Source: Chitinophagaceae bacterium T5-Br10_B2g13 (GTDB lineage: Bacteria > Bacteroidota > Rhodothermia > Balneolales > Balneolaceae). Taken from it: a DNA stretch of 64,000 nucleotides. Both the position numbers and the translations under genes were made by a program. The notes beneath the pieces were generated by a model that ran no database searches, was not told the DNA's origin, and saw nothing but the letters and a program-made list of their open reading frames with translations. Below are positions 1 through 64,000 of this stretch, piece after piece; the stretch's first letter is position 1, and each line of letters starts with the position of its first letter. The stretch spans positions 1-64,000 of the forward strand of contig LKNA01000005.1 of NCBI GenBank assembly GCA_001564065.1, written 5' to 3'.

Positions 1-25
1 AGTAGTACTTTTGAGACAATCATTG

Positions 26-90
26 GTCTTCTTGTGTTTTAGGTTTTGGTTGGTTTGGACGCTGCCAAACCTACACAAGAAGACTTTTTT
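26..90 (+). terminator. Rho-independent terminator of a gene left of the window
   Basis: A 12-bp perfect stem (26-37 with 73-84) encloses a second stem (52-58 with 65-71) and is followed by a run of seven T from 84 to 90. The orientation fits the end of a plus-strand transcript that starts before the window. No gene is visible between 1 and the hairpin. Confidence 0.7.
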
Positions 91-370
91 ATTCTACCCG
101 CCAGACACACTTATTGGGTAAGTATCATTTGAACGTAGAGAAAAAGAGAGGGGGACGGGGGGTGAGTTCAAAAAACCCAATACGCCACCTTTATTAAACA
201 ACACCTTTTCATCACGACCGAGTGAAACGAGTGGAGAGATCTGGAAAAAACCGCAAAATTAAATTCCAAACACCTCCCCCTCTTATTGAACAAAGTGAAA
301 AGAGAGGGAGTCAAGGGGTAAATCAGGATTCCAGATATTAACCCGGTAATTTATTGTCAATATCAAATCA
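91..370. other. Intergenic stretch with one degenerate repeat copy
   Basis: No plausible gene is seen here. It holds one diverged copy (209-242) of the repeat that is better preserved at 3521 and 3793, and A/G-rich low-complexity sequence around 140-310. Confidence 0.5.
209..242 (+). repeat. Diverged copy of the 38-bp intergenic repeat
   Basis: The stretch shares its CGACCGA core and GTGGAGAGATCT end with the repeats at 3521-3558 and 3793-3830, but a few internal bases are missing. It lies between genes, as the others do. Confidence 0.55.
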
Positions 371-401
371 CTCGTAGCACGACTCCAAGTCGTGCCACGA
401 G
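371..401. repeat. REP-like palindrome after pilC
   Basis: Two 14-base arms (371-384 and 388-401) pair with a single mismatch around a three-base loop. It lies 13 bases beyond the pilC stop codon and has no T-run, so it looks like a REP-type palindrome rather than an intrinsic terminator, though it could protect the 3' end of the mRNA. Its sequence differs from the REP hairpins at 7902 and 30369. Confidence 0.65.
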
Positions 402-414
402 TACTATGCGTTCC

Positions 415-1749
415 TTACTGCGGATTCATATCAATCAGTGCAGACTCAGACGAGACTACCGTAATGGCGATCAAAGCCACCATAATGAAGAGGTTAATGA
501 AGAGGTTAATGGTGTCGATTACCGACTCCATCTTGTATGTGGTTTGAACTTCATAATAGTCAGCCAGCTGCTTGGCGTTCTGCTTCAGTGCACCGGATTC
601 CGCACCCAGACGAAAACGACTGATGGCCGTTGTTGTAAATACACCGGTATCCTCAATAGACTCCACCAGTCCGGCTCCATCTTTCAACATTCGCTTAATC
701 GCCACCTCCTTAATCTGCTTCTCCATGTAGGAGTTTCGGCAGGCTTCGGACGCCACTTTGATCACCTCGATATTCTGTCCTGAACCGCTATAGAGTGTAA
801 AGAATACACGTGCAAAAATCTCAATACTTGTTTTATGAAGCAGATCCCCAATAACAGGTATTCTTATGATATACTTATCCAGGAAGAGTTTACCCTTGGG
901 GGTCCTGACGTACCAAATAAATAAAGAAATAGGTATAACATGCACGAGTGTAAGTACTATCCAGTTATCAGCCAACCAGTAACTCAGCTCCAGTGTAGCA
1001 GCTGTCATCGGCGGAAGATTGATGTCAAACTCGAGGAAAAGCTCAGCTGTTGCAGGAAATATATACGCAACATAAAACAGAATAGTCGCAATTACGGCCA
1101 AAACCGTAACGGTGGGCATCACCAGTGAACGCCGCAAATTCTTTTTAAACTCTGCGTCCCGTTCCAGAAACTTAGCGGTACTCTTAAATACTTGCGCCAT
1201 GTTACCCGATGTAGACGCAACACTGAGCATATAGGCCGCAAACTTCCCGAAAACATCTTCATGCTTCCCATAGACCTCCTGCCCCTCTTTACCGTCTTTC
1301 AGATCTTTCTGGATCTCCTTGATCACCTCTTTCATCCGTTTGTTCTGTGTATCTTCGTAGAGAAGCCCCAGAATTTCATCATATGGCAGCTGCTGATTTA
1401 ACAGATCAGAAGAAAGGCTGACAAATGTTACCACATCATCATTAGGCACTCCGCCTTTAAAATCAAATAGCTTTTTATTTACGCTGATGACCTTATAGCC
1501 CAGCTTGGTCAGTGCGCGCTCCAGCTCCTCTTTGCTGTACGCCTCCTGCTCTCCGGACTGTTTCGCTTTGCCCGGCCGCTGGACCTTATACATATAGGTC
1601 TCCTTTTTGTCGAGAGCTTTTACCTGGACGCCATTCTTGGCTTCCAGCTTCTTCACCTTGGCCTGAGCCTCTTTTTTATTCTGGGCTTCAAACTCGGTTT
1701 TAATCGGTTTACCGGCGGCGGAGATAGCTTTTAAACGAAATTGGGCCAT
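415..1749 (-). CDS. pilC: Type II secretion / type IV pilus inner-membrane platform protein (PilC/GspF family)
   Basis: Predicted polytopic inner-membrane platform protein that couples the assembly ATPase to pilin polymerisation. Residues 1-60 and about 60-100 form soluble basic segments typical of the N-terminus of PilC. Two T2SSF-type domains follow (about 105-235 and 300-440), with hydrophobic segments near 213-235, 265-285 and 415-437. The last one contains a 12-bp tandem duplication (about 483-506) that repeats NLFI. It lies directly downstream of two pilin-like genes on the same strand. No assembly ATPase, secretin or prepilin peptidase is in the window, so whether this is a pilus or a secretion system is open. 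The gene symbol is by family only. Confidence 0.85.
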   Translation of the reverse strand: MAQFRLKAISAAGKPIKTEFEAQNKKEAQAKVKKLEAKNGVQVKALDKKETYMYKVQRPGKAKQSGEQEAYSKEELERALTKLGYKVISVNKKLFDFKGGVPNDDVVTFVSLSSDLLNQQLPYDEILGLLYEDTQNKRMKEVIKEIQKDLKDGKEGQEVYGKHEDVFGKFAAYMLSVASTSGNMAQVFKSTAKFLERDAEFKKNLRRSLVMPTVTVLAVIATILFYVAYIFPATAELFLEFDINLPPMTAATLELSYWLADNWIVLTLVHVIPISLFIWYVRTPKGKLFLDKYIIRIPVIGDLLHKTSIEIFARVFFTLYSGSGQNIEVIKVASEACRNSYMEKQIKEVAIKRMLKDGAGLVESIEDTGVFTTTAISRFRLGAESGALKQNAKQLADYYEVQTTYKMESVIDTINLFINLFIMVALIAITVVSSESALIDMNPQ

Positions 1750-1859
1750 GTCTGAGAGATCATTGATTTATTGGGAGATATAGATATGGAATAATTCCCT
1801 TATCAACAAGACTGTTTACAAGGTGAAATGTTACAAAAAATAGAGATGAATTCAACAGA

Positions 1860-2234
1860 TTATGAATCATCCCGGTCCCAGTTAATCGAATCTATTGTGA
1901 TTGTAGCCGTGAGCATAAATCCTCTTTCTGAGATGGCAATAATTTCAAACGAATCGTCATTGATCTCACCCAATTGATATGCGGCATTTTCATTCTGCTC
2001 TGGCAGTGAAATTTCACGAAGGGTTATCCCTTGATACCGCCCGTTCCCTCCGCCCAAAACATCCGGTTTATGCAGATAAGCATTTGCATTGGATTGAGCC
2101 TTCATTATATCCTGACGAATAGAATCAATATTGGCCTCCTCTGATGCAGATTGGAAAGTATTGATGGCTACGATAGTTGCAAGGCCGACGATAACGGTTA
2201 CCAATATAACGAGTAGAAGTTGTTGCTGCCCCAT
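1860..2234 (-). CDS. Short pilin-like protein with minimal leader (paralogue B)
   Basis: A 124-residue protein whose N-terminus is Met-Gly followed by QQQLLLVILVTVIVG and a hydrophobic helix to about residue 27, then a small polar domain. The first 12 residues match the neighbour at 2421-2906. This resembles a type IV pilin helix after cleavage, but Gln occupies the first positions and there is no Glu at position 5. An in-frame TAA lies four codons before the ATG, so no longer leader can be encoded. It sits 110 bases before pilC and after a strong terminator that ends paralogue A, so it probably has its own promoter or depends on readthrough. Calling it a pilin is inference from helix shape and neighbourhood. 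Confidence 0.7.
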   Translation of the reverse strand: MGQQQLLLVILVTVIVGLATIVAINTFQSASEEANIDSIRQDIMKAQSNANAYLHKPDVLGGGNGRYQGITLREISLPEQNENAAYQLGEINDDSFEIIAISERGFMLTATITIDSINWDRDDS

Positions 2235-2360
2235 ATAATATATTTAGTTTTAGAATAGCCGAAATAAACTAAAATCCAGCGTTAACTTTATTAAATATTA
2301 TCCCTATCTAAGCTAGATAAGCACAACCTAATCACTCTAAAATGTAGAACTGAAAATATA

Positions 2361-2400
2361 GACAATAAAAAAAGCTCCCTCGGGAGCTTTTTTTATTGTC
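2361..2400. terminator. Bidirectional terminator between the two pilin-like genes
   Basis: Perfect 19-base inverted repeat (2361-2379 with 2382-2400) with a GC-rich core flanked by A7 and T7 runs, so it can act on both strands. It lies 21 bases past the stop of the 2421-2906 gene and should separate it from paralogue B and pilC. Confidence 0.85.
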
Positions 2401-2420
2401 TTAGAAATAATACTTAGTAA

Positions 2421-2906
2421 CTAGTTAGACTGTACCCATTCTAATCCATCAGCTAAAACAGTGGCCACTAATGCACCATCTCCATCAGTTCCTGCAGTTG
2501 AACCTTCGTCAGGTTGTCCATCTATTCTACTAGCAGGATGAGCAGTAATCGTAAAACGATCTGATTGCCTTCCAGATATTACATATACACCATTTTCGTT
2601 CCAAGCTTGGTCACCATCGTCATTAATTCCACTTGAAGCAAAAGCAAAATCACCAAAAGTAATTCCACCTGATCCTGCTTCACTTTCTGTTGCTGTACCA
2701 GCATCAAAAGATCGTCCACCACCACCAAGCATGGTTGGACGCATAAAGTATCCTTGTGCTCCAGCCGCGATTTGAGCAACATCTTGTCTAACAGCATCCA
2801 AGTTTGCAGAATCCGCTGCAGATCCAAATGTGTTAATAGCCACAACCGTCGCGATACCCACGATGATTGTTACGAGAATTACGAGTAATAATTGTTGTTG
2901 ACCCAT
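2421..2906 (-). CDS. Pilin-like protein with minimal leader (paralogue A)
   Basis: A 161-residue protein beginning Met-Gly-Gln-Gln-Gln and continuing as a hydrophobic helix to about residue 28, then a Gly/Ala/Asp-rich acidic domain. The start is fixed by an in-frame TAA at 2913-2915, three codons before the ATG, so the leader can be no longer than two residues. Both paralogues share a motif of a Pro, Leu and three Gly near residues 56-62 (a Leu-Gly-Gly-Gly turn). It has a strong terminator of its own and a long upstream non-coding region, which would suit a highly expressed major subunit. Family assignment is inferred from the N-terminal helix and from pilC downstream. Confidence 0.72.
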   Translation of the reverse strand: MGQQQLLLVILVTIIVGIATVVAINTFGSAADSANLDAVRQDVAQIAAGAQGYFMRPTMLGGGGRSFDAGTATESEAGSGGITFGDFAFASSGINDDGDQAWNENGVYVISGRQSDRFTITAHPASRIDGQPDEGSTAGTDGDGALVATVLADGLEWVQSN

Positions 2907-3520
2907 GGTATTTTACCTGTTTGTTTGTGTTAAGTTAAATTGAGTTTCGAATCATTTCCTTCGTGGAAATAGGTTTCGATGTTTGGTTATTGGTTTATGT
3001 AAGTTCTTAATTCGTTTGAGTGAATTACAATGATAAAGAGTAACGAGTAAATGGTTTGTTACAAATTTCTTTGAACATCCAAACCGGCTCTGTTGCTCTG
3101 AAACCAAGATGACGACTTTTGCACTGCGATGCAGTTAAGCTTTTCTAAATTAAAAGGGTTAGTTTTAAACTCTTCTAATTGACCGCCAGCGGGGTCACCA
3201 TCCCTGTTTTCAACGTCTAATAGATTATAAGACTATTTTAGTTAAGGTCAATACCAAAGTCACCTCCTCCATTTGTTAAGTCCGGTTTAACACTAAACCT
3301 AATTTCGTTAGAAGATTATTCAACTTTAAGGACAATCAAGTTAGGAGTTTGTTACAGATCGGAGACTTTTTTTAAAAGATGAATGTTTTTAATGTGTATT
3401 TGATACGACAAATCGGTCGTTCGGTGATTCGTTGTTCATTCTCTTCCGTGGCGTAAATCAAAGCTAATGTCAGCTTCTATATTTAATACGCCGCGCATTA
3501 CCCCCAAACTGCCTTGTCAT
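2907..3520. other. Long non-coding region upstream of the pilin-like gene
   Basis: About 600 AT-rich bases without a convincing ORF. It must hold the promoter and 5' leader of the pilin-like gene, but I could not identify a specific promoter motif. Confidence 0.5.
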
Positions 3521-3558
3521 CTCGACCGATCGAACGCAGTGAGAGAGCGGAGAGATCT
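3521..3558 (+). repeat. 38-bp intergenic repeat, copy 1
   Basis: This 38-base stretch (CTCGACCGATCGAACGCAGT, then GAGAGAG and GGAGAGATCT) recurs at 3793-3830 with one substitution. It faces an inverted diverged copy at 3589-3626, so the pair could fold into a long hairpin. Confidence 0.8.
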
Positions 3559-3588
3559 CCCTTTGGAAGGCACTGTATTTTGATATGA

Positions 3589-3626
3589 AGATCTCTCGAT
3601 GCGCTCGCGCAGCTCGCTTACTCGAG
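3589..3626 (-). repeat. Inverted, diverged copy of the 38-bp repeat
   Basis: It starts AGATCTCTC and ends ACTCGAG, matching the reverse complement of the 3521-3558 copy at both ends with changes in the middle. Together they form an imperfect stem with a loop of about 30 bases. Confidence 0.6.
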
Positions 3627-3792
3627 AAGACAGGGAGCCTGTTATTCAATGGACGGCGTATCAGATGCTGTAGTTTGTCCGGCCTCGGAGTAACGCCGCC
3701 ACAATCATATGTTTCTTTACGGCGGGCGGCAAGTAGGTCTGTTATAAGTGTAATTCTTATGCCCGCCGCTTTAAACCCCTAGTCCATGTCTT

Positions 3793-3830
3793 CTCGACCG
3801 ATCGAACGCAGTGAGAGAGTGGAGAGATCT
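3793..3830 (+). repeat. 38-bp intergenic repeat, copy 2
   Basis: It is identical to 3521-3558 except for one base (GAGAGAGT instead of GAGAGAGC). It is preceded by a TC-rich stretch, as copy 1 is. Confidence 0.8.
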
Positions 3831-4171
3831 GCAAGTGGTCAACAACAATACTGTTGGGTTCTCACCGTCGGAGCGGAGCTCCGGGACGAGGGTGGATTGA
3901 AAAACTCGTCAGGCGAATCGCCGCAAAAACACGCCGGAATTCGACAGACGAGAAGTGTTCTCGACTTATCGCGTAATGATAGCTGTATAATAGTAGAACC
4001 GAAATGACCTTTGAACCACCACGTCACTTCGAAGTCTAAAAGAGTGATGAGAGTATTGCGGTAGCGGAATGAACGGAATCGAGAAGTTGCTGTTAAACAC
4101 TAAGAAGTTCTCGACTCTGCTCCATTACATTCCGCGACGCTCGAACTGACGTGTTATTAGACGCGCATATC
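3831..4171. other. Non-coding region after the histidine kinase gene
   Basis: Several short ORFs cross this area, but none has a recognisable domain or a start context. Short repeated words related to GAGAAGTT/CTCGAC occur around 3950-3970 and 4079-4117. I see decayed or repeat-derived DNA rather than a gene. Confidence 0.45.
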
Positions 4172-5671
4172 CTACTGTCCGGTTTCCACCGGCAGTGTAA
4201 CCGTAAACCTTGCCCCACCCTCTTCAGCATTTTCAGCTGTGATCTCTCCCCCGTGTTGCTCCACGATATCCTCCGATATCGACAACCCAAGACCCAAACC
4301 AAATTTTGCTCCCGTTTTTTTGGTCGAAAATTTAGGCTCAAATATCTTCTCCAGGTTCACTTCCGGTATTCCGGGTCCGGAATCTTTAAAGGCTACCCAA
4401 ATCACTTTTTTGGTATTTCCTTCATCATCTTTCTCCTCACCGGTACCGCAGCGAATGTCCAGGCTTCCCTTCTTTCCCATGGCATCGGATGCGTTCAGAA
4501 TAATATTGGTCCACACCTGGTTTAGCCCGGCCGCATCAGCCCTTATTTCCGGTACTTCCGGCAGATCCAGATAGAGATCATAGAATTTCACCCGGTTGCT
4601 GGTCAGCTGAAGAGTATCGTGTATGCCCTCTCGAATATCGATCCACTCCAGGCGATCTTCGGTGTCTGAGCGACTGTAGCTTTTCAACGATTTTACCAGT
4701 CCGGCAATCCTCTCTCCTGCCGTCTCTATATTTTGAAACATCTTCCCAAACTCAAACTGATCGAGCAGATACTGAATCTGCTCCGCATCTCCGTCCGTAA
4801 CTTTCTGAAGCAGATCAGCGTAGCCATCAGGCATCTGAGCAATAATCCGTTTCTGTGCATTCCCCAGCTCGGGAAAGATCTCTTTCAGGTGCTTTGTGCG
4901 CTCCCGAATTGTTTTGGTATCGGGAAAACCGGAATTTCTTCCCAGCTTAAAAATTTGCTGACCGGTTTGATGAAGCTCCGAGGCACTGTCTCCATACAAC
5001 TTCTGCATCAGCTGATGCAGATGCTTTTCAAGCGTATCGGTTGAGCGTAACAGTGCGGCAGTCGGGTTGTTTACTTCGTGCGCAAATCCCGCCACAAGCT
5101 GACCCAGTGTAGCCATCTTCTCCTGGTGAACCAAAGCCTTCTGTGCATCCTGTAGATCGCGATAGGCTTGCTTCAATTCATTACGTTCACTCTGCAATTT
5201 ACTGTTCAACGAATCAAGCTTCATCTGCAGGATAATCGTTTGACGATACCTCTCCAGCAAATTAGCCATGATCAACTCATCAAGATAGCCGTCCAGTTCG
5301 GGATGAGTATCAATCAGATGATTCACGTCTTTTTTGGGAATTCGCAGAAAGCGGCAGTTCTCCTGTGTTTTGGCGGTGGTCAGTGATGGGAGTCCTGTAA
5401 TAAAAGAGATGATTCCGATCAGAGACCCGGAACCCAAATGCTGCAGCGGAAATTGAACATCGTTGTACGGCTTCTTTTTGTATAGCTGCACGTCGCCGTC
5501 TAAAAGAATATAGATGTTGTTGAGCGGCTCACCCTCTTTAAAGATGGTAATGCCCGTTCCCAACTCAAACAGGTACTTCTCGGCCTGCCCATTCTCATCC
5601 AGTACCCGGTGCAGTAACCCGGTAACCTTGTCGCGGTCTTCCAGCCATTGTGCACCGAGTTTAAATTTCAT
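4172..5671 (-). CDS. Sensor histidine kinase with N-terminal cyclic-nucleotide-binding-type domain
   Basis: Cytosolic two-component kinase. Residues 20-135 form a cNMP-binding-type beta roll (FKEGEPLNNIYILLDGDVQL), 140-185 a coiled coil, then the phosphoacceptor segment with His198 in FAHEVNNP. About 150 residues of mostly helical sequence separate the H-box from the N-box (ILNASDA, about 390). The G boxes DSGPGIP and GLGLGLSI complete an HATPase domain. There are no membrane segments. Its ATG overlaps the stop of the response regulator by four bases, so the two are translationally coupled. The ligand of the sensory domain cannot be told from sequence. Confidence 0.9.
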   Translation of the reverse strand: MKFKLGAQWLEDRDKVTGLLHRVLDENGQAEKYLFELGTGITIFKEGEPLNNIYILLDGDVQLYKKKPYNDVQFPLQHLGSGSLIGIISFITGLPSLTTAKTQENCRFLRIPKKDVNHLIDTHPELDGYLDELIMANLLERYRQTIILQMKLDSLNSKLQSERNELKQAYRDLQDAQKALVHQEKMATLGQLVAGFAHEVNNPTAALLRSTDTLEKHLHQLMQKLYGDSASELHQTGQQIFKLGRNSGFPDTKTIRERTKHLKEIFPELGNAQKRIIAQMPDGYADLLQKVTDGDAEQIQYLLDQFEFGKMFQNIETAGERIAGLVKSLKSYSRSDTEDRLEWIDIREGIHDTLQLTSNRVKFYDLYLDLPEVPEIRADAAGLNQVWTNIILNASDAMGKKGSLDIRCGTGEEKDDEGNTKKVIWVAFKDSGPGIPEVNLEKIFEPKFSTKKTGAKFGLGLGLSISEDIVEQHGGEITAENAEEGGARFTVTLPVETGQ

Positions 5672-6168
5672 TGATCCGTCATTTTTCGTCCGGTCCTGAG
5701 ACTCTCTGCAATTTTTTCAGAATCGAGAATTTTCATATACGGTAATGGATCTTTCACATTCTCGATCACATAATCGGTAAGCAGTCTTCGAGTAATTTCA
5801 ACAAGCTCTTCCTTCTCCCACGGTTTCGCTATGTAGTGTTTGAGGTCTGCTTCATTCACAGCCTTTACAGTTTCATCCAGGCCGGCCTGACCGGTAATCA
5901 GAACTTTCCGCGTAGATTTGGTCTTCTCCTCATTCTGCATCTCTACCAGAAGCTCTACCCCGTTTTTACCCGGAAGAACATGATCACAAAGAATAAGACC
6001 GATTTTTCCATCCTCCTCTAAAATATCTTCCACAAGGGATTCCGCCTCCTCCGCGGTATCCGCCATCTCCACATTGAAAAATTCCTCAAACTCGGTGATG
6101 TCCCGCACGATGGAGTCCAGCACTTCCGGTTCATCTTCAACCACCAAAATGTAAATTTCTGATTTCAT
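5668..6168 (-). CDS. Receiver-only response regulator
   Basis: A 166-residue CheY-like receiver with the acidic pair near residues 11-12 (VVEDEP), phosphoacceptor Asp62 (LILCDHVLPG), Thr in LITGQAG and conserved Lys near 117 (AKPWE). A 35-residue tail without a DNA-binding domain follows. It is coupled to the histidine kinase by a 4-base overlap and starts 10 bases after the transporter stop. Lacking an output domain, it probably acts by protein contact or as a phosphorelay partner. Confidence 0.9.
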   Translation of the reverse strand: MKSEIYILVVEDEPEVLDSIVRDITEFEEFFNVEMADTAEEAESLVEDILEEDGKIGLILCDHVLPGKNGVELLVEMQNEEKTKSTRKVLITGQAGLDETVKAVNEADLKHYIAKPWEKEELVEITRRLLTDYVIENVKDPLPYMKILDSEKIAESLRTGRKMTDQ

Positions 6169-6178
6169 AGTTTTAAGT

Positions 6179-7570
6179 TTAGAGAATGTAGGGCCAGTAG
6201 AAGCTAGTCATGAATATGATTAAAAGTACGGCAACAATGCCAATTATAGTTCCGGCCACAATCATATCCTTCGTTTCAACAACGCCTGTGCTAACCGCAA
6301 TAGCATTCGGCGGCGTGGAAATGGGCAGAACCATCGCAAAACTGGTACTCAAGGCTATGATCAAACCGATAATGAGTGTCCCCGCAGGGCCTCCCACAAT
6401 TCCTGATGTTGCCAATGTAATGCCCAAAGGTATCAAAAGTGAAGCCGTAACCGTGTTAGACAGAAAGTTAGACATCAATATTGAAACGAATGCAAAGACG
6501 CTTAGCAGTACCAGGTACGACATCTGTTCCCAACCGATACTTCCCACAATCCAGTCAGCCAGTCCGGTCTCCTTCATAGCTATTCCAAGCGATATACCGC
6601 CGGCAATAAGCCACAAAACCTCCCAAGGTAGATTTCGGATATCATCTTTTTCAAAAGCCTGAGTTAGTGTCAGAACCGCCACGGGAATCAAGGCAACCAT
6701 ACTGCTCTGAATGCCGTGCAGACTCTCTGTAACCCATAACACAACCGTTACACCAAACACCACATAAAGAATCCAGGCTTTGGTTGAAGTCTTCCACTCT
6801 CCTTTCATTTCCAGCGGAATTGATTTTAGTGCGGGCGGATGGAGCTTTAATAGTAAAAACCAGGCAAATGCCAGCATGATGAGAGCCAAAGGCGCGGCGT
6901 AGAGCATCCAGCTACCAAACTCTATGTTCATTCCCTGCTGGTTGAGTGCTGCAATCACAACGGCATTTGGCGGAGTTCCGATGGGTGTGGCAACACCACC
7001 GATATTGGCCGCGAACGGAATGGAAAGTGCAATACTGATCCTGGCCGGATCGGTCATCTCCATCTTAGCCAGAATTGGTATGATAACCGTAACCATCATC
7101 GCCGTGGTTGCCGTATTACTCATAAACGCAGAGAGAATAGCCGTAACAGCCATTAAGCCAAACATGATCATTGCCGGACTGGTACCAAAAGGTTTCAGCA
7201 GTATCCGGGTCATATTTTTATCGAAGTTGTATTTAACCGCGGCATCCGCTAAAACAAATCCGCCCATAAAGAGAATGATAATCGGGTTGGCCAGAGTTGC
7301 CACAAACTGGCTGAACGGAACGGGATCGTAACCTGATTCGGGAGCAAACGTTATCACCCCCTCGGCACTGAGCAGCAGCACCTCGAGCAGAATTACAAGA
7401 ATGGATGTTGAGTAGATCGGTATGGTTTCAAACATCCAGAAAACAGCCGCCATTAGAAAAATACTAAGAGCAAGATGTCCCGGTAACGACAATCCTGGAA
7501 AGGTGATAAAGAGAGGAATACAAAATCCGATAATCCCTAAAATAAGTCCGGTCAGTTTAGCTTTATCCAT
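6179..7570 (-). CDS. DASS/SLC13 family sodium-coupled anion transporter
   Basis: A 463-residue inner-membrane protein with 10-12 hydrophobic segments. The two family signatures of paired Ser-Asn-Thr motifs are present (SNTATTAMM and SNFLSNTVTAS), each followed by a TPPNA loop (PIGTPPNAVV and PISTPPNAIA). Members carry dicarboxylates, citrate or sulfate with sodium; the substrate here is not readable. It is the first gene of an operon with the receiver protein and kinase, which suggests that the two-component pair responds to or controls uptake of the substrate. Confidence 0.88.
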   Translation of the reverse strand: MDKAKLTGLILGIIGFCIPLFITFPGLSLPGHLALSIFLMAAVFWMFETIPIYSTSILVILLEVLLLSAEGVITFAPESGYDPVPFSQFVATLANPIIILFMGGFVLADAAVKYNFDKNMTRILLKPFGTSPAMIMFGLMAVTAILSAFMSNTATTAMMVTVIIPILAKMEMTDPARISIALSIPFAANIGGVATPIGTPPNAVVIAALNQQGMNIEFGSWMLYAAPLALIMLAFAWFLLLKLHPPALKSIPLEMKGEWKTSTKAWILYVVFGVTVVLWVTESLHGIQSSMVALIPVAVLTLTQAFEKDDIRNLPWEVLWLIAGGISLGIAMKETGLADWIVGSIGWEQMSYLVLLSVFAFVSILMSNFLSNTVTASLLIPLGITLATSGIVGGPAGTLIIGLIIALSTSFAMVLPISTPPNAIAVSTGVVETKDMIVAGTIIGIVAVLLIIFMTSFYWPYIL

Positions 7571-7901
7571 AGAACTACAAAAAGGTCAAAACATTGATCG
7601 ATGACTATCAAAATACATAGAAATAGAATTCTAACAGAGCGGTTTCTTTAGAAAAACCAATTAATTAATGGTAGCGGTTTCAGAAATTGAGAACTCTACG
7701 CCCCTCACTGATTTTCACAGATTACTCCGCAAAGCCTCGCAGAATTTCTGCGTTGAGATATCATTATCTGTGTAACTTATATCAAATGGTAAGACACTTA
7801 ATATCCAATTAGATTACTATTTAAAAAAATATTTAAATATATCTTGAATCATCCTAAATTTGGGCATTATCCTACGATCTCCGGTTATAAACATCAAGTT
7901 T
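7571..7901. other. AT-rich intergenic region beside the RAYT element
   Basis: No gene is seen. The right part is A/T-rich (around 7800-7860) and leads into the REP hairpins at 7902. The promoter of the transporter operon should lie close to 7571, but I could not place it. Confidence 0.4.
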
Positions 7902-7987
7902 CAGGCTGAAAGCCTGTAACAATCCAGCCCGGGACATCGTCCCGGGTTTAAAAGTTCAACACGTTAGATAGTAGGCTGTAAGCCTAC
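7902..7987. repeat. REP hairpin cluster, left flank of the RAYT gene
   Basis: Three hairpins in a row: CAGGCT-GAA-AGCCTG (7902-7916), a GC-rich stem of eight pairs with an ATC loop (7928-7946), and GTAGGCT-GTA-AGCCTAC (7971-7987). The same order of AGGCT, GC-rich and AGGCT stems occurs on the other side of the transposase gene. Confidence 0.85.
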
Positions 7988-7994
7988 TACATAC

Positions 7995-8447
7995 TTAATC
8001 CCAAAAATAGTCTTCACTATATTCAACAACATCATACTCCTTCATAAATCTCTCAATCTCTTCCCGAAAACTCAATTGTTTATGATGTTCTTCCTGCCGG
8101 GCAATATATCTGGTTACTATATCAACTTTCGAGCTGCTAACAGAAAAAGCACCGTATCCCCTCTGCCAATAAAATAAAGGATTATCTGTATGTTCCTTCA
8201 TCCATTTGGAGGAACTCTTCTTAACTTGTTCAACAATCACGGCCATGGCCACATTTTTGGATAGCCGAAACAAAAAATGAACATGATCGGTGACAGAATT
8301 TATGATGAGTGCCGGACTTTTAAGCTCTTTAAAAGTACCTGCCATATACGAATGTAAATCAGATCGGATTTCATTACAGATCAGCGGTTGTCTGTGCTTG
8401 GTTGAAAAGGTCAAATGGATGTAGAGTTTAGACAGGGATTGGCTCAT
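7995..8447 (-). CDS. REP-associated tyrosine transposase (RAYT, IS200/IS605 Y1 family)
   Basis: A 150-residue single-strand DNA transposase of the HUH type. The HUH pair is His55-Val-His57 in TDHVHFLF, and the catalytic Tyr is most likely Tyr114 in TRYIARQEEHH. Length fits the Y1 transposase domain alone. The gene is intact and bracketed by REP hairpins on both sides, the usual arrangement of a domesticated RAYT. It is expected to nick and join REP hairpins, with a role in spreading them in the genome. There is no accessory TnpB gene. Confidence 0.9.
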   Translation of the reverse strand: MSQSLSKLYIHLTFSTKHRQPLICNEIRSDLHSYMAGTFKELKSPALIINSVTDHVHFLFRLSKNVAMAVIVEQVKKSSSKWMKEHTDNPLFYWQRGYGAFSVSSSKVDIVTRYIARQEEHHKQLSFREEIERFMKEYDVVEYSEDYFWD

Positions 8448-8550
8448 ACAGGTTTTCTGATTTGATTACATGGTTGGTGACTTATATCTGTATGAAACGA
8501 AAATGGTTAAATACTTACAGAAATTTTCCGTTAATGAGGTTATTCTGTTT

Positions 8551-8642
8551 CAGGCTTACAGCCTTTTTTGTACAGGTTGGCAATTGAAATTTGAAACCTG
8601 GGGCGATGCCCCAAGGCTGAGACGTGAAAGGCTTTCAGCCTT
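8551..8642. repeat. REP hairpin cluster, right flank of the RAYT gene
   Basis: Three hairpins: AGGCT-TAC-AGCCT (8552-8564), TGGGGC-GAT-GCCCCA (8599-8613), and AAGGCT-TTC-AGCCTT (8628-8642). The GAT loop here is the complement of the ATC loop in the left cluster, so the flanks are mirror images around the transposase gene. Confidence 0.85.
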
Positions 8643-8767
8643 ATTTTTTCTATCTGAAAAATAGCATAATAATAGAGGTAAGCGCAGAGATAATAATTCA
8701 CTTTAAAATTGATAAATAATTGATTAGTAGAAAAAATTGCAATCAGAGTTACTTTTGTAATCACTAA

Positions 8768-10114
8768 TCAAACCAACCTTCTTGCCGCCGTTTGAACAGG
8801 ATCCCACACCGGAGAAAATGGCGGCGCATAAGAGAGATCCAGATCAACGATATTCTGAGCTGTCATGCCCGCGGTGATAGCCGTTACAATAGTATCGATT
8901 CGTTTAGCCGATCCGGGAAAGCCAACAATCTGCCCACCCAGAACTTTACCACTCGATTCCTCTGCGATTAACTTCACCGTAATTTTATCACTTCCGGGAT
9001 AGTATCCCGATCGTGTTCTGCTCTCAATTGTAGCTGTTTTAAATTTTATACCGGATTCTTCCAACTCCTTTTCCGACAGTCCGGTTCTGGAGATCTCAAG
9101 TTCCTTAAATTTGGTAATGGCCGTTCCGCATACTCCCGGGAATTCCATGTCCCCGTCGCTCAGATTTATCCCGGCTACCAGACCGTGTTTATTGGCAACC
9201 GTTCCAAGCGCAATCCAGGTCTGCTCTTTTTTGATCAGATGATAGGATTCCGAACAATCACCGGCGGCCCAAATTCCGGGAACCGTTGTTTGCAACTTTT
9301 TATTAACCTTGATCGCCCCTTTCACTCCGGCCTCAATCGGTGTTCCATCCGTTAATGCAGTATTCGGGTTCACACCCATGCCGAGTATCACGAGATCTGC
9401 ATCTTCATTTCTCTTATCCGTTTTGACCGAAGTAACCGTACCGTTTTTTGATTCAAATTTCTCCAGCTTCTCGTTTAGATACAGATCAACACCCGAATCT
9501 CGCATATAGTCAGCTATTAAATCAGCCATATCTTTATCCATAGTCGTCATTACCTGAGGAGCCATATCGAAAAGGGTGACCTTCATATCAAGGTCCAGCA
9601 GCGCCTCAGCCATCTCAATCCCGATGTATCCACCGCCAACAATGACCGCTCTTTTTGGCGAATTCTTTTCAATGTAATCAAAAACATCAATCCCGGTCTG
9701 GAGTGTACTTAACCCGAATATTCCATCAGACTCTATTCCCTCAAAATCGGGACGGATGGGCGACGCTCCGGTGGCGATCAGCAGTTCCTCATACGATTCC
9801 CAAAAAGTGCGGTTATCCTCTAGATTTTTCACCTCCACTCTTCTGCCTTCAGTGTCGATCTTTATAACTTCGTGTAGAATTCGAACATCAATATTCTGCT
9901 TTTCCCTGAACACCTCCGGTTTTCGCGCGATCAATTGATCAGAATCACTAACCTGCCCTGCAATATAATAAGGCATTCCGCAGGCAGCGTATGATGTATG
10001 CTTTCCCCTTTCAAATACAACAATTTCTCGATCGGGCTGAGCTCTTCTAACTTTCGATGCAGCACTCATACCCGCCGCGTCCCCTCCAATAACTACCAGT
10101 TTTCCTTTGTTCAT
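8768..10114 (-). CDS. CoA-disulfide reductase-like FAD/NAD(P) oxidoreductase
   Basis: A 448-residue flavoprotein with an N-terminal FAD motif (VVIGGDAAGMSAAS), the single redox Cys45 in YAACGMPYY, an NAD(P)-binding motif near 158 (AVIVGGGYIGIEMAE), an FAD-contact motif (GIWAAGDC) and a C-terminal dimerisation domain. A lone Cys in an ACGMPY context is typical of the CoA-disulfide reductase / NADH oxidase / polysulfide reductase group, which uses one active-site Cys. The exact substrate is not decidable. It is a monocistronic gene next to the RAYT element. Confidence 0.85.
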   Translation of the reverse strand: MNKGKLVVIGGDAAGMSAASKVRRAQPDREIVVFERGKHTSYAACGMPYYIAGQVSDSDQLIARKPEVFREKQNIDVRILHEVIKIDTEGRRVEVKNLEDNRTFWESYEELLIATGASPIRPDFEGIESDGIFGLSTLQTGIDVFDYIEKNSPKRAVIVGGGYIGIEMAEALLDLDMKVTLFDMAPQVMTTMDKDMADLIADYMRDSGVDLYLNEKLEKFESKNGTVTSVKTDKRNEDADLVILGMGVNPNTALTDGTPIEAGVKGAIKVNKKLQTTVPGIWAAGDCSESYHLIKKEQTWIALGTVANKHGLVAGINLSDGDMEFPGVCGTAITKFKELEISRTGLSEKELEESGIKFKTATIESRTRSGYYPGSDKITVKLIAEESSGKVLGGQIVGFPGSAKRIDTIVTAITAGMTAQNIVDLDLSYAPPFSPVWDPVQTAARRLV

Positions 10115-10268
10115 GCCATCTGTATTAAATTTACCTTTTCAACAATGTATTAAGAATTTATTCCATCATCTATATTTGATAAAACTCTATTCGCCATTCT
10201 TACTCTCTTAAAAAATAAGTATTAACTTACAGATGGAAATCTTTTAACTCTTCAATTTTTTAGAGAAC

Positions 10269-10679
10269 ATGGAAAACGAGTCTTCGCCAAAAAAATCGAA
10301 CAGAGGCTTTAATTTCGTCATCAAATGGTCACTCCTGTTTTTTGTCATACTTGTGATTGTAGGTTTAATTTATCGTAATCTCTATCCGGTCAAACTCGAT
10401 CTCGCTCAGGATGATTATATCAAACAGGTGTTTACCATTCAAAAATCTTATGTATACTCCGAACCAACTGATTCCACGTCTATAGTCGGGGAGTTTGAAT
10501 CGAGCGAAATTTTATATGTGATTGACGAACATGAGAATAAATACTTGGTCAGACCACTTATCACGACCTACCTGGATAGTGTATGGATAGAACAGGAACA
10601 CGTTTTTGAATACTCACCGGAGTACTACCGCCAATTTAAGTATGAGGAAGATCGACGAAGATTTAATACTGATAATTAA
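10269..10679 (+). CDS. Membrane-anchored protein with SH3-like domain
   Basis: A 136-residue protein not recognised by name. A short basic N-terminus (to about 15) is followed by one membrane segment (about 16-36) and an extracytoplasmic part. Residues 55-110 read like a bacterial SH3 fold (SYVYSEPTDSTSIVGEF, then VIDEHENKYLVRP). It is followed 12 bases later by a membrane protein gene on the same strand, so the two are probably cotranscribed. Confidence 0.6.
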   Translation: MENESSPKKSNRGFNFVIKWSLLFFVILVIVGLIYRNLYPVKLDLAQDDYIKQVFTIQKSYVYSEPTDSTSIVGEFESSEILYVIDEHENKYLVRPLITTYLDSVWIEQEHVFEYSPEYYRQFKYEEDRRRFNTDN

Positions 10680-10691
10680 GCCTATGAATAG

Positions 10692-11378
10692 ATGATCGGA
10701 TATTCAGACCAGAAAAATCCCGACCGCATCACGAAGGTCCACATGTGGATTGGTCGAGTTCTGCTCATTGTAGTCGGTCTGGAGTGGATCTATCTGCTGA
10801 TTGAATCCCGGTGGCTCTCTCTTTTTGTCGTTACTCTGCTCATCATCGTACTATTTTTCCCAATTATATTCAGGAGAAAACTTCAGGTTGAAATCCCGGC
10901 CGAGTTTCATCTGGCGGCTGTCATATTCACGTTTGCCGCTCTCTATCTGGGTGAAGTACAGGAATTCTATCAGCGCGTTTGGTGGTGGGATATTGCCCTG
11001 CACGCCTCAGCAGGATTACTGATGGGAATACTCGGTTTTTTGCTGATCTATATTCTAAATGAAAGCAAACGAATAGAGATCCATCTTACACCGGGCTTTA
11101 CTGCATTCTTCGCATTTACGTTTGCTGTAACTATCGGAACTGCATGGGAAGTGTTTGAATTTGCTATGGATCAAATTTTTGGTCTTAATATGCAAAAGCC
11201 GATGCTGGATGATCCCTCAGGCTTAACGGACACCATGTGGGATATGATTGTAAATGCTATTGGGGCGTTTATAATCAGCCTGACCGGATGGTGGTATCTT
11301 AAATTTGAGAAAAATTTCTTTATGAAGGAGTGGATCAGAAAATTCATAAAAAAGAACCCTCGTCTATTTAAAAAGTGA
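10692..11378 (+). CDS. Polytopic membrane protein, DUF2238/YjdF-like
   Basis: A 228-residue integral membrane protein with about six hydrophobic segments. Motifs HASAG (about 105), WEVFEFAMDQIFG (about 155) and a later DTMWDMIVNAIGA match the pattern of acidic and His residues within membrane segments of the DUF2238/YjdF group, whose function is unknown. It is probably transcribed with the SH3-like protein upstream and ends at the bidirectional terminator at 11391. Confidence 0.6.
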   Translation: MIGYSDQKNPDRITKVHMWIGRVLLIVVGLEWIYLLIESRWLSLFVVTLLIIVLFFPIIFRRKLQVEIPAEFHLAAVIFTFAALYLGEVQEFYQRVWWWDIALHASAGLLMGILGFLLIYILNESKRIEIHLTPGFTAFFAFTFAVTIGTAWEVFEFAMDQIFGLNMQKPMLDDPSGLTDTMWDMIVNAIGAFIISLTGWWYLKFEKNFFMKEWIRKFIKKNPRLFKK

Positions 11379-11390
11379 ATCCATAAAAAA

Positions 11391-11420
11391 ACGCCTGTAT
11401 GAACTATACAGGCGTTTTTA
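11391..11420. terminator. Bidirectional terminator between converging genes
   Basis: A 10-bp perfect stem (11391-11400 with 11406-11415) with a GAACT loop is flanked by an A-run on the left and a T-run on the right. It serves both the plus-strand membrane protein and the minus-strand DUF4168 gene. Confidence 0.88.
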
Positions 11421-11441
11421 AGTCAAATATTTCAATCAGGT

Positions 11442-11993
11442 TTAGAATCCCTGCTGATTATTTTGCTGTTGATCCATCTGGGTTTCCATCATCATCTGCT
11501 GTATGCGCTGTTGCAATGCCGGATCTTGCTGAAGTGCTACGTTAATCTCCATAAAGCGGTCCATGCTCATGCCTTCCTGTTCTACGGCTTGCGCAACGCT
11601 TTGGTCCAATTCACGCTCCATCTCCGCAATTTGCTCCGAAGCTGACTCAAACTTATCCAGTTCCTCCTGAGTTACATCAAGCTGATCGTCTGACTGTTCC
11701 ATATATCTTGATTCAGCAATCATGTTGTAGGTCTCTACACTTAAATCTTCGCTTTCAACAACTGCAACCATATCAGACTGTGCATCCATTTGAACCTGTT
11801 GTGCAACTGTCGATATCTCAACAAATGTTTCCAGCTCATCATCAGAGACTTCTATCTGAGGTGGTGATTGCTGTTCAAATTGTCCTTGAAAATTATCCTG
11901 TGGAGCTTGTTCTGTCATGGTTTGATCCTGTTCGGATTGGCATGCCAACATGCTCAAGCCCAGAGCGATCAGTGTTAAATATTTAATCATCAT
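11442..11993 (-). CDS. DUF4168-like lipoprotein with two repeats
   Basis: About 183 residues starting at the double Met before a hydrophobic signal that ends in LSMLAC, a lipobox-like site. An upstream ATG at 12011 would add six residues and is less likely. The mature part is Gln- and Met-rich and contains two related helical units, each starting with VSDDELETFVEI or VTQEELDKFESA, the hallmark of DUF4168. The function of that domain is unknown. The cell-envelope location is inferred from the lipobox. Confidence 0.7.
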   Translation of the reverse strand: MMIKYLTLIALGLSMLACQSEQDQTMTEQAPQDNFQGQFEQQSPPQIEVSDDELETFVEISTVAQQVQMDAQSDMVAVVESEDLSVETYNMIAESRYMEQSDDQLDVTQEELDKFESASEQIAEMERELDQSVAQAVEQEGMSMDRFMEINVALQQDPALQQRIQQMMMETQMDQQQNNQQGF

Positions 11994-12199
11994 TGTTTGT
12001 TGTATTAACATTTCTACTAGTACAACAAACTAAATTGTGAACAAACTGTTTCCCTTTTTATAAGATTTGATGAGATTTTAATCCCTTTAACATCAATACA
12101 GATTTGAAATCAATGAGCTGAATCATGAAGCGAATCACACTTTTATAGCTAAGCGGATGTGGACTTTCGTAACATAAGTTATCGTATTTCTCTTATTCC

Positions 12200-12296
12200 G
12201 GAACAGGCTTCTCATCCCTCCGGATGATAACTTGGCTTTGGATGAAAAAAGAAAGGTAGTTTGAAAAAAAGTTGAGAAAGTACCTGGGAAGGGACT
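12200..12296. repeat. Tandem repeat copy A, carrying a tRNA-Leu 3'-end fragment
   Basis: This ~97-base stretch is nearly repeated at 12334-12431, offset by about 135 bases. Its last 16 bases (12281-12296) equal the 3' end of the tRNA-Leu gene, after which the sequences diverge. It is a remnant rather than a second tRNA. Confidence 0.8.
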
Positions 12297-12333
12297 TCCC
12301 GATCAACCCTGCTCGGATTGATTACCCTTCGGC

Positions 12334-12431
12334 GGGACAGGCTTCTCGTCCCTTTGGATAATAACTTGATTCTGAGTGTGAAAAAGAAAGGTAGTTTGAA
12401 AAGAAGTTGAGAAAGTACCTGGGAAGGGACT
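12334..12431. repeat. Tandem repeat copy B, overlapping the real tRNA-Leu 3' end
   Basis: This copy runs from downstream of the tRNA into its acceptor and T-arm sequence (12416-12431). Compared with copy A there are about a dozen substitutions, so the duplication is not recent. Confidence 0.8.
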
Positions 12432-12499
12432 CGAACCCTTACGATGTCGCCACCACCGGATTTTGAATCCGGCGCGTCTACCAATTCCGCCACCCAGGC
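12416..12499 (-). tRNA. tRNA-Leu(CAA)
   Basis: An 84-base minus-strand tRNA. The acceptor stem GCCTGGG pairs with CCCAGGT (one G-T pair), and the discriminator base is A. The anticodon loop is TTCAAAA within a CCGGA/TCCGG stem, giving anticodon CAA for UUG codons. A long variable arm follows, as in class II tRNAs, and the T loop carries GTTCGAGTC. CCA is not encoded. The ORFs that cross it are spurious. Confidence 0.95.
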
Positions 12500-12690
12500 G
12501 TGACATTAAATCAATCACAGATTTGAAATATAAGCAGGGTTTTAAACAATAGAAACATCTATTTGATCAAAATTTTCCGGACAAGTCATTAAGCGAGACC
12601 AGTTGTAGCATTGAAAATTTGCCTTATCAAATCATCATAATTCTTAGTAGTTTAATCACAGATAACTTTTTAACAACCAACCAGCCTGAG

Positions 12691-13152
12691 ATGAAAAAAG
12701 CGTTTATTGGTAGTCTGATCGGTGTGGCAATCGTCATTGCACTCGATTCATTTGCAAGAGTCATTATCTCCATCTACATGGGATTGAACTACCCAATGAT
12801 CTCCTACGGAGAATTTCCGGGTATTATCTGGCCCATGCTCCTCACCTTTATTGGAGGATTTACAGTCTTTTTCGGTGCGATGTTCACATTAACCTACGGA
12901 CGAAAAAAAAGATTGGTAGCACTTTTAACTCTTCTGACATTCATTATTCTGATCAGATATGGACAGATCTACCTGTTAACGGGCCTTGAGTCTCTTTTCT
13001 ACCCCATAACAACGCTTGTACTATCACTCGGAGCCATTCTTTTAGCCTGGCAGCTGACCGATCCAAATAAGAAGAGTGCAGAAGAAATTACGCACGATGA
13101 AGAGGACTTTGATAATAACCAACACGGATACCACGAACCGGAAGGGAACTAA
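12691..13152 (+). CDS. Four-helix membrane protein of unknown function
   Basis: A 153-residue protein beginning MKKAFIGS; the ATG at 12691 is preferred over an upstream TTG at 12619, which would add an unlikely hydrophobic extension. Four hydrophobic segments are visible (about 6-24, 40-62, 70-88, 100-118), followed by an acidic, Asn/His-containing cytosolic tail. No family was recognised. It is a single gene between the tRNA and a response regulator on the other strand. Confidence 0.6.
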   Translation: MKKAFIGSLIGVAIVIALDSFARVIISIYMGLNYPMISYGEFPGIIWPMLLTFIGGFTVFFGAMFTLTYGRKKRLVALLTLLTFIILIRYGQIYLLTGLESLFYPITTLVLSLGAILLAWQLTDPNKKSAEEITHDEEDFDNNQHGYHEPEGN

Positions 13153-13223
13153 ACATCAAAAAAGATAAAATAGAACTGAATACGGTTTGAATCCAAACGG
13201 ACCGGAAAAAGTGACTCTAACGT

Positions 13224-13937
13224 TTACTCTTCGTCACATTGAAACATAAATCCTTTTTTTCGGATCGTTTCAATAAAATCAAATTCGGAGTGCTCTCTCA
13301 TCTTTTTTCTCAGATAGCTGATGTAAACATTAATGTAATTTGTTTGAGTATCGAAATGTATATCCCAAACATTACTGGCCAACTCTTCCTGTGAAATAAT
13401 TCTACCTTTATTCCGTACAAAATAGACCAGGAGGTTAAACTCATTATTAGTCAGATCTACCTCATTTTCTTTGATAATCATTTTTCTGGATATCAAATCA
13501 ACGGTTAGGCTTCCGCAGGTAAGCTCTTTCTCTGCTCCTTTATTATTGCTTCTTCTGGCAATTGCGTCGAGACGAGCCATTAACTCGTCACTATTGAATG
13601 GTTTGGTGAGATAATCATCAGCACCCACATTCAATACTTTTACTTTTACATCGGTTTCGTGCTCAGCGGATAGCACAAGCACAGGGGTTGTAACTCCCTC
13701 CTCTCTTATTTTTGCACATACATCATATCCATTTCCGTCTGGCAGACGCAAATCAAGAATGATCATATCAAACTTATTATTGAGAGCCTTTTCTTCCCCG
13801 TCGCCTGCTGTTTCTGCAACGGCAACGTCATTTCCCCGATGTTCCAAAACTGCTTTTACAAGTGTTCGAACCGTCGGATCGTCTTCAACGACTAATATTT
13901 TCATCTTTTTTTTTGTTTCCGTAGATGCTGTAGACAT
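13224..13937 (-). CDS. OmpR/PhoB-type response regulator
   Basis: A 237-residue transcription factor. The receiver domain (about 12-125) has VVEDDP, phosphoacceptor Asp62 (MIILDLRLPDGNG) and the KPF motif near residue 115. The winged-helix DNA-binding domain occupies about 140-235 with the typical NNEFNLLVYFVRNKGRIISQ and TNYINVYISYLRKKM. No histidine kinase gene adjoins it, so it is an orphan in this window. It lies alone between genes of unrelated function. Confidence 0.92.
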   Translation of the reverse strand: MSTASTETKKKMKILVVEDDPTVRTLVKAVLEHRGNDVAVAETAGDGEEKALNNKFDMIILDLRLPDGNGYDVCAKIREEGVTTPVLVLSAEHETDVKVKVLNVGADDYLTKPFNSDELMARLDAIARRSNNKGAEKELTCGSLTVDLISRKMIIKENEVDLTNNEFNLLVYFVRNKGRIISQEELASNVWDIHFDTQTNYINVYISYLRKKMREHSEFDFIETIRKKGFMFQCDEE

Positions 13938-14012
13938 AATTAATTCATTTCAAAGTTATAAAGATGAATCTGCTGAAGGTTACAAAATTATTTAATTCAA
14001 AAAAGTATTTTT

Positions 14013-14723
14013 TTACGCAGCTTCATAACCGATACTCTTGAACCATTTAAAAATTTGATTTAAATAGACTTCACTAAATGAATGGTTTTCATTTAATAAA
14101 TTCAACTCTGCTTTTATACCTTTTTCTTTTAGCAATTTTATTTCCCTGGCCTGAGGAGCTGCTTTTACTTTTACGTCGTTTTTGCCATGAAAAGCAGCAA
14201 TATTCATGTGCTGTAAGTTTTCCCAATTGTCGTTTAACACTTCTGTTTTTATTCTGGCACCTACTACAGCAAGATCGTTCACGTGTTTCCAGCGCGTAAG
14301 AGCAAAATAACCGGCAAGGTACCCCCCCATGGAATAGCCCAGCACGCCAATCCTGTTCACCTGAATCACCGGAAGAAGTTTATCCACTACCTCCTGTACA
14401 AATTCTGATGCCAGCTCTAAGGATTTAATAAACTGCCCCCGATTGCCATCATATAAATACCAGGCCCTACCCCAGTCAGAAACATTCTTATTTCTGCTTC
14501 GATCGTAAATGGGATAGGGTCCCTGTATAAAAAGATGATACGCTTTAAGGTTTAAAAGTGTATCACAGCGCTTTTTAAACTGTTCATTATTCTCCCCAAA
14601 ACCGTGAAAATAGATAAGCAAAGGTTTCTCTTCCTTTTCACCGGTTTCGATCAATGTATAAGGCACTTCAATTTTAAATGAAGTTTTTCCAGATACCAAT
14701 ACTTCGTTTTCCTTACCGGCCAT
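14013..14723 (-). CDS. Alpha/beta-hydrolase, esterase/phospholipase type
   Basis: A 236-residue serine hydrolase without a signal peptide. The oxyanion motif FHGFGENNEQF is near residue 40, the nucleophile is Ser131 in LGYSMGGY, the acid is Asp in FHGKNDVKV (about 185) and the base is His in NENHSFSE (about 213). The length and motif order fit small carboxylesterases and dienelactone-hydrolase-like enzymes. The substrate is unknown. It starts about 180 bases from the divergent PorV/PorQ-like gene. Confidence 0.82.
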   Translation of the reverse strand: MAGKENEVLVSGKTSFKIEVPYTLIETGEKEEKPLLIYFHGFGENNEQFKKRCDTLLNLKAYHLFIQGPYPIYDRSRNKNVSDWGRAWYLYDGNRGQFIKSLELASEFVQEVVDKLLPVIQVNRIGVLGYSMGGYLAGYFALTRWKHVNDLAVVGARIKTEVLNDNWENLQHMNIAAFHGKNDVKVKAAPQAREIKLLKEKGIKAELNLLNENHSFSEVYLNQIFKWFKSIGYEAA

Positions 14724-14901
14724 CTAAACAGAACTTTAAATTTTTGGTTACTTATAAATCAATGAATGATCTGATAATAGCAAAATTTGCGGAACAATAG
14801 TCAAATAATGCTATGGGAACTCATAACATTATGGAAATAAATTTATGTTAAACCATCAAATTCTATAGCTTATAACAAGATTGGATGTAGATAGATCGTA
14901 A

Positions 14902-15918
14902 ATGAAAAACATAAGCTACTTTACAATTATTCTCTTTTCGGTAACCCTTTTGATACTGACAGCCGCTCCGGCAATCAGTTATTCGCAAGGCGGATTTTCC
15001 GGTGAATTTACCAGAATAGGGTTTTCACCAATAGGTATCTCAATGGGTAATGCCATGACAGCATCTACCGAATACAGCGGTCTCAGCTACTACAATCCTG
15101 CCCAGGCAGCTATAAAAACAGGCTCTGTACCTATTCAATTTTCTTCTGCTTTGATGCAGTTCGACAGACAGCTTCATATGGTATCGGCAAATTTCCGGCT
15201 CCCTCCCTCCGCAGGATTAGCCTTTACGCTCATCAGCGCACGAACAGGAGATATTGATGGGCGGAACTTGAGCGGATACCATACCGGATACTTATCTACA
15301 TCCGAATATCGCCTGTCGGGAGATTTTAGCATTCGATTTTCAAACCATGTGATGGCCGGCATTGGTATCAACTTTAACTATTCTGACCTGCATGAAGAAA
15401 TTTCGGCGGTACAAGGTATCGGAATTGATATTGGTGTAATTGGAAAAATTACATCTCAAATCAATGTAGGCGCTTCAGTCCAAAATTTATTCTCTTCATT
15501 GTCTGTAAACACAACCGACCTTTACGGAACAGATGCAGCACCAAGAAACGAAAAGCATCCGCTAAGAATAATAACAGGCATCCGTTATAAATATTCAGAG
15601 GGTCTGAAAATGCACGTAGATTACGAAGTTCGAAATCAATTTGGTGAAACCGCTCAAGACGGTTTGGGGCGCCAAGAAGTTCGTTCAACCAACCATTTTT
15701 TAAAATCCGGTGTCGATTACTCCCCTCATGAGAGAGTCTCTTTGCGGGCGGGTGTCATTTGGAATGAAAAAAATCAGGATCAAAGTTTTAAGCCCTCTGC
15801 CGGTTTCTCAATTCATCTGCCATTCGACAGGCTCACACCATCAATAGATTACGCTTTTGCTTCTGAGCCATCTGGCATCTCTTCAATGCACGTTTTTGGA
15901 TTGAGGGTCAAGATTTAG
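14902..15918 (+). CDS. PorV/PorQ-like outer-membrane beta-barrel protein
   Basis: A 338-residue exported protein with a signal peptide to about residue 29 (AAPAISYSQG). The mature start has the family phrase of an early Gly-rich strand (GISMGNAMTASTEYSGLSYY, then NPAQAA), followed by alternating beta-strand sequence and a C-terminal aromatic strand (SSMHVFGLRVKI). This resembles the PorV/PorQ group linked to type IX secretion in Bacteroidota, though FadL-like barrels are an alternative. No type IX secretion genes are nearby. Confidence 0.68.
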   Translation: MKNISYFTIILFSVTLLILTAAPAISYSQGGFSGEFTRIGFSPIGISMGNAMTASTEYSGLSYYNPAQAAIKTGSVPIQFSSALMQFDRQLHMVSANFRLPPSAGLAFTLISARTGDIDGRNLSGYHTGYLSTSEYRLSGDFSIRFSNHVMAGIGINFNYSDLHEEISAVQGIGIDIGVIGKITSQINVGASVQNLFSSLSVNTTDLYGTDAAPRNEKHPLRIITGIRYKYSEGLKMHVDYEVRNQFGETAQDGLGRQEVRSTNHFLKSGVDYSPHERVSLRAGVIWNEKNQDQSFKPSAGFSIHLPFDRLTPSIDYAFASEPSGISSMHVFGLRVKI

Positions 15919-16018
15919 ATCAGGACTCAGGGCTCAGGACTTTTAAAAGATGTTCAATATTATTTCGTCAACACAGATATTTTCTTACATACTGTAAGAT
16001 GTCTACTCAACTGAGATA

Positions 16019-16657
16019 CTAAAATTCTCCTCTCCGGTCCTTCAGTTCTTTGTATAACATCTCTCGTGCTCTGAAAATATGAGCTTTCACTGTTCCTAAT
16101 GGCAGGTCCAGCTGTTCTGAAATTTCATCATAACTCAGCTCCTCAAAGTGGCGTAATTTTATAACCACCCTGTATTTTTCGGGTAGATCTTCGATAGCCT
16201 CACGGATGATATCACTCCTCTGCTTTCGAATGATTTTTCGGTCTGTACCGAAAGTATCATCCTCCAGCTGGATATTCATTTCACCCTCTTTTGTCTTAAC
16301 CGGTTCGTCAATCGAGGTCGTTTGAAGCTTCTTCTTGCGCAGATAATCAATTGTGTGGTTTGTGGTTATTCTATAGAGCCAGGTAGAAAATGCGTAGTTG
16401 GTATTATAAGACTCGAGGTTGTCAAAAGCCTTCATAAAGGCTTCCTGCACCAAATCCCGAACCTGCTCTTTATCCTTTACCATTTTGGTTAAATGGTAGA
16501 ACAGAGGGGTTTCATATTTCTGCATCAGAGACCTGTAAGCACTCTGATCTCCGGCTACTGCTCTCTCAACAAGCTTGTCGTCTTCAAGGCTGCTTGCAGA
16601 GGCATTTTCGCGTGGTGTGGTCTGTGATTTGTTGCTTTTGTCCTGGTTAGACATCAA
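16019..16657 (-). CDS. ECF-type RNA polymerase sigma factor
   Basis: A 212-residue sigma-70 group IV protein. Sigma-2 occupies about 28-100 (GDQSAYRSLMQKYETPLFYH, then DLVQEAFMKAFDNL), and sigma-4 about 140-200 (LPEKYRVVIKLRHFEELSYD, then LGTVKAHIFRARE). A Ser/Thr/Asn-rich 25-residue extension precedes it. No anti-sigma gene is beside it. The divergent gene is an outer-membrane protein, 121 bases away, which makes an envelope-stress role possible but unproven. Confidence 0.92.
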   Translation of the reverse strand: MMSNQDKSNKSQTTPRENASASSLEDDKLVERAVAGDQSAYRSLMQKYETPLFYHLTKMVKDKEQVRDLVQEAFMKAFDNLESYNTNYAFSTWLYRITTNHTIDYLRKKKLQTTSIDEPVKTKEGEMNIQLEDDTFGTDRKIIRKQRSDIIREAIEDLPEKYRVVIKLRHFEELSYDEISEQLDLPLGTVKAHIFRAREMLYKELKDRRGEF

Positions 16658-16778
16658 AAAATTTCAGTTTTTTCAAAACCGATGACAGATGCATCTTAAG
16701 TTTTACGCTTATTACAATTAGAAGGACTAATTATCCCATAACCTATAATCGAACAAAAATTAACATAACAATACCACT

Positions 16779-17312
16779 ATGAAAAAACTACTTGTAATTA
16801 TTTTTGCGGCTACATTTGTATTTGCTACAACTTCAATTACAAATTTTGCACAGGCACAAAACACAGGTGGCATTCAAGAAGGAGACCTTGTAATTAATGC
16901 CGGAATTGGATTTGGTACAACATTTAGTACGTTTGGTGCTAACTTCGGCCTTCCATTTGGAGCTAATGTTGAGTATGGAATTACTGAACTTGAAACCGGT
17001 TCAATTGGTCTGGGAGGAGATTTTGGAATTTCTTCTGGTTCAGGTGTTACAATGACAACATTCGGAGCAAGAGGGTCATACTATTTCAATGATCTATTTG
17101 ATATAGAAAATCCAGATTTGGATGTATACTCAGGTATTGGTCTGTACTACAGAAATTTTAACTTTTCTGGCTCAACAACAAATTGGGGAACCGGTGTTTA
17201 TGCTGCTTTTCATGCCGGTGCCAGATACTACTTTTCTGATAATATTGGTGGATTTGCTGAAGTAGGCAATAATTGGGGCTGGTTAAATTTGGGTGTAGCA
17301 ATCAAACTGTAA
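16779..17312 (+). CDS. Outer-membrane beta-barrel protein
   Basis: A 177-residue protein with a signal peptide (cut near ANFAQAQ, about residue 27) and a mature part of about eight short beta-strands rich in Gly and aromatic residues, ending in WLNLGVAIKL. The pattern fits small OmpA/OmpW-like barrels. It has its own intrinsic terminator 48 bases later. The role is unknown. Confidence 0.7.
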   Translation: MKKLLVIIFAATFVFATTSITNFAQAQNTGGIQEGDLVINAGIGFGTTFSTFGANFGLPFGANVEYGITELETGSIGLGGDFGISSGSGVTMTTFGARGSYYFNDLFDIENPDLDVYSGIGLYYRNFNFSGSTTNWGTGVYAAFHAGARYYFSDNIGGFAEVGNNWGWLNLGVAIKL

Positions 17313-17359
17313 AATGATTGTTCACTTCAGAGTCTGTTGATTTTATCAAGACAGAGTCA

Positions 17360-17390
17360 GGTGTCCGCTGAAAGGCGGACACCTTTTTTT
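17360..17390 (+). terminator. Rho-independent terminator of the outer-membrane gene
   Basis: A 9-bp stem (17360-17368 with 17375-17383) with a TGAAAG loop is followed by seven T. It ends the plus-strand transcript; the minus side has no A-run. The last T lies just beside the ppx stop. Confidence 0.9.
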
Positions 17391-18306
17391 ATAGCAATAT
17401 ACCGTGTCGAATCCCACCTGTAGATACAGTCAGCTCTTCAAAACCAAAATATTCCATAAATTCATACAAAATGATGAGCCCGCCTGTAATTACATCCCCT
17501 CTTCCGGTTAAAAAAGGTGAGTATTTTCTCTCTATTTCAGCAGAACTTATCACTGAGAATTCATCAATAAACTTTTTTATGAACTGCTTTTTCAATCTAA
17601 AGCCGTTAATTTTCTCAGAGTCATAATCATCCAGTCCAATCAAGATTGCGGCAATTGATGTAACTGTACCCGCAACACCCACCAAAGTGTGATTGCCGGG
17701 ATCTACAGTTTCTGCTTTCAACAAACGTCTGACTTCCACTCTCACTTCTTCAATCTGAGCAGTTGAAGGCGGATCACTTTTCAAGTATCTCTCTGAAAAA
17801 CGAACGCTCCCCATGTCAACCGAAACTCCTCTTTTCAACTCAAGCTGTTTCCCAATTGCGATCTCAGTACTGCCTCCTCCAATATCCAAAACAACAAAGT
17901 TATCGCTCTGATTATCCAATACAGAAATGGCACCTCTATAGGTCGTTTCTGCCTCTTCCCTCCCGCTAAGAAGCTGTACGCGCCATCCGGTCTCGTTATA
18001 GATTTGATTTAAAAACTCCTCTCTGTTTGCAGAATCGCGAACGGCGCTGGTTGCAGTAACAACTACTTTATCCACAACTGAAGGGAAATTGTCTGTCAGA
18101 TAAGCCATGTACCGGTTTAGTACTTGAATAACTCTTTTGCAGCTTTCAGGGTGCAAATTTTTATCCATGTCAACTCCCCTGCCGAGTCTGGGTACTTCTT
18201 GTTGTTCATCCAGAACTTCAATACTGCCATTCGAAATTGTTGCTACTAAAAGCAGTACGGAGTTGGTGCCAATATCTATCGATGCCTTAATCTGAGGAGA
18301 ATCCAT
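17389..18306 (-). CDS. Ppx/GppA family phosphatase
   Basis: A 305-residue ASKHA-fold enzyme, the short form of Ppx/GppA without a C-terminal HD domain. Phosphate-binding motifs DIGTNSVLLLV (about 11) and VLDIGGGSTEIA (about 140) are both present. Members hydrolyse polyphosphate or pppGpp; which one is not decidable. It starts 10 bases after the prmA stop and probably is transcribed with it. Confidence 0.87.
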   Translation of the reverse strand: MDSPQIKASIDIGTNSVLLLVATISNGSIEVLDEQQEVPRLGRGVDMDKNLHPESCKRVIQVLNRYMAYLTDNFPSVVDKVVVTATSAVRDSANREEFLNQIYNETGWRVQLLSGREEAETTYRGAISVLDNQSDNFVVLDIGGGSTEIAIGKQLELKRGVSVDMGSVRFSERYLKSDPPSTAQIEEVRVEVRRLLKAETVDPGNHTLVGVAGTVTSIAAILIGLDDYDSEKINGFRLKKQFIKKFIDEFSVISSAEIERKYSPFLTGRGDVITGGLIILYEFMEYFGFEELTVSTGGIRHGILL

Positions 18307-18316
18307 GAAGTGATCA

Positions 18317-19153
18317 TTACTGTTTTTTCAAATGAAGCAAAATCCACTCGTCTTCCTGAGTTTTGGCAGTTAAACTCACCGGTTGATCCACCAGACGTTT
18401 TCTGATGATCTCTTCATCTGAATCCAGCAGACCGGTTAAACAAATATCACCACCGGGTTTGGTGTGTTGTACAAGGAATGGGATGATCTCAAGAATTACA
18501 TTTCGGTTGATGTTTGCCAGAGTAACATCGAACAGTTCATTCTCCCCGATCTGGTCTGTACTGCCAAATCTAATCTCAACCTTCTCATTCACACCGTTAA
18601 TCAGGGCGTTCTCCACAGCGTTTACCTTACTCCATTTGTCAACATCAAAACCGATCGCTTTTTGGGCACCCAGCTTAATTCCAGCAATTGCCAAAATTCC
18701 GGTACCGGTACCCGCGTCCATCACATTCTTGCCCTTAAAGTCTATTGTAGACAACCGGTTCAGAATCAAACGGGTGGTTGCGTGGTAACCGGTACCAAAC
18801 GCCATCTTGGGGTCGATCTCAAGCAGAATCTGGCTCTCTGACGGTTTTACTGAAGACCAGGTTGGACGAACCAGAAACCGGCCAATTACTTGCGGCTGAA
18901 TGGTTTTTTCCCACTCTTCATTCCAGTTTTGTTCCTCCATATCTTCCATTTCAATGAACTTTGCGTCAGGGTAGACTGCTATAAGCTGTTCGATCAGTTC
19001 CCTGTTCGAATCATTATAACGCGGTTTTTCAACATAGGCGATCAGACGGTTATCAAACTGCTCAAACCCGTAAAAATCCATATCCATCAGCTCGGCAATA
19101 AATGATTCCTGATAGCGGTCTTTAAGCCTGAATACAAGTTTGATATAGTTCAT
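18317..19153 (-). CDS. prmA: Ribosomal protein L11 methyltransferase
   Basis: A 278-residue class I methyltransferase. The N-terminal domain (about 1-90) binds L11. SAM motif I is DAGTGTGILAIAGIKLGAQK (about 143-162), the acidic ribose contact is GFDVDKWS, and the PrmA version of motif IV is LANINRNVILEI. Length and domain order fit PrmA, which trimethylates L11 amines. The downstream ppx gene is 10 bases away. Confidence 0.9.
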   Translation of the reverse strand: MNYIKLVFRLKDRYQESFIAELMDMDFYGFEQFDNRLIAYVEKPRYNDSNRELIEQLIAVYPDAKFIEMEDMEEQNWNEEWEKTIQPQVIGRFLVRPTWSSVKPSESQILLEIDPKMAFGTGYHATTRLILNRLSTIDFKGKNVMDAGTGTGILAIAGIKLGAQKAIGFDVDKWSKVNAVENALINGVNEKVEIRFGSTDQIGENELFDVTLANINRNVILEIIPFLVQHTKPGGDICLTGLLDSDEEIIRKRLVDQPVSLTAKTQEDEWILLHLKKQ

Positions 19154-19231
19154 CGTAATAGTTTCAGTGTAGAGAATGGAATTTAAATGTAAGCGAAATC
19201 AACCAACTGCCCATTCAATCAAGAGAACCGG

Positions 19232-19726
19232 TTAAACCGTGACCTTGCTCTCTTGTTTTGGATCTAAATCATACAGTGATGATACGGTAGCCTGAATGGT
19301 TTTATACCACTCGTTGCCAAACTTATCGTTGATCTCATAAAAGTCGGAAAAATCAGGCTTTCTCAGTTTCATTTTCCACTCCTGATTTTTCGCTTTAAAA
19401 ACAGGATCGATATGCAGAAGCTGATGATAAAGAAGCATTTTTTTGGTATCGGTATCGAGCATATCCCACAAGTCACCGGAAACCTCTATCAGATAGTCGT
19501 TACCGGAATAGTGCTTCACCTCCCGGGTTGCCTTCATACACTTTGCAGCTCTCTGCTTGGAAATATTGGGATAAACGAGAAGGTAACCGATCTGAGCCGG
19601 ACCGAGCTCAATTTTGTGAGTTTCAATTACATCCTTTGCTATCTCTTCAATTTCGGGCGCTTCCATCAGCTGTTTGTCAGTCAGTTTGATGTCACCTTCG
19701 GGTTTTAAAAAATCGTTATCGGGCAT
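19232..19726 (-). CDS. Putative phage-type metallopeptidase relative lacking the catalytic Glu
   Basis: A 164-residue cytosolic protein. The segment LLYHQLLHID carries His101 and His105 with Gln102 between them where zincins have Glu, reading HQLLH instead of HELLH. Surrounding text (an AQIGYLLVYPNISK strand, EVSGDLWDMLD, then the helix with the two His) matches small 'putative phage metallopeptidase' proteins, as far as I can judge. If so, it may bind metal but not cleave peptides. The CAG codon is clear in the sequence. No phage genes are nearby. Confidence 0.55.
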   Translation of the reverse strand: MPDNDFLKPEGDIKLTDKQLMEAPEIEEIAKDVIETHKIELGPAQIGYLLVYPNISKQRAAKCMKATREVKHYSGNDYLIEVSGDLWDMLDTDTKKMLLYHQLLHIDPVFKAKNQEWKMKLRKPDFSDFYEINDKFGNEWYKTIQATVSSLYDLDPKQESKVTV

Positions 19727-19836
19727 GATACTTTCTTAGATAGGTTTTTTTACAATTCCATTTATCGGATGCCGAAGATATCAAAGGATAGAGTGAATAG
19801 CGAGAAGATATTGATTCCAAACCGCGTAATTATTCA

Positions 19837-19871
19837 TAAAAAAAGCCGCACCTGCTATCAACAGATACGGC
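19837..19871 (-). terminator. Rho-independent terminator of the lipoprotein gene
   Basis: On the minus strand a 10-bp stem (19862-19871 with 19845-19854, two G-T pairs) is followed by seven T. It lies about 38 bases past the stop of the 19909-20703 gene. Confidence 0.8.
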
Positions 19872-19908
19872 CTCCACTTTAGGTGTTCACTCAATTAGAC
19901 CCTGAATC

Positions 19909-20703
19909 CTAGTACCCCAATTCCGTACAGGAGGTGTTTACATACTGATTGTTCCAGCACATGCGGTCTCCATCTTCATCCAGATACCCTGTTCCTGAAT
20001 CTGTATTCCAGTACAACACTGTTATACTGTTTCCATAGAGTCCGTTTGACTCAATTGTATGCTCAGCACCTTCTTTTAAATAGGTTAACTGACTGGTTTC
20101 AGATGAACCTTCATCTGATAATGTAAATTCGATCTTGTAGTCATCATTTGAAAAGTACTCCCATTCATAAAAGAGAACCGGTTGTGAATCGGACTCTTCT
20201 GAATAAAAGGCCCACTCGCCATTTGAATTGTCATGAGCAGCAAAACCGTACATAAATCTTTGATTATCCCACGTTTGCCCTGTTTCCGGGTCACTTCCGT
20301 CAAAATAGAGGTTCCACTCAATTCCGGGACCGATGTCTTCGGCTGTCATCCGAATCGTTAATCCTTCAATTGTATACTCCCATGTCCATACACCGTTACT
20401 GAAATCCGGATCATCATTGGCTCCAAATCCCATATAAAACTGCCCGATGCCCGCGTAAGAGGATAGAATCCCATTTGAGGATTGTGCATAGGCTTCTGCC
20501 ATATTGAAGGTTTGATACTCCTCTGTTGGCTCGGTGTCACTGTCCTCAAAATAGCTCACGTCCACCTCTGCAGGTGAAGTTTCTGGCAGTTCAGGTTCAT
20601 CCATATCTGTATCGGACACTGTGTCGTCTGAACAGGCTGATAAAAATAAAAAGGCAATAAGTATTGCCGATAATGTTTGTGATAGTCTTTTAGTTAACTT
20701 CAT
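19909..20703 (-). CDS. Secreted lipoprotein of unknown function
   Basis: A 264-residue protein with a lipoprotein signal (FLFLSAC, Cys near residue 24), then an Asp/Glu/Pro-rich linker and a mature domain rich in Trp, Tyr and Asp that reads as beta strands. I recognise no family. Its acidic composition fits a halophile or marine bacterium. It is monocistronic, with its own terminator. Confidence 0.6.
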   Translation of the reverse strand: MKLTKRLSQTLSAILIAFLFLSACSDDTVSDTDMDEPELPETSPAEVDVSYFEDSDTEPTEEYQTFNMAEAYAQSSNGILSSYAGIGQFYMGFGANDDPDFSNGVWTWEYTIEGLTIRMTAEDIGPGIEWNLYFDGSDPETGQTWDNQRFMYGFAAHDNSNGEWAFYSEESDSQPVLFYEWEYFSNDDYKIEFTLSDEGSSETSQLTYLKEGAEHTIESNGLYGNSITVLYWNTDSGTGYLDEDGDRMCWNNQYVNTSCTELGY

Positions 20704-20965
20704 ACTGCTTGGTATTTTTCCATTGTATTCATGTTTTCCTTTCTATTTATATAAGCGTAAAAACAGAACTTCAGGTGTCATACTATTTCAGAAAATTTGA
20801 TATCAGATTTAACAATAAACTCAATAGCCCTTTATATTGATTAAGTTCATATTTTATGAACCAAAACAAGTAAATTGCTGAAAATTAATACTCAACAGTT
20901 AGTTAACCGAGGCAGTTGACAAAACCTGTCATTTAATCATCTAAGGCTATTTAAACCGGGCAAAT

Positions 20966-22237
20966 ATGAAAATAACATCATCGGAAGAGGCAGTTAAAGG
21001 AATAAAGTCAGGAGATAACATTTACATTCACACGGCAGCAGCGGCTCCGCAAAAGCTGATTGCAGCCATGACTGAACGCCATAAGGAGTTGAAGAATGTT
21101 TACGTATACCATCTTCACACCGAGGGAGCTGCTCCATATGTGAAGCCTGAATATGAAGATGCATTCCACACCCGGGCATTTTTTGTTGCCGGCAATGTGC
21201 GAAGTGCCATCAAGGAAGGTTTTGCAGACTACATCCCAATTTTTTTAAGTGAAGTACCCCACCTGTTCAATCGTGGGATTATAAAATTGGATGTGGCCTT
21301 GATTCAGGTAAGTCCACCCGATAAGCACGGATTTTGTTCCATGGGTGTATCTGTGGATGCCTCCCGGGCTGCAGTTAATAACGCAAAGCTGGTCATTGCA
21401 CAGATCAATCCGAACATGCCCAGAACACATGGTGATGGTATCATACACCGGAATGATATTGATGTAGCTGTTGAAGTTGATGATCCGCTTCCCGAACACG
21501 CTCCCGCCGATCTTTCTGAAACGGAGCTGGAAATTGGAAGGTATTGTGCAGAACTGATTGAAGATGGTGCTTCCCTTCAGATGGGAATTGGCAGCATTCC
21601 CGACGCTGTTTTAGCCTCTCTTACAAATCATAAGAATCTCGGCGTACACACCGAAATGTTTTCAGACGGATTGATTTCTCTTGTTGAATCGGGAGTGATC
21701 AACAACAGCAATAAAAAAATTCACCCAAATCGAATTGTTTCATCTTTTGCCGTAGGCACCCGAAAGCTCTACGATTTTATGGATGACAACCCCAATTTAG
21801 CCATGCTGGATTGTGCCTATGTTAATGATACGGCCGTCATTCGAAGAAACCCCAAAGTTACCGCGGTAAACAGTGCCATTGAAGTTGATTTAACCGGACA
21901 GATCTGTGCCGACTCGATCGGGACCTATCTCTACTCGGGGGTTGGAGGCCAGATGGACTTTATAAGAGGCGCATCCCTTTCTGAAGGCGGTAAGCCTATC
22001 ATTGCCCTGCCTTCATCAACAAAACGCGGTGCCAATCGAATTGTACCGTTTTTAAAACAGGGTGCAGGAGTGGTTACAACCCGGGCTCACGTACACTATG
22101 TTGTAACCGAACATGGAATTGCAAGCTTGTATGGCAAGGGGCTGAAAGAGAGAGCATCCGAGCTCATAAAAATCTCACACCCCGATCATCGGGAAATGCT
22201 GGAAAGAGCAGCCTATGATCGGTTCAAATCTTTATAA
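20966..22237 (+). CDS. Acetyl-CoA hydrolase/CoA-transferase family protein
   Basis: A 423-residue enzyme of the 4-hydroxybutyrate CoA-transferase / acetyl-CoA hydrolase family. Visible family features are the N-terminal SGDNIYIHTAAAAPQ, the Glu-containing LGVHTEMFSDG (about 225-235, which carries the Glu that forms the CoA thioester), and the C-terminal VVTEHGIASLYGKG. The acyl acceptor and donor are unknown. A TTGACA box with a weak ATCTAA 17 bases later lies at 20916-20944, a possible promoter. The small gene at 22297 follows by 59 bases. Confidence 0.85.
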   Translation: MKITSSEEAVKGIKSGDNIYIHTAAAAPQKLIAAMTERHKELKNVYVYHLHTEGAAPYVKPEYEDAFHTRAFFVAGNVRSAIKEGFADYIPIFLSEVPHLFNRGIIKLDVALIQVSPPDKHGFCSMGVSVDASRAAVNNAKLVIAQINPNMPRTHGDGIIHRNDIDVAVEVDDPLPEHAPADLSETELEIGRYCAELIEDGASLQMGIGSIPDAVLASLTNHKNLGVHTEMFSDGLISLVESGVINNSNKKIHPNRIVSSFAVGTRKLYDFMDDNPNLAMLDCAYVNDTAVIRRNPKVTAVNSAIEVDLTGQICADSIGTYLYSGVGGQMDFIRGASLSEGGKPIIALPSSTKRGANRIVPFLKQGAGVVTTRAHVHYVVTEHGIASLYGKGLKERASELIKISHPDHREMLERAAYDRFKSL

Positions 22238-22296
22238 TTCCTTATATTACAATCGATTCAAAACTACAGGAATCAAAAAAATTTAAATAGATATAA

Positions 22297-22860
22297 ATGA
22301 AAAGCTCAGACGAAAGTAAAAGAATTCCTCACACAGCCGATACAGTAGATGACGTAATCAAAGCATTTCAATCAAATCCGGCGGGTAATTTTATTGTACT
22401 AGCCGGTAAGAACAGAGGTGACAAAAAAAGCTTAGTTAATAAACTTCAGAAAAGTGATTCAAAGGTAAAAACAGTAGACCTGCGAGACATTATTTCAACT
22501 GTTGAAGAGGAAACCTATGAAAACATAGAAGAACTTTTCAATTCGCTGAGTGACGGTGAAATTGTTTATTTGAACAACGGTGACGTTTTAAGTGGTGAGT
22601 ACACCGGAAATACCTACTCTTTTCGAAGATATGCTACCCCACAAGAGAAATATCTCTTGAAAAAAATTGAAAACAGCAACTCCGGTTTTATCCTGGATCT
22701 TCTGGACGAAGCAAACGTGAACAATCTTTTGGAAAGAAAGTCCAGTTCCGTTGTTGAGTTTAAACCTCCAAAAGGCGGATTAGGAAAACTGTTTTGGAGA
22801 CTGAAACAAGTCAGCTTAAATGGTCATACTTTCGAAAATAAACGACCGCTGAAAAAGTAA
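22297..22860 (+). CDS. Small protein with a degenerate P-loop-like fold
   Basis: A 187-residue protein I do not recognise. Residues 32-48 (FIVLAGKNRGDKKSLVN) resemble a Walker A strand and loop without the GKS/T triplet, and 90-99 (GEIVYLNNGD) resembles a Walker B strand with its acidic residues lost. A later strand (GFILDLLDE) resembles sensor 1, and the end is basic. The fold is therefore perhaps AAA/STAND-like and unable to hydrolyse ATP. It follows the CoA-transferase gene by 59 bases and may be cotranscribed. Confidence 0.45.
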   Translation: MKSSDESKRIPHTADTVDDVIKAFQSNPAGNFIVLAGKNRGDKKSLVNKLQKSDSKVKTVDLRDIISTVEEETYENIEELFNSLSDGEIVYLNNGDVLSGEYTGNTYSFRRYATPQEKYLLKKIENSNSGFILDLLDEANVNNLLERKSSSVVEFKPPKGGLGKLFWRLKQVSLNGHTFENKRPLKK

Positions 22861-22922
22861 CCTTCTGTATCAAATGATCGGGCCGATTGGCCGATTAAGT
22901 GCTCAAAACAAGCTGTTTTGAA

Positions 22923-23894
22923 TTAGTCTACCGGTATTCTGTTGTAAATCAACTCCAGAAGTACATCACCAACGGCTTGCAGTACATTCCTATCGATAAT
23001 ATCAATATCGTCTTTTTGGCTGTGCCAATATGGTGGGAATTCAATCTGTCCTGATTCATTTAGTCTGTGATGTATGATATTTATCATGGGAATACCGGTA
23101 TACTGCTCAACAATCACGTGATCATCAGCTACCCTTCCTCCTCTCTCATTTAAAAACAACTCTCCATGGCCCTTTTCCGCGGCTATGGACCAAACTTCAT
23201 CAACCAGCTGAGGTGCAAAATTCACAGAGTGCACCTCTTTGGGAAAAACCGCACCCTCTCCCCCTACCATATCGAGCAGTATTCCAAAACGGGGATTGTA
23301 CCCCGGTACGGGAGGATTTTGCCCCCAATATCTGGAACCTATAAAATAGTTGGCCAGATCTCCTTCTTCTCCATAATCTTCACCATCAAATAAAATAATA
23401 TCAACACCGATAGGCGGTGGATTCTCTTTGAATATTGTAGCAAGCTCCATCAATACACTTACACCGCTTGCACCGTCATCTGCACCGGGAATAGGCAATT
23501 CCGGATTGTCAGGATCTCGCTCACCCCTTGGACGGCTATCCCAGTGTGCAGCAAGCACAATTCGATCGGTATGCTCACCTCCAAAAGAAACTAATACGTT
23601 ATAAAATGGAAGGGTTTCATTGTAAATCTCTTGTTCAAATTGCTGAACAAATACTGAGCGCTGACCGGCTGTTTCAGAAAAATGATCTCTAAAATAATTT
23701 ACTGCCTCACGGTGCGCGTCCGAGCCAGGCACTCTCGGGCCAAAGGCCAGTTGATCCTCTATAAAACTGAAAGCATTTCTGGAGTTGAATTCAGGAACAT
23801 CTCTCCCCTGGTCTTTGAATTGTAATCCGCTTTGATCATCAGAACAGGCGATCAAAAACAGAGAAATGATGGAGGTAAAAAGTATTCCTTTCAT
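22923..23894 (-). CDS. M28 family zinc peptidase, lipoprotein
   Basis: A 323-residue exported enzyme. The start is the ATG at 23894, one base after the stop of the SDR gene; it gives a clean lipoprotein signal (SLFLIAC). An in-frame start at 23948 would lie inside the SDR gene. Metal-site motifs of M28 and glutaminyl cyclase are seen: AAHWDSRP, PGADDGASGV, DGEDYG and a late His in PYWHSQKDDID. Both aminopeptidase and glutaminyl-peptide cyclotransferase are possible, and the wording of the motifs slightly favours the cyclase-like group. Confidence 0.82.
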   Translation of the reverse strand: MKGILFTSIISLFLIACSDDQSGLQFKDQGRDVPEFNSRNAFSFIEDQLAFGPRVPGSDAHREAVNYFRDHFSETAGQRSVFVQQFEQEIYNETLPFYNVLVSFGGEHTDRIVLAAHWDSRPRGERDPDNPELPIPGADDGASGVSVLMELATIFKENPPPIGVDIILFDGEDYGEEGDLANYFIGSRYWGQNPPVPGYNPRFGILLDMVGGEGAVFPKEVHSVNFAPQLVDEVWSIAAEKGHGELFLNERGGRVADDHVIVEQYTGIPMINIIHHRLNESGQIEFPPYWHSQKDDIDIIDRNVLQAVGDVLLELIYNRIPVD

Positions 23895-23895
23895 G

Positions 23896-24666
23896 TTAGG
23901 ATGATCTGTGTACCATGGTTGAAGAAGATTGGGCAGTTGGAAGTACAACTGTATCCATAATGTTCACATGAGGCGGCCTTGAAGCCATAAATAAAATTAT
24001 TTCGGCAATATCATCTGCAGTTAAGGGGTCCATGTTTGTGTAAACTTTTTCAGCAGCATCACGATCTCCATGAAATCGCACTTCACTGAATTCTGTATCA
24101 ACAAGCCCCGGTGAGACGGCACTGACCCGGATATTGGTGCCGTGAAGATCCATTTTAGTTGCCTGAGTAATCGCCTTTACGGCGTGCTTGGTTCCGCAAT
24201 AAACCGATCCGCCGGGGTAAGCTTCATGTCCGGCAATAGAGCCTACATTAATGATATGGCCGCTGTTTCGCTTTCGCATCTTTTCTGAAACAAAACGAGT
24301 CATTGAGAGCAATCCTTTGATGTTGGTATCTATCATCTTATCCCAATCTTCAAAATCTGCCTGATCCACCGGGTCTTTTCCGGATGCCAGCCCTGCGTTA
24401 TTGATGAGTATATCAATTGGCTGATCAATTGAATTGATACAATCTTTGCAAGCATCCCGATCTCTTACATCAAAAGAGAATATCTGAACATCTACCTGTT
24501 GATTCTGTAGAATCTCGTCACGAATTGCATCCAGGCGTTTCTTTCGTCTTCCCGTAAGAATCAGATTCGACCCTTCTTCGGCAAAATGAAAGGCGCAGGC
24601 TTTCCCGATTCCGGAAGTTGCCCCTGTTATCAGAACCCACTTATCCTTCAATCGGTGAAAAGCCAT
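23896..24666 (-). CDS. SDR family NAD(P)-dependent oxidoreductase (YdfG-like)
   Basis: A 256-residue classical short-chain dehydrogenase. It has the nucleotide-binding TGATSGIGKA (about 15), an Arg-rich turn after strand 2 (LTGRRKKR) suggesting NADPH preference, NNAG at about 90, catalytic Ser in VGSIAG, and YCGTKHA (Tyr and Lys of the YxxxK pair). The motif wording is close to the serine 3-dehydrogenase / 3-hydroxy acid dehydrogenase group. It ends one base before the M28 peptidase ATG and begins 9 bases after gatA. Confidence 0.85.
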   Translation of the reverse strand: MAFHRLKDKWVLITGATSGIGKACAFHFAEEGSNLILTGRRKKRLDAIRDEILQNQQVDVQIFSFDVRDRDACKDCINSIDQPIDILINNAGLASGKDPVDQADFEDWDKMIDTNIKGLLSMTRFVSEKMRKRNSGHIINVGSIAGHEAYPGGSVYCGTKHAVKAITQATKMDLHGTNIRVSAVSPGLVDTEFSEVRFHGDRDAAEKVYTNMDPLTADDIAEIILFMASRPPHVNIMDTVVLPTAQSSSTMVHRSS

Positions 24667-24675
24667 AGTATCGTA

Positions 24676-26205
24676 TTATCCGTTCAGTTGTTCGATTCGA
24701 CGTCCTGCACGAAGAATATCTGACTCCCTGAAACTGTTACCAAGGAATTGTATTCCAACAGGCAGGCCGTTAGAGTGTGTTCCTGCGGGAACGCTTATCC
24801 CACAAATACCGGCTAGATTAGCGGTGGTAGTGTAGATATCATTCAGATACATCTGTACCGGATCATCCTGATTTGACCCTAGATCAAATGCCGTAGTAGG
24901 TGCTGTTGGAGATACAATCACGTCTACTTTGTCAAAGGCGTTTCCAAAATCCTGCTTAATCAGCCTTCTCACTTTCTGTGCTTTTGCATAGTAGGCGTCG
25001 TAGTAACCGGCACTTAAAACGTATGTACCGAGAAGGATACGGCGCTTAACCTCTTTGCCAAATCCCTCAGTACGAGATTTTTTGTAAAGACGAATCAATG
25101 GTGAATCAACTTTGGCCAGCTTTTCAATCGCCTCCTCTTTTCCGGCACCAACGGCTATCTTAACCTCTTTTTCAATGGCATCCCGCTCTTTTCCAAGTTC
25201 CTCTTCAATCTCTTTGAAATCGGCCCGATGTCCATATCTCACACCATCGTAACGGGCAAGATTACTGGAAGCCTCAGCAGTAGCAAGGATATAATACGTA
25301 GCAATTCCATATTTGCTATGCGGCAAATTGATCGGAACCAGTTCGGCTCCCTCCTTTTCAAGGCCTTTCAACTGATCATTAATCATCGTACGAATTTCAT
25401 CATCCAGCCCTTCGCCAAAATACTCTTCAGGAACACCGATCTTCATTTTCCCGCTATCTTTCCGGATAGCCTCGGTATAATTTTCAACAGGGAGATTTGC
25501 AGAAGAATTATCCATCGGGTCATGACCTGAGATATGCTGAAGCATCAATGCGGCATCTTCAACACTATTCGAAAAAGGGCCAATACAGTCAAAAGAAGAG
25601 GCAAATGCTACCAGGCCATATCTTGAAACACGGCTGTAGGTTGGTTTTAGTCCAACAACACCACAGTACGAAGCCGGCTGACGAATAGAACCGCCTGTAT
25701 CAGATCCCAAAGATACATTACACATTCCCGCAGCTACCGCCGCCGCACTTCCGCCACTTGAGCCGCCGGACACCTTATTTGTGTCGTGCGGGTTTTTAGT
25801 CGAGCCATGAATGGAATTCTCCGTGGATGATCCCATCGCGAATTCATCCATGTTGAGACGGCCTATTAAGAGAGCATCTTCAGTATGTAGTTTATCAACA
25901 ACCGTGGCGTTGTATACCGCCTCAAAATTATTGAGCATATTACTGGAGCAGGTCAGTTTTTTACCTTTTTCACTGATTACATCCTTTACTCCTACAACAG
26001 CACCGGCCAATTGACCAGCTTTCCCTGCATCAATTTTTTTCTGAATATCGGCAGCCTGTTTCAGCACCGAATCTTCATCATACGCAGTAAACGCATTGAT
26101 TTCCGGATTTTTTGATTTTATTACTTCGAGATAAGACTTTGCAAGTTCCGGCAACTTTAATTCGCCGGATTTCAGTTGCTCTTGAGTCGAGAGCAGATTT
26201 TTCAT
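24676..26205 (-). CDS. gatA: Asp-tRNA(Asn)/Glu-tRNA(Gln) amidotransferase subunit A
   Basis: A 509-residue amidase-signature enzyme. The catalytic Lys is in AVVGVKDVIS (about 73), the cis-Ser in GGSSGGSAAAVAAG (about 150) and the nucleophile Ser in GSDTGGSIRQPAS (about 170-182). The GatA-type phrase YGLVAFASSFDCIGPFS is also present, which distinguishes it from general amidases. It makes ammonia for transamidation of misacylated tRNA. gatB and gatC are not in the window. The adjacent asnS means Asn-tRNA can also be made directly, so the transamidase is probably needed for Gln-tRNA. Confidence 0.9.
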   Translation of the reverse strand: MKNLLSTQEQLKSGELKLPELAKSYLEVIKSKNPEINAFTAYDEDSVLKQAADIQKKIDAGKAGQLAGAVVGVKDVISEKGKKLTCSSNMLNNFEAVYNATVVDKLHTEDALLIGRLNMDEFAMGSSTENSIHGSTKNPHDTNKVSGGSSGGSAAAVAAGMCNVSLGSDTGGSIRQPASYCGVVGLKPTYSRVSRYGLVAFASSFDCIGPFSNSVEDAALMLQHISGHDPMDNSSANLPVENYTEAIRKDSGKMKIGVPEEYFGEGLDDEIRTMINDQLKGLEKEGAELVPINLPHSKYGIATYYILATAEASSNLARYDGVRYGHRADFKEIEEELGKERDAIEKEVKIAVGAGKEEAIEKLAKVDSPLIRLYKKSRTEGFGKEVKRRILLGTYVLSAGYYDAYYAKAQKVRRLIKQDFGNAFDKVDVIVSPTAPTTAFDLGSNQDDPVQMYLNDIYTTTANLAGICGISVPAGTHSNGLPVGIQFLGNSFRESDILRAGRRIEQLNG

Positions 26206-26217
26206 TGAGAAATGCTG

Positions 26218-26442
26218 TTAATTTTTAGATTCTTCCTTTACCGTATCTTTATCGTTACTGACCGATTTATTCACTTCATCTTTGCCCTTGTCGATCTCTT
26301 TTTTGATATCGTCAGAAGCTTTTCTGAATTCCTGAATTCCCTGGCCAATACCGCGTGCCAGTTCGGGGATGCGTTTTGCACCAAACAGAAGTAAAATAGC
26401 AAGGATGATTAACACCCATTCGAAACCGCCTATTGAACCCAT
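26218..26442 (-). CDS. tatA: Sec-independent protein translocase TatA/E
   Basis: A 74-residue protein with one membrane helix (WVLIILAILLLFGAKRIPEL, about 9-28), the FGAKRIPELARGIGQG hinge and amphipathic helix, and a charged Lys/Asp/Glu tail. Length and order fit TatA, which forms the pore of the twin-arginine pathway for folded proteins. It lies 12 bases ahead of gatA on the same strand. tatC is not present here. Confidence 0.92.
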   Translation of the reverse strand: MGSIGGFEWVLIILAILLLFGAKRIPELARGIGQGIQEFRKASDDIKKEIDKGKDEVNKSVSNDKDTVKEESKN

Positions 26443-26653
26443 ACGATTGTAAACTTAGGTTTATATAAATTTGATTGATTAATCATCCAAGATAAAAAAT
26501 ATTTACGACCCAATTGTACCTGAACCCAAATTCTTTTCCAATCATAAATGCACCGGAATTCAAGTGAATTTTCAACATACGCACAGTGCCACATTGAAAA
26601 TGGGAAGCTAAATCTACCTGATAAAGTTGCACTTCAAACAGTAAGAGGCGGAA

Positions 26654-28639
26654 CTAGTCCCCTCTCACGTAGTGATCATACCAGTTCAGATAGCGTTCAA
26701 AGCGATCTTTCTGAAATGCCGGTGTTCGAATTCCATGGTGCTCACCGGGGTAAACCACGAGCTGTGTTTCGATGCCTAATCTTTTCATCGCCTGATACAT
26801 CTGTTCTGAACTTAAAATTGGCACGTTCCAATCATCCGACCCACCCATCCAGAGCGTAGGCGTTGTAACCTTTGCCACATCGTTAAATGGTGAGATCCGT
26901 TCCCATTTTTCAGGAGTTTCCCATGGCAAGCCCAATTCCAGCTCCCAGTATAGCTGATAGTGGTCATGGCCGTAAAGAGAGCGGTAGAGCGTTTCACTGG
27001 CTCCGGAGATTGCACCTTTAAATCTGTCCGTTTGGGTAATAACGTAGTTGGTCAAAATTCCGCCATAAGACCATCCTCCAACCCCAAGCTGTTCAGGGTC
27101 TGAAACACCCATTTCAATAGCATGATCCACCCCGGCCATCACATCTTCAAAATCTTTATTCCCCCAGTCGGCAAATAGTACTTCAGAGAATTCCTGACCA
27201 TAGCCTGAAGAGCCCCGCGGATTAACCATAACCACAGCATAGCCCTTAGCTGCAAAAAGCTGTGGTTCAAATCGATAGCTGTGCTCAAACTGAGCAACGG
27301 GTCCGCCATGAATCCATAGAATGGTCGGATACCGAACTCCTTCTTCATACCCGATCGGTTTAACTAAAAATCCGTGAATCTCTGTTCCATCTGCACTTTT
27401 AAAATGGATCTCCTCAACATCAGGAGCGTGCAAGGAAGCAAGGTAGTCTCTGTTCTCGTGGGTCAGCTGTTCAACAGAGCCTTCTTTGAATGAGTAAATT
27501 TCGTGGGGTTCGTTGAATTTCCCTTTAAGCACTACTCCACCTGTTCCGTTCAGATCGAAATCCCTAACGCTAACCTGCCCTGTTATTACCCTTTCAAAAC
27601 CTGTACCATTTCTATTCACAGTTACAAGATGCCTTTCACCGGCATCCTCAAATGTAAACCAGATCTGATTTCCGTTATCTGAGAATTTTGGACTTCCAAC
27701 ATTCCGGTCTAACTCTTTCGTAATTAATCGTTCGGGTCCGGTGCCATCTGCTTTGGTGATAGCCAGATGCGTTGTGGCATACCAAATCTTTTCCGGTTCA
27801 ACACTGGTTCTGTAAGCAATTTCACGGCCGTCCGGACTCCAGGCGGGTGACGTATCACTACCCGGATTTTTGGTTACCTGAATCAGTCCGCCATCATTTT
27901 CACCTAAATCAGCATCCACTACCCAGATATCATTGTTTTGATTACCATCCGGCTCTTCGGTCCGGTTACTTACAAATGCAATTTTTGATCCATCCGGACT
28001 CCAGGCAGCTGATGAGTGATCGTAATCCCCAAAGGTAAGCTGAGTGGCAAGACTATCTCCCGGTGTGTAGGTGTAAATGTGAACACGTCTGCGGTCTAAG
28101 TACCCCACATAATCACGCTTAAACTGAAGCCGGTCTATAACATACGGACGAGGTTCGTCCCCATCATACTCATCTTTATCACGAATCATAAGCAGAAGCC
28201 GGCTGCCATCAGGCGACCACTCAAAACCGTTAATTCCCTGTTCAATATCGGTGACCTGCTGGGCCTCTCCACCGCGCATATCCAGTTTCCAAACCTGGTT
28301 TTTACTATCGTTCCTTGATGCGGTAAAGGTGAGGTATTTGCCATCCGGTGTCCACTGCGGATTACCGGCGGAATAGCCTTTTGCAGTCATTGGAAGAGGA
28401 TCTCCACCATCCGCAGAAACCATCCAGATTCTCGTTTCTGAAGAACCTTCATCGTAGTCGGTTTGATTGACTGTGTAGGCAATCCAGTTTCCGTCAGGGC
28501 TTATTGCGGGACTTCCAACACTTTTAAGGCTGAAATAGTCCTCAATTTCAACAGGCCGCTGGTCGCTTTGAGCAAATACAAAGGTTAATGTGAAGAAAAA
28601 AATAAGTGAGGTGAGCAGAGAACAACGAATACTTTTCAT
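26654..28639 (-). CDS. S9 family serine peptidase (dipeptidyl/acylaminoacyl peptidase type)
   Basis: A 661-residue exported enzyme. The start at 28639 gives a proper signal peptide (SLIFFFTLTFVFAQS); a start at 28762 would add an unlikely 41 residues. The N-terminal half is a WD40-like beta propeller with repeated SPDG words (WSPDGSRLL, WSPDGSKIA, WSPDGREIA). The C-terminal hydrolase has Ser in GGWSYGG, Asp in GGSDDWNVP and His in GEHHGIR. It acts outside the cytoplasm, on peptides of unknown sequence, and starts 128 bases after asnS. Confidence 0.9.
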   Translation of the reverse strand: MKSIRCSLLTSLIFFFTLTFVFAQSDQRPVEIEDYFSLKSVGSPAISPDGNWIAYTVNQTDYDEGSSETRIWMVSADGGDPLPMTAKGYSAGNPQWTPDGKYLTFTASRNDSKNQVWKLDMRGGEAQQVTDIEQGINGFEWSPDGSRLLLMIRDKDEYDGDEPRPYVIDRLQFKRDYVGYLDRRRVHIYTYTPGDSLATQLTFGDYDHSSAAWSPDGSKIAFVSNRTEEPDGNQNNDIWVVDADLGENDGGLIQVTKNPGSDTSPAWSPDGREIAYRTSVEPEKIWYATTHLAITKADGTGPERLITKELDRNVGSPKFSDNGNQIWFTFEDAGERHLVTVNRNGTGFERVITGQVSVRDFDLNGTGGVVLKGKFNEPHEIYSFKEGSVEQLTHENRDYLASLHAPDVEEIHFKSADGTEIHGFLVKPIGYEEGVRYPTILWIHGGPVAQFEHSYRFEPQLFAAKGYAVVMVNPRGSSGYGQEFSEVLFADWGNKDFEDVMAGVDHAIEMGVSDPEQLGVGGWSYGGILTNYVITQTDRFKGAISGASETLYRSLYGHDHYQLYWELELGLPWETPEKWERISPFNDVAKVTTPTLWMGGSDDWNVPILSSEQMYQAMKRLGIETQLVVYPGEHHGIRTPAFQKDRFERYLNWYDHYVRGD

Positions 28640-28767
28640 CAGAGTGTTAGGGTTAATTGTGATTACCCTTAAGGTTACACAATGCTGATGAAACTTGCTA
28701 AGGAGAGTAATGATTCTGAGCAGAGTTGGTACAAAAACTCTGCTCAGAATAGAGAATTTCAAAAAAC

Positions 28768-30264
28768 TTAAGGACGAAGCCGTCCAAGCATACGCGGAAA
28801 CGGAATGGTTTCCCTAACGTGAGAGAGTCCGCAGATCCAGGCCACGGTTCGTTCAATCCCCAGACCAAAGCCAGAATGTGGAACAGATCCATATTTACGA
28901 AGGTCCAGATACCAGCTAAACAGCTCTTCCGGAAGATCGTGCTCGGCAATTCTCTCCTTCAGTACGTCCAGACTTTCTTCACGTTGACTTCCACCAATAA
29001 TCTCACCATATCCTTCAGGAGCAAGAACGTCGAGCGCTAAAGCAAGCTTTTCATCTTCAGGATCACGCTTCATGTAAAACGCCTTCACTTCAGCAGGATA
29101 CCTGTGAACCAAAACGGGAGTATCGTATTGCATTGTAAGAATGGTTTCATCACTTCCTCCAAAATCGTTGCCCCATTCAAAGTTAGCGGCAGACTCTTTC
29201 CATACCGGAATATTACGCAGATCTTCCTCTATCTGATCCATCCGGGTATGAATCTCCTTTATGCGCTGGTCTATCTGAGCTTTGCGCCACTTTTTAGCAG
29301 AACCGTGCTCTTTCTTAATCTCTTCAAGCTCCTCCTTGATAGAGCTTAGCTCCTCATTACGCTCAGTCTCCATCGTTTCGAGGATCTCTTTCGTTTTTTC
29401 ACCCTTAAGTTGTTCAACTGCTTCCGTATACGAAATTCTTTTGAACGGCTCTTCCGTAGCTTTTTTCAGAAGTGTGGTATCACGCTCCAGAATCTCCAAT
29501 TCAGCCTCATGCTTATCCAGTACACTTTTTATGATAAACCAGATAAAACTCTCAGCAAGATCCATGTTCATATCCAGATCGTAAAAAGCCATTTCCGGCT
29601 CAACCATCCAGAACTCTGTAAGGTGCCGGCGGGTTTTACTCTTTTCAGCCCTGAATGTTGGCCCAAATGTGTAGATCTTGCCGTGCGCCATCGCCATCGC
29701 TTCACCGTAAAGCTGGCCCGATTGAGTTAAATAGGCTTTCTCCTCAAAGTATTCTGTTTCAAAAAGGGTAGTCGTACCCTCAGCAGCGTTTCCGGTAAAA
29801 ATCGGCGCATCCGTACGAATGAAACCCTCGTTCTGAAAAAATTGATGAATGGCAAACTGAATGGTATTTCGTACCTGCATTGCAGCCCACTGGCGCTGGC
29901 TTCTGAGCCACAAGTGTCGATTCTCCATCAGAAATTCAACACCATGATCTTTTGGAGTAATGGGATAATTATCTGCAACCTGTAAAACCTTCAAACCTGT
30001 AACGTGCAATTCATAGCCGCCCACACTGCGATCATCTTTTACAACCTTACCGCTAATCTCAACAGAGCTCTCCTGTTTCAGAGTGCCTGCAGCTTCAAAA
30101 ACTTCCTCTCCAACCTCATCCAAAGAGACGATACACTGACAAAGTCCCGAACCGTCTCTCAGCTCAATAAAATGAAGTGCTTTACTGCTTCGGCTATTGT
30201 AGACCCAACCTTTTAAGGTCACAATTTCATCTTGATGATCAGCTAACTGTTTGATGTAGGTCAT
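28768..30264 (-). CDS. asnS: Asparaginyl-tRNA synthetase with coiled-coil insertion
   Basis: A 498-residue class IIb aminoacyl-tRNA synthetase. The OB-fold anticodon domain occupies about 10-100, followed by motif 2 ([20 protein letters not shown], about 203-222) and motif 3 ([16 protein letters not shown], about 470). It is about 30 residues longer than the 466-residue E. coli enzyme. Residues about 286-355 form a Glu/Lys-rich coiled coil ([16 protein letters not shown]) inside the catalytic domain that accounts for the excess. Asn-specific wording such as [12 protein letters not shown] is present. Downstream is the S9 peptidase gene. Confidence 0.93.
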
Positions 30265-30368
30265 TTCTGATTTATAAAGTTTTTAACGTTGAAAATGTTG
30301 ATCGGAAATTATTTATGACTCAAATATCGGGATTAATTCATAAAATATCCGAATGGTAAATTATACCC

Positions 30369-30442
30369 GTCAGACCGCTTCAAGCGGTCTGACAATTGAA
30401 TTGAACTCCAGATAAACTGCCCGACCGAATAGAGCGGCCTGA
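30369..30442. repeat. Pair of REP-like palindromes after the M16 peptidase gene
   Basis: The first unit (30369-30393) is a perfect 11-bp stem with a TCA loop. The second (about 30412-30442) is a degenerate relative with the words CCGACCG and CGGCCTGAC. They lie just after the M16 stop on the minus strand, and their sequence is unlike the other REP families in this window. Confidence 0.7.
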
Positions 30443-30454
30443 CAAATTTCAAAA

Positions 30455-31708
30455 CTACCGTTTTTCAGGTACTAAACGTGCTTCAGAGAAAGTCTCGGGG
30501 TTGAAAAACTTCTGTGAGAACGAGAGCAGTGAATCAGCCGTAACTGAATCAATATTTTCAACCAGTTCATCAAGTGTGACAAAGCGATTAAAATAGAGCT
30601 CACTTTTTGCCAATCTGTTCATTCGGTTGCTGGTACTCTCCTGCGATAGCAGCAGTTTCCCTTTCAGCTGTGATTTTGCCTCACTAAGTTCTTTTTCTCC
30701 AACTTTTTCATTCCGGATAATTTCAAACTCTTTATTAATTAAATCACGGACATGAGGGACATAATCCTTATCTGTACCGATGTAAACTCCAAAAAGCCCG
30801 CTATCGGTATACGACTGGTTAAATGTTCCAATCGCATAACAGTATCCATATTTTTCACGAATATTTTGATGCAGGCGTGAACTCATACCTCCGCCTAGTA
30901 CTGTATTGGCTAGAAGTAACAGATATTTATCGGGGTGGTCATAATTCAATGCTCTTCTGCCAATAACCATGTGAGTCTGTTCAATCGCCTTAGACTCTTC
31001 GAGCTGAAACTTCTCATAGTTCGTAAGCGGTTGCTCTGCATCAACTGTGGGTTCAGCACTGTCTAATTCCAGCTTATCATTCAACAATTGAATTACTTCA
31101 TCATGATCAACATGGCCGGCTACCGCAACCAGCAGATTATCCGGACGATAACGTTCCGCCATGTAGTCGAAAAGATCCTGTTTCTTATAGTTGGTAACCG
31201 TCTCTTCAAATCCGATAATGGGCCTTCCAATCGGGTGATTCTTAAACACATTATTACTGAACATCTCAAAGATATAGTCATCAGGACTATCTTTATACAT
31301 CTTCATCTCTTCCAGAACCACTTTTTTCTCTTTCTCCAATTCCTCTTCTGGAAACTGAGAGTTCTGAATCATATCACTCAGTACATCGATGGCCCGTTCC
31401 AGCTGCGTATCTAAACATCGAGAATAATAACAGGTGTATTCGGTAGAGGTAAACGCGTTAAGATATCCGCCCACAGACTCCATACTTTGAGCTATATCAT
31501 AGGATGATCGTTTATCAGTTCCCTTAAATAGCATATGCTCAAGAAAATGGGTGACTCCGGCCAGTTCATCCGATTCATGCCGGCTTCCGGTCTTTACCCA
31601 AAATCCGGCCGTTACACTTTTCACTCCCGGTATATTCTCCGTTACTACTTTTAGCCCATTGGGCAGTACGGTTTTTTTAATTTCAGTAATCGTCTCTTCA
31701 GTCTGCAT
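30455..31708 (-). CDS. M16 family zinc peptidase (processing-peptidase type)
   Basis: A 417-residue cytosolic or periplasmic metallopeptidase. The inverted zinc motif is HFLEHMLFKGT (His, Glu, His; about residues 49-59), with the downstream Glu in VVLEEMKMYKDSPDD. The wording KTGSRHESDELAGVTHFLEH is that of mitochondrial-processing-peptidase-like proteins. There is no signal peptide. It is the typical neighbour of pnp and starts 114 bases beyond the pnp stop, after a terminator. Confidence 0.9.
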   Translation of the reverse strand: MQTEETITEIKKTVLPNGLKVVTENIPGVKSVTAGFWVKTGSRHESDELAGVTHFLEHMLFKGTDKRSSYDIAQSMESVGGYLNAFTSTEYTCYYSRCLDTQLERAIDVLSDMIQNSQFPEEELEKEKKVVLEEMKMYKDSPDDYIFEMFSNNVFKNHPIGRPIIGFEETVTNYKKQDLFDYMAERYRPDNLLVAVAGHVDHDEVIQLLNDKLELDSAEPTVDAEQPLTNYEKFQLEESKAIEQTHMVIGRRALNYDHPDKYLLLLANTVLGGGMSSRLHQNIREKYGYCYAIGTFNQSYTDSGLFGVYIGTDKDYVPHVRDLINKEFEIIRNEKVGEKELSEAKSQLKGKLLLSQESTSNRMNRLAKSELYFNRFVTLDELVENIDSVTADSLLSFSQKFFNPETFSEARLVPEKR

Positions 31709-31769
31709 AAAAATCTATCTGATAAATAATTTAGAAATATCTGTTTGGCCTAAGCCACTCATATTTAAA

Positions 31770-31801
31770 CAAAAAAAGCGCCACCGGATTCCGATGGCGC
31801 T
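31770..31801 (-). terminator. Rho-independent terminator after pnp
   Basis: An 11-bp stem (31778-31788 with 31791-31801, one mismatch) is followed on the minus strand by a run of seven to eight T. It lies about 20 bases past the pnp stop. Confidence 0.82.
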
Positions 31802-31822
31802 AATTTTTTAAAACCGGTAAAT

Positions 31823-33940
31823 TTAGTTTTCTTCCGGTTTTGGAAGCAGAGCTTTTCTGGAAAGTCTTAATTTTCCACCGTGCTCAACCTTCAGAAGTTT
31901 CACGTCGATTTCATCACCTACTGAAATCACATCTTCCACTTTTTTCACGTGGCCATGCTCCAGTTCAGAAATGTGAAGTAATCCTTCTTTTCCGGGTACG
32001 ATTTCAACAAATGCACCGTACTCTTTAATCGCTTTCACAGTTCCTTTGTAGGTAGCACCTTCGTCAAGTTCACCTGCAACGGCCTGTATACGTTTCTTAG
32101 CAGCTTCGGCCTTCTCGAGGCTGTCTGCACTAATCGTAATCTGACCTTTACCTTCCTCATCTTCTTCGATCCAGATCTCTGTATCTGTCTCTTTCTGAAG
32201 AGTTTGAATCACTTTACCGCCCGGCCCAATCACAGCACCAATACTGTCGCCGGAAATGGTCATATTAACAAATTGAGGAGCGTATTCGGAGATCGTCTCT
32301 TTTGGTTTGGAAATTGTTTCAGCCATTTTTTCCAAAATGTGCATTCTTCCTTTATTCGCCTGTCCAAGGGCCTCTTCCAGAATTTCAAAGCTAATACCCT
32401 GAACTTTCATATCCATCTGGGTTGCAGTGATACCGTCTGCGGTACCCGCTGTTTTGAAGTCCATGTCGCCCATGAAATCCTCTTCACCCTGGATGTCGGA
32501 AAGAACTACGGTATTATTTTCTCCAACAATCATACCCATTGCAATACCTGCAACCGGCTTCGGCATTGGAACACCGGCATCCATCAGCGCCATAGAACCA
32601 CCGCAAACGGAAGCCATGGAAGATGATCCGTTAGATTCGGTAATGTCTGATCGTACACGAATAACATAACTGAAATCTTCAAAGTCCGGCAGAACCATTT
32701 TAATAGCTCTTTCAGCTAAGTGTCCGTGACCGATTTCACGTCTACCCGGCCCGCGCATAAATCCGGCTTCACCCACACAGTATGGGGGGAAGTTATAGTG
32801 AAGCATAAACTTCTTGTCTTCCTCATAGTAGAGTGTGTCAACACTTTGTGCATCACGCTTGGTACCTAATGCAACAGAAACGAGTGCCTGCGTTTCACCG
32901 CGGCTGAATATTGCAGAACCATGAGCTCTGGGCAGATATCCGACCTGAGTCCAGATATCGCGAATATCTTCCGGTCCGCGACCGTCAATTCGTTTTTTGT
33001 TTTCAAGAATCATGTTGCGAACGGCGTCTTTAACCATATTTCCAAAAATTTCGGAAATTTCTCCGCCTGCTTCTTCAAAACCTTCTTCAGCTGTTATTTC
33101 TTCTTTAACAGCAGTTTTAACTTCTTTCAATTTAGCACTAAACTCCTCTTTACTGAGCCCCATGCCAACAATCCCTTTAAGCTGATCGCCAACTTGCTCG
33201 GCAACTTTGCTTTCAAGATCGTTATCTCCTTCCGCCGGAGTAAATTCACGTTTTTCAACGCCAAACTCTTTCCTTAGCTCTTCCTGAAATTCACACAGCT
33301 TCACAATTGCCTTATGCCCTTCTTTAACGGCTTCAAGCAGCTCTTTTTCACTGATCTCTTTCATTTCCCCTTCAATCATAATCACGCTTTTGGCAGTACC
33401 GGCTACGATTATGTCCATATCGCTTTTCTCAAGCTCATCAATTGTAGGATTGATAATAAATTCGCCATCAATTCTTCCTACTTTCACCTGAGACATCGGT
33501 CCGTCGAAAGGGATGTCAGAAATGTGTGTAGCAGCAGATGCACCAAATGCACCTAAAACATCAGCCTGATTTTGTCCGTCAGATGAATAAATCTGGCAAA
33601 TAAACTGTGTTTCGTTTACATATCCTTTAGGGAAAAGAGGTCTCAAACTTCTGTCGATTAAACGACTGGCAAGTGTTTCATCATCAGATGGACGCCCTTC
33701 TCTTTTCATAAAACCGCCCGGAAATTTACCGGCAGCTGTAAAACTCTCTCTCAGGTCAACAACCATTGGGAAAAAATCCTGTCCCGGTTTAGCCTCTTTT
33801 GCACTAACAACCGTACAAAGTACCATTGTGTCGCCCATTCTTACCATAACTGCACCATCCGCTAATTTGGCTAAACGTCCGGTTTCAACCGATAACGTTT
33901 TTCCGGGTGCAAATTCTACACTTCTAAAATCTTCTTTCAT
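31823..33940 (-). CDS. pnp: Polyribonucleotide nucleotidyltransferase
   Basis: A 705-residue trimeric phosphorolytic exoribonuclease of RNA decay. Two RNase PH domains are present: the first about 10-140 (SLRPLFPKGYVNETQ), the second about 310-545 with SNGSSSMASVCGGSMALMDA. A KH domain (about 550-610, GSIGAVIGPGGKVIQ-type GPGGK motif) and an S1 domain (about 620-695, GAFVEIVPGKEGLLHISELE) follow. It comes after rpsO, whose terminator at 34042 partly separates it, as in the classic rpsO-pnp arrangement. Confidence 0.96.
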   Translation of the reverse strand: MKEDFRSVEFAPGKTLSVETGRLAKLADGAVMVRMGDTMVLCTVVSAKEAKPGQDFFPMVVDLRESFTAAGKFPGGFMKREGRPSDDETLASRLIDRSLRPLFPKGYVNETQFICQIYSSDGQNQADVLGAFGASAATHISDIPFDGPMSQVKVGRIDGEFIINPTIDELEKSDMDIIVAGTAKSVIMIEGEMKEISEKELLEAVKEGHKAIVKLCEFQEELRKEFGVEKREFTPAEGDNDLESKVAEQVGDQLKGIVGMGLSKEEFSAKLKEVKTAVKEEITAEEGFEEAGGEISEIFGNMVKDAVRNMILENKKRIDGRGPEDIRDIWTQVGYLPRAHGSAIFSRGETQALVSVALGTKRDAQSVDTLYYEEDKKFMLHYNFPPYCVGEAGFMRGPGRREIGHGHLAERAIKMVLPDFEDFSYVIRVRSDITESNGSSSMASVCGGSMALMDAGVPMPKPVAGIAMGMIVGENNTVVLSDIQGEEDFMGDMDFKTAGTADGITATQMDMKVQGISFEILEEALGQANKGRMHILEKMAETISKPKETISEYAPQFVNMTISGDSIGAVIGPGGKVIQTLQKETDTEIWIEEDEEGKGQITISADSLEKAEAAKKRIQAVAGELDEGATYKGTVKAIKEYGAFVEIVPGKEGLLHISELEHGHVKKVEDVISVGDEIDVKLLKVEHGGKLRLSRKALLPKPEEN

Positions 33941-34041
33941 AATATCTATCTATTCTATTTTTCTTTCGTCGACTATCCTTTTAGTAAAGCAAATCAAACA
34001 AATCTGGCAACATTTAATTATGGAACCAAATTTGAGGATAT

Positions 34042-34074
34042 AAAAAAGGGTACGCTAGGAGCGTACCCTTTAAA
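34042..34074 (-). terminator. Terminator between rpsO and pnp
   Basis: An 11-bp perfect stem (34045-34055 with 34061-34071) with a TAGGA loop is followed on the minus strand by a T-run. It lies just after the rpsO stop and should reduce readthrough into pnp. Confidence 0.82.
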
Positions 34075-34081
34075 GAGATGC

Positions 34082-34351
34082 TTATTTACGAATACCCAGT
34101 TCTTGGATAAGTTCTCGGTACTTCACAATATCGTTTTTCTTAAGATAGTTGAGAAGCCTTCTTCTTTTACCAACCATCTTAAGCAGGCCACGACGTGAGG
34201 AGTGATCTTTCTTATTTTCACTCAAGTGTCCTGTAAGATCATTAATACGCGCAGTCAAGATAGCTACTTGTGCTTCAACTGACCCGCTGTTTTCGGCGTC
34301 TCCGCCATGCTTTTCAATAATTTCTGTTTTTTGTTCTTTTGTTATACTCAT
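34082..34351 (-). CDS. rpsO: 30S ribosomal protein S15
   Basis: An 89-residue protein with the standard S15 helices, including [20 protein letters not shown] (about 28-47), [20 protein letters not shown] (about 50-69) and the [12 protein letters not shown] end. It binds 16S rRNA in the platform. The gene is between ribF and pnp, the normal context. Confidence 0.97.
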
Positions 34352-34401
34352 CTGTTAATTATGAAGGTTCTATTAAACTCTTATAGCGATATAAAATAAG
34401 C

Positions 34402-35367
34402 TTATTTAAATTGTTTTGCAATATCAGGTGAATGCTTCTCAAGTATCTTTTGTGAGTCTCTTTTATCACTCTTCAACTGCTCTGTAAGTTCTTCAACACC
34501 GTTAAAACTGCGCTCATCCCGTATTCTGTCTACAAATTGAATCTGAACCTCTTTTCCATAAATGGTATCATCAAAATCAAAGATGTTCACTTCAAGTGTT
34601 TCCTGTTCGCCGTCAAAGGTTGGGCGAACACCTATATTCATCATACCCCCATAATAATTATTATCTACACGCAACCATACGGCATAGACTCCTCGTTTCG
34701 GCACAATTTTTTTGGGATTCTGAGGCATTATGTTTGCGGTGGGATAGCCAATCTTTTTACCCCGTTTGTCTCCATGAACCACAGTACCGTGCAATATATA
34801 GTTCCTCTCAAGAAACGATGATGCCAGTTTCATGTCACCATCTTTCTGGATTGCTTTTCGGACAGCTGTACTGCTCACGGTCCTGTTCCCAACTTCCTGT
34901 TTGGAAACCACTCGTGAATCAAATCCCAATTCTTCGCCCAGCTTTTTCACAGTCTCTATGGTACCCTCCCGGTTTCTTCCAAAGTGGTGATCATATCCGA
35001 TCACAAATTCAGAAACACCTATTTTATCCCATACAATTTTCCTAACAAACTCTTCTGAAGTTAGAAGAGAAAAGTCACGGTCGAAAGGGATGACAATCAT
35101 ATTATCTACACCAAGATCGTCAAGAAGCTCTGCCCGTTCTTCCAGTGTACTGAGCAATCGAATACCATCGCTTCCGGGGTTGATTATATCTCTCGGGTGT
35201 GGATCAAAAGTTAAAATCACGCTCCGTGCACCTCGTTTTTTAGCTGACTCCACAACGGTGTTAATGAGTACGCGGTGTCCGGCGTGTACACCGTCGAAAG
35301 TACCGACAGTTAACACTGTATTTAAATTACGTTCAGCATCTTTCAAAAAAATGATCTCAGACATCAC
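34402..35367 (-). CDS. ribF: Bifunctional riboflavin kinase / FAD synthetase
   Basis: A 321-residue enzyme that makes FMN and FAD. The adenylyltransferase half has the HIGH-type motif GTFDGVHAGHRVLI (about 22-35) and the later SSTAVRKAI (about 163). The kinase half (about 185-305) has GYPTANI and YGGMMNIGVRPTF. The gene is preceded by truB and followed by rpsO. Confidence 0.95.
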   Translation of the reverse strand: MMSEIIFLKDAERNLNTVLTVGTFDGVHAGHRVLINTVVESAKKRGARSVILTFDPHPRDIINPGSDGIRLLSTLEERAELLDDLGVDNMIVIPFDRDFSLLTSEEFVRKIVWDKIGVSEFVIGYDHHFGRNREGTIETVKKLGEELGFDSRVVSKQEVGNRTVSSTAVRKAIQKDGDMKLASSFLERNYILHGTVVHGDKRGKKIGYPTANIMPQNPKKIVPKRGVYAVWLRVDNNYYGGMMNIGVRPTFDGEQETLEVNIFDFDDTIYGKEVQIQFVDRIRDERSFNGVEELTEQLKSDKRDSQKILEKHSPDIAKQFK

Positions 35368-35414
35368 AGTAAATTCTATTGTTTATTCGCACGTTGACGA
35401 CTAAAAAACACAAA

Positions 35415-36161
35415 TTAATCTAAATAGGTTTTCATAAACCTGTCAAACTCCTCAGGGTCTAATGCTTTTTCAATTTGAAAAGGTCCTATAGCCGTTCGTT
35501 CCAGCCCGGACATATACGCCTTGCTCTCGAGAGCAATACCTAAATCGTATGCTATAGATCTTATATAGGTTCCTTTTCCACATCTGACCCGTAAAGTAAT
35601 TTCCGGTAAACTGACATCCAGTAATTCCGTTTCATAAATTTGGACCGGCCGAGGAACAATTTCAACCTTTTCACCTCTTCTGGCTTTTTTATACAACCTC
35701 TCCCCTTTTATCCGAATTGCTGAATAAATTGGTGGTTTTTGCATAATTTCGCCACTGAATTTTTCAGCAAGCACCTCTTCAATTTTCTCTTTCGTGATAT
35801 GATTCCAGGGGGCTGTTTCATCAGGTTCAAGAGCGGCGTCGTAAGAAGGCGTAGAAGCTCCAAAAGTAATTTTCGCCACATACTCTTTGGGAAGGTGCTG
35901 TACCTGCTCGATTGATTTTGTGGCTTTTCCTGTACAAATAACGAGTACACCTGTTGCAAGCGGATCTAAAGTACCTGCATGGCCAACTTTTTTAGGTGGA
36001 ACTCGATACCGGACAAATTTCACCAGATGAAAACTGCTCCACTCCAGTGGTTTATTCATCACCACAACGGTACCGGTGGTAAAATTATCTTTGGGAAATG
36101 AAGATGGATCTGATTCCCGATCAACAACAGGAAGTTCTGAAAGAGGAATGGCTATAGCCAT
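35415..36161 (-). CDS. truB: tRNA pseudouridine-55 synthase
   Basis: A 248-residue enzyme. The catalytic Asp is in HAGTLDPLATGVLVI (about 58-72), preceded by NKPLEWSSFHLVKFVR. The C-terminal part has the RCGKGTYIRSIAYDLG motif of TruB. The start lies two bases after the rbfA stop, consistent with coupling. There is no C-terminal PUA domain, so it is a shorter form. Confidence 0.94.
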   Translation of the reverse strand: MAIAIPLSELPVVDRESDPSSFPKDNFTTGTVVVMNKPLEWSSFHLVKFVRYRVPPKKVGHAGTLDPLATGVLVICTGKATKSIEQVQHLPKEYVAKITFGASTPSYDAALEPDETAPWNHITKEKIEEVLAEKFSGEIMQKPPIYSAIRIKGERLYKKARRGEKVEIVPRPVQIYETELLDVSLPEITLRVRCGKGTYIRSIAYDLGIALESKAYMSGLERTAIGPFQIEKALDPEEFDRFMKTYLD

Positions 36162-36163
36162 AT

Positions 36164-36535
36164 CTACTCTTCGTCTTTTTTATTCTCTTTCCTCTGCTTA
36201 CGAACCTTCTCAAAAAGATTTTCAATTTTGTTTACATACTCAGCAGTATCATCTTCATAGAAAAGTAACTCAGGAATCCGGCGTACTTGATTCTTGATTT
36301 TTGAGGCTAGTTCATACCGTATCTGATCCTGATGATCATCGATGTATTTATAAACCGACTCCACATCTCTGTTCGGTGAAAATACACTCAGGTAAACTTT
36401 AGCAATCGACAAGTCATCAGTCATACGAACCTGAGTAACGGTTATAAATGTACCCGATGGCTGATAGTTTCTCTGGAGAATTTGCCCAAGATCTTTTTTA
36501 ATGACAGAACTAAGTCTCTCTGTTCGAATACTCAT
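36164..36535 (-). CDS. rbfA: Ribosome-binding factor A
   Basis: A 123-residue KH-type protein that matures the 30S subunit. RTERLSSVIKKDLGQILQRN at the N-terminus, then ITVTQVRMTDDLSIAKVYLS, then IRYELASKIKNQVRRIPELL with the A-x-N-x-R core. An acidic/Lys-rich tail follows. The infB-rbfA gap (36556-36591) contains a hairpin without a T-run. Confidence 0.94.
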   Translation of the reverse strand: MSIRTERLSSVIKKDLGQILQRNYQPSGTFITVTQVRMTDDLSIAKVYLSVFSPNRDVESVYKYIDDHQDQIRYELASKIKNQVRRIPELLFYEDDTAEYVNKIENLFEKVRKQRKENKKDEE

Positions 36536-36624
36536 AATCGTTGCTTACTAATTAACCTGATGGAGTGCCGTTAGGGTCACACTCCTATCAGATGTTCTAT
36601 TTGATTGGTTTGTTTGACGGAAAA

Positions 36625-39540
36625 CTACCGTGCGTCATCCAGGGTTCGTTTCTCCTCAACTACTTCATAGCTTTCAAATTCATCTCCAACTTTAATGTCG
36701 TTGAATCCTTTGATACTAATACCGCATTCGTAGCCGGACTGAACCTCCTTAACATCATCCTTGAAGCGCTTCAGCGAGTCAACTTCTCCGTCGTAGATTA
36801 CAACACCATCCCGAATGATACGAATTGGGTTGTTTCGATTGAGTTTTCCTTCTGTTACATAGCAACCGGCAATTGTACCAACCTTGGATACTTTAAATAC
36901 TTCCCGGACAGTAACCATCGCCTTCATCTCCTCTGAAATCTCAGGGCTCAACATTCCTTCAAGTGCATCATGTACTTCATCAACAGCATCGTAAATAACG
37001 CTGAAGAGTCGGATATCAATGCTCTCGGTTTCAGCAAGCTTTCTGGCTCCGGCTGTTGGCCGAACCTGGAAACCGATAATAATACCATCGGATGCAGATG
37101 CGAGCAGTACATCAGACTCTGTAATGGCACCTGAACCTGTGTGGATAATATTTACGGAAACTTCTTCCGTACTCAATTTCTGCAGTGCACCGGACAGAGC
37201 TTCAATGGATCCATCCACGTCTGCCTTAATGATAATATTCAGTTCAGAAACTTCACCAAGTGCCATTCTTCTGGAGAGATCATCAAGAGTCATATGCTTC
37301 ACACGACGCAGTGACTGCTCTCTTCGGATTTGCTGACGCTGATTGGCAACATCTTTAGCTGTTTTCTCATCTTTCGGTACAATCAGGCGATCACCTGCCT
37401 GAGGTGTCCCATCAAAACCGATAAGCTGTACCGGCGTTGAAGGCCCGGCAACTTGCAGGCGTTCTCCATGCTCATTTTCCATGGCACGTACTCGTCCAAA
37501 TACCGGTCCGGCCACAAACGGGTCACCAACTTTAAGTGTACCGTTCTGTACTAAAATATTTGCTACTGTACCTTTTCCTTTGTCAATTCTGGATTCCAGT
37601 ACAATTCCCTGGGCAAGCCTGTCAGGATTTGCTTTCAGTTCAAGAAGTTCGGCTTCAATCAATACTTTTTCGAGCAGGTCGTCAATTCCTTCACCGGTGT
37701 GAGCAGATACCAAGGCGACCTGATTTGTCCCTCCATACTCCTCAACAATCACTCCGTGTTCAGAAAGTTGCTGCTTAATCTTGTCCGGGTTCGATCCCTC
37801 CTTATCCATTTTGTTAATGGCAACTACAATAGATACACCGGCTGCTTTGGCGTGGTTAATCGCCTCTATAGTTTGAGGCATCACAGCGTCATCGGCAGCT
37901 ACTACCAGAATTACAATATCGGTAGCCTGTGCACCACGACTACGCATAGCGGTAAACGCTTCGTGACCCGGAGTATCCAGGAAGGTTATCTTCTTATCCT
38001 CGTCGGTTAAAACCTCATAGGCACCAACGTGTTGTGTAATACCTCCGGCCTCACCCGCTGCTACTTTTGCTTTACGAATGTAGTCAAGAAGTGATGTTTT
38101 ACCGTGATCTACGTGGCCCATTACGGTAATAATCGGTGCACGAGGCTCGAGATCCTCCGGCTTATCTTCTTCAACTTCAATCTCTTCTTCAATCATCTCT
38201 TCAGCGTCAACAAAATCAACCTCAAAGTCATATTCTGCTGCAACCAGTTCGATTGTGGAAGCATCTAAACGCTGATTAATGGATACCATCATACCGAGGT
38301 TCATACAAGTTGTAATAACGTCGGTTGGTTTAACCTCGAGCTCATCGGCAAGATCACTCACCGTAATGAATTCGGCAACTTCAATAATTTGTTCTTCGAG
38401 CTGCTCCATCTCCTCCTGCATGGCAAGCTCTTCCTCTCTCTCCTCTTTACGCTGTCTTCTGCGCTTAGAGCGTTTGCTGCCAACTGTGCCGCTACTCTGC
38501 ATTTTCTGCATCGTTTCGCGCATCTTCTTCTCTACATCTTCCTCATCTACTTTAGAGCGTCGTCCTTTCTTCTTGCTCTTTTTCGATTTTTTAGAAGATT
38601 TATCCTCTTTTGGCGGTTTCGTATCCTTTTTACTATCGGCGGTATCTTCGTCTTTGCGGTCTTTTTTACGTTTTCTGGTTTTACGCTTTTTACGAGGTTC
38701 TTTAGAAAACTCTACTTTACCGACTACTTTTGTACCACTCAGTTTTTTATTTGACCGGCCACGGATTATCTCTTCTTCATCAACGTCATCGTCTTTACCA
38801 TCCTCTACATCCTCATCTGATTCGTCGTCGTCATCCTCATCATCTTCTTCATCGGCTTCCTCATCTTCATCAATTTCTTCCTCATCATCCGCTTCCTCAA
38901 CTTCATCAGTGTCGACTTGATCTTCATCATCATCTTCGTCGTCATCTTCGTCGTCTTCTTCCACAGATTCTTTGGCCGGAGACTCTGCCTCTTCTACTAC
39001 AGGAGTTTCAGCTTTTTCTTCAGGCTTTTTCTCAGGTTCATCTTCTGATTTAACAGCTTCATCCTCATCTTTTTCAGCAGGCTGATCTGCTGCTTTTGAT
39101 TCATCCTCCTCTTTTTCTTCAGAAACTTCAACCTCATCTTCTTCCTCCTTCTTATCCTCCGCAGGTGTTTCCTGAGGCTCTAAGGTGGGTTCTAATGTAG
39201 GCTCTTTCGAAGCAGTCTCTTTTTTCTCCTCTTTTTCAACTTCTTCTTCCTCATCAATAGGCTCCAGAAAGTTATCTATTGAAACACTTTCGTTTCTGCT
39301 GGATAGGATTTGATTCCGACGGCTTTCATACTCTTCTCTGGCTTTCTCGTGCTCGCGGCTCTTCGCTTTGTCATCACCGTAAACTCCATCCAACACCTCG
39401 TACATCTCGGGTGTAATTTTAGAGTTTGGTCGGTTTGCAACATCAAATCCGTTGTCACTCAATGTATCCACGATAGATTGAGTGGCAACGTTAAATTCTG
39501 ATGCTACTTTAAAGAGCTTCTTCGGTTTTTGGTCCGTCAT
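36625..39540 (-). CDS. infB: Translation initiation factor IF-2 with long acidic N-terminal region
   Basis: A 971-residue GTPase that places initiator tRNA on the 30S subunit. Residues about 1-60 form the IF2 N-terminal winged domain. About 90-260 is a highly acidic, Asp/Glu-run-rich linker, followed by a Lys/Arg-rich stretch (about 270-370). The GTPase starts near 475 with GHVDHGKTSLL, DTPGHEAF and NKMD, followed by domains II and III and the IF2 C-terminal domain. The acidic-then-basic linker is longer than in E. coli IF-2. It lies between nusA and rbfA. Confidence 0.96.
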   Translation of the reverse strand: MTDQKPKKLFKVASEFNVATQSIVDTLSDNGFDVANRPNSKITPEMYEVLDGVYGDDKAKSREHEKAREEYESRRNQILSSRNESVSIDNFLEPIDEEEEVEKEEKKETASKEPTLEPTLEPQETPAEDKKEEEDEVEVSEEKEEDESKAADQPAEKDEDEAVKSEDEPEKKPEEKAETPVVEEAESPAKESVEEDDEDDDEDDDEDQVDTDEVEEADDEEEIDEDEEADEEDDEDDDDESDEDVEDGKDDDVDEEEIIRGRSNKKLSGTKVVGKVEFSKEPRKKRKTRKRKKDRKDEDTADSKKDTKPPKEDKSSKKSKKSKKKGRRSKVDEEDVEKKMRETMQKMQSSGTVGSKRSKRRRQRKEEREEELAMQEEMEQLEEQIIEVAEFITVSDLADELEVKPTDVITTCMNLGMMVSINQRLDASTIELVAAEYDFEVDFVDAEEMIEEEIEVEEDKPEDLEPRAPIITVMGHVDHGKTSLLDYIRKAKVAAGEAGGITQHVGAYEVLTDEDKKITFLDTPGHEAFTAMRSRGAQATDIVILVVAADDAVMPQTIEAINHAKAAGVSIVVAINKMDKEGSNPDKIKQQLSEHGVIVEEYGGTNQVALVSAHTGEGIDDLLEKVLIEAELLELKANPDRLAQGIVLESRIDKGKGTVANILVQNGTLKVGDPFVAGPVFGRVRAMENEHGERLQVAGPSTPVQLIGFDGTPQAGDRLIVPKDEKTAKDVANQRQQIRREQSLRRVKHMTLDDLSRRMALGEVSELNIIIKADVDGSIEALSGALQKLSTEEVSVNIIHTGSGAITESDVLLASASDGIIIGFQVRPTAGARKLAETESIDIRLFSVIYDAVDEVHDALEGMLSPEISEEMKAMVTVREVFKVSKVGTIAGCYVTEGKLNRNNPIRIIRDGVVIYDGEVDSLKRFKDDVKEVQSGYECGISIKGFNDIKVGDEFESYEVVEEKRTLDDAR

Positions 39541-39605
39541 ATATGTTTATTTGCGTCGGTTTGTCAAATTGTAAACTAAAAAAAGTCTGGTGCTGAAAGG
39601 TACGA

Positions 39606-40865
39606 TCAATCTTCCTCGTCCTCAAATTCGTAAGCGATGATATCGATGATTTTTTCTGCTTCTTCCTTGGTGATTTTACCTTCCGTTCTTCGAACAATTT
39701 CATCTTCATCAAGATCGAGAACAGCCCGGGCGCTATCACATCCAATTTCAAAGAGCATATCAATGGTCTCTTTGCCAAAGTCGACTTCAAACTCGGCAAG
39801 ATCGATATCATCTTCCTCTTCCACTTCCCTGTAAACGTCAATTTCGCAGCCCACAAGCTTTGAGGCCAGGCGAATATTTACGCCACCCTTACCAATAGCT
39901 TTAGAAACCTCATCGGCCGGCACCAGTACATTTGCCTGTTTGCCGTCTTCACTGATTTCAACTTTCACTACTTTAGCAGGCTGAAGAGCTCGCTTGATAA
40001 ATTCGATCTTATCATCACTATAGTTGATAACATCGATGTTTTCATTCTGAAGCTCACGTACAATAGCGTGAATACGAATTCCCTTCATACCAACACAGGC
40101 TCCTACGGGGTCAACACGCTCATCATAAGATACTACTGCCACTTTTGATCGATCGCCGGGCTCACGGGCAATTCGCTTCAGTTCAATAATTCCGTCAAAA
40201 ACTTCAGGAATCTCATTTTCAAATAGTCTTTCAAGGAATAGCGGTGATGTCCTGGAAATTATAACTGTTGGATTTCCCCCGATGCGCTTCACCTCAGATA
40301 CTACTGCCCGGATTGTATCTCCTTTCCTGTACCTGTCTTTGTAAATTTGTTCATTCTTTGGCAACAGCAGTTCAACACCGTTGTGATTTACCAGAATGTC
40401 TTTGTTATGGCGAACCTGGTAAACATCACCCAGAACGATTTCACCTACACGGTCGGAGTACTCCTCAAATACGTTGTCTTTCTCTATTTCGCGTATGCGT
40501 TGCGCTAACTGCTGACGCGCCATGGATACGGCTCTTCGCCCAAAGTCAGTAATAGAGATTTCCTGAGCATACTCATCATAGAGTTCCAGATCCGGATCGT
40601 GCTTCAGGGCATCCTCGAGGGTAATTTCTGTTACAGGATCTGTTAATTCATCAGCCGGCACTACCTCACGGATATGAAGAATCTGAATCTCACCGCGATC
40701 TGCGTTAAGAATCACTTCAAAAGATTCGTCCGAATCGTACTTTTTACGAATCATTGTACGAAACACATCTTCTAGAATAGAAAGAAGAAGGTCTTTATCT
40801 ATGCCTTTATCTTTTGCAATCTCTGCAAACGACTGAATAATTTGCTTTGAAATTTCGTTTTGCAT
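39606..40865 (-). CDS. nusA: Transcription termination/antitermination factor NusA
   Basis: A 419-residue RNA polymerase-associated factor. The N-terminal domain (about 1-125) is followed by an S1 domain (about 130-200, GDVYQVRHNKDILVNHNGVE) and two KH domains: VGACVGMKGIRIHAIVREL (about 250) and DEVSKAIGKGGVNIRLASKL (about 320). An acidic C-terminus lacks the full AR repeats. It lies between rimP and infB, with gaps of 29 and 65 bases. Confidence 0.95.
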   Translation of the reverse strand: MQNEISKQIIQSFAEIAKDKGIDKDLLLSILEDVFRTMIRKKYDSDESFEVILNADRGEIQILHIREVVPADELTDPVTEITLEDALKHDPDLELYDEYAQEISITDFGRRAVSMARQQLAQRIREIEKDNVFEEYSDRVGEIVLGDVYQVRHNKDILVNHNGVELLLPKNEQIYKDRYRKGDTIRAVVSEVKRIGGNPTVIISRTSPLFLERLFENEIPEVFDGIIELKRIAREPGDRSKVAVVSYDERVDPVGACVGMKGIRIHAIVRELQNENIDVINYSDDKIEFIKRALQPAKVVKVEISEDGKQANVLVPADEVSKAIGKGGVNIRLASKLVGCEIDVYREVEEEDDIDLAEFEVDFGKETIDMLFEIGCDSARAVLDLDEDEIVRRTEGKITKEEAEKIIDIIAYEFEDEED

Positions 40866-40894
40866 CTGGAAATAGGTTTTAAATTCGTTGCCGG

Positions 40895-41353
40895 CTAAAT
40901 TTTCGGTACTATTTTAGTTTCTACTATATTCTCAAACGGAATAACCACCAGTTTATCATCCTCAGGTTTCACTTCGATTTGAGAATCTGTAACTGTCATC
41001 AATACGCCTTCAACAGTTATATATTCATCATCTTTTTTGTACTTCACCTTAGCAACACGACCCTGATTTTTCGGATACTGCCTTTGATCACTTAAAGGTC
41101 TGCTAAGGCCGGGTGAAGAGACATTTAGTCGGTAAGATTTATTGAAAAGATCTTTTTCTTCTAAAATAAAACTAACTTCTTTACTCACACGTGCGCAGGC
41201 ATCCAGATCAACTCCTTGCTCTTCGGTATCCACTAAAACCCAGATTTCCTGGATTTTTGCATTTTTCAGTTCCACGTCAACAAGAAACATATCTTCTTGT
41301 TCAACAATGGGTTGCGCTATTTCTTTTACTGTATTTATAATGGTACTGCTCAT
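40895..41353 (-). CDS. rimP: Ribosome maturation factor RimP
   Basis: A 152-residue protein starting at the ATG at 41353. An upstream in-frame start at 41404 would add 17 residues encoded in a terminator-like hairpin and is less likely. The N-terminal domain contains VEQEDMFLVDVELKN, the middle DLDACARVSKEVSFILEE and NVSSPGLSRPL (the RimP signature), then an SM-like C-terminal domain. It aids 30S maturation and heads the nusA-infB operon. Confidence 0.93.
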   Translation of the reverse strand: MSSTIINTVKEIAQPIVEQEDMFLVDVELKNAKIQEIWVLVDTEEQGVDLDACARVSKEVSFILEEKDLFNKSYRLNVSSPGLSRPLSDQRQYPKNQGRVAKVKYKKDDEYITVEGVLMTVTDSQIEVKPEDDKLVVIPFENIVETKIVPKI

Positions 41354-41373
41354 AAAAATCATTGCTCTAAGTA

Positions 41374-41408
41374 CAAAAAAAAGTGAGGACCTCCCGGCGC
41401 TCACTTTT
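41374..41408 (-). terminator. Terminator-like hairpin in the rimP leader
   Basis: On the minus strand a 9-bp stem (41400-41408 with 41379-41387) with a 12-base G-rich loop is followed by four more T, an eight-T run in total. It lies 21 bases before the rimP start and has no minus-strand gene upstream to terminate; the gene beyond it (DUF192) runs the other way. It could act as an attenuator of the rimP-nusA-infB operon. Confidence 0.6.
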
Positions 41409-41518
41409 CAGGCATGAAAATTAACTTTAATTGTTGAAAAAACCAACTAATAAAACTTGTGAATTCATCTCTTTAGATGTACTATTGATCGATTCCTATT
41501 TTAGAAGTCAATCAAATT

Positions 41519-41995
41519 ATGCCAAAGTATATATTCATTTTTATCTCGCTTTTTCTACTCTCCTGTAACGGAGAAGGCGATTCCCAAACAAGTGAGCGCG
41601 AAACCAGGCAGCTCTCTTACACAGCAACCGTCTCATTTATTGAACAGCCTGAGCTTGAAGTCACAACTGTGCGTGCTGCAGTAGCTGATGATGATCATAG
41701 CAGAAGTGAGGGCTTAATGAATGTGCATGATATGCCTGAGGACGCCGGTATGATTTTTATCTTTGATGATGAGGCACCAAGAAGTTTCTGGATGGCTAAC
41801 ACGCCCATTTCACTAGACATTATTTTCGTGAACTCAGATATGGAGATTGTTCGAATTCATAGAAACACTCCGCCCTACTCCCATGAAAATATCGTATCAG
41901 AAATTCCGGCGAAATATGTTGTTGAAGTAAATGCTGGTTTCACCCTGGATCATGACATTCGCGAGGGAATGTCAATCAGTTATACAATTCAGTAA
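41519..41995 (+). CDS. DUF192 lipoprotein
   Basis: A 158-residue exported protein with a lipoprotein signal (SLFLLSC, Cys near residue 16). The DUF192 core spans about 45-155: SRSEGLMNVHDMPEDAGMIF, then SFWMANTPISLDIIFVNSD, then PAKYVVEVNAGF. The domain's role is unknown; some members are secreted. It is divergent from rimP and ends 8 bases before the converging fbp stop. Confidence 0.85.
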   Translation: MPKYIFIFISLFLLSCNGEGDSQTSERETRQLSYTATVSFIEQPELEVTTVRAAVADDDHSRSEGLMNVHDMPEDAGMIFIFDDEAPRSFWMANTPISLDIIFVNSDMEIVRIHRNTPPYSHENIVSEIPAKYVVEVNAGFTLDHDIREGMSISYTIQ

Positions 41996-42002
41996 AGGTT
42001 TA

Positions 42003-43058
42003 TCATTCTTTAACTGATTCTTTGACCTCGTACTGATCCAGTAACTCTCTCACTTTTTTCACATTGTCGGGAGAACCAATATAGATGGGGCATCTTTGGT
42101 GAATAGCTGTTGGCTCTATCTCCATAATTCTTCCCTTTCCGTCAATAGCCATTCCGCCGGCTTGTTCAATAATAAAGCTCAACGGGTTACATTCATACAT
42201 CAGTCGTAGCTTTCCCTCCGGATATCTCGTACTTGCAGGGTAGATAAAAATCCCGCCTTTAATTAATGTCCTGTGAAGGTCGGCTACCATCGACCCGATA
42301 TATCGTGCCGTATAGGGGCGATTTGTGGCTTCATCCTCAACCTGACAATACTTGATGTATTTTTTCAGGCCTTCAGCCCATGAGTTGTAGCTCCCCTCAT
42401 TAATGCTGTAAATGTTACCCTTTTCAGGAATCTTGAAGTTATCTTCTGATAGAATAAATTCTCCGATGCTTGGATCCAGTGTAAAAGAGCTCACACCAAG
42501 CCCCGTTGTATACACCATAATGGTACTGGAACCGTAAAGCACGTAGCCGGCAGCCACCTGTCTAATTCCCGGCTGAAGGGCATCCTTTTCTACTAATTTA
42601 GAATCATACCGGGGCTGACGCATATAAATTGAAAAAATACTTCCAATCGATACATTTACGTCAATGTTTGAAGATCCGTCGAGAGGATCCATATAGACAA
42701 TATACTTTCCTCCTTCACTGTTCAACCTTACTATACCGTCATTCTCTTCAGATATTACCATGCAGGTTATCATAGAGCGATCCAAAGCGGAGATCAACTG
42801 CTGATCTGCAAACAAATCAAGCCTTTTAACAGACTCTCCGTGAACATTTTTTGATCCATCCACACCAAGAAGATTAGTGATTCCGGCTTTATTCACTTCT
42901 CTGGAGATAATTTTAGCTGCAAGGCCTATATCCCTCAAAAGTTGCGAAAGTTCACCGGTAGCGCCCGGAAATTTATTTTGTGCCTGTATGATATACTCAT
43001 CCAGTGTAACCAGTTTTCTGGATTTAGCGGTAGAGGTAGATTCCATAGCTCCAAACAA
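42003..43058 (-). CDS. fbp: Class I fructose-1,6-bisphosphatase
   Basis: A 351-residue Mg-dependent gluconeogenic enzyme. Key motifs are VISEENDG (metal), YMDPLDGSSNIDVNVSIGSI (the DPLDGSS metal site), and the sugar phosphate site YTARYIGSMVADLHRTLIKG and KLRLMYECNPLSFIIEQAGG. Length is typical of class I. An alternative start four codons later (43046) is equally plausible. It lies 43 bases from coaE. Confidence 0.93.
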   Translation of the reverse strand: MFGAMESTSTAKSRKLVTLDEYIIQAQNKFPGATGELSQLLRDIGLAAKIISREVNKAGITNLLGVDGSKNVHGESVKRLDLFADQQLISALDRSMITCMVISEENDGIVRLNSEGGKYIVYMDPLDGSSNIDVNVSIGSIFSIYMRQPRYDSKLVEKDALQPGIRQVAAGYVLYGSSTIMVYTTGLGVSSFTLDPSIGEFILSEDNFKIPEKGNIYSINEGSYNSWAEGLKKYIKYCQVEDEATNRPYTARYIGSMVADLHRTLIKGGIFIYPASTRYPEGKLRLMYECNPLSFIIEQAGGMAIDGKGRIMEIEPTAIHQRCPIYIGSPDNVKKVRELLDQYEVKESVKE

Positions 43059-43101
43059 ATTTTATACACTTTCTCTAAAAGTGAATAAGAAGAAAAGTTA
43101 T

Positions 43102-43710
43102 TTACACTTTATCCCGAAGGTCTTCCAATACTTTTAAATAAAGCTTTTTTGATTTTAATTTAAACTCTTCAATAGTACCGTTGTTATGGATGATATAATC
43201 GGCATAACTTTTTAAACTTTCAAAGTCAGGTTGCTTGTTCATCCTCTCCAGCACATCTTTTTTTTCTACACTGTCCCTCTTCTGAACCCGACTTATCTGA
43301 TCTGATACAGGCGACATCACAAGAATAACGGCATCCATTGCTTCCGGTCGCCCATTGTTTAGCAGAAGTGCAGCTTCTTTCACCAGAATTTTTACATCCG
43401 TTTTTTCAACGTTTTCAGCAATTCTATGAAACTCATTATGCACGGCAGGATGAACGACGTTATTTAACTCTTCTACCCTGCCCTTTTGAAATGCCTCTTC
43501 AATCAGGTGCTGTTTGTTCAATGTGCCGTCGGCAGAGTACGTTTTTGCTCCAAACAATTCTACCAATTTTGCTTTTACATCCTGGTTTTCAACCATCAGC
43601 TTTTTAGCCAGATCATCAGCATAAACGACTTTAGCGCCCAACGACTCCCAGACTTTGCACAGTGTACTTTTCCCTGATCCAATTCCTCCGGTTACACCGG
43701 CAACAATCAT
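43102..43710 (-). CDS. coaE: Dephospho-CoA kinase
   Basis: A 202-residue P-loop kinase that completes CoA synthesis. Walker A is GVTGGIGSGKST (residues 5-16), the substrate loop is YADDLAKKLM, and a lid region is present near 145. The ATG overlaps the prfB stop by four bases, so it is translationally coupled to prfB. Confidence 0.93.
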   Translation of the reverse strand: MIVAGVTGGIGSGKSTLCKVWESLGAKVVYADDLAKKLMVENQDVKAKLVELFGAKTYSADGTLNKQHLIEEAFQKGRVEELNNVVHPAVHNEFHRIAENVEKTDVKILVKEAALLLNNGRPEAMDAVILVMSPVSDQISRVQKRDSVEKKDVLERMNKQPDFESLKSYADYIIHNNGTIEEFKLKSKKLYLKVLEDLRDKV

Positions 43711-44832
43711 GCAGCTTCCCCCACATTTGTATCTAAAAGATAGGCTTTCATAAATTCATCGAGCTCGCCGTCCATAACGGCCTGAACATTACCTGTTTCA
43801 TGGTTGGTCCGGTGATCCTTCACCATGTTGTAGGGATGGAAAACATAAGATCTTATCTGAGAGCCCCACTCGTTACTGCTTTTTGAATCTTCGAGCTTCT
43901 GTTTCTCTTTCTCTTTGATCTGCTTTTCGAGCTCATAAACTTTTGATTTGAGCATCTTCATAGCCTTTTCGCGGTTTTTAAGCTGAGACCGTTCCTGTTG
44001 GCACTCTGCTACCACCCGCTCTTCAGACCCATCGGATAGTTTACCGGTCCACACTAACCGAACACCTGTCTCTACTTTGTTAACGTTCTGTCCTCCGGCA
44101 CCACTGGCGTGAAAGCGCTGCAGCTCGATGTCTGAATCATTCAAATTTACCTCAATGGTATCATCAATAATCGGAGAGACAAATACTGAACTAAAGGAGG
44201 TATGCCTTCGGGAGTTGCTGTCGAAAGGAGAAATTCGAACCAGCCGGTGAGTACCGCTCTCAGATTTAAGATAGCCATAGGCATTTGGTCCGCTGATTTC
44301 AATTGTTGCGCTTTTCAATCCGGCTACATCACCATCCTGATATTCGGCAACAGAAACTTTGTACCCTTTCGATTCAGCCCATCGGGTATACATCCGGAAG
44401 AGCATCTCTGCCCAATCCTGACTTTCTGTTCCGCCGGCTCCGGGATTAAACGTCATAATTGCATCCCGGTGATCATCCTCACCGCTGAGCATATTTTGAA
44501 GCTCGAGATCTTCCAGCTTTTTTCGGAACTGGTCAATTTCACCTCGAAGGTCATCTTCTACATCTTCCCCTTCATCCAGAAATTGAAAAAATACGCGAAT
44601 GCTTTCGCGAAGTTCATCCAATTCGTCCCATTTTTCCACAAGGCTTTTTTCCCGGTCCAGCTCCTGCATCGTCTGCTGAGCTTCATCGGGATTATTCCAA
44701 AATTCCGGATCCTGTGTCTGCTCCTGGAGCTCTATAACCTTAACTTTCCGTTTATCGTAGTCAAAGATACCCCCTGAGCGTGTCCAATCGCTCGAATAGT
44801 GGTTTTATTTTCTCGAATTGGATGTTCTCCAT
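43707..44832 (-). CDS. prfB: Peptide chain release factor 2, with programmed +1 frameshift
   Basis: RF2 terminates at UGA and UAA. The zero frame starts at the ATG at 44832 (residues MENIQFEKIKPL) and meets an in-frame TGA at 44763-44761. Reading then shifts +1 and continues from 44762 to 43707, giving about 374 residues. The frameshift site AGGGGGTATCTTTGAC (44775-44760) is the same as the E. coli one, including the SD-like AGGGGG. The RF2 body has SGAGGQNVNK-type GGQ (ASGAGGQNVNKVET) and the Pro-less anticodon loop region. An ORF starting at 44669 is only the tail part. The protein is complete with the shift. Confidence 0.95.
44760..44775 (-). promoter_or_regulatory. prfB programmed frameshift site
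   Basis: The order is SD-like AGGGGG, TAT, slippery CTT, stop TGA, C. This context favours +1 slippage of the CUU-decoding tRNA when RF2 is low, a known autoregulatory loop. The reading frames on both sides fit a single RF2 protein. Confidence 0.95.
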
Positions 44833-44839
44833 GAATCAA

Positions 44840-45091
44840 CTATCGGTTTAAAAGTTTTGCAATTACAATCCCTGCTACCAGTCCGCCGGCAACTGCTGCG
44901 CCCAAACTAATCTCAGGATTTTTCTTTACATATTTTTTCGCCTGCTTATACTCTTTTCTGAGTTCTTTTTGAAGGCGGTCACGCTCCTTCTGCAGTTTTA
45001 TAACTAAATCATCGTAAGCGTCGTTAAGCGCTTCTTTCTCTTTTTCAATGACGTCTTTTAGTTCTTTCTCTAGCTTTTTTACATTATCCAT
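44840..45091 (-). CDS. Small membrane-anchored coiled-coil protein
   Basis: An 83-residue protein: residues 1-55 form a charged coiled coil rich in Lys and Glu, then a Gly/Ala-rich hydrophobic helix (ISLGAAVAGGLVAGIVIAKLL, about 61-81) and a short basic end. The shape resembles ElaB/YqjD/DUF883 inner-membrane proteins that can bind ribosomes, but the sequence alone does not prove this. It ends 7 bases before the prfB start. Confidence 0.6.
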   Translation of the reverse strand: MDNVKKLEKELKDVIEKEKEALNDAYDDLVIKLQKERDRLQKELRKEYKQAKKYVKKNPEISLGAAVAGGLVAGIVIAKLLNR

Positions 45092-45244
45092 AATCAGTCT
45101 CCATGAATGGTTATCATCAATAATTAAAAATCAACTTTTATCCGGTTCAATGCAACAGAAAGTAATGCACATTTACTTAAATAACGATTAAGTACACAGT
45201 ATTGTTCAAAAAGTGCATTGCCGGTACAAAACAGGTTAACTGCA

Positions 45245-47035
45245 CTATTTATCAGAACCTGAAGTAACCACATCCTGATCCCTGTACTGCAGTTCATACA
45301 ATCTCCTGTATATACCATCCTCTTTGGTCAGTAATAACTTGTGTGACCCCTCTTCTCTGATTTTTCCTTTGTGCATCACCAATATCTTATCCGCACCGCG
45401 AATTGTTGAAAGTCGATGAGCAATCACTATGGAAGTTCTGCCTTTCATCATTTTGTCACATGCTTTGGAAACCAGCTCCTCGGTTTCAGAATCCACGCTC
45501 GATGTGGCCTCATCCAGAACCAGAATTTTTGGGTCATATACTATCGCCCTTACAAAACAGATAAGCTGTCTCTGACCCATTGAAAGCGATGCTCCGCGTT
45601 CGTTCAGAACGTAATCATAACCGCCGGGCAGTTTCGATATAAACTTATGGCAGTCTACCTCTTTTGATGCTTTGATAACATCATCCCTTGATATCTGATT
45701 ATTGCCAAGTGTGATATTTTCCAAAACTGTCCCTGAAAAGAGAGCGTTATCCTGAAGCACCAGACCGAAATTTTTGCGCAAACCATTCAGAGACAACTCC
45801 TTGATATTCTGACCATCCAGTAAGATCTCACCATCGTTAATATCGTAGTATCTCATCAATAAATTGATAATGGTTGATTTACCGGCCCCCGTAGCCCCTA
45901 CAATGGCCAGCAGCTCTCCGGGCTCTGCTTTAAAGGATACATCTTTCAAAATGATTTCATCATCCTGATTGTAAGAAAACCACACATTTTTAAACTCAAC
46001 CTCACCACGGACATCATCTATCTGAATAGGATTATCCGATTCAACCACCTCTTTCTTTGTATCCAGAACATCAAAAATCCGCTCAGATGAGGCCAGTGCC
46101 GACTGCAGCGTGTTGTACTTTTCAGAGAGTCCTCTAATGGGATTGAAAAACTGTCTCACATACTGAATAAAAGCTAAAAGTACACCAAATGTTACCTGAT
46201 CCATCAGTGCCCTTGCACCACCGTACCAAACCACCAGCGCCATTGCAAGGCTGGCTAAAACTTCTACCACCGGCCAGAAAATGGAAAAATAGAAAATGGT
46301 TTGAATATGAGCTTTCCGGTGGTCTGCGTTGATCGACTCAAACTGCTCTTTCTGCTTTTTCTCTCTGTTAAAGAGCTGAACCACAGCCATTCCGCTGATA
46401 TGCTCCTGAACAAAAGAGTTTAGCCGTGCTATCTGATCTCTCACTTCCAGAAATGCAGAGCGTACTTTACTTTTAAACCAAAACGTTGAGTAGAAAAGAA
46501 TAGGCAACACAAGTATTGCGATGATGGTCAACTCCCAGCTCATTACAAGCATAAAGTAGAGTATGAAAAAGATCCTGAACAGATCTCCGATCATATTTAC
46601 TATACCGTCACTCAGTAGCTCACTAAGAGCTTCAATATCATTGGTTGTGCGAGTGATAAGCCGGCCAATTGGATTTTTATCGAAAAACTGCACGTGAAGG
46701 GATTGAATCTTCTCAAATACAGCATTTCGGAGACGAAATAGTGCCCCCTGTCCAAACCACCTAGTCAGATAGGTATTGGCTACCAGAATGATAAACTCCC
46801 CTATAAGTGCCAGGCCAAGAAGCATGATAATCCACATAAGACCGCTGTAGTCATCTACGGCTATGTAGTCATCTACGGCAATCTGAGTTAGCTTGGGACG
46901 AACAGTACCTAAAAAAGCTGCAGATAGGGTCAACCCTATGGCCAGGAGTGCCCACCATTTATAAGGTTCAAAAAAGTAGTAAAGCCGTCGAATCAATACA
47001 GAATCGACGGCTTCAGAGTCATGTTTATTACTCAA
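45245..47035 (-). CDS. ABC exporter half, partner with canonical catalytic Glu (TM288/BmrD-like)
   Basis: A 596-residue exporter subunit with six membrane segments (to about 325) and a nucleotide-binding domain: Walker A GATGAGKST, Q-loop LVLQDN, signature LSMGQRQ (noncanonical) and Walker B ILVLDEATSSVD with the catalytic Glu, and H-loop IAHRLST. LSxGQRQ with DEATS matches the TM288/YheH type of a heterodimeric exporter. An in-frame 18-bp tandem duplication (46847-46882) repeats IAVDDY in the loop after the first segments. Its probable partner is encoded at 48373-50169. Confidence 0.88.
   Translation of the reverse strand: MSNKHDSEAVDSVLIRRLYYFFEPYKWWALLAIGLTLSAAFLGTVRPKLTQIAVDDYIAVDDYSGLMWIIMLLGLALIGEFIILVANTYLTRWFGQGALFRLRNAVFEKIQSLHVQFFDKNPIGRLITRTTNDIEALSELLSDGIVNMIGDLFRIFFILYFMLVMSWELTIIAILVLPILFYSTFWFKSKVRSAFLEVRDQIARLNSFVQEHISGMAVVQLFNREKKQKEQFESINADHRKAHIQTIFYFSIFWPVVEVLASLAMALVVWYGGARALMDQVTFGVLLAFIQYVRQFFNPIRGLSEKYNTLQSALASSERIFDVLDTKKEVVESDNPIQIDDVRGEVEFKNVWFSYNQDDEIILKDVSFKAEPGELLAIVGATGAGKSTIINLLMRYYDINDGEILLDGQNIKELSLNGLRKNFGLVLQDNALFSGTVLENITLGNNQISRDDVIKASKEVDCHKFISKLPGGYDYVLNERGASLSMGQRQLICFVRAIVYDPKILVLDEATSSVDSETEELVSKACDKMMKGRTSIVIAHRLSTIRGADKILVMHKGKIREEGSHKLLLTKEDGIYRRLYELQYRDQDVVTSGSDK
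46847..46882 (-). repeat. 18-bp in-frame tandem duplication in the ABC gene
   Basis: Two 18-base units differing by one base encode the same six residues (IAVDDY) twice. The reading frame stays open. Confidence 0.9.
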
Positions 47036-47047
47036 ATTAATCCGATT

Positions 47048-48310
47048 TTAAAATCTGTCGAAATCGTCGAATGGTGTTCTTGGAGTAATGTGTTTTGGGG
47101 GCCTCGACGTTCCCTCATTGCTATCTTTCTGATCGCGATTATCTCTTTTATCGCTGTAATCTTTGGGAGAGCGTTCTCTTCTCTTTCTTCCCTGATCACT
47201 CCGGCTTCTTCGACTACTGCTTCCGCGATCACGGTCTGAGCTTCTGCCCCTTCCGGATGAAGATTTTCGTTTTCTAAAATTCTTCTTCCCACGATCACTT
47301 CCGCCACGACTGCTTTTGCCGCGCGAATCACCGCTTTTCTTATCATCAATTTCTTTGATGTACACTTTTTGCTGTACAATACCCTTCTCCTGCGATGGAT
47401 TTGTAAAAATTGGTCGCAGTTCGGTGGCAAGCCAGGCCGGGAAAAATTTCTCGCGAGCTTCTTGCAGCAGAATAAAAGGATTGGTATAACGGGCAGAAAA
47501 ATGGCTGATAACCAATAGCTTCGTTTGCGCTTCGTTAGCCACTCTGGCTGCATCAGCAGATGTGGAATGGCCGGTTTCTGCAGCTTTATCTGCTAAACTC
47601 TCACTGAATGTCGCTTCGTGATAAAGAATATTGGTATTCATCGCCAATTTCACAGAGTTCGGGCAGTACTTTGTATCTGTGATATATGCAAAACTATCGC
47701 CCGGACGCGGATGACCTACAATTTCATAAGACTTCACAACCGTTCCATCTTCAAGCTCAACGTCATCTCCTGCCTTCAGAGCCTTGTACTGCTCATCTTT
47801 ATTTATGCCAAGCTTTTCAGCTTTCTCTGCATCTACTTTACCGGGTTTATCCTTCTCCTGAAAGCGATAACCAAGGCAGAATTTAGTGTGATTAAGCGGA
47901 CGCGCCTCCACATAATATTCATCGGCGTCAACAACACGCTCCGACTCAATTCCCTCTTCCACTTCAACATAATTTATAGTGAAACCCAGATCTAGTTTAG
48001 AGAACTGAATATTCCACTCCAGGAATTCTTTAATACCTTTTGGGCCAACAACTGTTAAATCATTTTCCCTGCGCTGCAACTGAAGTGTAGATATCAACCC
48101 GATCAAACCGGAAAAGTGATCCACATCGAAGTGAGAAATGAATATGTTTTCAATTTTTGAGCGTTTTAAACCCGCCTGTAGCATTCTCATTTGAGCATTT
48201 TCGCCGCAATCAAAAAGATGGATATCTCCTTCGCGCCAAAGTGCTACCGATGATAAATGTCTGGTTGCTGTGGGGGTTGCAGATGCAACACCTAATGGTA
48301 CAATGATCAT
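47048..48310 (-). CDS. rnz: RNase Z-type nuclease with variant metal motif and Arg/Ser-rich tail
   Basis: A 420-residue metallo-beta-lactamase-fold protein of the tRNA 3'-end endonuclease (RNase Z) family. The core matches RNase Z: FDCGENAQMRM (about 33), HEATF, GHSTSADA and the late VISHFSARY. The motif normally HxHxDH reads His60-Phe-Asp62-Val-Asp64-His65, so the second His is Asp. Residues about 324-420 form an Arg/Ser/Gly/Lys-rich disordered tail. It lies between the two ABC subunits, 12 bases before one and 62 after the other. Activity with Asp62 is uncertain. Confidence 0.85.
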   Translation of the reverse strand: MIIVPLGVASATPTATRHLSSVALWREGDIHLFDCGENAQMRMLQAGLKRSKIENIFISHFDVDHFSGLIGLISTLQLQRRENDLTVVGPKGIKEFLEWNIQFSKLDLGFTINYVEVEEGIESERVVDADEYYVEARPLNHTKFCLGYRFQEKDKPGKVDAEKAEKLGINKDEQYKALKAGDDVELEDGTVVKSYEIVGHPRPGDSFAYITDTKYCPNSVKLAMNTNILYHEATFSESLADKAAETGHSTSADAARVANEAQTKLLVISHFSARYTNPFILLQEAREKFFPAWLATELRPIFTNPSQEKGIVQQKVYIKEIDDKKSGDSRGKSSRGGSDRGKKNFRKRKSSSGRGRSSDRDRGSSSRRSRSDQGRKRRERSPKDYSDKRDNRDQKDSNEGTSRPPKHITPRTPFDDFDRF

Positions 48311-48372
48311 AGTATCTCCCGCTGTGTTTTATAGGGCTTTTGCCTTTCAAACAAAAGTACCCCGTTAAGCAT

Positions 48373-50169
48373 TTATATTTGAGCTAATTCTTGTTCGAGT
48401 AGTTGTTTTTGATACATTCTTGCATATTGTCCCTTTGTTGCAAGTAAGTCATCATGAGAACCGTGTTCTATTATAGAACCGTCCTGAATATAAAAAATTA
48501 TATCGGCGTTTTTAACTGTAGATATACGATGAGAAATCATGATTGTCGTTCTGTCAGACAGCTTTTTGTTTAGATAGTTCAGTATAGCCTCTTCAGTGTT
48601 GGTATCTACAGCGCTTAGAGAATCGTCTAATACAATTATTTTAGGATTTTTGATAAGCGCCCTCGCTATCGCAGTTCTCTGTTTTTGTCCACCCGATAGG
48701 GTTATTCCCCTTTCTCCTACCATGGTCTCAAATTTTTTCTCAAAATCCAAAATATTATCCAGAACCTGGGCGCTTTCTGCAGCCTTCTCTACCATTTCCA
48801 TAGATGCATTTTCAACTCCAAACGCAATATTCTCTTTTATTGAAGTTGAGAAGAGAAATGTTTCCTGGGGTACATATCCAATAAAATCCCTTAGCTGGGT
48901 TAAATTCCAATTTTTGAGATCAACTCCATCAATACAAATTTCCCCTTCTGTGGGATCAAACAATCGGGGAATTAAATTTACCAATGTTGATTTACCTGAT
49001 CCTGTACGACCTACAATCGCAACCTTACTGCCCAGAGCTATTTTTAGCGATATATTTTTCAATGCTACCTCGTCTGCACCCGGGTACGAAAAACTTACAT
49101 TTTTAAACTCTATTTCACCTTTTACCTTGTCTGCTGCACGTTTCTCCTTATTGTCTTTTATCTCAACAGGTTCTGTCAGCATTTTATCAATTCTCTCCCA
49201 CGAGGCCAGCGATTTTTGAAGTGTATTCACCGTATATCCCAATGATGCCACAGGCCAGGTGAGATAGGCCACATAAATCACAAATTCAGCAATATTACCA
49301 ACTGTGATCAAGCCATCAATTACCATCAACCCGCCCTGCCAGATAACAATTACGACTGATGCGCCAATCAACAGATTCAATGTAGGGTGAAAAAGAGATT
49401 CTACCATGTCGAGCTTCAATTTTTTCTTGCGATAGGAATCACTGATCTCCTCAAACCGCTCCTGCTCATACTGCTCCCTGTTAAATGCTTTAATCAACCG
49501 TATACTGTTAAAGGACTCCTGTGCCCTACCCGCTACTTCAGAGTATTGATCCTGAATAATTAACTGATATTTATTGATAAATCCGCTCACCCAATACGCA
49601 AATGCGGATAGAAATGGTAGAGGAACCAGCGCCCAGAAAGTCAGCTTCGGATTTACAATTATCATCATCGTAATAATAAAACCGGCTCTTGTAAATGTAT
49701 TGATGGTGTACATCAAAACAGGACCAAAATATTCACGCACCCTTGCTACATCCTCCGTAGCTCTCACGTAAACATCTCCTGACTTATTCGATGCAAAATA
49801 TCTTTGAGGCAGTTTGAAGAGCTTGTCGATGATCCGGTTTCGAATATCAAATTCAATTTTACGGGAACTGACAATGAGCGTTTGCCGGGTTGCAAAAAGA
49901 AGTATCCCGTACATCAGTACCGTACCGATCAAAAGAAGTGAGTTGATAGCAAGAACAACACCGGCTTCGCTACTGAAAAGAACCTGAAATACAGAAGTAA
50001 ACTCTCCTGAATAGTCATCCACCAGCAGTTCTACTTCATCCATCGTTCTACGGATGAAAACCGGAATCCAGATCAGAAAAAAATTGGATGCAGTTAAAAA
50101 AAGTGCACCCAATAGGATGGTTCCTTTATACTCCCGTAAATATTGATTCAGTTTCTTTAGAGAATCCAA
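48373..50169 (-). CDS. ABC exporter half with degenerate Walker B (TM287/BmrC-like)
   Basis: A 598-residue exporter subunit with six membrane segments and a nucleotide-binding domain: Walker A GRTGSGKST, signature LSGGQKQR, Walker B IIVLDDSLSAVD and H-loop ISHRIST. The catalytic Glu after Walker B is Asp, a mark of the degenerate-site subunit in heterodimeric exporters such as TM287/288 and BmrCD. The partner with the intact Glu and LSMGQRQ signature is encoded at 45245-47035. The likely function is export of a lipid or drug, but the substrate is unknown. Confidence 0.88.
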   Translation of the reverse strand: MDSLKKLNQYLREYKGTILLGALFLTASNFFLIWIPVFIRRTMDEVELLVDDYSGEFTSVFQVLFSSEAGVVLAINSLLLIGTVLMYGILLFATRQTLIVSSRKIEFDIRNRIIDKLFKLPQRYFASNKSGDVYVRATEDVARVREYFGPVLMYTINTFTRAGFIITMMIIVNPKLTFWALVPLPFLSAFAYWVSGFINKYQLIIQDQYSEVAGRAQESFNSIRLIKAFNREQYEQERFEEISDSYRKKKLKLDMVESLFHPTLNLLIGASVVIVIWQGGLMVIDGLITVGNIAEFVIYVAYLTWPVASLGYTVNTLQKSLASWERIDKMLTEPVEIKDNKEKRAADKVKGEIEFKNVSFSYPGADEVALKNISLKIALGSKVAIVGRTGSGKSTLVNLIPRLFDPTEGEICIDGVDLKNWNLTQLRDFIGYVPQETFLFSTSIKENIAFGVENASMEMVEKAAESAQVLDNILDFEKKFETMVGERGITLSGGQKQRTAIARALIKNPKIIVLDDSLSAVDTNTEEAILNYLNKKLSDRTTIMISHRISTVKNADIIFYIQDGSIIEHGSHDDLLATKGQYARMYQKQLLEQELAQI

Positions 50170-50221
50170 GATCAGGTTTTTTGGTTAGGTAACACTTTCT
50201 GAAACCTGACGAAGATTTTAA

Positions 50222-51265
50222 TCATTCCCAGCCTTTATACTTTTCAATCCAGTGGTTGGCCAGTTTATAACCAGACCTGTAAGCTGCATCAATATCACTT
50301 CCCTCAAAGTAGTCGCCAATAAGAGCCAGTGGCGTCTCTTCTATCTCCATTTCAAAGTAGGGGCGTTTTAAAGATTTGGCCGACTGACTAAACCTCCAGA
50401 AATGAAGCTGACTCCATTCCGGAGTTACAGTCCAGCCTCCCGCAATTTCAGAGAGTTCTGAAAGCAGTGCTTTTTTAACCGTCTCTTCATCCGAGTGCCT
50501 GTGCTTTCTGGCAAAGACATCCGTTGAGTGGACGACCAGTCTGCAATCTTTGTCTCCGTCGTGCTTCGAGGCTTCATTAGAAATAAAACGGATCGAACTG
50601 TTCTTACAGTGAATACCATCCCAATCCGGTATCTCTGAATTTCCATACCCAAGCATCAGCGAATAAGACGGATTGTAAAAAACCTCATCAATATCCCGAA
50701 TCATTTTAAGTGTGGAGACTTCATCAGTGGTAGTATTCAAAATTCCGTATGCCTGTGGCGCCGGTGTCGCTATAATTACCGCATCAGCACCAAATGTCTC
50801 CCTGGACTGCAAGTTGATCATCCATGAACGTTTTTTACGTCTGTTCTCACCGATATGAGTCAGTCCGCCAACACGTTCACTGTTTTTTACATCAACCCAG
50901 CGGCTCAAATATTTCCCTATCGAGTTCATTCCATCGGTTGCGGTAAACGTAGCTCTGTCCTGTTGATTAGGATTTCGATCGATCAATTTTTCACCGTCCC
51001 AAAATTTAAAGTCATTACCCCAAAGCTTAATGATTTTCTTTTCGAGCAGTTCGGCCGTGAACTGCTGAAATTCCGGAGAGTTCGCTGAAAAATAGGAGAC
51101 TCCGTGATCAAGCTTTAACTCCAGATCATCTCCGGCGTAACGTGTAGCCATACGACCGCCAAAGCCCCTGCTTTTTTCAAAAATGGTTACATCATGACCT
51201 GCATTCGCCAGCAGACGACCTGCCGTTAAGCCTGCAATTCCTGCTCCGATAATCCCAATTACCAT
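50222..51265 (-). CDS. FAD-dependent amine-oxidase/renalase-like protein
   Basis: A 347-residue flavoprotein with an N-terminal FAD site (GIIGAGIAGLTAGRLLANAG, residues 4-23; EKSRGFGGRMATR, about 31-43) and a C-terminal FAD contact (ALIGDYFEGSDIDAAYRSGY). The motif order matches bacterial renalase-like NAD(P)/FAD-dependent oxidoreductases. The substrate is not known. It is the first gene of the run that contains the exporter pair, with about 50 bases before the next gene. Confidence 0.82.
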   Translation of the reverse strand: MVIGIIGAGIAGLTAGRLLANAGHDVTIFEKSRGFGGRMATRYAGDDLELKLDHGVSYFSANSPEFQQFTAELLEKKIIKLWGNDFKFWDGEKLIDRNPNQQDRATFTATDGMNSIGKYLSRWVDVKNSERVGGLTHIGENRRKKRSWMINLQSRETFGADAVIIATPAPQAYGILNTTTDEVSTLKMIRDIDEVFYNPSYSLMLGYGNSEIPDWDGIHCKNSSIRFISNEASKHDGDKDCRLVVHSTDVFARKHRHSDEETVKKALLSELSEIAGGWTVTPEWSQLHFWRFSQSAKSLKRPYFEMEIEETPLALIGDYFEGSDIDAAYRSGYKLANHWIEKYKGWE

Positions 51266-51374
51266 ATCAATTCCTTAATGCCAGTTAGTATTTGTTCAAT
51301 TGTCATCTAAAATAATGAAGTAAATAAGTTAAAGAACAATTCAGTCTACTTCTTATCAAATTTTGTACGGATTA

Positions 51375-52742
51375 TCAGATATCATAAACCGTAACACGAG
51401 GCATAGCTGCTTTTTTATCAAGTAAAGCTGGCCAGTATGCTACCACTTCACTCGCTTTTGGCCGGCCTCCGGCAAATCCTGTAACTCCACTTGGTCCGGT
51501 AAGAATGAGCGGGGCAATCTCCATTCCAAATCGATTTAACTCCTCTTTGGAGTCACCGTGAACAGATATCCGAAGCTGTACTTCATTAATTTCACTTAAA
51601 TCGCCATTTAAAAGATCAGAATCTTCGTTACATGCATTCAAACCAACATATTCAATGTTAGTGTCTCTGAATGAGATTCCAAGTTTTTCAGCTCTTTTTA
51701 ACAGTATTTCGCCGGCTGCTTTTGCCTTTTTTACAGCGTCTGGCCAGCTGTAAACCAGAGTTGAGGATAATTTATATCCATCAATGTAGCTGGCAGATAT
51801 TTTATATGTCGGGGTATCCGGTTTGCCTTTTATCCCCCAGATTTTAACACGGTTTTCACCGTCTTGCTTCAATTGTATTGTAGAGAAATCAGCAGTACAA
51901 TCGGGTGTTATGTAGCCGGCTGGATCTCCAATTTCATAGAGTAACTGCTCTTTAACCGTCATTTCTGAGACAAGACCGCCGCTGTTTTCATGTTTTGTTA
52001 CATAAAATGTACCGTCGGGGTGTGCTTCTATTATCGGAAAGCCGATATCTACAAAGTCTTCCACCTTTTCCCAGTCTGTGAAGTTTCCGCCGCTGACCTG
52101 TGCACCGCACTCAATGATATGTCCGGCAATTGTACCTGTCGACATTAAGTCGAAATCATCTAAATCCCATCCAAATTCATACGCCATGGGGGCAAGAGTT
52201 AAACCGGTGTCTGTTACACGGCCGGTAATAACAATATCTGCACCTTTTTGAAGTGCTTCAACAATTGGCCTGCATCCGAAATAGACATTGGCACTGAGCA
52301 GATCATCTTTAACTTCAGTGATTGGTGCCCCTGTCTCCATGTTCTTTAATTCGTGTCCCTGGCTGATAATTTCATCCAGGTTAGGCAGAATATCATCGCC
52401 ATCAACAACGGCAACCTTGATTCCTGTATACCCTTTCTCTTTTGCGAGTTCTATAATGGCGTCCTTACAGGCTTTTGGGTTCACACCGCCGGCGTTGGAT
52501 ACTACTTTAACACCCTTGTTTTTAATTTCATCAAGTGTTTGTTCAATAACGCGTACAAAGTCCCGGGCATAGCCGTGCTTTTCATTTCTCATGCGCTGTT
52601 TCTGCATGATGGACATCGTTACCTCAGCCAGATAGTCCATGACCAGATAATCGATTTCTCCGCGTTTGACCTGTTCAACCGGTGCATCCGGTAAGTCACC
52701 CCAAAATCCCTGCCCTGATGCAATTCTTATATACTCTTTCAC
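51375..52742 (-). CDS. AtuA/DUF1446 family protein (acyclic terpene utilisation type)
   Basis: A 455-residue protein. The N-terminal text IRIASGQGFWGDLPDAPVEQ, DYLVMDYLAEVTM and VVSNAGGVNPKACKDAI, and the later GRVTDTGLTLAPMAYEFGWD, are typical of AtuA/DUF1446. In Pseudomonas this family belongs to geraniol/citronellol and leucine degradation. It lies 218 bases after the acyl-CoA carboxylase beta subunit on the same strand, which fits a branched-acid breakdown role. Its exact reaction is unknown. Confidence 0.82.
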   Translation of the reverse strand: MKEYIRIASGQGFWGDLPDAPVEQVKRGEIDYLVMDYLAEVTMSIMQKQRMRNEKHGYARDFVRVIEQTLDEIKNKGVKVVSNAGGVNPKACKDAIIELAKEKGYTGIKVAVVDGDDILPNLDEIISQGHELKNMETGAPITEVKDDLLSANVYFGCRPIVEALQKGADIVITGRVTDTGLTLAPMAYEFGWDLDDFDLMSTGTIAGHIIECGAQVSGGNFTDWEKVEDFVDIGFPIIEAHPDGTFYVTKHENSGGLVSEMTVKEQLLYEIGDPAGYITPDCTADFSTIQLKQDGENRVKIWGIKGKPDTPTYKISASYIDGYKLSSTLVYSWPDAVKKAKAAGEILLKRAEKLGISFRDTNIEYVGLNACNEDSDLLNGDLSEINEVQLRISVHGDSKEELNRFGMEIAPLILTGPSGVTGFAGGRPKASEVVAYWPALLDKKAAMPRVTVYDI

Positions 52743-52960
52743 AAATAGCTCCTTTTTTTATTAAAAACATCGAGAATTAAATATCGTGATTTTAATCGAA
52801 GTTCTGAAACCGGATTCCTTCTAATTGACTGCTGCTAATTCGGATGAAACAGCAACAGATTGACGTAGAATTAGTACAGGAAAACAACTCGGCTTAATTA
52901 AAATCACAATACATTTGATTTACCGCCCCAGCGATGAGTGATTCACCACCCATTTGTAAA

Positions 52961-54571
52961 CTAAACCTGGAAAACACCGGTTTTAAATTCCGGAATAACA
53001 GGATTGTGATCTGCACAATCTAATGCTTCAGAAATTCTGGAACGGGTACTTGCCGGATGGATAATTTCATCTACCCACAACCTTGCTGCGGCGTAGCGAA
53101 CATCAGTCTGTTTATCGTACCTGCTTTTAATTCTCTGAAGAATTTCAGCTTTATCTTCGTCAGAAAGCTCTTCTCCTCTTTTCTCCAGAGAAGAAACCTG
53201 AATCTGTGTGAGTACTTTAGCCGCCTGGGTTCCTCCCATAACAGCAATTTGAGCCGTAGGCCATGCGTAGATAAACCTCGGATCATAAGCTTTACCGCAC
53301 ATCGCATAATTCCCGGCTCCATAACTGTTACCCACAATAATTGTAATTTTTGGCACAGTGGAATTCGCTACCGCATTTACCATTTTAGCACCGTCTTTGA
53401 TAATACCGCCGTGCTCACTTCTTTTGCCGATCATGAATCCGGTTACATCCTGCAGAAAGATAATTGGCACATTCTTTTGATTACAGTTCATAATGAAGCG
53501 AGCTCCTTTATCGGCACTGTCTGAATATATTACTCCACCAATCTGCATTTCGCCCTGTTTACTCTTGACGATCTTACGCTGATTTGCCACAATTCCAACA
53601 CTCCAGCCGTCAATTCTTGCATACCCTGTTATAAGCGTGTTTCCGTAACCTTTTTTGTACTCAGTAAACGAACCGGAGTCAACCACACTTTTTATTACGG
53701 TGTGCATATCATACGGCTTGGTGCGGTCGGCAGGAAACTCCTCTAACATTTTTTCAGGAGTGATTTCCGGCTTAACAGCCTCTTTCCGATTAAAACCTGC
53801 TTTCTGTTTTGGACCGAGTTTGTCGACCAGATCCCGAATAGTACCCAGGCATTCGGTATCATCCTTCATCTTATAATCAGTAACGCCGCTGATTTCCGTA
53901 TGAGTTGTCGCACCTCCAAGCGTTTCATTGTCAACATCCTCACCGATAGCCGCTTTTACAAGGTAACTTCCTGCTAAGAATACACTTCCCGTACCATCAA
54001 CAATCAGTGCTTCGTCACTCATAATCGGTAAGTAAGCGCCTCCGGCCACACAACTGCCCATGATGGCTGCAATCTGAGGAATTCCTTTTGCGCTCATAAC
54101 TGCATTGTTTCTGAATATTCGTCCAAAGTGCTCTTTGTCGGGAAATATCTCATCCTGCATCGGAAGATAAACGCCGGCAGAGTCAACCAGATAAATAATC
54201 GGTAAGTGATTTTCGATGGCAATTTCCTGGGCTCTCAAATTCTTCTTCGCCGTCATCGGGAACCAAGCACCTGCTTTTACCGTGGCATCATTGGCAACAA
54301 TCATACAGGTTCTTCCGCTCACTTGACCTGTCCCCATTACCACTCCGGCCGAAGGGCAGCCGCCTTCATCCTCATACATTTCATAAGCCGCCCACAATCC
54401 CAACTCAGAAAGCTCTTCGCCTTCATCCAACAGCATATCGATTCGTTCCCGGGCCGTTAATTTCCCTTTTTTATGCTCTTTTTCTATTCTTTTTTTTCCG
54501 CCGCCCTGCTTAATTTTTTCTTCTTCTCGTCTTAATGAATCCAATAGTCCGTTCAGCCAGTCTTCTTTCAT
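52961..54571 (-). CDS. Acyl-CoA carboxylase beta subunit (methylcrotonyl/geranyl-CoA type)
   Basis: A 536-residue carboxyltransferase. The N-terminal half has GGGKKRIEKEHKKGKLTARE and the acyl-CoA motifs, the C-terminal half GNSYGAGNYAMCGKAYDPRF with the conserved GxxxAGNYAMCGRAY-type pattern of MCC/GCC beta subunits. No biotin carboxylase/carrier subunit is adjacent, although MccA or AtuF is usually close. Together with the AtuA-family gene it suggests leucine or acyclic terpene catabolism. Which acyl-CoA is used is not decidable. Confidence 0.86.
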   Translation of the reverse strand: MKEDWLNGLLDSLRREEEKIKQGGGKKRIEKEHKKGKLTARERIDMLLDEGEELSELGLWAAYEMYEDEGGCPSAGVVMGTGQVSGRTCMIVANDATVKAGAWFPMTAKKNLRAQEIAIENHLPIIYLVDSAGVYLPMQDEIFPDKEHFGRIFRNNAVMSAKGIPQIAAIMGSCVAGGAYLPIMSDEALIVDGTGSVFLAGSYLVKAAIGEDVDNETLGGATTHTEISGVTDYKMKDDTECLGTIRDLVDKLGPKQKAGFNRKEAVKPEITPEKMLEEFPADRTKPYDMHTVIKSVVDSGSFTEYKKGYGNTLITGYARIDGWSVGIVANQRKIVKSKQGEMQIGGVIYSDSADKGARFIMNCNQKNVPIIFLQDVTGFMIGKRSEHGGIIKDGAKMVNAVANSTVPKITIIVGNSYGAGNYAMCGKAYDPRFIYAWPTAQIAVMGGTQAAKVLTQIQVSSLEKRGEELSDEDKAEILQRIKSRYDKQTDVRYAAARLWVDEIIHPASTRSRISEALDCADHNPVIPEFKTGVFQV

Positions 54572-54690
54572 GTCTTAGGTAGATTTAATTTAATTTTTCG
54601 GATTGATAATACTGATTGTATCGTTCTCGTTCCAAATATGTCTACGATTTCGTACGTTCAATACACAAATTATTACGAGATAGAAATATA

Positions 54691-56091
54691 ATGTATAGAA
54701 TAACCTGTTTCCTCATTTCCATTTTACTTCTTTCCGCAGCAGATGCAGATGCTCAGACTCAGAGAGAGAGCTCCTACGAGTCGCTTCTCAGACAGATTGA
54801 TCAACCTTCTGCTTTTTCCGATCATATCATTTTACCTCAAAGTGATACCTCAGCCGTAGCCGCAGTTCAATTCCGGCTTGAGCATGATTTTCTTCCTTTT
54901 CTGAGGAAACGTCCAAATATGGACGCCCCCGCCCCGGAACTTGAATATTTTGCGCCGTTACGTATAGGACTGGAGATTTTTGAAGGGGAACCAAGACAGT
55001 CCAGGCGTCAGCAATCTCCATCCGGAGTTCCGGTTTTCAGAGAGGCGTGGAATGATACAGTGTGGGTGGAAACATTTGAAGACACCCGGTCCCGTTTTGA
55101 TCATACACAAGGCGTACTCTCAGCCAGTTTGAAACCGGGTGAATACCACTACCAGTTACAACTGGCCCGTGGGGGTTCAGAGCGAGAGCGCCCTTCTCAA
55201 ATCAGACCACTTACAGTACCCAACCCTTCAGAACTTGAGAAAGCGGATTTTTTCCTTATAAATAGTTTAGATGAATCCGGTAATCAACTAAATGCCAGGT
55301 TATTAAACTACGGTACAAATGTTCTGTATGGTCAGAATTACACGGTTTTAATTCGTCTGCCGAACCTTGAAATCGATTCATTTGAAGATCGATATGAGCT
55401 GTCAATTTACAGATCTCAAAATGGCGAGCGATCCCCATCGGCTGAGCCTCATTTCTCATCCTCTATTCATTCTGACAATATATTTCTCGTTTCTCAATCG
55501 TCCGTTCAAAAAGAAGGCGAAAGTATTTCTCTAAATTTTCAAACCGGTGATGAAGGCTTCTACTATGCCTATCTGGAAATTCCGAATGCTGAGTTTGAGA
55601 ATGCGGGATATAAAATTGAGTTGAAAGACAAAGAGAAGGATGAACTTGTGGGTGAAAAGACGATTCAGTCCCGATGGATCGATATGCCGGTATCTCTTTA
55701 CAACCTTGACGTAGCGATCAACATGCTGAAATTCATTATCAGTGATCGTGAGCTGCGCAACCTGAATTCCGGATCCCGTGCTGAAAGGGAGCGAAAATTC
55801 AGGGAATTCTGGGCGGAAAGAGACCCGACACCCGGCACCGAGTACAATGAGTTGATGGCGGAATACTATCGCAGAATTGATTTTTCCTACCAAAACTTCT
55901 CCAGCCTGCAGGTTCCGGGATACGAATCTGATCGTGGCAGAGCCTATATTCTCTATGGGCCTCCCGTAAACATCGACCGCCGGCTGCTGCCTAACCAACC
56001 CACCCGCGAGATATGGGAATATCCTAACCGGGAGCTGATCTTTGAAGCAACATCGGGATTAGGTGATTTTAGACTGATTTCTGAGTCTTAA
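54691..56091 (+). CDS. GWxTD domain-containing secreted protein
   Basis: A 466-residue exported protein. The start at 54691 gives the signal peptide ITCFLISILLLSAADADAQ; a start at 54616 would add 25 unlikely residues. The N-terminal part is beta-rich and unrecognised. The last ~120 residues form a GWxTD domain: FWAERDPTPGTEYNELMAEY, then SDRGRAYILYGPPVNID and REIWEYPNRELIF. The function of this Bacteroidota/Chlorobi-type domain is unknown. It stands alone upstream of pdxA (144-base gap). Confidence 0.8.
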   Translation: MYRITCFLISILLLSAADADAQTQRESSYESLLRQIDQPSAFSDHIILPQSDTSAVAAVQFRLEHDFLPFLRKRPNMDAPAPELEYFAPLRIGLEIFEGEPRQSRRQQSPSGVPVFREAWNDTVWVETFEDTRSRFDHTQGVLSASLKPGEYHYQLQLARGGSERERPSQIRPLTVPNPSELEKADFFLINSLDESGNQLNARLLNYGTNVLYGQNYTVLIRLPNLEIDSFEDRYELSIYRSQNGERSPSAEPHFSSSIHSDNIFLVSQSSVQKEGESISLNFQTGDEGFYYAYLEIPNAEFENAGYKIELKDKEKDELVGEKTIQSRWIDMPVSLYNLDVAINMLKFIISDRELRNLNSGSRAERERKFREFWAERDPTPGTEYNELMAEYYRRIDFSYQNFSSLQVPGYESDRGRAYILYGPPVNIDRRLLPNQPTREIWEYPNRELIFEATSGLGDFRLISES

Positions 56092-56235
56092 TACATTTGG
56101 AGAAATAAAGTTCGATTGACGCCATTTTTAGACTAATTTTTCAGAACGACTAATTAGCATCGTTGTAACAGAAAAACATCAATCTGTATTCATCCAGACT
56201 TTGCGTCGGGCATCGAAAAGCTTTACCATTTTTAT

Positions 56236-57228
56236 ATGAAACCTACGATTGCAATCAGCATGGGAGATTTTAACGGTATCGGACCTGAAGTGGTGCTGAA
56301 GCACCTCTCCCAAACAGATCTAAACTTCTCTACACCCGTTATTATTGGCTCAGAAAACGTATTTCAGTTTTATGAAAAGGCGCTGAAACTTCATGTTGAC
56401 AGACATCGCATAACAAAAAGTGAGGAGATCAAAGAGGGTTTAGTAAATATTATATCCATTTCAGAAATTACTGAAGCCGAAATACAGCCCACAAAAATCA
56501 CGAAAAAGGCAGGACTTGAATCCATGAGGGCTGTTGAGTACGGAATCAACAGTTGTCTTGCCGGACAGGCTGATGCACTTGTTACTGCCCCGATATCAAA
56601 AGAGGCCATTCATAAAGCGGGCTTCAACTATCCGGGACACACAGAGTTTCTGGCTGAAAAAACAGGAACTGAAATTGTTACAATGATATTGGCTACTGAC
56701 CGGCTGAGAGTTGGCCTGCTTACCGGTCATATTCCGATTAAACATGTTGCCGGATCCATTAATACAAACGACATTGTTTATAAAATTGAAAGCCTGCATA
56801 AAAGTCTTGTAGAAAACTTCGGTATCGAAACCCCTAAAATTGCTGTAATGGGTTTAAACCCACACGCCGGTGATGGCGGAGTTTTGGGTACAGAAGAAGC
56901 TGAGTTCATCGTTCCGGCAATCAGTGAGGTTAAAAAGAAAGGAATTCACGCTGATGGCCCCTTCCCTGCTGATGGTTTTTTTGGCAGCCAAAAGCATAAT
57001 CAATACGACGCGATCTTAGCCATGTATCATGATCAGGGGTTGATTCCGTTCAAAGCATTGAGTTTTGGTAAAGGGGTTAATTTTACCGCAGGATTGCCTA
57101 TCATTCGCACGTCGCCCGATCACGGAACAGCATATGACATTGCCGGACAAAACAAGGCCAATCCCGAATCCTTCGCCGCCGCATACAATCTTGCGGTTAA
57201 AATGGCCCGTATCAAAAGAAAAGATTAA
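56236..57228 (+). CDS. pdxA: 4-hydroxythreonine-4-phosphate dehydrogenase
   Basis: A 330-residue NAD-dependent enzyme of pyridoxal-phosphate synthesis. MGDFNGIGPEVVLKHL at the N-terminus, a metal His in YPGHTEFLAEKTG (about 133), and the C-terminal MYHDQGLIPFKALSFG and DHGTAYDIAGQNKAN are PdxA signatures. The next gene, a methyltransferase, starts at the following base. Confidence 0.94.
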   Translation: MKPTIAISMGDFNGIGPEVVLKHLSQTDLNFSTPVIIGSENVFQFYEKALKLHVDRHRITKSEEIKEGLVNIISISEITEAEIQPTKITKKAGLESMRAVEYGINSCLAGQADALVTAPISKEAIHKAGFNYPGHTEFLAEKTGTEIVTMILATDRLRVGLLTGHIPIKHVAGSINTNDIVYKIESLHKSLVENFGIETPKIAVMGLNPHAGDGGVLGTEEAEFIVPAISEVKKKGIHADGPFPADGFFGSQKHNQYDAILAMYHDQGLIPFKALSFGKGVNFTAGLPIIRTSPDHGTAYDIAGQNKANPESFAAAYNLAVKMARIKRKD

Positions 57229-58011
57229 GTGAACGTGACGAATAAAAAGAAGACCAGTGAAACCTATTCCGCTTTGGCGGAAATCTATGATGATGTGATG
57301 GTTGAGGTGGATTACGAAACCTGGACAGATTACATCGACGAGATTATTTATCAATATCATCCTGAAGCAGTAGCTGTGCTTGAGCTCGCATGCGGTACCG
57401 GCACTATGGCTCTCTCCCTGGAAGAGCTCTCCGCTTACGATATTACCGCCACAGATGGATCTGTTGAAATGATCCGGATAGCTCAACGAAAAGCTGAAAG
57501 TGTGCGATCTGATGTTCAATTTTTAACTAGAAATTTTCTGGATCTAAGGTTGGATCAATCTTTTGATGTAGTTTTTATGGTATTTGACAGCCTGAACTAT
57601 CTCCACAGCGAGGAGGATATCATCAAACTACATGAGGAGGTTAAACAAGTTCTGAATCCCGGCGGAATTTTTGTTTACGATTTCACCACACCCAGAAATT
57701 CAAGAATTGCGATAAAATTTCTGAATAATGAGTCGCGACGGGTGAACAATCTCTATCGCTACTACCGCAAAAGCAGCTACAACGCCAAAAACAGGGAACA
57801 CACCAACCGATTTAAGATTGAAAAGCTGGCTACAGAAAGTGGCAACGTGGTCGAAACATTTCATGAAGAACATCTTCAGCGAATATATACCTTACCGGAG
57901 ATAGAAAATATCATTAAGAAGACAGAATTTTCTATTTTAAACGCGTTTGACGGATTTGCCCTAGAACCGGCTCACGAAAAAAGTTTAAGAATAACCATGG
58001 TACTGCAATGA
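57229..58011 (+). CDS. Class I SAM-dependent methyltransferase
   Basis: A 260-residue enzyme beginning with GTG directly after the pdxA stop. The GTG at 57235 is an alternative. The SAM motif is VLELACGTGTMALSL (about 47-61), followed by TDGSVEMIRIA and VVFMVFDSLNYL. Such proteins methylate small molecules or proteins; the substrate is not recognised. It overlaps the FtsE-like gene by four bases and probably forms a pdxA-methyltransferase-ftsE transcript. Confidence 0.82.
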   Translation: MNVTNKKKTSETYSALAEIYDDVMVEVDYETWTDYIDEIIYQYHPEAVAVLELACGTGTMALSLEELSAYDITATDGSVEMIRIAQRKAESVRSDVQFLTRNFLDLRLDQSFDVVFMVFDSLNYLHSEEDIIKLHEEVKQVLNPGGIFVYDFTTPRNSRIAIKFLNNESRRVNNLYRYYRKSSYNAKNREHTNRFKIEKLATESGNVVETFHEEHLQRIYTLPEIENIIKKTEFSILNAFDGFALEPAHEKSLRITMVLQ

Positions 58012-58685
58012 GTGAAAGTGATGTAATTGAAATGCACGACGTGACGGTCGCCTACGAGAGTGAACCGGTGTTAGACAGCGTCAATTTTACACTTGGCGTG
58101 GGTGAGTTCTGTTACGTAATCGGTAAAACAGGTGCCGGTAAGAGCTCATTCCTGAAACTTCTCTATAGCGATATTAAGCCGAATCACGGTATGATTCGCG
58201 TTGCAGATTATAGTGTAAGCAGCTTAAAGGATAATGATATCCCTCATCTTCGTCGTCGTATTGGAATTGTTTTTCAGGACTTTCAGCTTCTGCCCGATCG
58301 AAATGTTTTTGAAAATGTGGCCTTCGCACTCAGGGTAACCGGACATAAAAAGAAGTTCATCAAACACCGTGTACTTGAAGTCCTTGGCCTGGTTGGATTG
58401 AGTCATAAGCGAAAAGCGATGCCCAAGGATCTATCCGGCGGTGAGCAGCAGCGTGTGGTAATTGCACGTGCGCTGGCAAATGAGCCAAGACTCCTTTTGG
58501 CCGATGAGCCTACCGGTAATCTTGATCCGGGAGCCAGCGGATCAATTATGGAGCTGCTGCAGCAGATTAACAATCGTGGTATGGCTGTTTTGATGGTTAC
58601 TCACGACTATGACATGGTTCGAAAATATCCCCACCGTACTGTACAGATCAGAGATGGCGGCCTGCATGAAATTCATGTACTGTAG
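58008..58685 (+). CDS. ftsE: FtsE-like cell-division ABC ATPase
   Basis: A 225-residue ATPase: Walker A GKTGAGKSSFLKLL (about 40-53), Q-loop GIVFQDFQLLPDRNVFENVA (about 84-103), signature LSGGEQQRV and Walker B LLLADEPTGNLDP. The Q-loop text is typical of FtsE. Its usual partner ftsX is not in the window; an intrinsic terminator follows about 90 bases later. It overlaps the methyltransferase gene by four bases. Confidence 0.82.
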   Translation: MSESDVIEMHDVTVAYESEPVLDSVNFTLGVGEFCYVIGKTGAGKSSFLKLLYSDIKPNHGMIRVADYSVSSLKDNDIPHLRRRIGIVFQDFQLLPDRNVFENVAFALRVTGHKKKFIKHRVLEVLGLVGLSHKRKAMPKDLSGGEQQRVVIARALANEPRLLLADEPTGNLDPGASGSIMELLQQINNRGMAVLMVTHDYDMVRKYPHRTVQIRDGGLHEIHVL

Positions 58686-58776
58686 CGGCTGGATATGAGA
58701 TTCAGAATATTAAAGGAGAGCTTGAAAATCTTTGTACCGACTATGTCAACTTGCTGATTTTTCTCATATAAAAAGG

Positions 58777-58808
58777 AAGAGCCCGGGCTATCAACCAGGG
58801 CTCTTTTC
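58777..58808 (+). terminator. Rho-independent terminator after ftsE
   Basis: An 8-bp stem (58777-58784 with 58798-58805) holds a 13-base loop, and T bases follow. It ends the plus-strand pdxA-ftsE transcript about 90 bases after the ftsE stop. Confidence 0.75.
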
Positions 58809-58924
58809 TACGTTGGCTTATTATTCGGGGTACTCATGTAATACCAGGGTAGATATTACAATATTCTCTTACCGATGCCCTTTGGTAATGTTCCGAAGTT
58901 TCTAAAATAAACCTGACAATTCCT

Positions 58925-59644
58925 TTACATCGGTTCTACCCTGCCGTGCTGGGGTTGAATAACAATCTCTTCAACAAGTGAGCGTGGTGACAGTGTGGCT
59001 AGTGTCACTAAAATTTTCGCAACATCCGTTGGGTTTACCAATTTATCCGGACTCATAGTCGATTCATCCCATGAGGGCGAGTGTGTCTGCCCCAGATTTA
59101 TCGCAGAAACACCTACATCCGTATTCTGGAGTTCATCTCTAAGCGAGCGAGTGTAACCCAAAAGAGCGTGTTTTGCTGAAGAGTACGCACCGCTGTCTGC
59201 CAGTCCGCGAATAGAACCTACCGAACAGATATTAATGATCAGCGAACGATCCAGGTTTTTCAAATGTGGTAAAAATCGATTTGTAATGTTTACCGCTGTA
59301 AAAAGGTTAATATCGATCTGCCGCTGAAAATCGCGGTTGGATGTATCTGTCACTTTTTGATAGAGAAAGCTGCCGGCATTATTGATGACGGTACCCGGCT
59401 CTGGAAATCCTGCAGGTAACTGTAACGAGTTAACCTGTTCTTCATCTGTGGCATCACAGGTCAAAATTGCAACATCCTTGGCTCCGGCATCAATGCAAAG
59501 TTTTTTAGTTTCTGATAGTTTTTTCTCATTTCGCGCCAACAATAACAGAGGGCGTTCAAGTGCGGCGGCAAAAGCAATAGAAATACTTCTCCCGATTCCC
59601 TGACTCGCACCGGTAATGAGTACTGATGATTCTTCGTATGTCAT
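58925..59644 (-). CDS. SDR family oxidoreductase
   Basis: A 239-residue short-chain dehydrogenase. TGASQGIGRSI (about 11), NNAG (about 89), Ser in ICSVGSIRG and YSSAKHALLGY (Tyr-x3-Lys) are all present, and the length is typical. The second strand carries Arg (LLARNEKK), hinting at NADPH. The substrate is unknown. It has a 39-base gap from queE upstream on the same strand. Confidence 0.83.
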   Translation of the reverse strand: MTYEESSVLITGASQGIGRSISIAFAAALERPLLLLARNEKKLSETKKLCIDAGAKDVAILTCDATDEEQVNSLQLPAGFPEPGTVINNAGSFLYQKVTDTSNRDFQRQIDINLFTAVNITNRFLPHLKNLDRSLIINICSVGSIRGLADSGAYSSAKHALLGYTRSLRDELQNTDVGVSAINLGQTHSPSWDESTMSPDKLVNPTDVAKILVTLATLSPRSLVEEIVIQPQHGRVEPM

Positions 59645-59683
59645 TTCTTATTAAGTATTAGATAAGTAGTGTCTGCAGTTCAG

Positions 59684-60355
59684 TTACGGTACGTTTATGA
59701 ACTTATGTGTCTGCAAACTAATTCCCCACTGAGGATTTTTTTTCACGTAATCGACAATAAGAGGAATCGACTTTGGTGTTTCCCACTCAGGCTGTAGAAG
59801 TAATTGTGTATTTGGCGGGCATTTTTTTGCATTCTCTTCTGCCCAGGCTAAGTCTTTATTGGTTAAAACCACAACTTTGAGCTCATCTACATAAGGAAAA
59901 ACTTCATCCAGCGGTTTTTTAAATCGCTTTGGAGACAAAGTAATCCAGTCGAGCTGGCCGGATAGCGGTGAAGATCCGCTGGTTTCGATGTGGGTTTCCA
60001 GGCCGGCCTGTTTCAGGCGAACAGTCAGCGGTTCAAGATTGTGGAGTAAGGGCTCTCCTCCGGTGATAACGGCAAATTTTGCGCCACTATCAACTGCTCT
60101 TTTAACAATCTCTTTGGTTTTAACTCGAGGATGTTTCTCTTCATCCCAGCTCTCTTTTACATCACACCACCAGCAATTTACATCACAACCGGCTGTACGG
60201 ATAAAATAAGCCGGACGGCCGGTGTGGGCACCTTCTCCTTGAATTGTATAGAAATCCTCCATTAATGGATATTCTATCTTATCCAGTGCATTCACTTCCT
60301 CACTGCTGATTTTTGCTGCTTTTTCTTTCTTAAACATCTTGATCTGTGTATTCAA
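59684..60355 (-). CDS. queE: 7-carboxy-7-deazaguanine synthase
   Basis: A 223-residue radical-SAM enzyme of queuosine/7-deazaguanine synthesis. The cluster motif CX3CX2C is TAGCDVNCWWCDVK. FYTIQGEGAHTGRPAYFIRT precedes it, and VITGGEPLLH follows, which are QueE signatures. The ATG at 60337 is a shorter alternative start; either one overlaps the queD end. It acts after QueD, consistent with the order of the genes. Confidence 0.93.
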   Translation of the reverse strand: MNTQIKMFKKEKAAKISSEEVNALDKIEYPLMEDFYTIQGEGAHTGRPAYFIRTAGCDVNCWWCDVKESWDEEKHPRVKTKEIVKRAVDSGAKFAVITGGEPLLHNLEPLTVRLKQAGLETHIETSGSSPLSGQLDWITLSPKRFKKPLDEVFPYVDELKVVVLTNKDLAWAEENAKKCPPNTQLLLQPEWETPKSIPLIVDYVKKNPQWGISLQTHKFINVP

Positions 60356-60719
60356 CCCAGCTAGTCTCAGTCTCCCAAACGGTGACTTTCAGCTCAATAT
60401 TTCCGGGTATTCTTTTTTTCGTTTCTTTGTGGATGTACTCCGCAATTCTTTCAGCGGTAGTTGCAACGGGAATCTCTTCATTCAACACAGAGTGATCCAG
60501 TCCGCCTTTCTTAGAGTCAGCAGCTGCCCACTTAAGCTCTTTAAAATCACAAACCATATCCGGGGTTTTTAGATATTTGGATGGATTCAGTTCATGTGAT
60601 TTTGCAGAAATATGCACTTTATAGGTGTGACCGTGCATTCGTCCGCATTTTCCGTCATAGCCATCAATAAAATGAGCGGCATCAAATTTAAATTCTGTAT
60701 GTAAAGTCCAGGTTGGCAT
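60330..60719 (-). CDS. queD: 6-carboxytetrahydropterin synthase
   Basis: A 129-residue zinc enzyme of 7-deazaguanine synthesis. Zinc His residues are in FKFDAAHFI and RMHGHTYKVHI, with the catalytic Cys in GKCGRMHGH. It overlaps queE by about 26 bases. queC and folE are not in the window. Confidence 0.93.
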   Translation of the reverse strand: MPTWTLHTEFKFDAAHFIDGYDGKCGRMHGHTYKVHISAKSHELNPSKYLKTPDMVCDFKELKWAAADSKKGGLDHSVLNEEIPVATTAERIAEYIHKETKKRIPGNIELKVTVWETETSWVEYTDQDV

Positions 60720-60946
60720 TCTGTACCAAGTTCAAACAATTCAGATTACTATTAAGCTTGGAAAAATAAGCATTTTTTCTGCCAAATCAGAAGGCGGTAT
60801 TACAGTTTACAGTGTTGTTAGTTAACAGAGACTAGTTTGTTTTAAACAAGGTAATTCTGCTTCTGCTTAGTTTAAGGAGAAAGCATGTAATTTTGATTTG
60901 CTTTAGACTTCTGACGAGAGCTACACAATTTAACCGTAATACTTAT

Positions 60947-61285
60947 CTACCCGTCAATATGCTCGGAAGGGTCCCAGAAGTGTTTATCCATATCTACCGT
61001 ATACTCCTCCTTAAATGTAACCCCCTCCTGCTCCAGTCTCTCCTTCATCGCATCTCCGCCAAAGTATGCCCGACCGGTAAGCTGCCCTAATCGATTTACA
61101 ACCCGATGAGCCGGAATTGATTCGCCCAGAGGTTGATCGGCCAGCTGATTCAGCGCATACCCTACCATCCGCGCTCCCGATTTTACACCAATAAAACCGG
61201 CTACAGATCCGTAGTTTGTTACATACCCCTCAGGAACCTGCTCAACCACTTTATAAACTTTTTGGTAAAAATCGTTTTTCGACAT
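60947..61285 (-). CDS. Alkyltransferase-like (ATL) MGMT-family protein
   Basis: A 112-residue protein of the O6-alkylguanine-DNA alkyltransferase C-terminal fold (VVEQVPEGYVTNYGSVAGFI, then PLGESIPAHRVVNRLG). The acceptor PCHR motif reads PAHR, so the reactive Cys is Ala and direct alkyl transfer is impossible. Proteins of this type bind O6-alkylguanine and hand it to nucleotide-excision repair. It is at the end of the gene run from the phosphopantetheinyl transferase. Confidence 0.9.
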   Translation of the reverse strand: MSKNDFYQKVYKVVEQVPEGYVTNYGSVAGFIGVKSGARMVGYALNQLADQPLGESIPAHRVVNRLGQLTGRAYFGGDAMKERLEQEGVTFKEEYTVDMDKHFWDPSEHIDG

Positions 61286-61351
61286 TAATCTGCCATTTGA
61301 AAGAAAATTTTTATGAAGCTTGTCAGCCTAATCTGAAGAGATATTCGGATT

Positions 61352-62218
61352 TTAGTACTTAATTAGCTTTTCAAGCTCAGAAATCTGTTTATCAGTTAAT
61401 CTATTTTGCTCTTTTACCATTTGGAGACAAACTTTTCCTAAAACCGTATAAAGCTCGCTGGCTTCCTGTTCGCCGGAGAGTCGATCCAAATGATCCCTGA
61501 CAGTTGACTGATCTCCACGAGAAATCGGGCCGGTCAGAGACTGAGCTGGACCTTTAGTAAAAATATTTTGAACAGTTTGAGCGATTAGGGGCTTTAAAAT
61601 CTGAACACCATCTTCAACTCCGTTCCTCTTTAAAATTGTATCTGAAGTGTTGAGCAAAGCTACCAGATAGTTGGAAGCAAATACGGCAGAAATGTGAACA
61701 GCTTGTTTCTGGGCTTGATCTAAAATCAGAGGTGTTGATTTTACATCGATAACTATACCTTCAAGATATTTGATCAAATCTTCATCTCCCTGCAGACTGA
61801 TGTAGATATTATTCAATCTATCCAGGGTGTCCCCTTTTTGAAAAGTCTGTATAGGGTGCATTGATGCAATTTTTGCACCCTTTTGAGCCAGAATTTCTAA
61901 AACTGATGCAGGATGACTGCCTGAACAGTGCACTACTGATTTACTGCTCCAGTCTATGTCCATATTAGAAAGTTGGACAGCAACCTCTTCAATAATGGAA
62001 TCAGGAGTGATAATGAAAATCAGGTCACCGAGCTCTGAATCATCATTCGGATAAGATCGCCCGGTTATCTTTTTACTCTTATCCCGCGATAGATATATCT
62101 CTCCCGAATTTCTATTCCAAACAGATTTGATACTATAGTCTGCCTTTCTGAAGTAGTCAATCCAGGCAGAGCCCACAGCTCCGGGACCGATAACCGTTAC
62201 AGCGGGATTTGGTTTCAT
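61352..62218 (-). CDS. Rossmann-like/DUF2520 protein
   Basis: A 288-residue protein. The N-terminal Rossmann motif is VTVIGPGAVGSAWIDYFRKA (about 8-27), the middle has HCSGSHPASVLE and SMHPIQTFQKGDT, and the C-terminal helical part (about 160-285) matches DUF2520. The family is oxidoreductase-like, with unknown substrate. Its ATG overlaps the stop of the MEMO-like gene by one base, so translation is probably coupled. Confidence 0.85.
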   Translation of the reverse strand: MKPNPAVTVIGPGAVGSAWIDYFRKADYSIKSVWNRNSGEIYLSRDKSKKITGRSYPNDDSELGDLIFIITPDSIIEEVAVQLSNMDIDWSSKSVVHCSGSHPASVLEILAQKGAKIASMHPIQTFQKGDTLDRLNNIYISLQGDEDLIKYLEGIVIDVKSTPLILDQAQKQAVHISAVFASNYLVALLNTSDTILKRNGVEDGVQILKPLIAQTVQNIFTKGPAQSLTGPISRGDQSTVRDHLDRLSGEQEASELYTVLGKVCLQMVKEQNRLTDKQISELEKLIKY

Positions 62219-62988
62219 TACTTAAAAACAGCCTGCGGCTGCATCTCAGCATAGCCGGCAAGAAGGTTCGCATGTTCGCTTGAGGAGTCCTCCAAAGAGC
62301 TGAATTTAATCTTTAACCCCCATTTCTGGGCAACGATCAAACCGGCAATAAACGAACCGAGTCCCTCAATTTTTGAATCACCTGCATTAACGTAGTTCAT
62401 CAAGGCACTCATATTTCCTTCCCGGTAGAGTTCCAGAACCTTATCAAGCTCATCACGATTTTCATTTTCCATATCACAGCAAAAAACGATCAGTGCATTC
62501 TTTGAAGCCAAGATCTCTTCGAGAGCGTAGGCCAGCTCTTTAATGATAAACGAGTTTTCGTCCGTAATCTGAATACTGAGTACCGTAAAGTCGTCCAGGG
62601 TACACTGCAGCATCATCAATTGATCATATAAACTCAACTCTTCATCAAAAGCTTCATCATCGATGAAAAAGTCATCATCTTCGTCACAAAAATCATTGCG
62701 AAGCTTATCGTTTGCGGAAACTTCACCAAGTGATGTCTGAACGGATTTAAAAGACGGCATGGGAAGCTTCTTCTCTGCACTTCCGGGATGAGACTCAACA
62801 ATTACTACGGTATCAAAATCGTCTCTTTGTATATGAGAGTAAATTTCAAAAACCTCTTCAATGTTGTTCTGATCAATGATGCGGGGTGAAAACAGAATAC
62901 GAACCGTTTCCGGTTTATCGGTTTGCCGGGATTTGGCTTTATCTAAACCCTGGGTAATCTGATCACGGTTGAGGGATGTGATGTCCAT
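62218..62988 (-). CDS. Divergent MEMO-family-like protein
   Basis: A 256-residue cytosolic protein. The order of text follows MEMO/AmmeMemoRadiSam protein B: FDTVVIVESHPGS (family VILGPNHT), TSLGEVSAND (family TPLGEVEVD), then YDQLMMLQ (family HSIEVQLPFLQ), ALIVFCCDMENEN (family VLVIASSDLSHY) and a late LLAGYAEMQ (family VVGYAA). The family's metal-site His/Cys positions are not conserved, and a run of Asp/Glu (DDDFFIDDEAFDE) is inserted. It is therefore perhaps a non-catalytic relative. It lies between the phosphopantetheinyl transferase and the DUF2520 gene. Confidence 0.55.
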   Translation of the reverse strand: MDITSLNRDQITQGLDKAKSRQTDKPETVRILFSPRIIDQNNIEEVFEIYSHIQRDDFDTVVIVESHPGSAEKKLPMPSFKSVQTSLGEVSANDKLRNDFCDEDDDFFIDDEAFDEELSLYDQLMMLQCTLDDFTVLSIQITDENSFIIKELAYALEEILASKNALIVFCCDMENENRDELDKVLELYREGNMSALMNYVNAGDSKIEGLGSFIAGLIVAQKWGLKIKFSSLEDSSSEHANLLAGYAEMQPQAVFK

Positions 62989-63014
62989 GATATTATATTT
63001 CTTTTTGGAGGGTG

Positions 63015-63644
63015 TTATGGTAATGATTTATAGCAAATGGATATCCAATGATCTTGATGGATAAAGCTACAAATTTTTGCCTTGTTTCCATCATCAAATT
63101 CTGCATTAAACAGATTTTTGTCTTCTGTGGAAACTGTAACCTGGTTCATCGGTTTCCTTAATCCGGTGCCTATCATTTTTAATGCGGCTTCCTTAAACGT
63201 CCATACTCGAATTAAGGAATGATTACTATAGATCTGGCTGTTCTCTTCTTTTGATTTCATTCGGGAGGCAAGCCTCTCGTGCACTGTTCTGTGTTTTGAC
63301 TCCATATCGATTCCTACATTCATCGAAGTGGATATTGCTGCAACAATGGCATCATTGGTATGTGAAAAACTCACTGAGACCTCTTCACCATCGATGTAAG
63401 CTTTTGGCTTCTCATACTTTTCTGTAAAAACATCGATTGTCTTACCATCTAAAAACTGATCGGCCATTCTCTTTAATAGTAACGTACCGGTAATGCTTTC
63501 TGATGTGTCGCGATCTCCTCCTGTCGTTTCGATGGTGAGGGGTTCAAACCCGACAATAATTTCATTCGGTATCGACGAATACTCTAGTAATTCAGGCAAT
63601 ATTTTCTCTTTTACAATCATTGAGAGAAAATCTAATTGATTCAA
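63015..63644 (-). CDS. 4'-phosphopantetheinyl transferase superfamily protein
   Basis: A 209-residue Sfp/AcpS-type enzyme that attaches phosphopantetheine to carrier proteins. The Mg-binding motif is VGIDMESKHR (about 112-121), and the second motif is VWTFKEAALKMIGTGLRKPM with Lys-Glu-Ala. SFSHTNDAIVAAIS precedes the first motif, as usual. No polyketide or peptide synthetase is near. The gene is divergent from lysS by about 150 bases. Confidence 0.85.
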   Translation of the reverse strand: MNQLDFLSMIVKEKILPELLEYSSIPNEIIVGFEPLTIETTGGDRDTSESITGTLLLKRMADQFLDGKTIDVFTEKYEKPKAYIDGEEVSVSFSHTNDAIVAAISTSMNVGIDMESKHRTVHERLASRMKSKEENSQIYSNHSLIRVWTFKEAALKMIGTGLRKPMNQVTVSTEDKNLFNAEFDDGNKAKICSFIHQDHWISICYKSLP

Positions 63645-63793
63645 TCGATCACTCCCAATGAGAATGTTTTAAAGAATAGGTGGACTCTTCTAATATATGA
63701 AAAATGCTTCTGCCAATTACAGTTCAATTTTCTTATCTTTTAAAGCTTAATTATGATTCATAAAATAGTTTTAAACATAGAAAATTTACGAAA

Positions 63794-64000
63794 TGAGCAA
63801 CGCTGAACCTTCACTTAGTGAACAGCAAGAAATCAGACTTGAAAAGCTTGAAAAACTAAGAGAGCTGAATGTCAATCCGTTTCCGTACGAGTACGATGTT
63901 ACTCACTACTCCCAGGACATTTTAAACAATGAGAACGACTACCTGACTGACACACCGGAAGAGCCGGGTGACGCAAAGCGAGTTTCCGTTGCGGGACGTG
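63794..64000 (+). CDS. lysS: Lysyl-tRNA synthetase, N-terminal part (cut by window end)
   Basis: The ATG at 63794 opens a frame to the window end (69 codons). The translated start MSNAEPSLSEQQEIRLEKLE continues as LRELNVNPFPYEYD and KRVSVAGR, which is the N-terminal helix and the start of the OB-fold of class II LysRS. The stop and the catalytic domain lie beyond the window. Confidence 0.88.

Follow-up and report, generated by a model that had tools for sequence, protein, structure and literature searches.

Genes at the pilC locus

The window (the whole stretch of DNA analysed, 64,000 nucleotides) carries two paralogous genes for predicted pilins beside pilC. The features of this locus are as follows.

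415..1749, minus strand: pilC, PilC/GspF-type platform protein (T2SSF PF00482, E=1e-26)
1860..2234, minus strand: leaderless pilin 2, paralogue of pilin 1, 124 aa (ORF reading, AlphaFold2, structural alignment)
2244..2246, minus strand: in-frame TAA, three codons 5' of the pilin 2 ATG (read directly)
2360..2401, minus strand: intrinsic terminator between the pilin genes, near-perfect 19-bp stem, -27.1 kcal/mol, z -8.7
2421..2906, minus strand: leaderless pilin 1, probable major pilin, 161 aa (ORF reading, alignment, AlphaFold2, VIA-align)
2913..2915, minus strand: in-frame TAA, two codons 5' of the pilin 1 ATG (read directly)

The N-terminal sequence of pilin 1 (2906..2421) is MGQQQLLLVILVTIIVGIATVVAINTF... 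and that of pilin 2 (2234..1860) is MGQQQLLLVILVTVIVGLATIVAINTF..., and the two proteins are 55% identical across their first 75 residues. Both start with MGQQQ and enter a hydrophobic helix immediately afterwards, as stated in the preliminary description. Direct reading bears out its further point that the TAA codons at 2913-2915 and 2244-2246 preclude a longer leader: since they lie in frame only two (pilin 1) and three (pilin 2) codons ahead of the start codons, no such leader can be encoded. It was also right that neither protein has Phe at +1, a basic leader or Glu at +5, the last a feature of the prepilin signal SPIII. A hydrophilic leader ending in Gly or Ala before the helix was found neither in the two pilins nor in about 190 homologues. 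The strong terminator downstream of pilin 1 suggests a separate and abundant message, so that this gene is probably transcribed on its own.

Elsewhere in the window, an IS200-like transposase (PF01797) is encoded at 7995-8447 on the minus strand. Several kilobases from it, GATCGAACGCAGTGAGAGAG occurs as two exact intergenic copies, at 3528-3547 and 3800-3819 on the plus strand; together these may represent a REP/RAYT-type arrangement.

Homologues and distribution

The MGQQQ start is invariant across 15 aligned relatives. Among 190 distinct homologues taken from the fetched loci, 169 start with MGQQQ, 14 with MGTQQ and a few with MGSQQ; this set was gathered in part with the pattern MGQQQLLL, and whole genomes were searched with a profile covering the entire protein. 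Such invariance among the relatives and near-universality among the homologues show that the pattern does not arise by chance. The open stretch upstream of the start has a median length of four codons (about 190 homologues). Alternative upstream starts were rejected: an in-frame ATG, GTG or TTG precedes the gene in only 5 of about 190 homologues, and none is consistent with the relatives. Position 2 is Gly, Ala or Ser in 153/153 homologues, and residues 1-24 contain no acidic residue in 151/153. Two second-copy pilins (L081:10520-10882 and L097:10536-10904) start with MANKE, which places Glu at position 5; they are the sole 2/153 with charged residues among the first 24.

Relatives of pilin 1 are present in 24/40 related genomes. 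Profile searches found the leaderless pilin in 115/164 genomes of the source class and in 79/149 genomes of the class to which an Ignavibacteria contig belongs. In a scan biased towards MGQQQLLL, the organisms carrying it belong to Balneolota, KSB1, Ignavibacteria, Kryptonia, Calditrichota and Neomarinimicrobiota. Hundreds of genomes in several bacterial phyla share this arrangement, and the earlier characterization of this kind of pilin as uncommon does not hold, as the leaderless pilin is the commonest pilin in the source class and occurs in several phyla.

Predicted fold

Neither pilin is matched by Pfam, including N_methyl PF07963 and the pilin families. NCBIfam gives sub-cut-off matches only (ComGD, GspH and GspG), all located in the helix, PHROGs gives nothing beyond a weak holin match, and a sequence search of solved structures returns weak matches only, among them geopilin and Thermus PilA5. 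In both AlphaFold2 models, a helix running from residue 2-3 to residue 55-59 is followed by an antiparallel sheet. The pilin 1 model (pLDDT 82.8) has the helix at residues 3-59, followed by the strands of an antiparallel β-sheet; the pilin 2 model, built with 84 sequences, has a pLDDT of 96.5 and a pTM of 0.80.

Foldseek alone gave no significant match for the two models (best E values of 0.44 and 0.08). VIA-align ranks type IV pilins in all of the first eight places for model 1; for model 2, the first eleven places go to type IV pilins or a pseudopilin, with Z from 10.7 to 5.8. Model 2 aligns with PilV (Z 10.7, rmsd 1.7, 84 residues aligned), PilE (Z 8.7), PilA4 (Z 8.6, 112 aligned), full-length PAK pilin (Z 8.6, 111 aligned) and gonococcal pilin (Z 6.9, 108 aligned), where values of Z below 8 can result from a common arrangement; rows at Z 5.7 and lower are mostly unrelated folds. 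Taken together, AlphaFold2 and VIA-align indicate that both proteins look like type IV pilin-fold subunits, with a long N-terminal helix and an antiparallel β-sheet head. This supports the original suggestion of pilin-like subunits for the adjacent PilC, whose gene lies on the same strand.

The structural alignments also provide a register for the N-terminus. Residue 2 of model 2 aligns with the first mature residue of PilA4 and gonococcal pilin, and residue 4 with that of PAK. This register against full-length pilins suggests that the chain begins at about the position of a processed-pilin N-terminus.

Operon and comparison with known systems

No T2SSF protein other than the pilC product (1749..415) was found in the source genome; NCBIfam assigns this product to GspF/PilC, under the equivalog cut-offs. 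At its left edge the window reaches the end of its contig, and the remaining operon lies on contig C171 (L036). The preliminary description had pointed beyond this edge for an assembly ATPase, and PilB is indeed encoded on C171; it has an MshEN-like region, matched below cut-off. PilT (L036:3646-4887) matches TIGR01420 with 309 bits over residues 53-403, against a cut-off of 319 bits, and other families score far lower. One further gene lies between them.

L036:2896-3411: small cyclic-nucleotide-binding protein (PF00027), between pilB and pilT

Many Balneolota operons carry a gene for a PF00027 cNMP-binding protein at this position. The PilM/N position is occupied by a 566-aa protein with a weak, sub-cut-off PilN match, PilO is recognized over the Pfam cut-off, and a PilQ-type secretin follows among the L036 products; Pfam and NCBIfam profiles for PilM and PilP match none of the L036 operon proteins. 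In the relative G023 (L039), these machinery genes directly adjoin pilC and the pilins, and loci of Balneolaceae, Ignavibacteria, Kryptonia and KSB1 conserve the order pilin-pilC-pilB-pilT-pilM-pilO-pilQ. Of the class genomes, 153/164 encode T2SSE ATPases.

In many loci, three families of proteins with an N-terminal helix, of about 165, 180-230 and 350-500 aa, are encoded close to pilB and pilT or between them; we take these proteins as candidate minor pilins (L041, L045, L093, L113, L122, L123, L132, L121, L135, L139 and L145). All three families apparently lack a leader as well; Glu or Asp is frequent at position 5-6 of the first, and members of the third mostly start with MGR or MGK. Close relatives encode a protein of the Wzy_C (O-antigen ligase) family between the two pilin genes (L039:9357-10838 and L040:9035-10567); the window lacks it. 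Pilin glycosyl-ligases such as TfpO belong to Wzy_C, and a ligase at this site in the relatives is in keeping with the pilin reading.

The system resembles the type IVa pilus in its pilin fold and in having a single operon for PilB and PilT ATPases, PilC and PilM/N-, PilO- and PilQ-like proteins. It differs from that pilus in lacking the leader, Glu5 and PilD, in the apparent fusion of PilM and PilN within the 566-aa protein (whose PilN match is weak) and, in many members, in the cNMP-binding protein between pilB and pilT. The weak GspH, GspG and ComGD matches in the helix and the related machinery recall type II secretion pseudopilins; however, the leaderless-pilin operon contains PilT. In Cytophaga hutchinsonii, which has a type II secretion system, Pfam identified an A24 peptidase (PMC5553014), whereas the leaderless system has PilT and no peptidase. 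Archaeal class III pilins, the substrates of EppA, likewise have Gly-Gln close to the start of the helix. The analogy with them drawn in the preliminary description goes no further, because here there is no basic leader, the source genome contains no A24-family peptidase and the machine is of the bacterial type IVa kind. These proteins fall outside the SPIII definition of prepilins; their fold and machinery make them type IV pilin-like.

A published gene list allows one more comparison. In Melioribacter roseus, a member of the Bacteroidetes/Chlorobi group close to the Ignavibacteria loci with leaderless pilins, pilT, pilQ, pilB and pilC were reported and pilA and pilD were 'not found', which its authors read as an incomplete set (PMC3534657). 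A leaderless pilin offers a possible explanation for such a set without pilA and pilD.

Prepilin peptidase

Both PilD and the prepilin peptidases of archaea belong to the A24 family. No Peptidase_A24 (PF01478) was detected in the source genome (258 contigs, 97.6% complete, 8.9% contaminated), so that the search for a prepilin peptidase beyond the left edge, also proposed in the preliminary description, came back empty. The family was absent in 20/21 genomes of the first search and present in 16/164 genomes of the class; in control searches it was detected in 12/14 reference genomes. Among the 115 class genomes with a leaderless pilin, 102 have no Peptidase_A24 and 13 have one. The genomes with the pilin and no peptidase include single-contig assemblies (G033, G078, G094, G112, G122 and G125, among others), and these, together with the class-wide count, rule out an assembly gap as the reason for the missing enzyme.

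The distribution of classical prepilins is different. PF07963 has no match in the source genome and is found in 17/164 class genomes. Of the 164 genomes, 15 have both the peptidase and a PF07963 prepilin, one has the peptidase only, two have the prepilin only and 146 have neither (Fisher p=3e-18, which is merely indicative because the genomes are related and not independent). The leaderless pilin shows no association with the peptidase in the same genomes (p=0.40). The peptidase thus tracks classical GFxxxE prepilins and not leaderless pilins. G002, a genome of the same genus that serves as a natural control, encodes PilC and PilB of the leaderless type on one contig; another of its contigs (L043) carries a classical operon, with the peptidase beside leader-bearing, Glu5-containing prepilins of the GFTLIE type, and this operon is apparently a sporadic extra system in the class. 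The peptidase also adjoins classical prepilins at KSB1 loci L155-L158 (three KSB1 genomes) and at Balneolaceae locus L163; at L159-L162, no classical prepilin lies near the peptidase within the stretch read. Among the named genomes tested, Peptidase_A24 is absent from both Ignavibacteria and from three of three Kryptonia, and present in most of the KSB1, in the Calditrichota and in the Neomarinimicrobiota genome.

These observations bear on how the N-terminus could be processed. An unrecognized peptidase, unrelated to the A24 family or strongly diverged, might trim it, so that PilD would have been replaced and not dropped. Such an enzyme would be beyond the reach of homology and the operons do hold unnamed proteins, but the conserved operon genes encode known machinery, cNMP-binding or pilin-like proteins, none with the look of a polytopic protease, and the two or three residues before the helix leave little to cut; we regard this as unlikely. 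Still less probable is the reading of the preliminary description, in which a prepilin or class III peptidase cleaves after Gly2 and removes Met-Gly, a minimal leader of two residues, leaving Gln at +1. The Gly -1/Gln +1 pair is reminiscent of archaeal class III sites, and the 13 class genomes noted above do contain both pilin and enzyme. However, the basic n-region is missing, the enzyme is undetected in the source genome and in 102 others, and the G002 peptidase, adjoining a classical leader-bearing prepilin, reveals its type of substrate. With mature residue 1 of known pilins opposite model residue 2 or 4 and no A24 peptidase, a mature chain starting at Gly2 is the more likely form. Lastly, it is equally improbable that the two proteins are bitopic membrane accessories of a degenerate PilC/PilB system and not filament subunits: the missing N_methyl and pilin matches in Pfam and the incomplete set published for Melioribacter (PMC3534657) fit this, but the predicted fold and structural alignments, the tandem paralogues at the operon head, the separate strong terminator of pilin 1, full-length PilB, PilT and PilQ and conservation across several phyla all argue against it.

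Proposed assembly and implications

We consider it likely that these type IV pilin-fold subunits are translated without a leader, used without a prepilin peptidase and assembled by a PilT-bearing, type IVa-like machine. This proposal builds on the leaderless start, the predicted fold, the conserved operon (PilB/C/T/M-N/O/Q) and the lack of a detectable A24 peptidase, from which we infer topology, Met removal, polymerization and a role for the Gln tract. First, the N-terminal hydrophobic helix would itself be the membrane-insertion signal, placing the subunit N-in, C-out. Methionine aminopeptidase acts where residue 2 is small, and Gly, Ala and Ser are all permissive. Given the small residue at position 2, this enzyme would be expected to remove Met1 and leave mature Gly-(Gln)3; conservation of position 2 may instead reflect packing. 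PilC and the PilB motor would then assemble the subunits into a filament that passes through the PilQ secretin and that PilT could retract. A leader would not be needed for these steps. Glu is found at +5 of prepilins often, not always, and normally pairs with the N-terminal amine of the neighbouring subunit (PMC10191384). This salt bridge would be missing here, and the Gln tract, the sole conserved polar feature in the Glu5 region, may substitute for it.

With somewhat less assurance, we think it probable that a whole branch of the type IV pilus superfamily, widespread in Balneolota and the related FCB lineages Ignavibacteria, Kryptonia and KSB1, dropped leader, peptidase and Glu5, and that all of its pilins, including the three minor candidates, are born mature, with Gly1 exposed by methionine aminopeptidase.

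Reviews and the main evolutionary study regard the prepilin peptidase as an ancestral, core part of the type IV filament machine (PMC6668835, PMC10191384), and in a 2014 survey Nanoarchaeota were the sole listed phylum without it (PMC4471445). We found no description of leaderless pilins in the open-access literature, nor a filament, N-terminal sequence or mutant for them in that literature. As standard pilin finders miss the leaderless pilin in several phyla, pili would be under-reported there. If the proposal is true, this widespread peptidase-free system would separate the roles of processing (insertion, storage and timing) from the needs of assembly, and the roles of Glu5 and of the leader would become directly testable.
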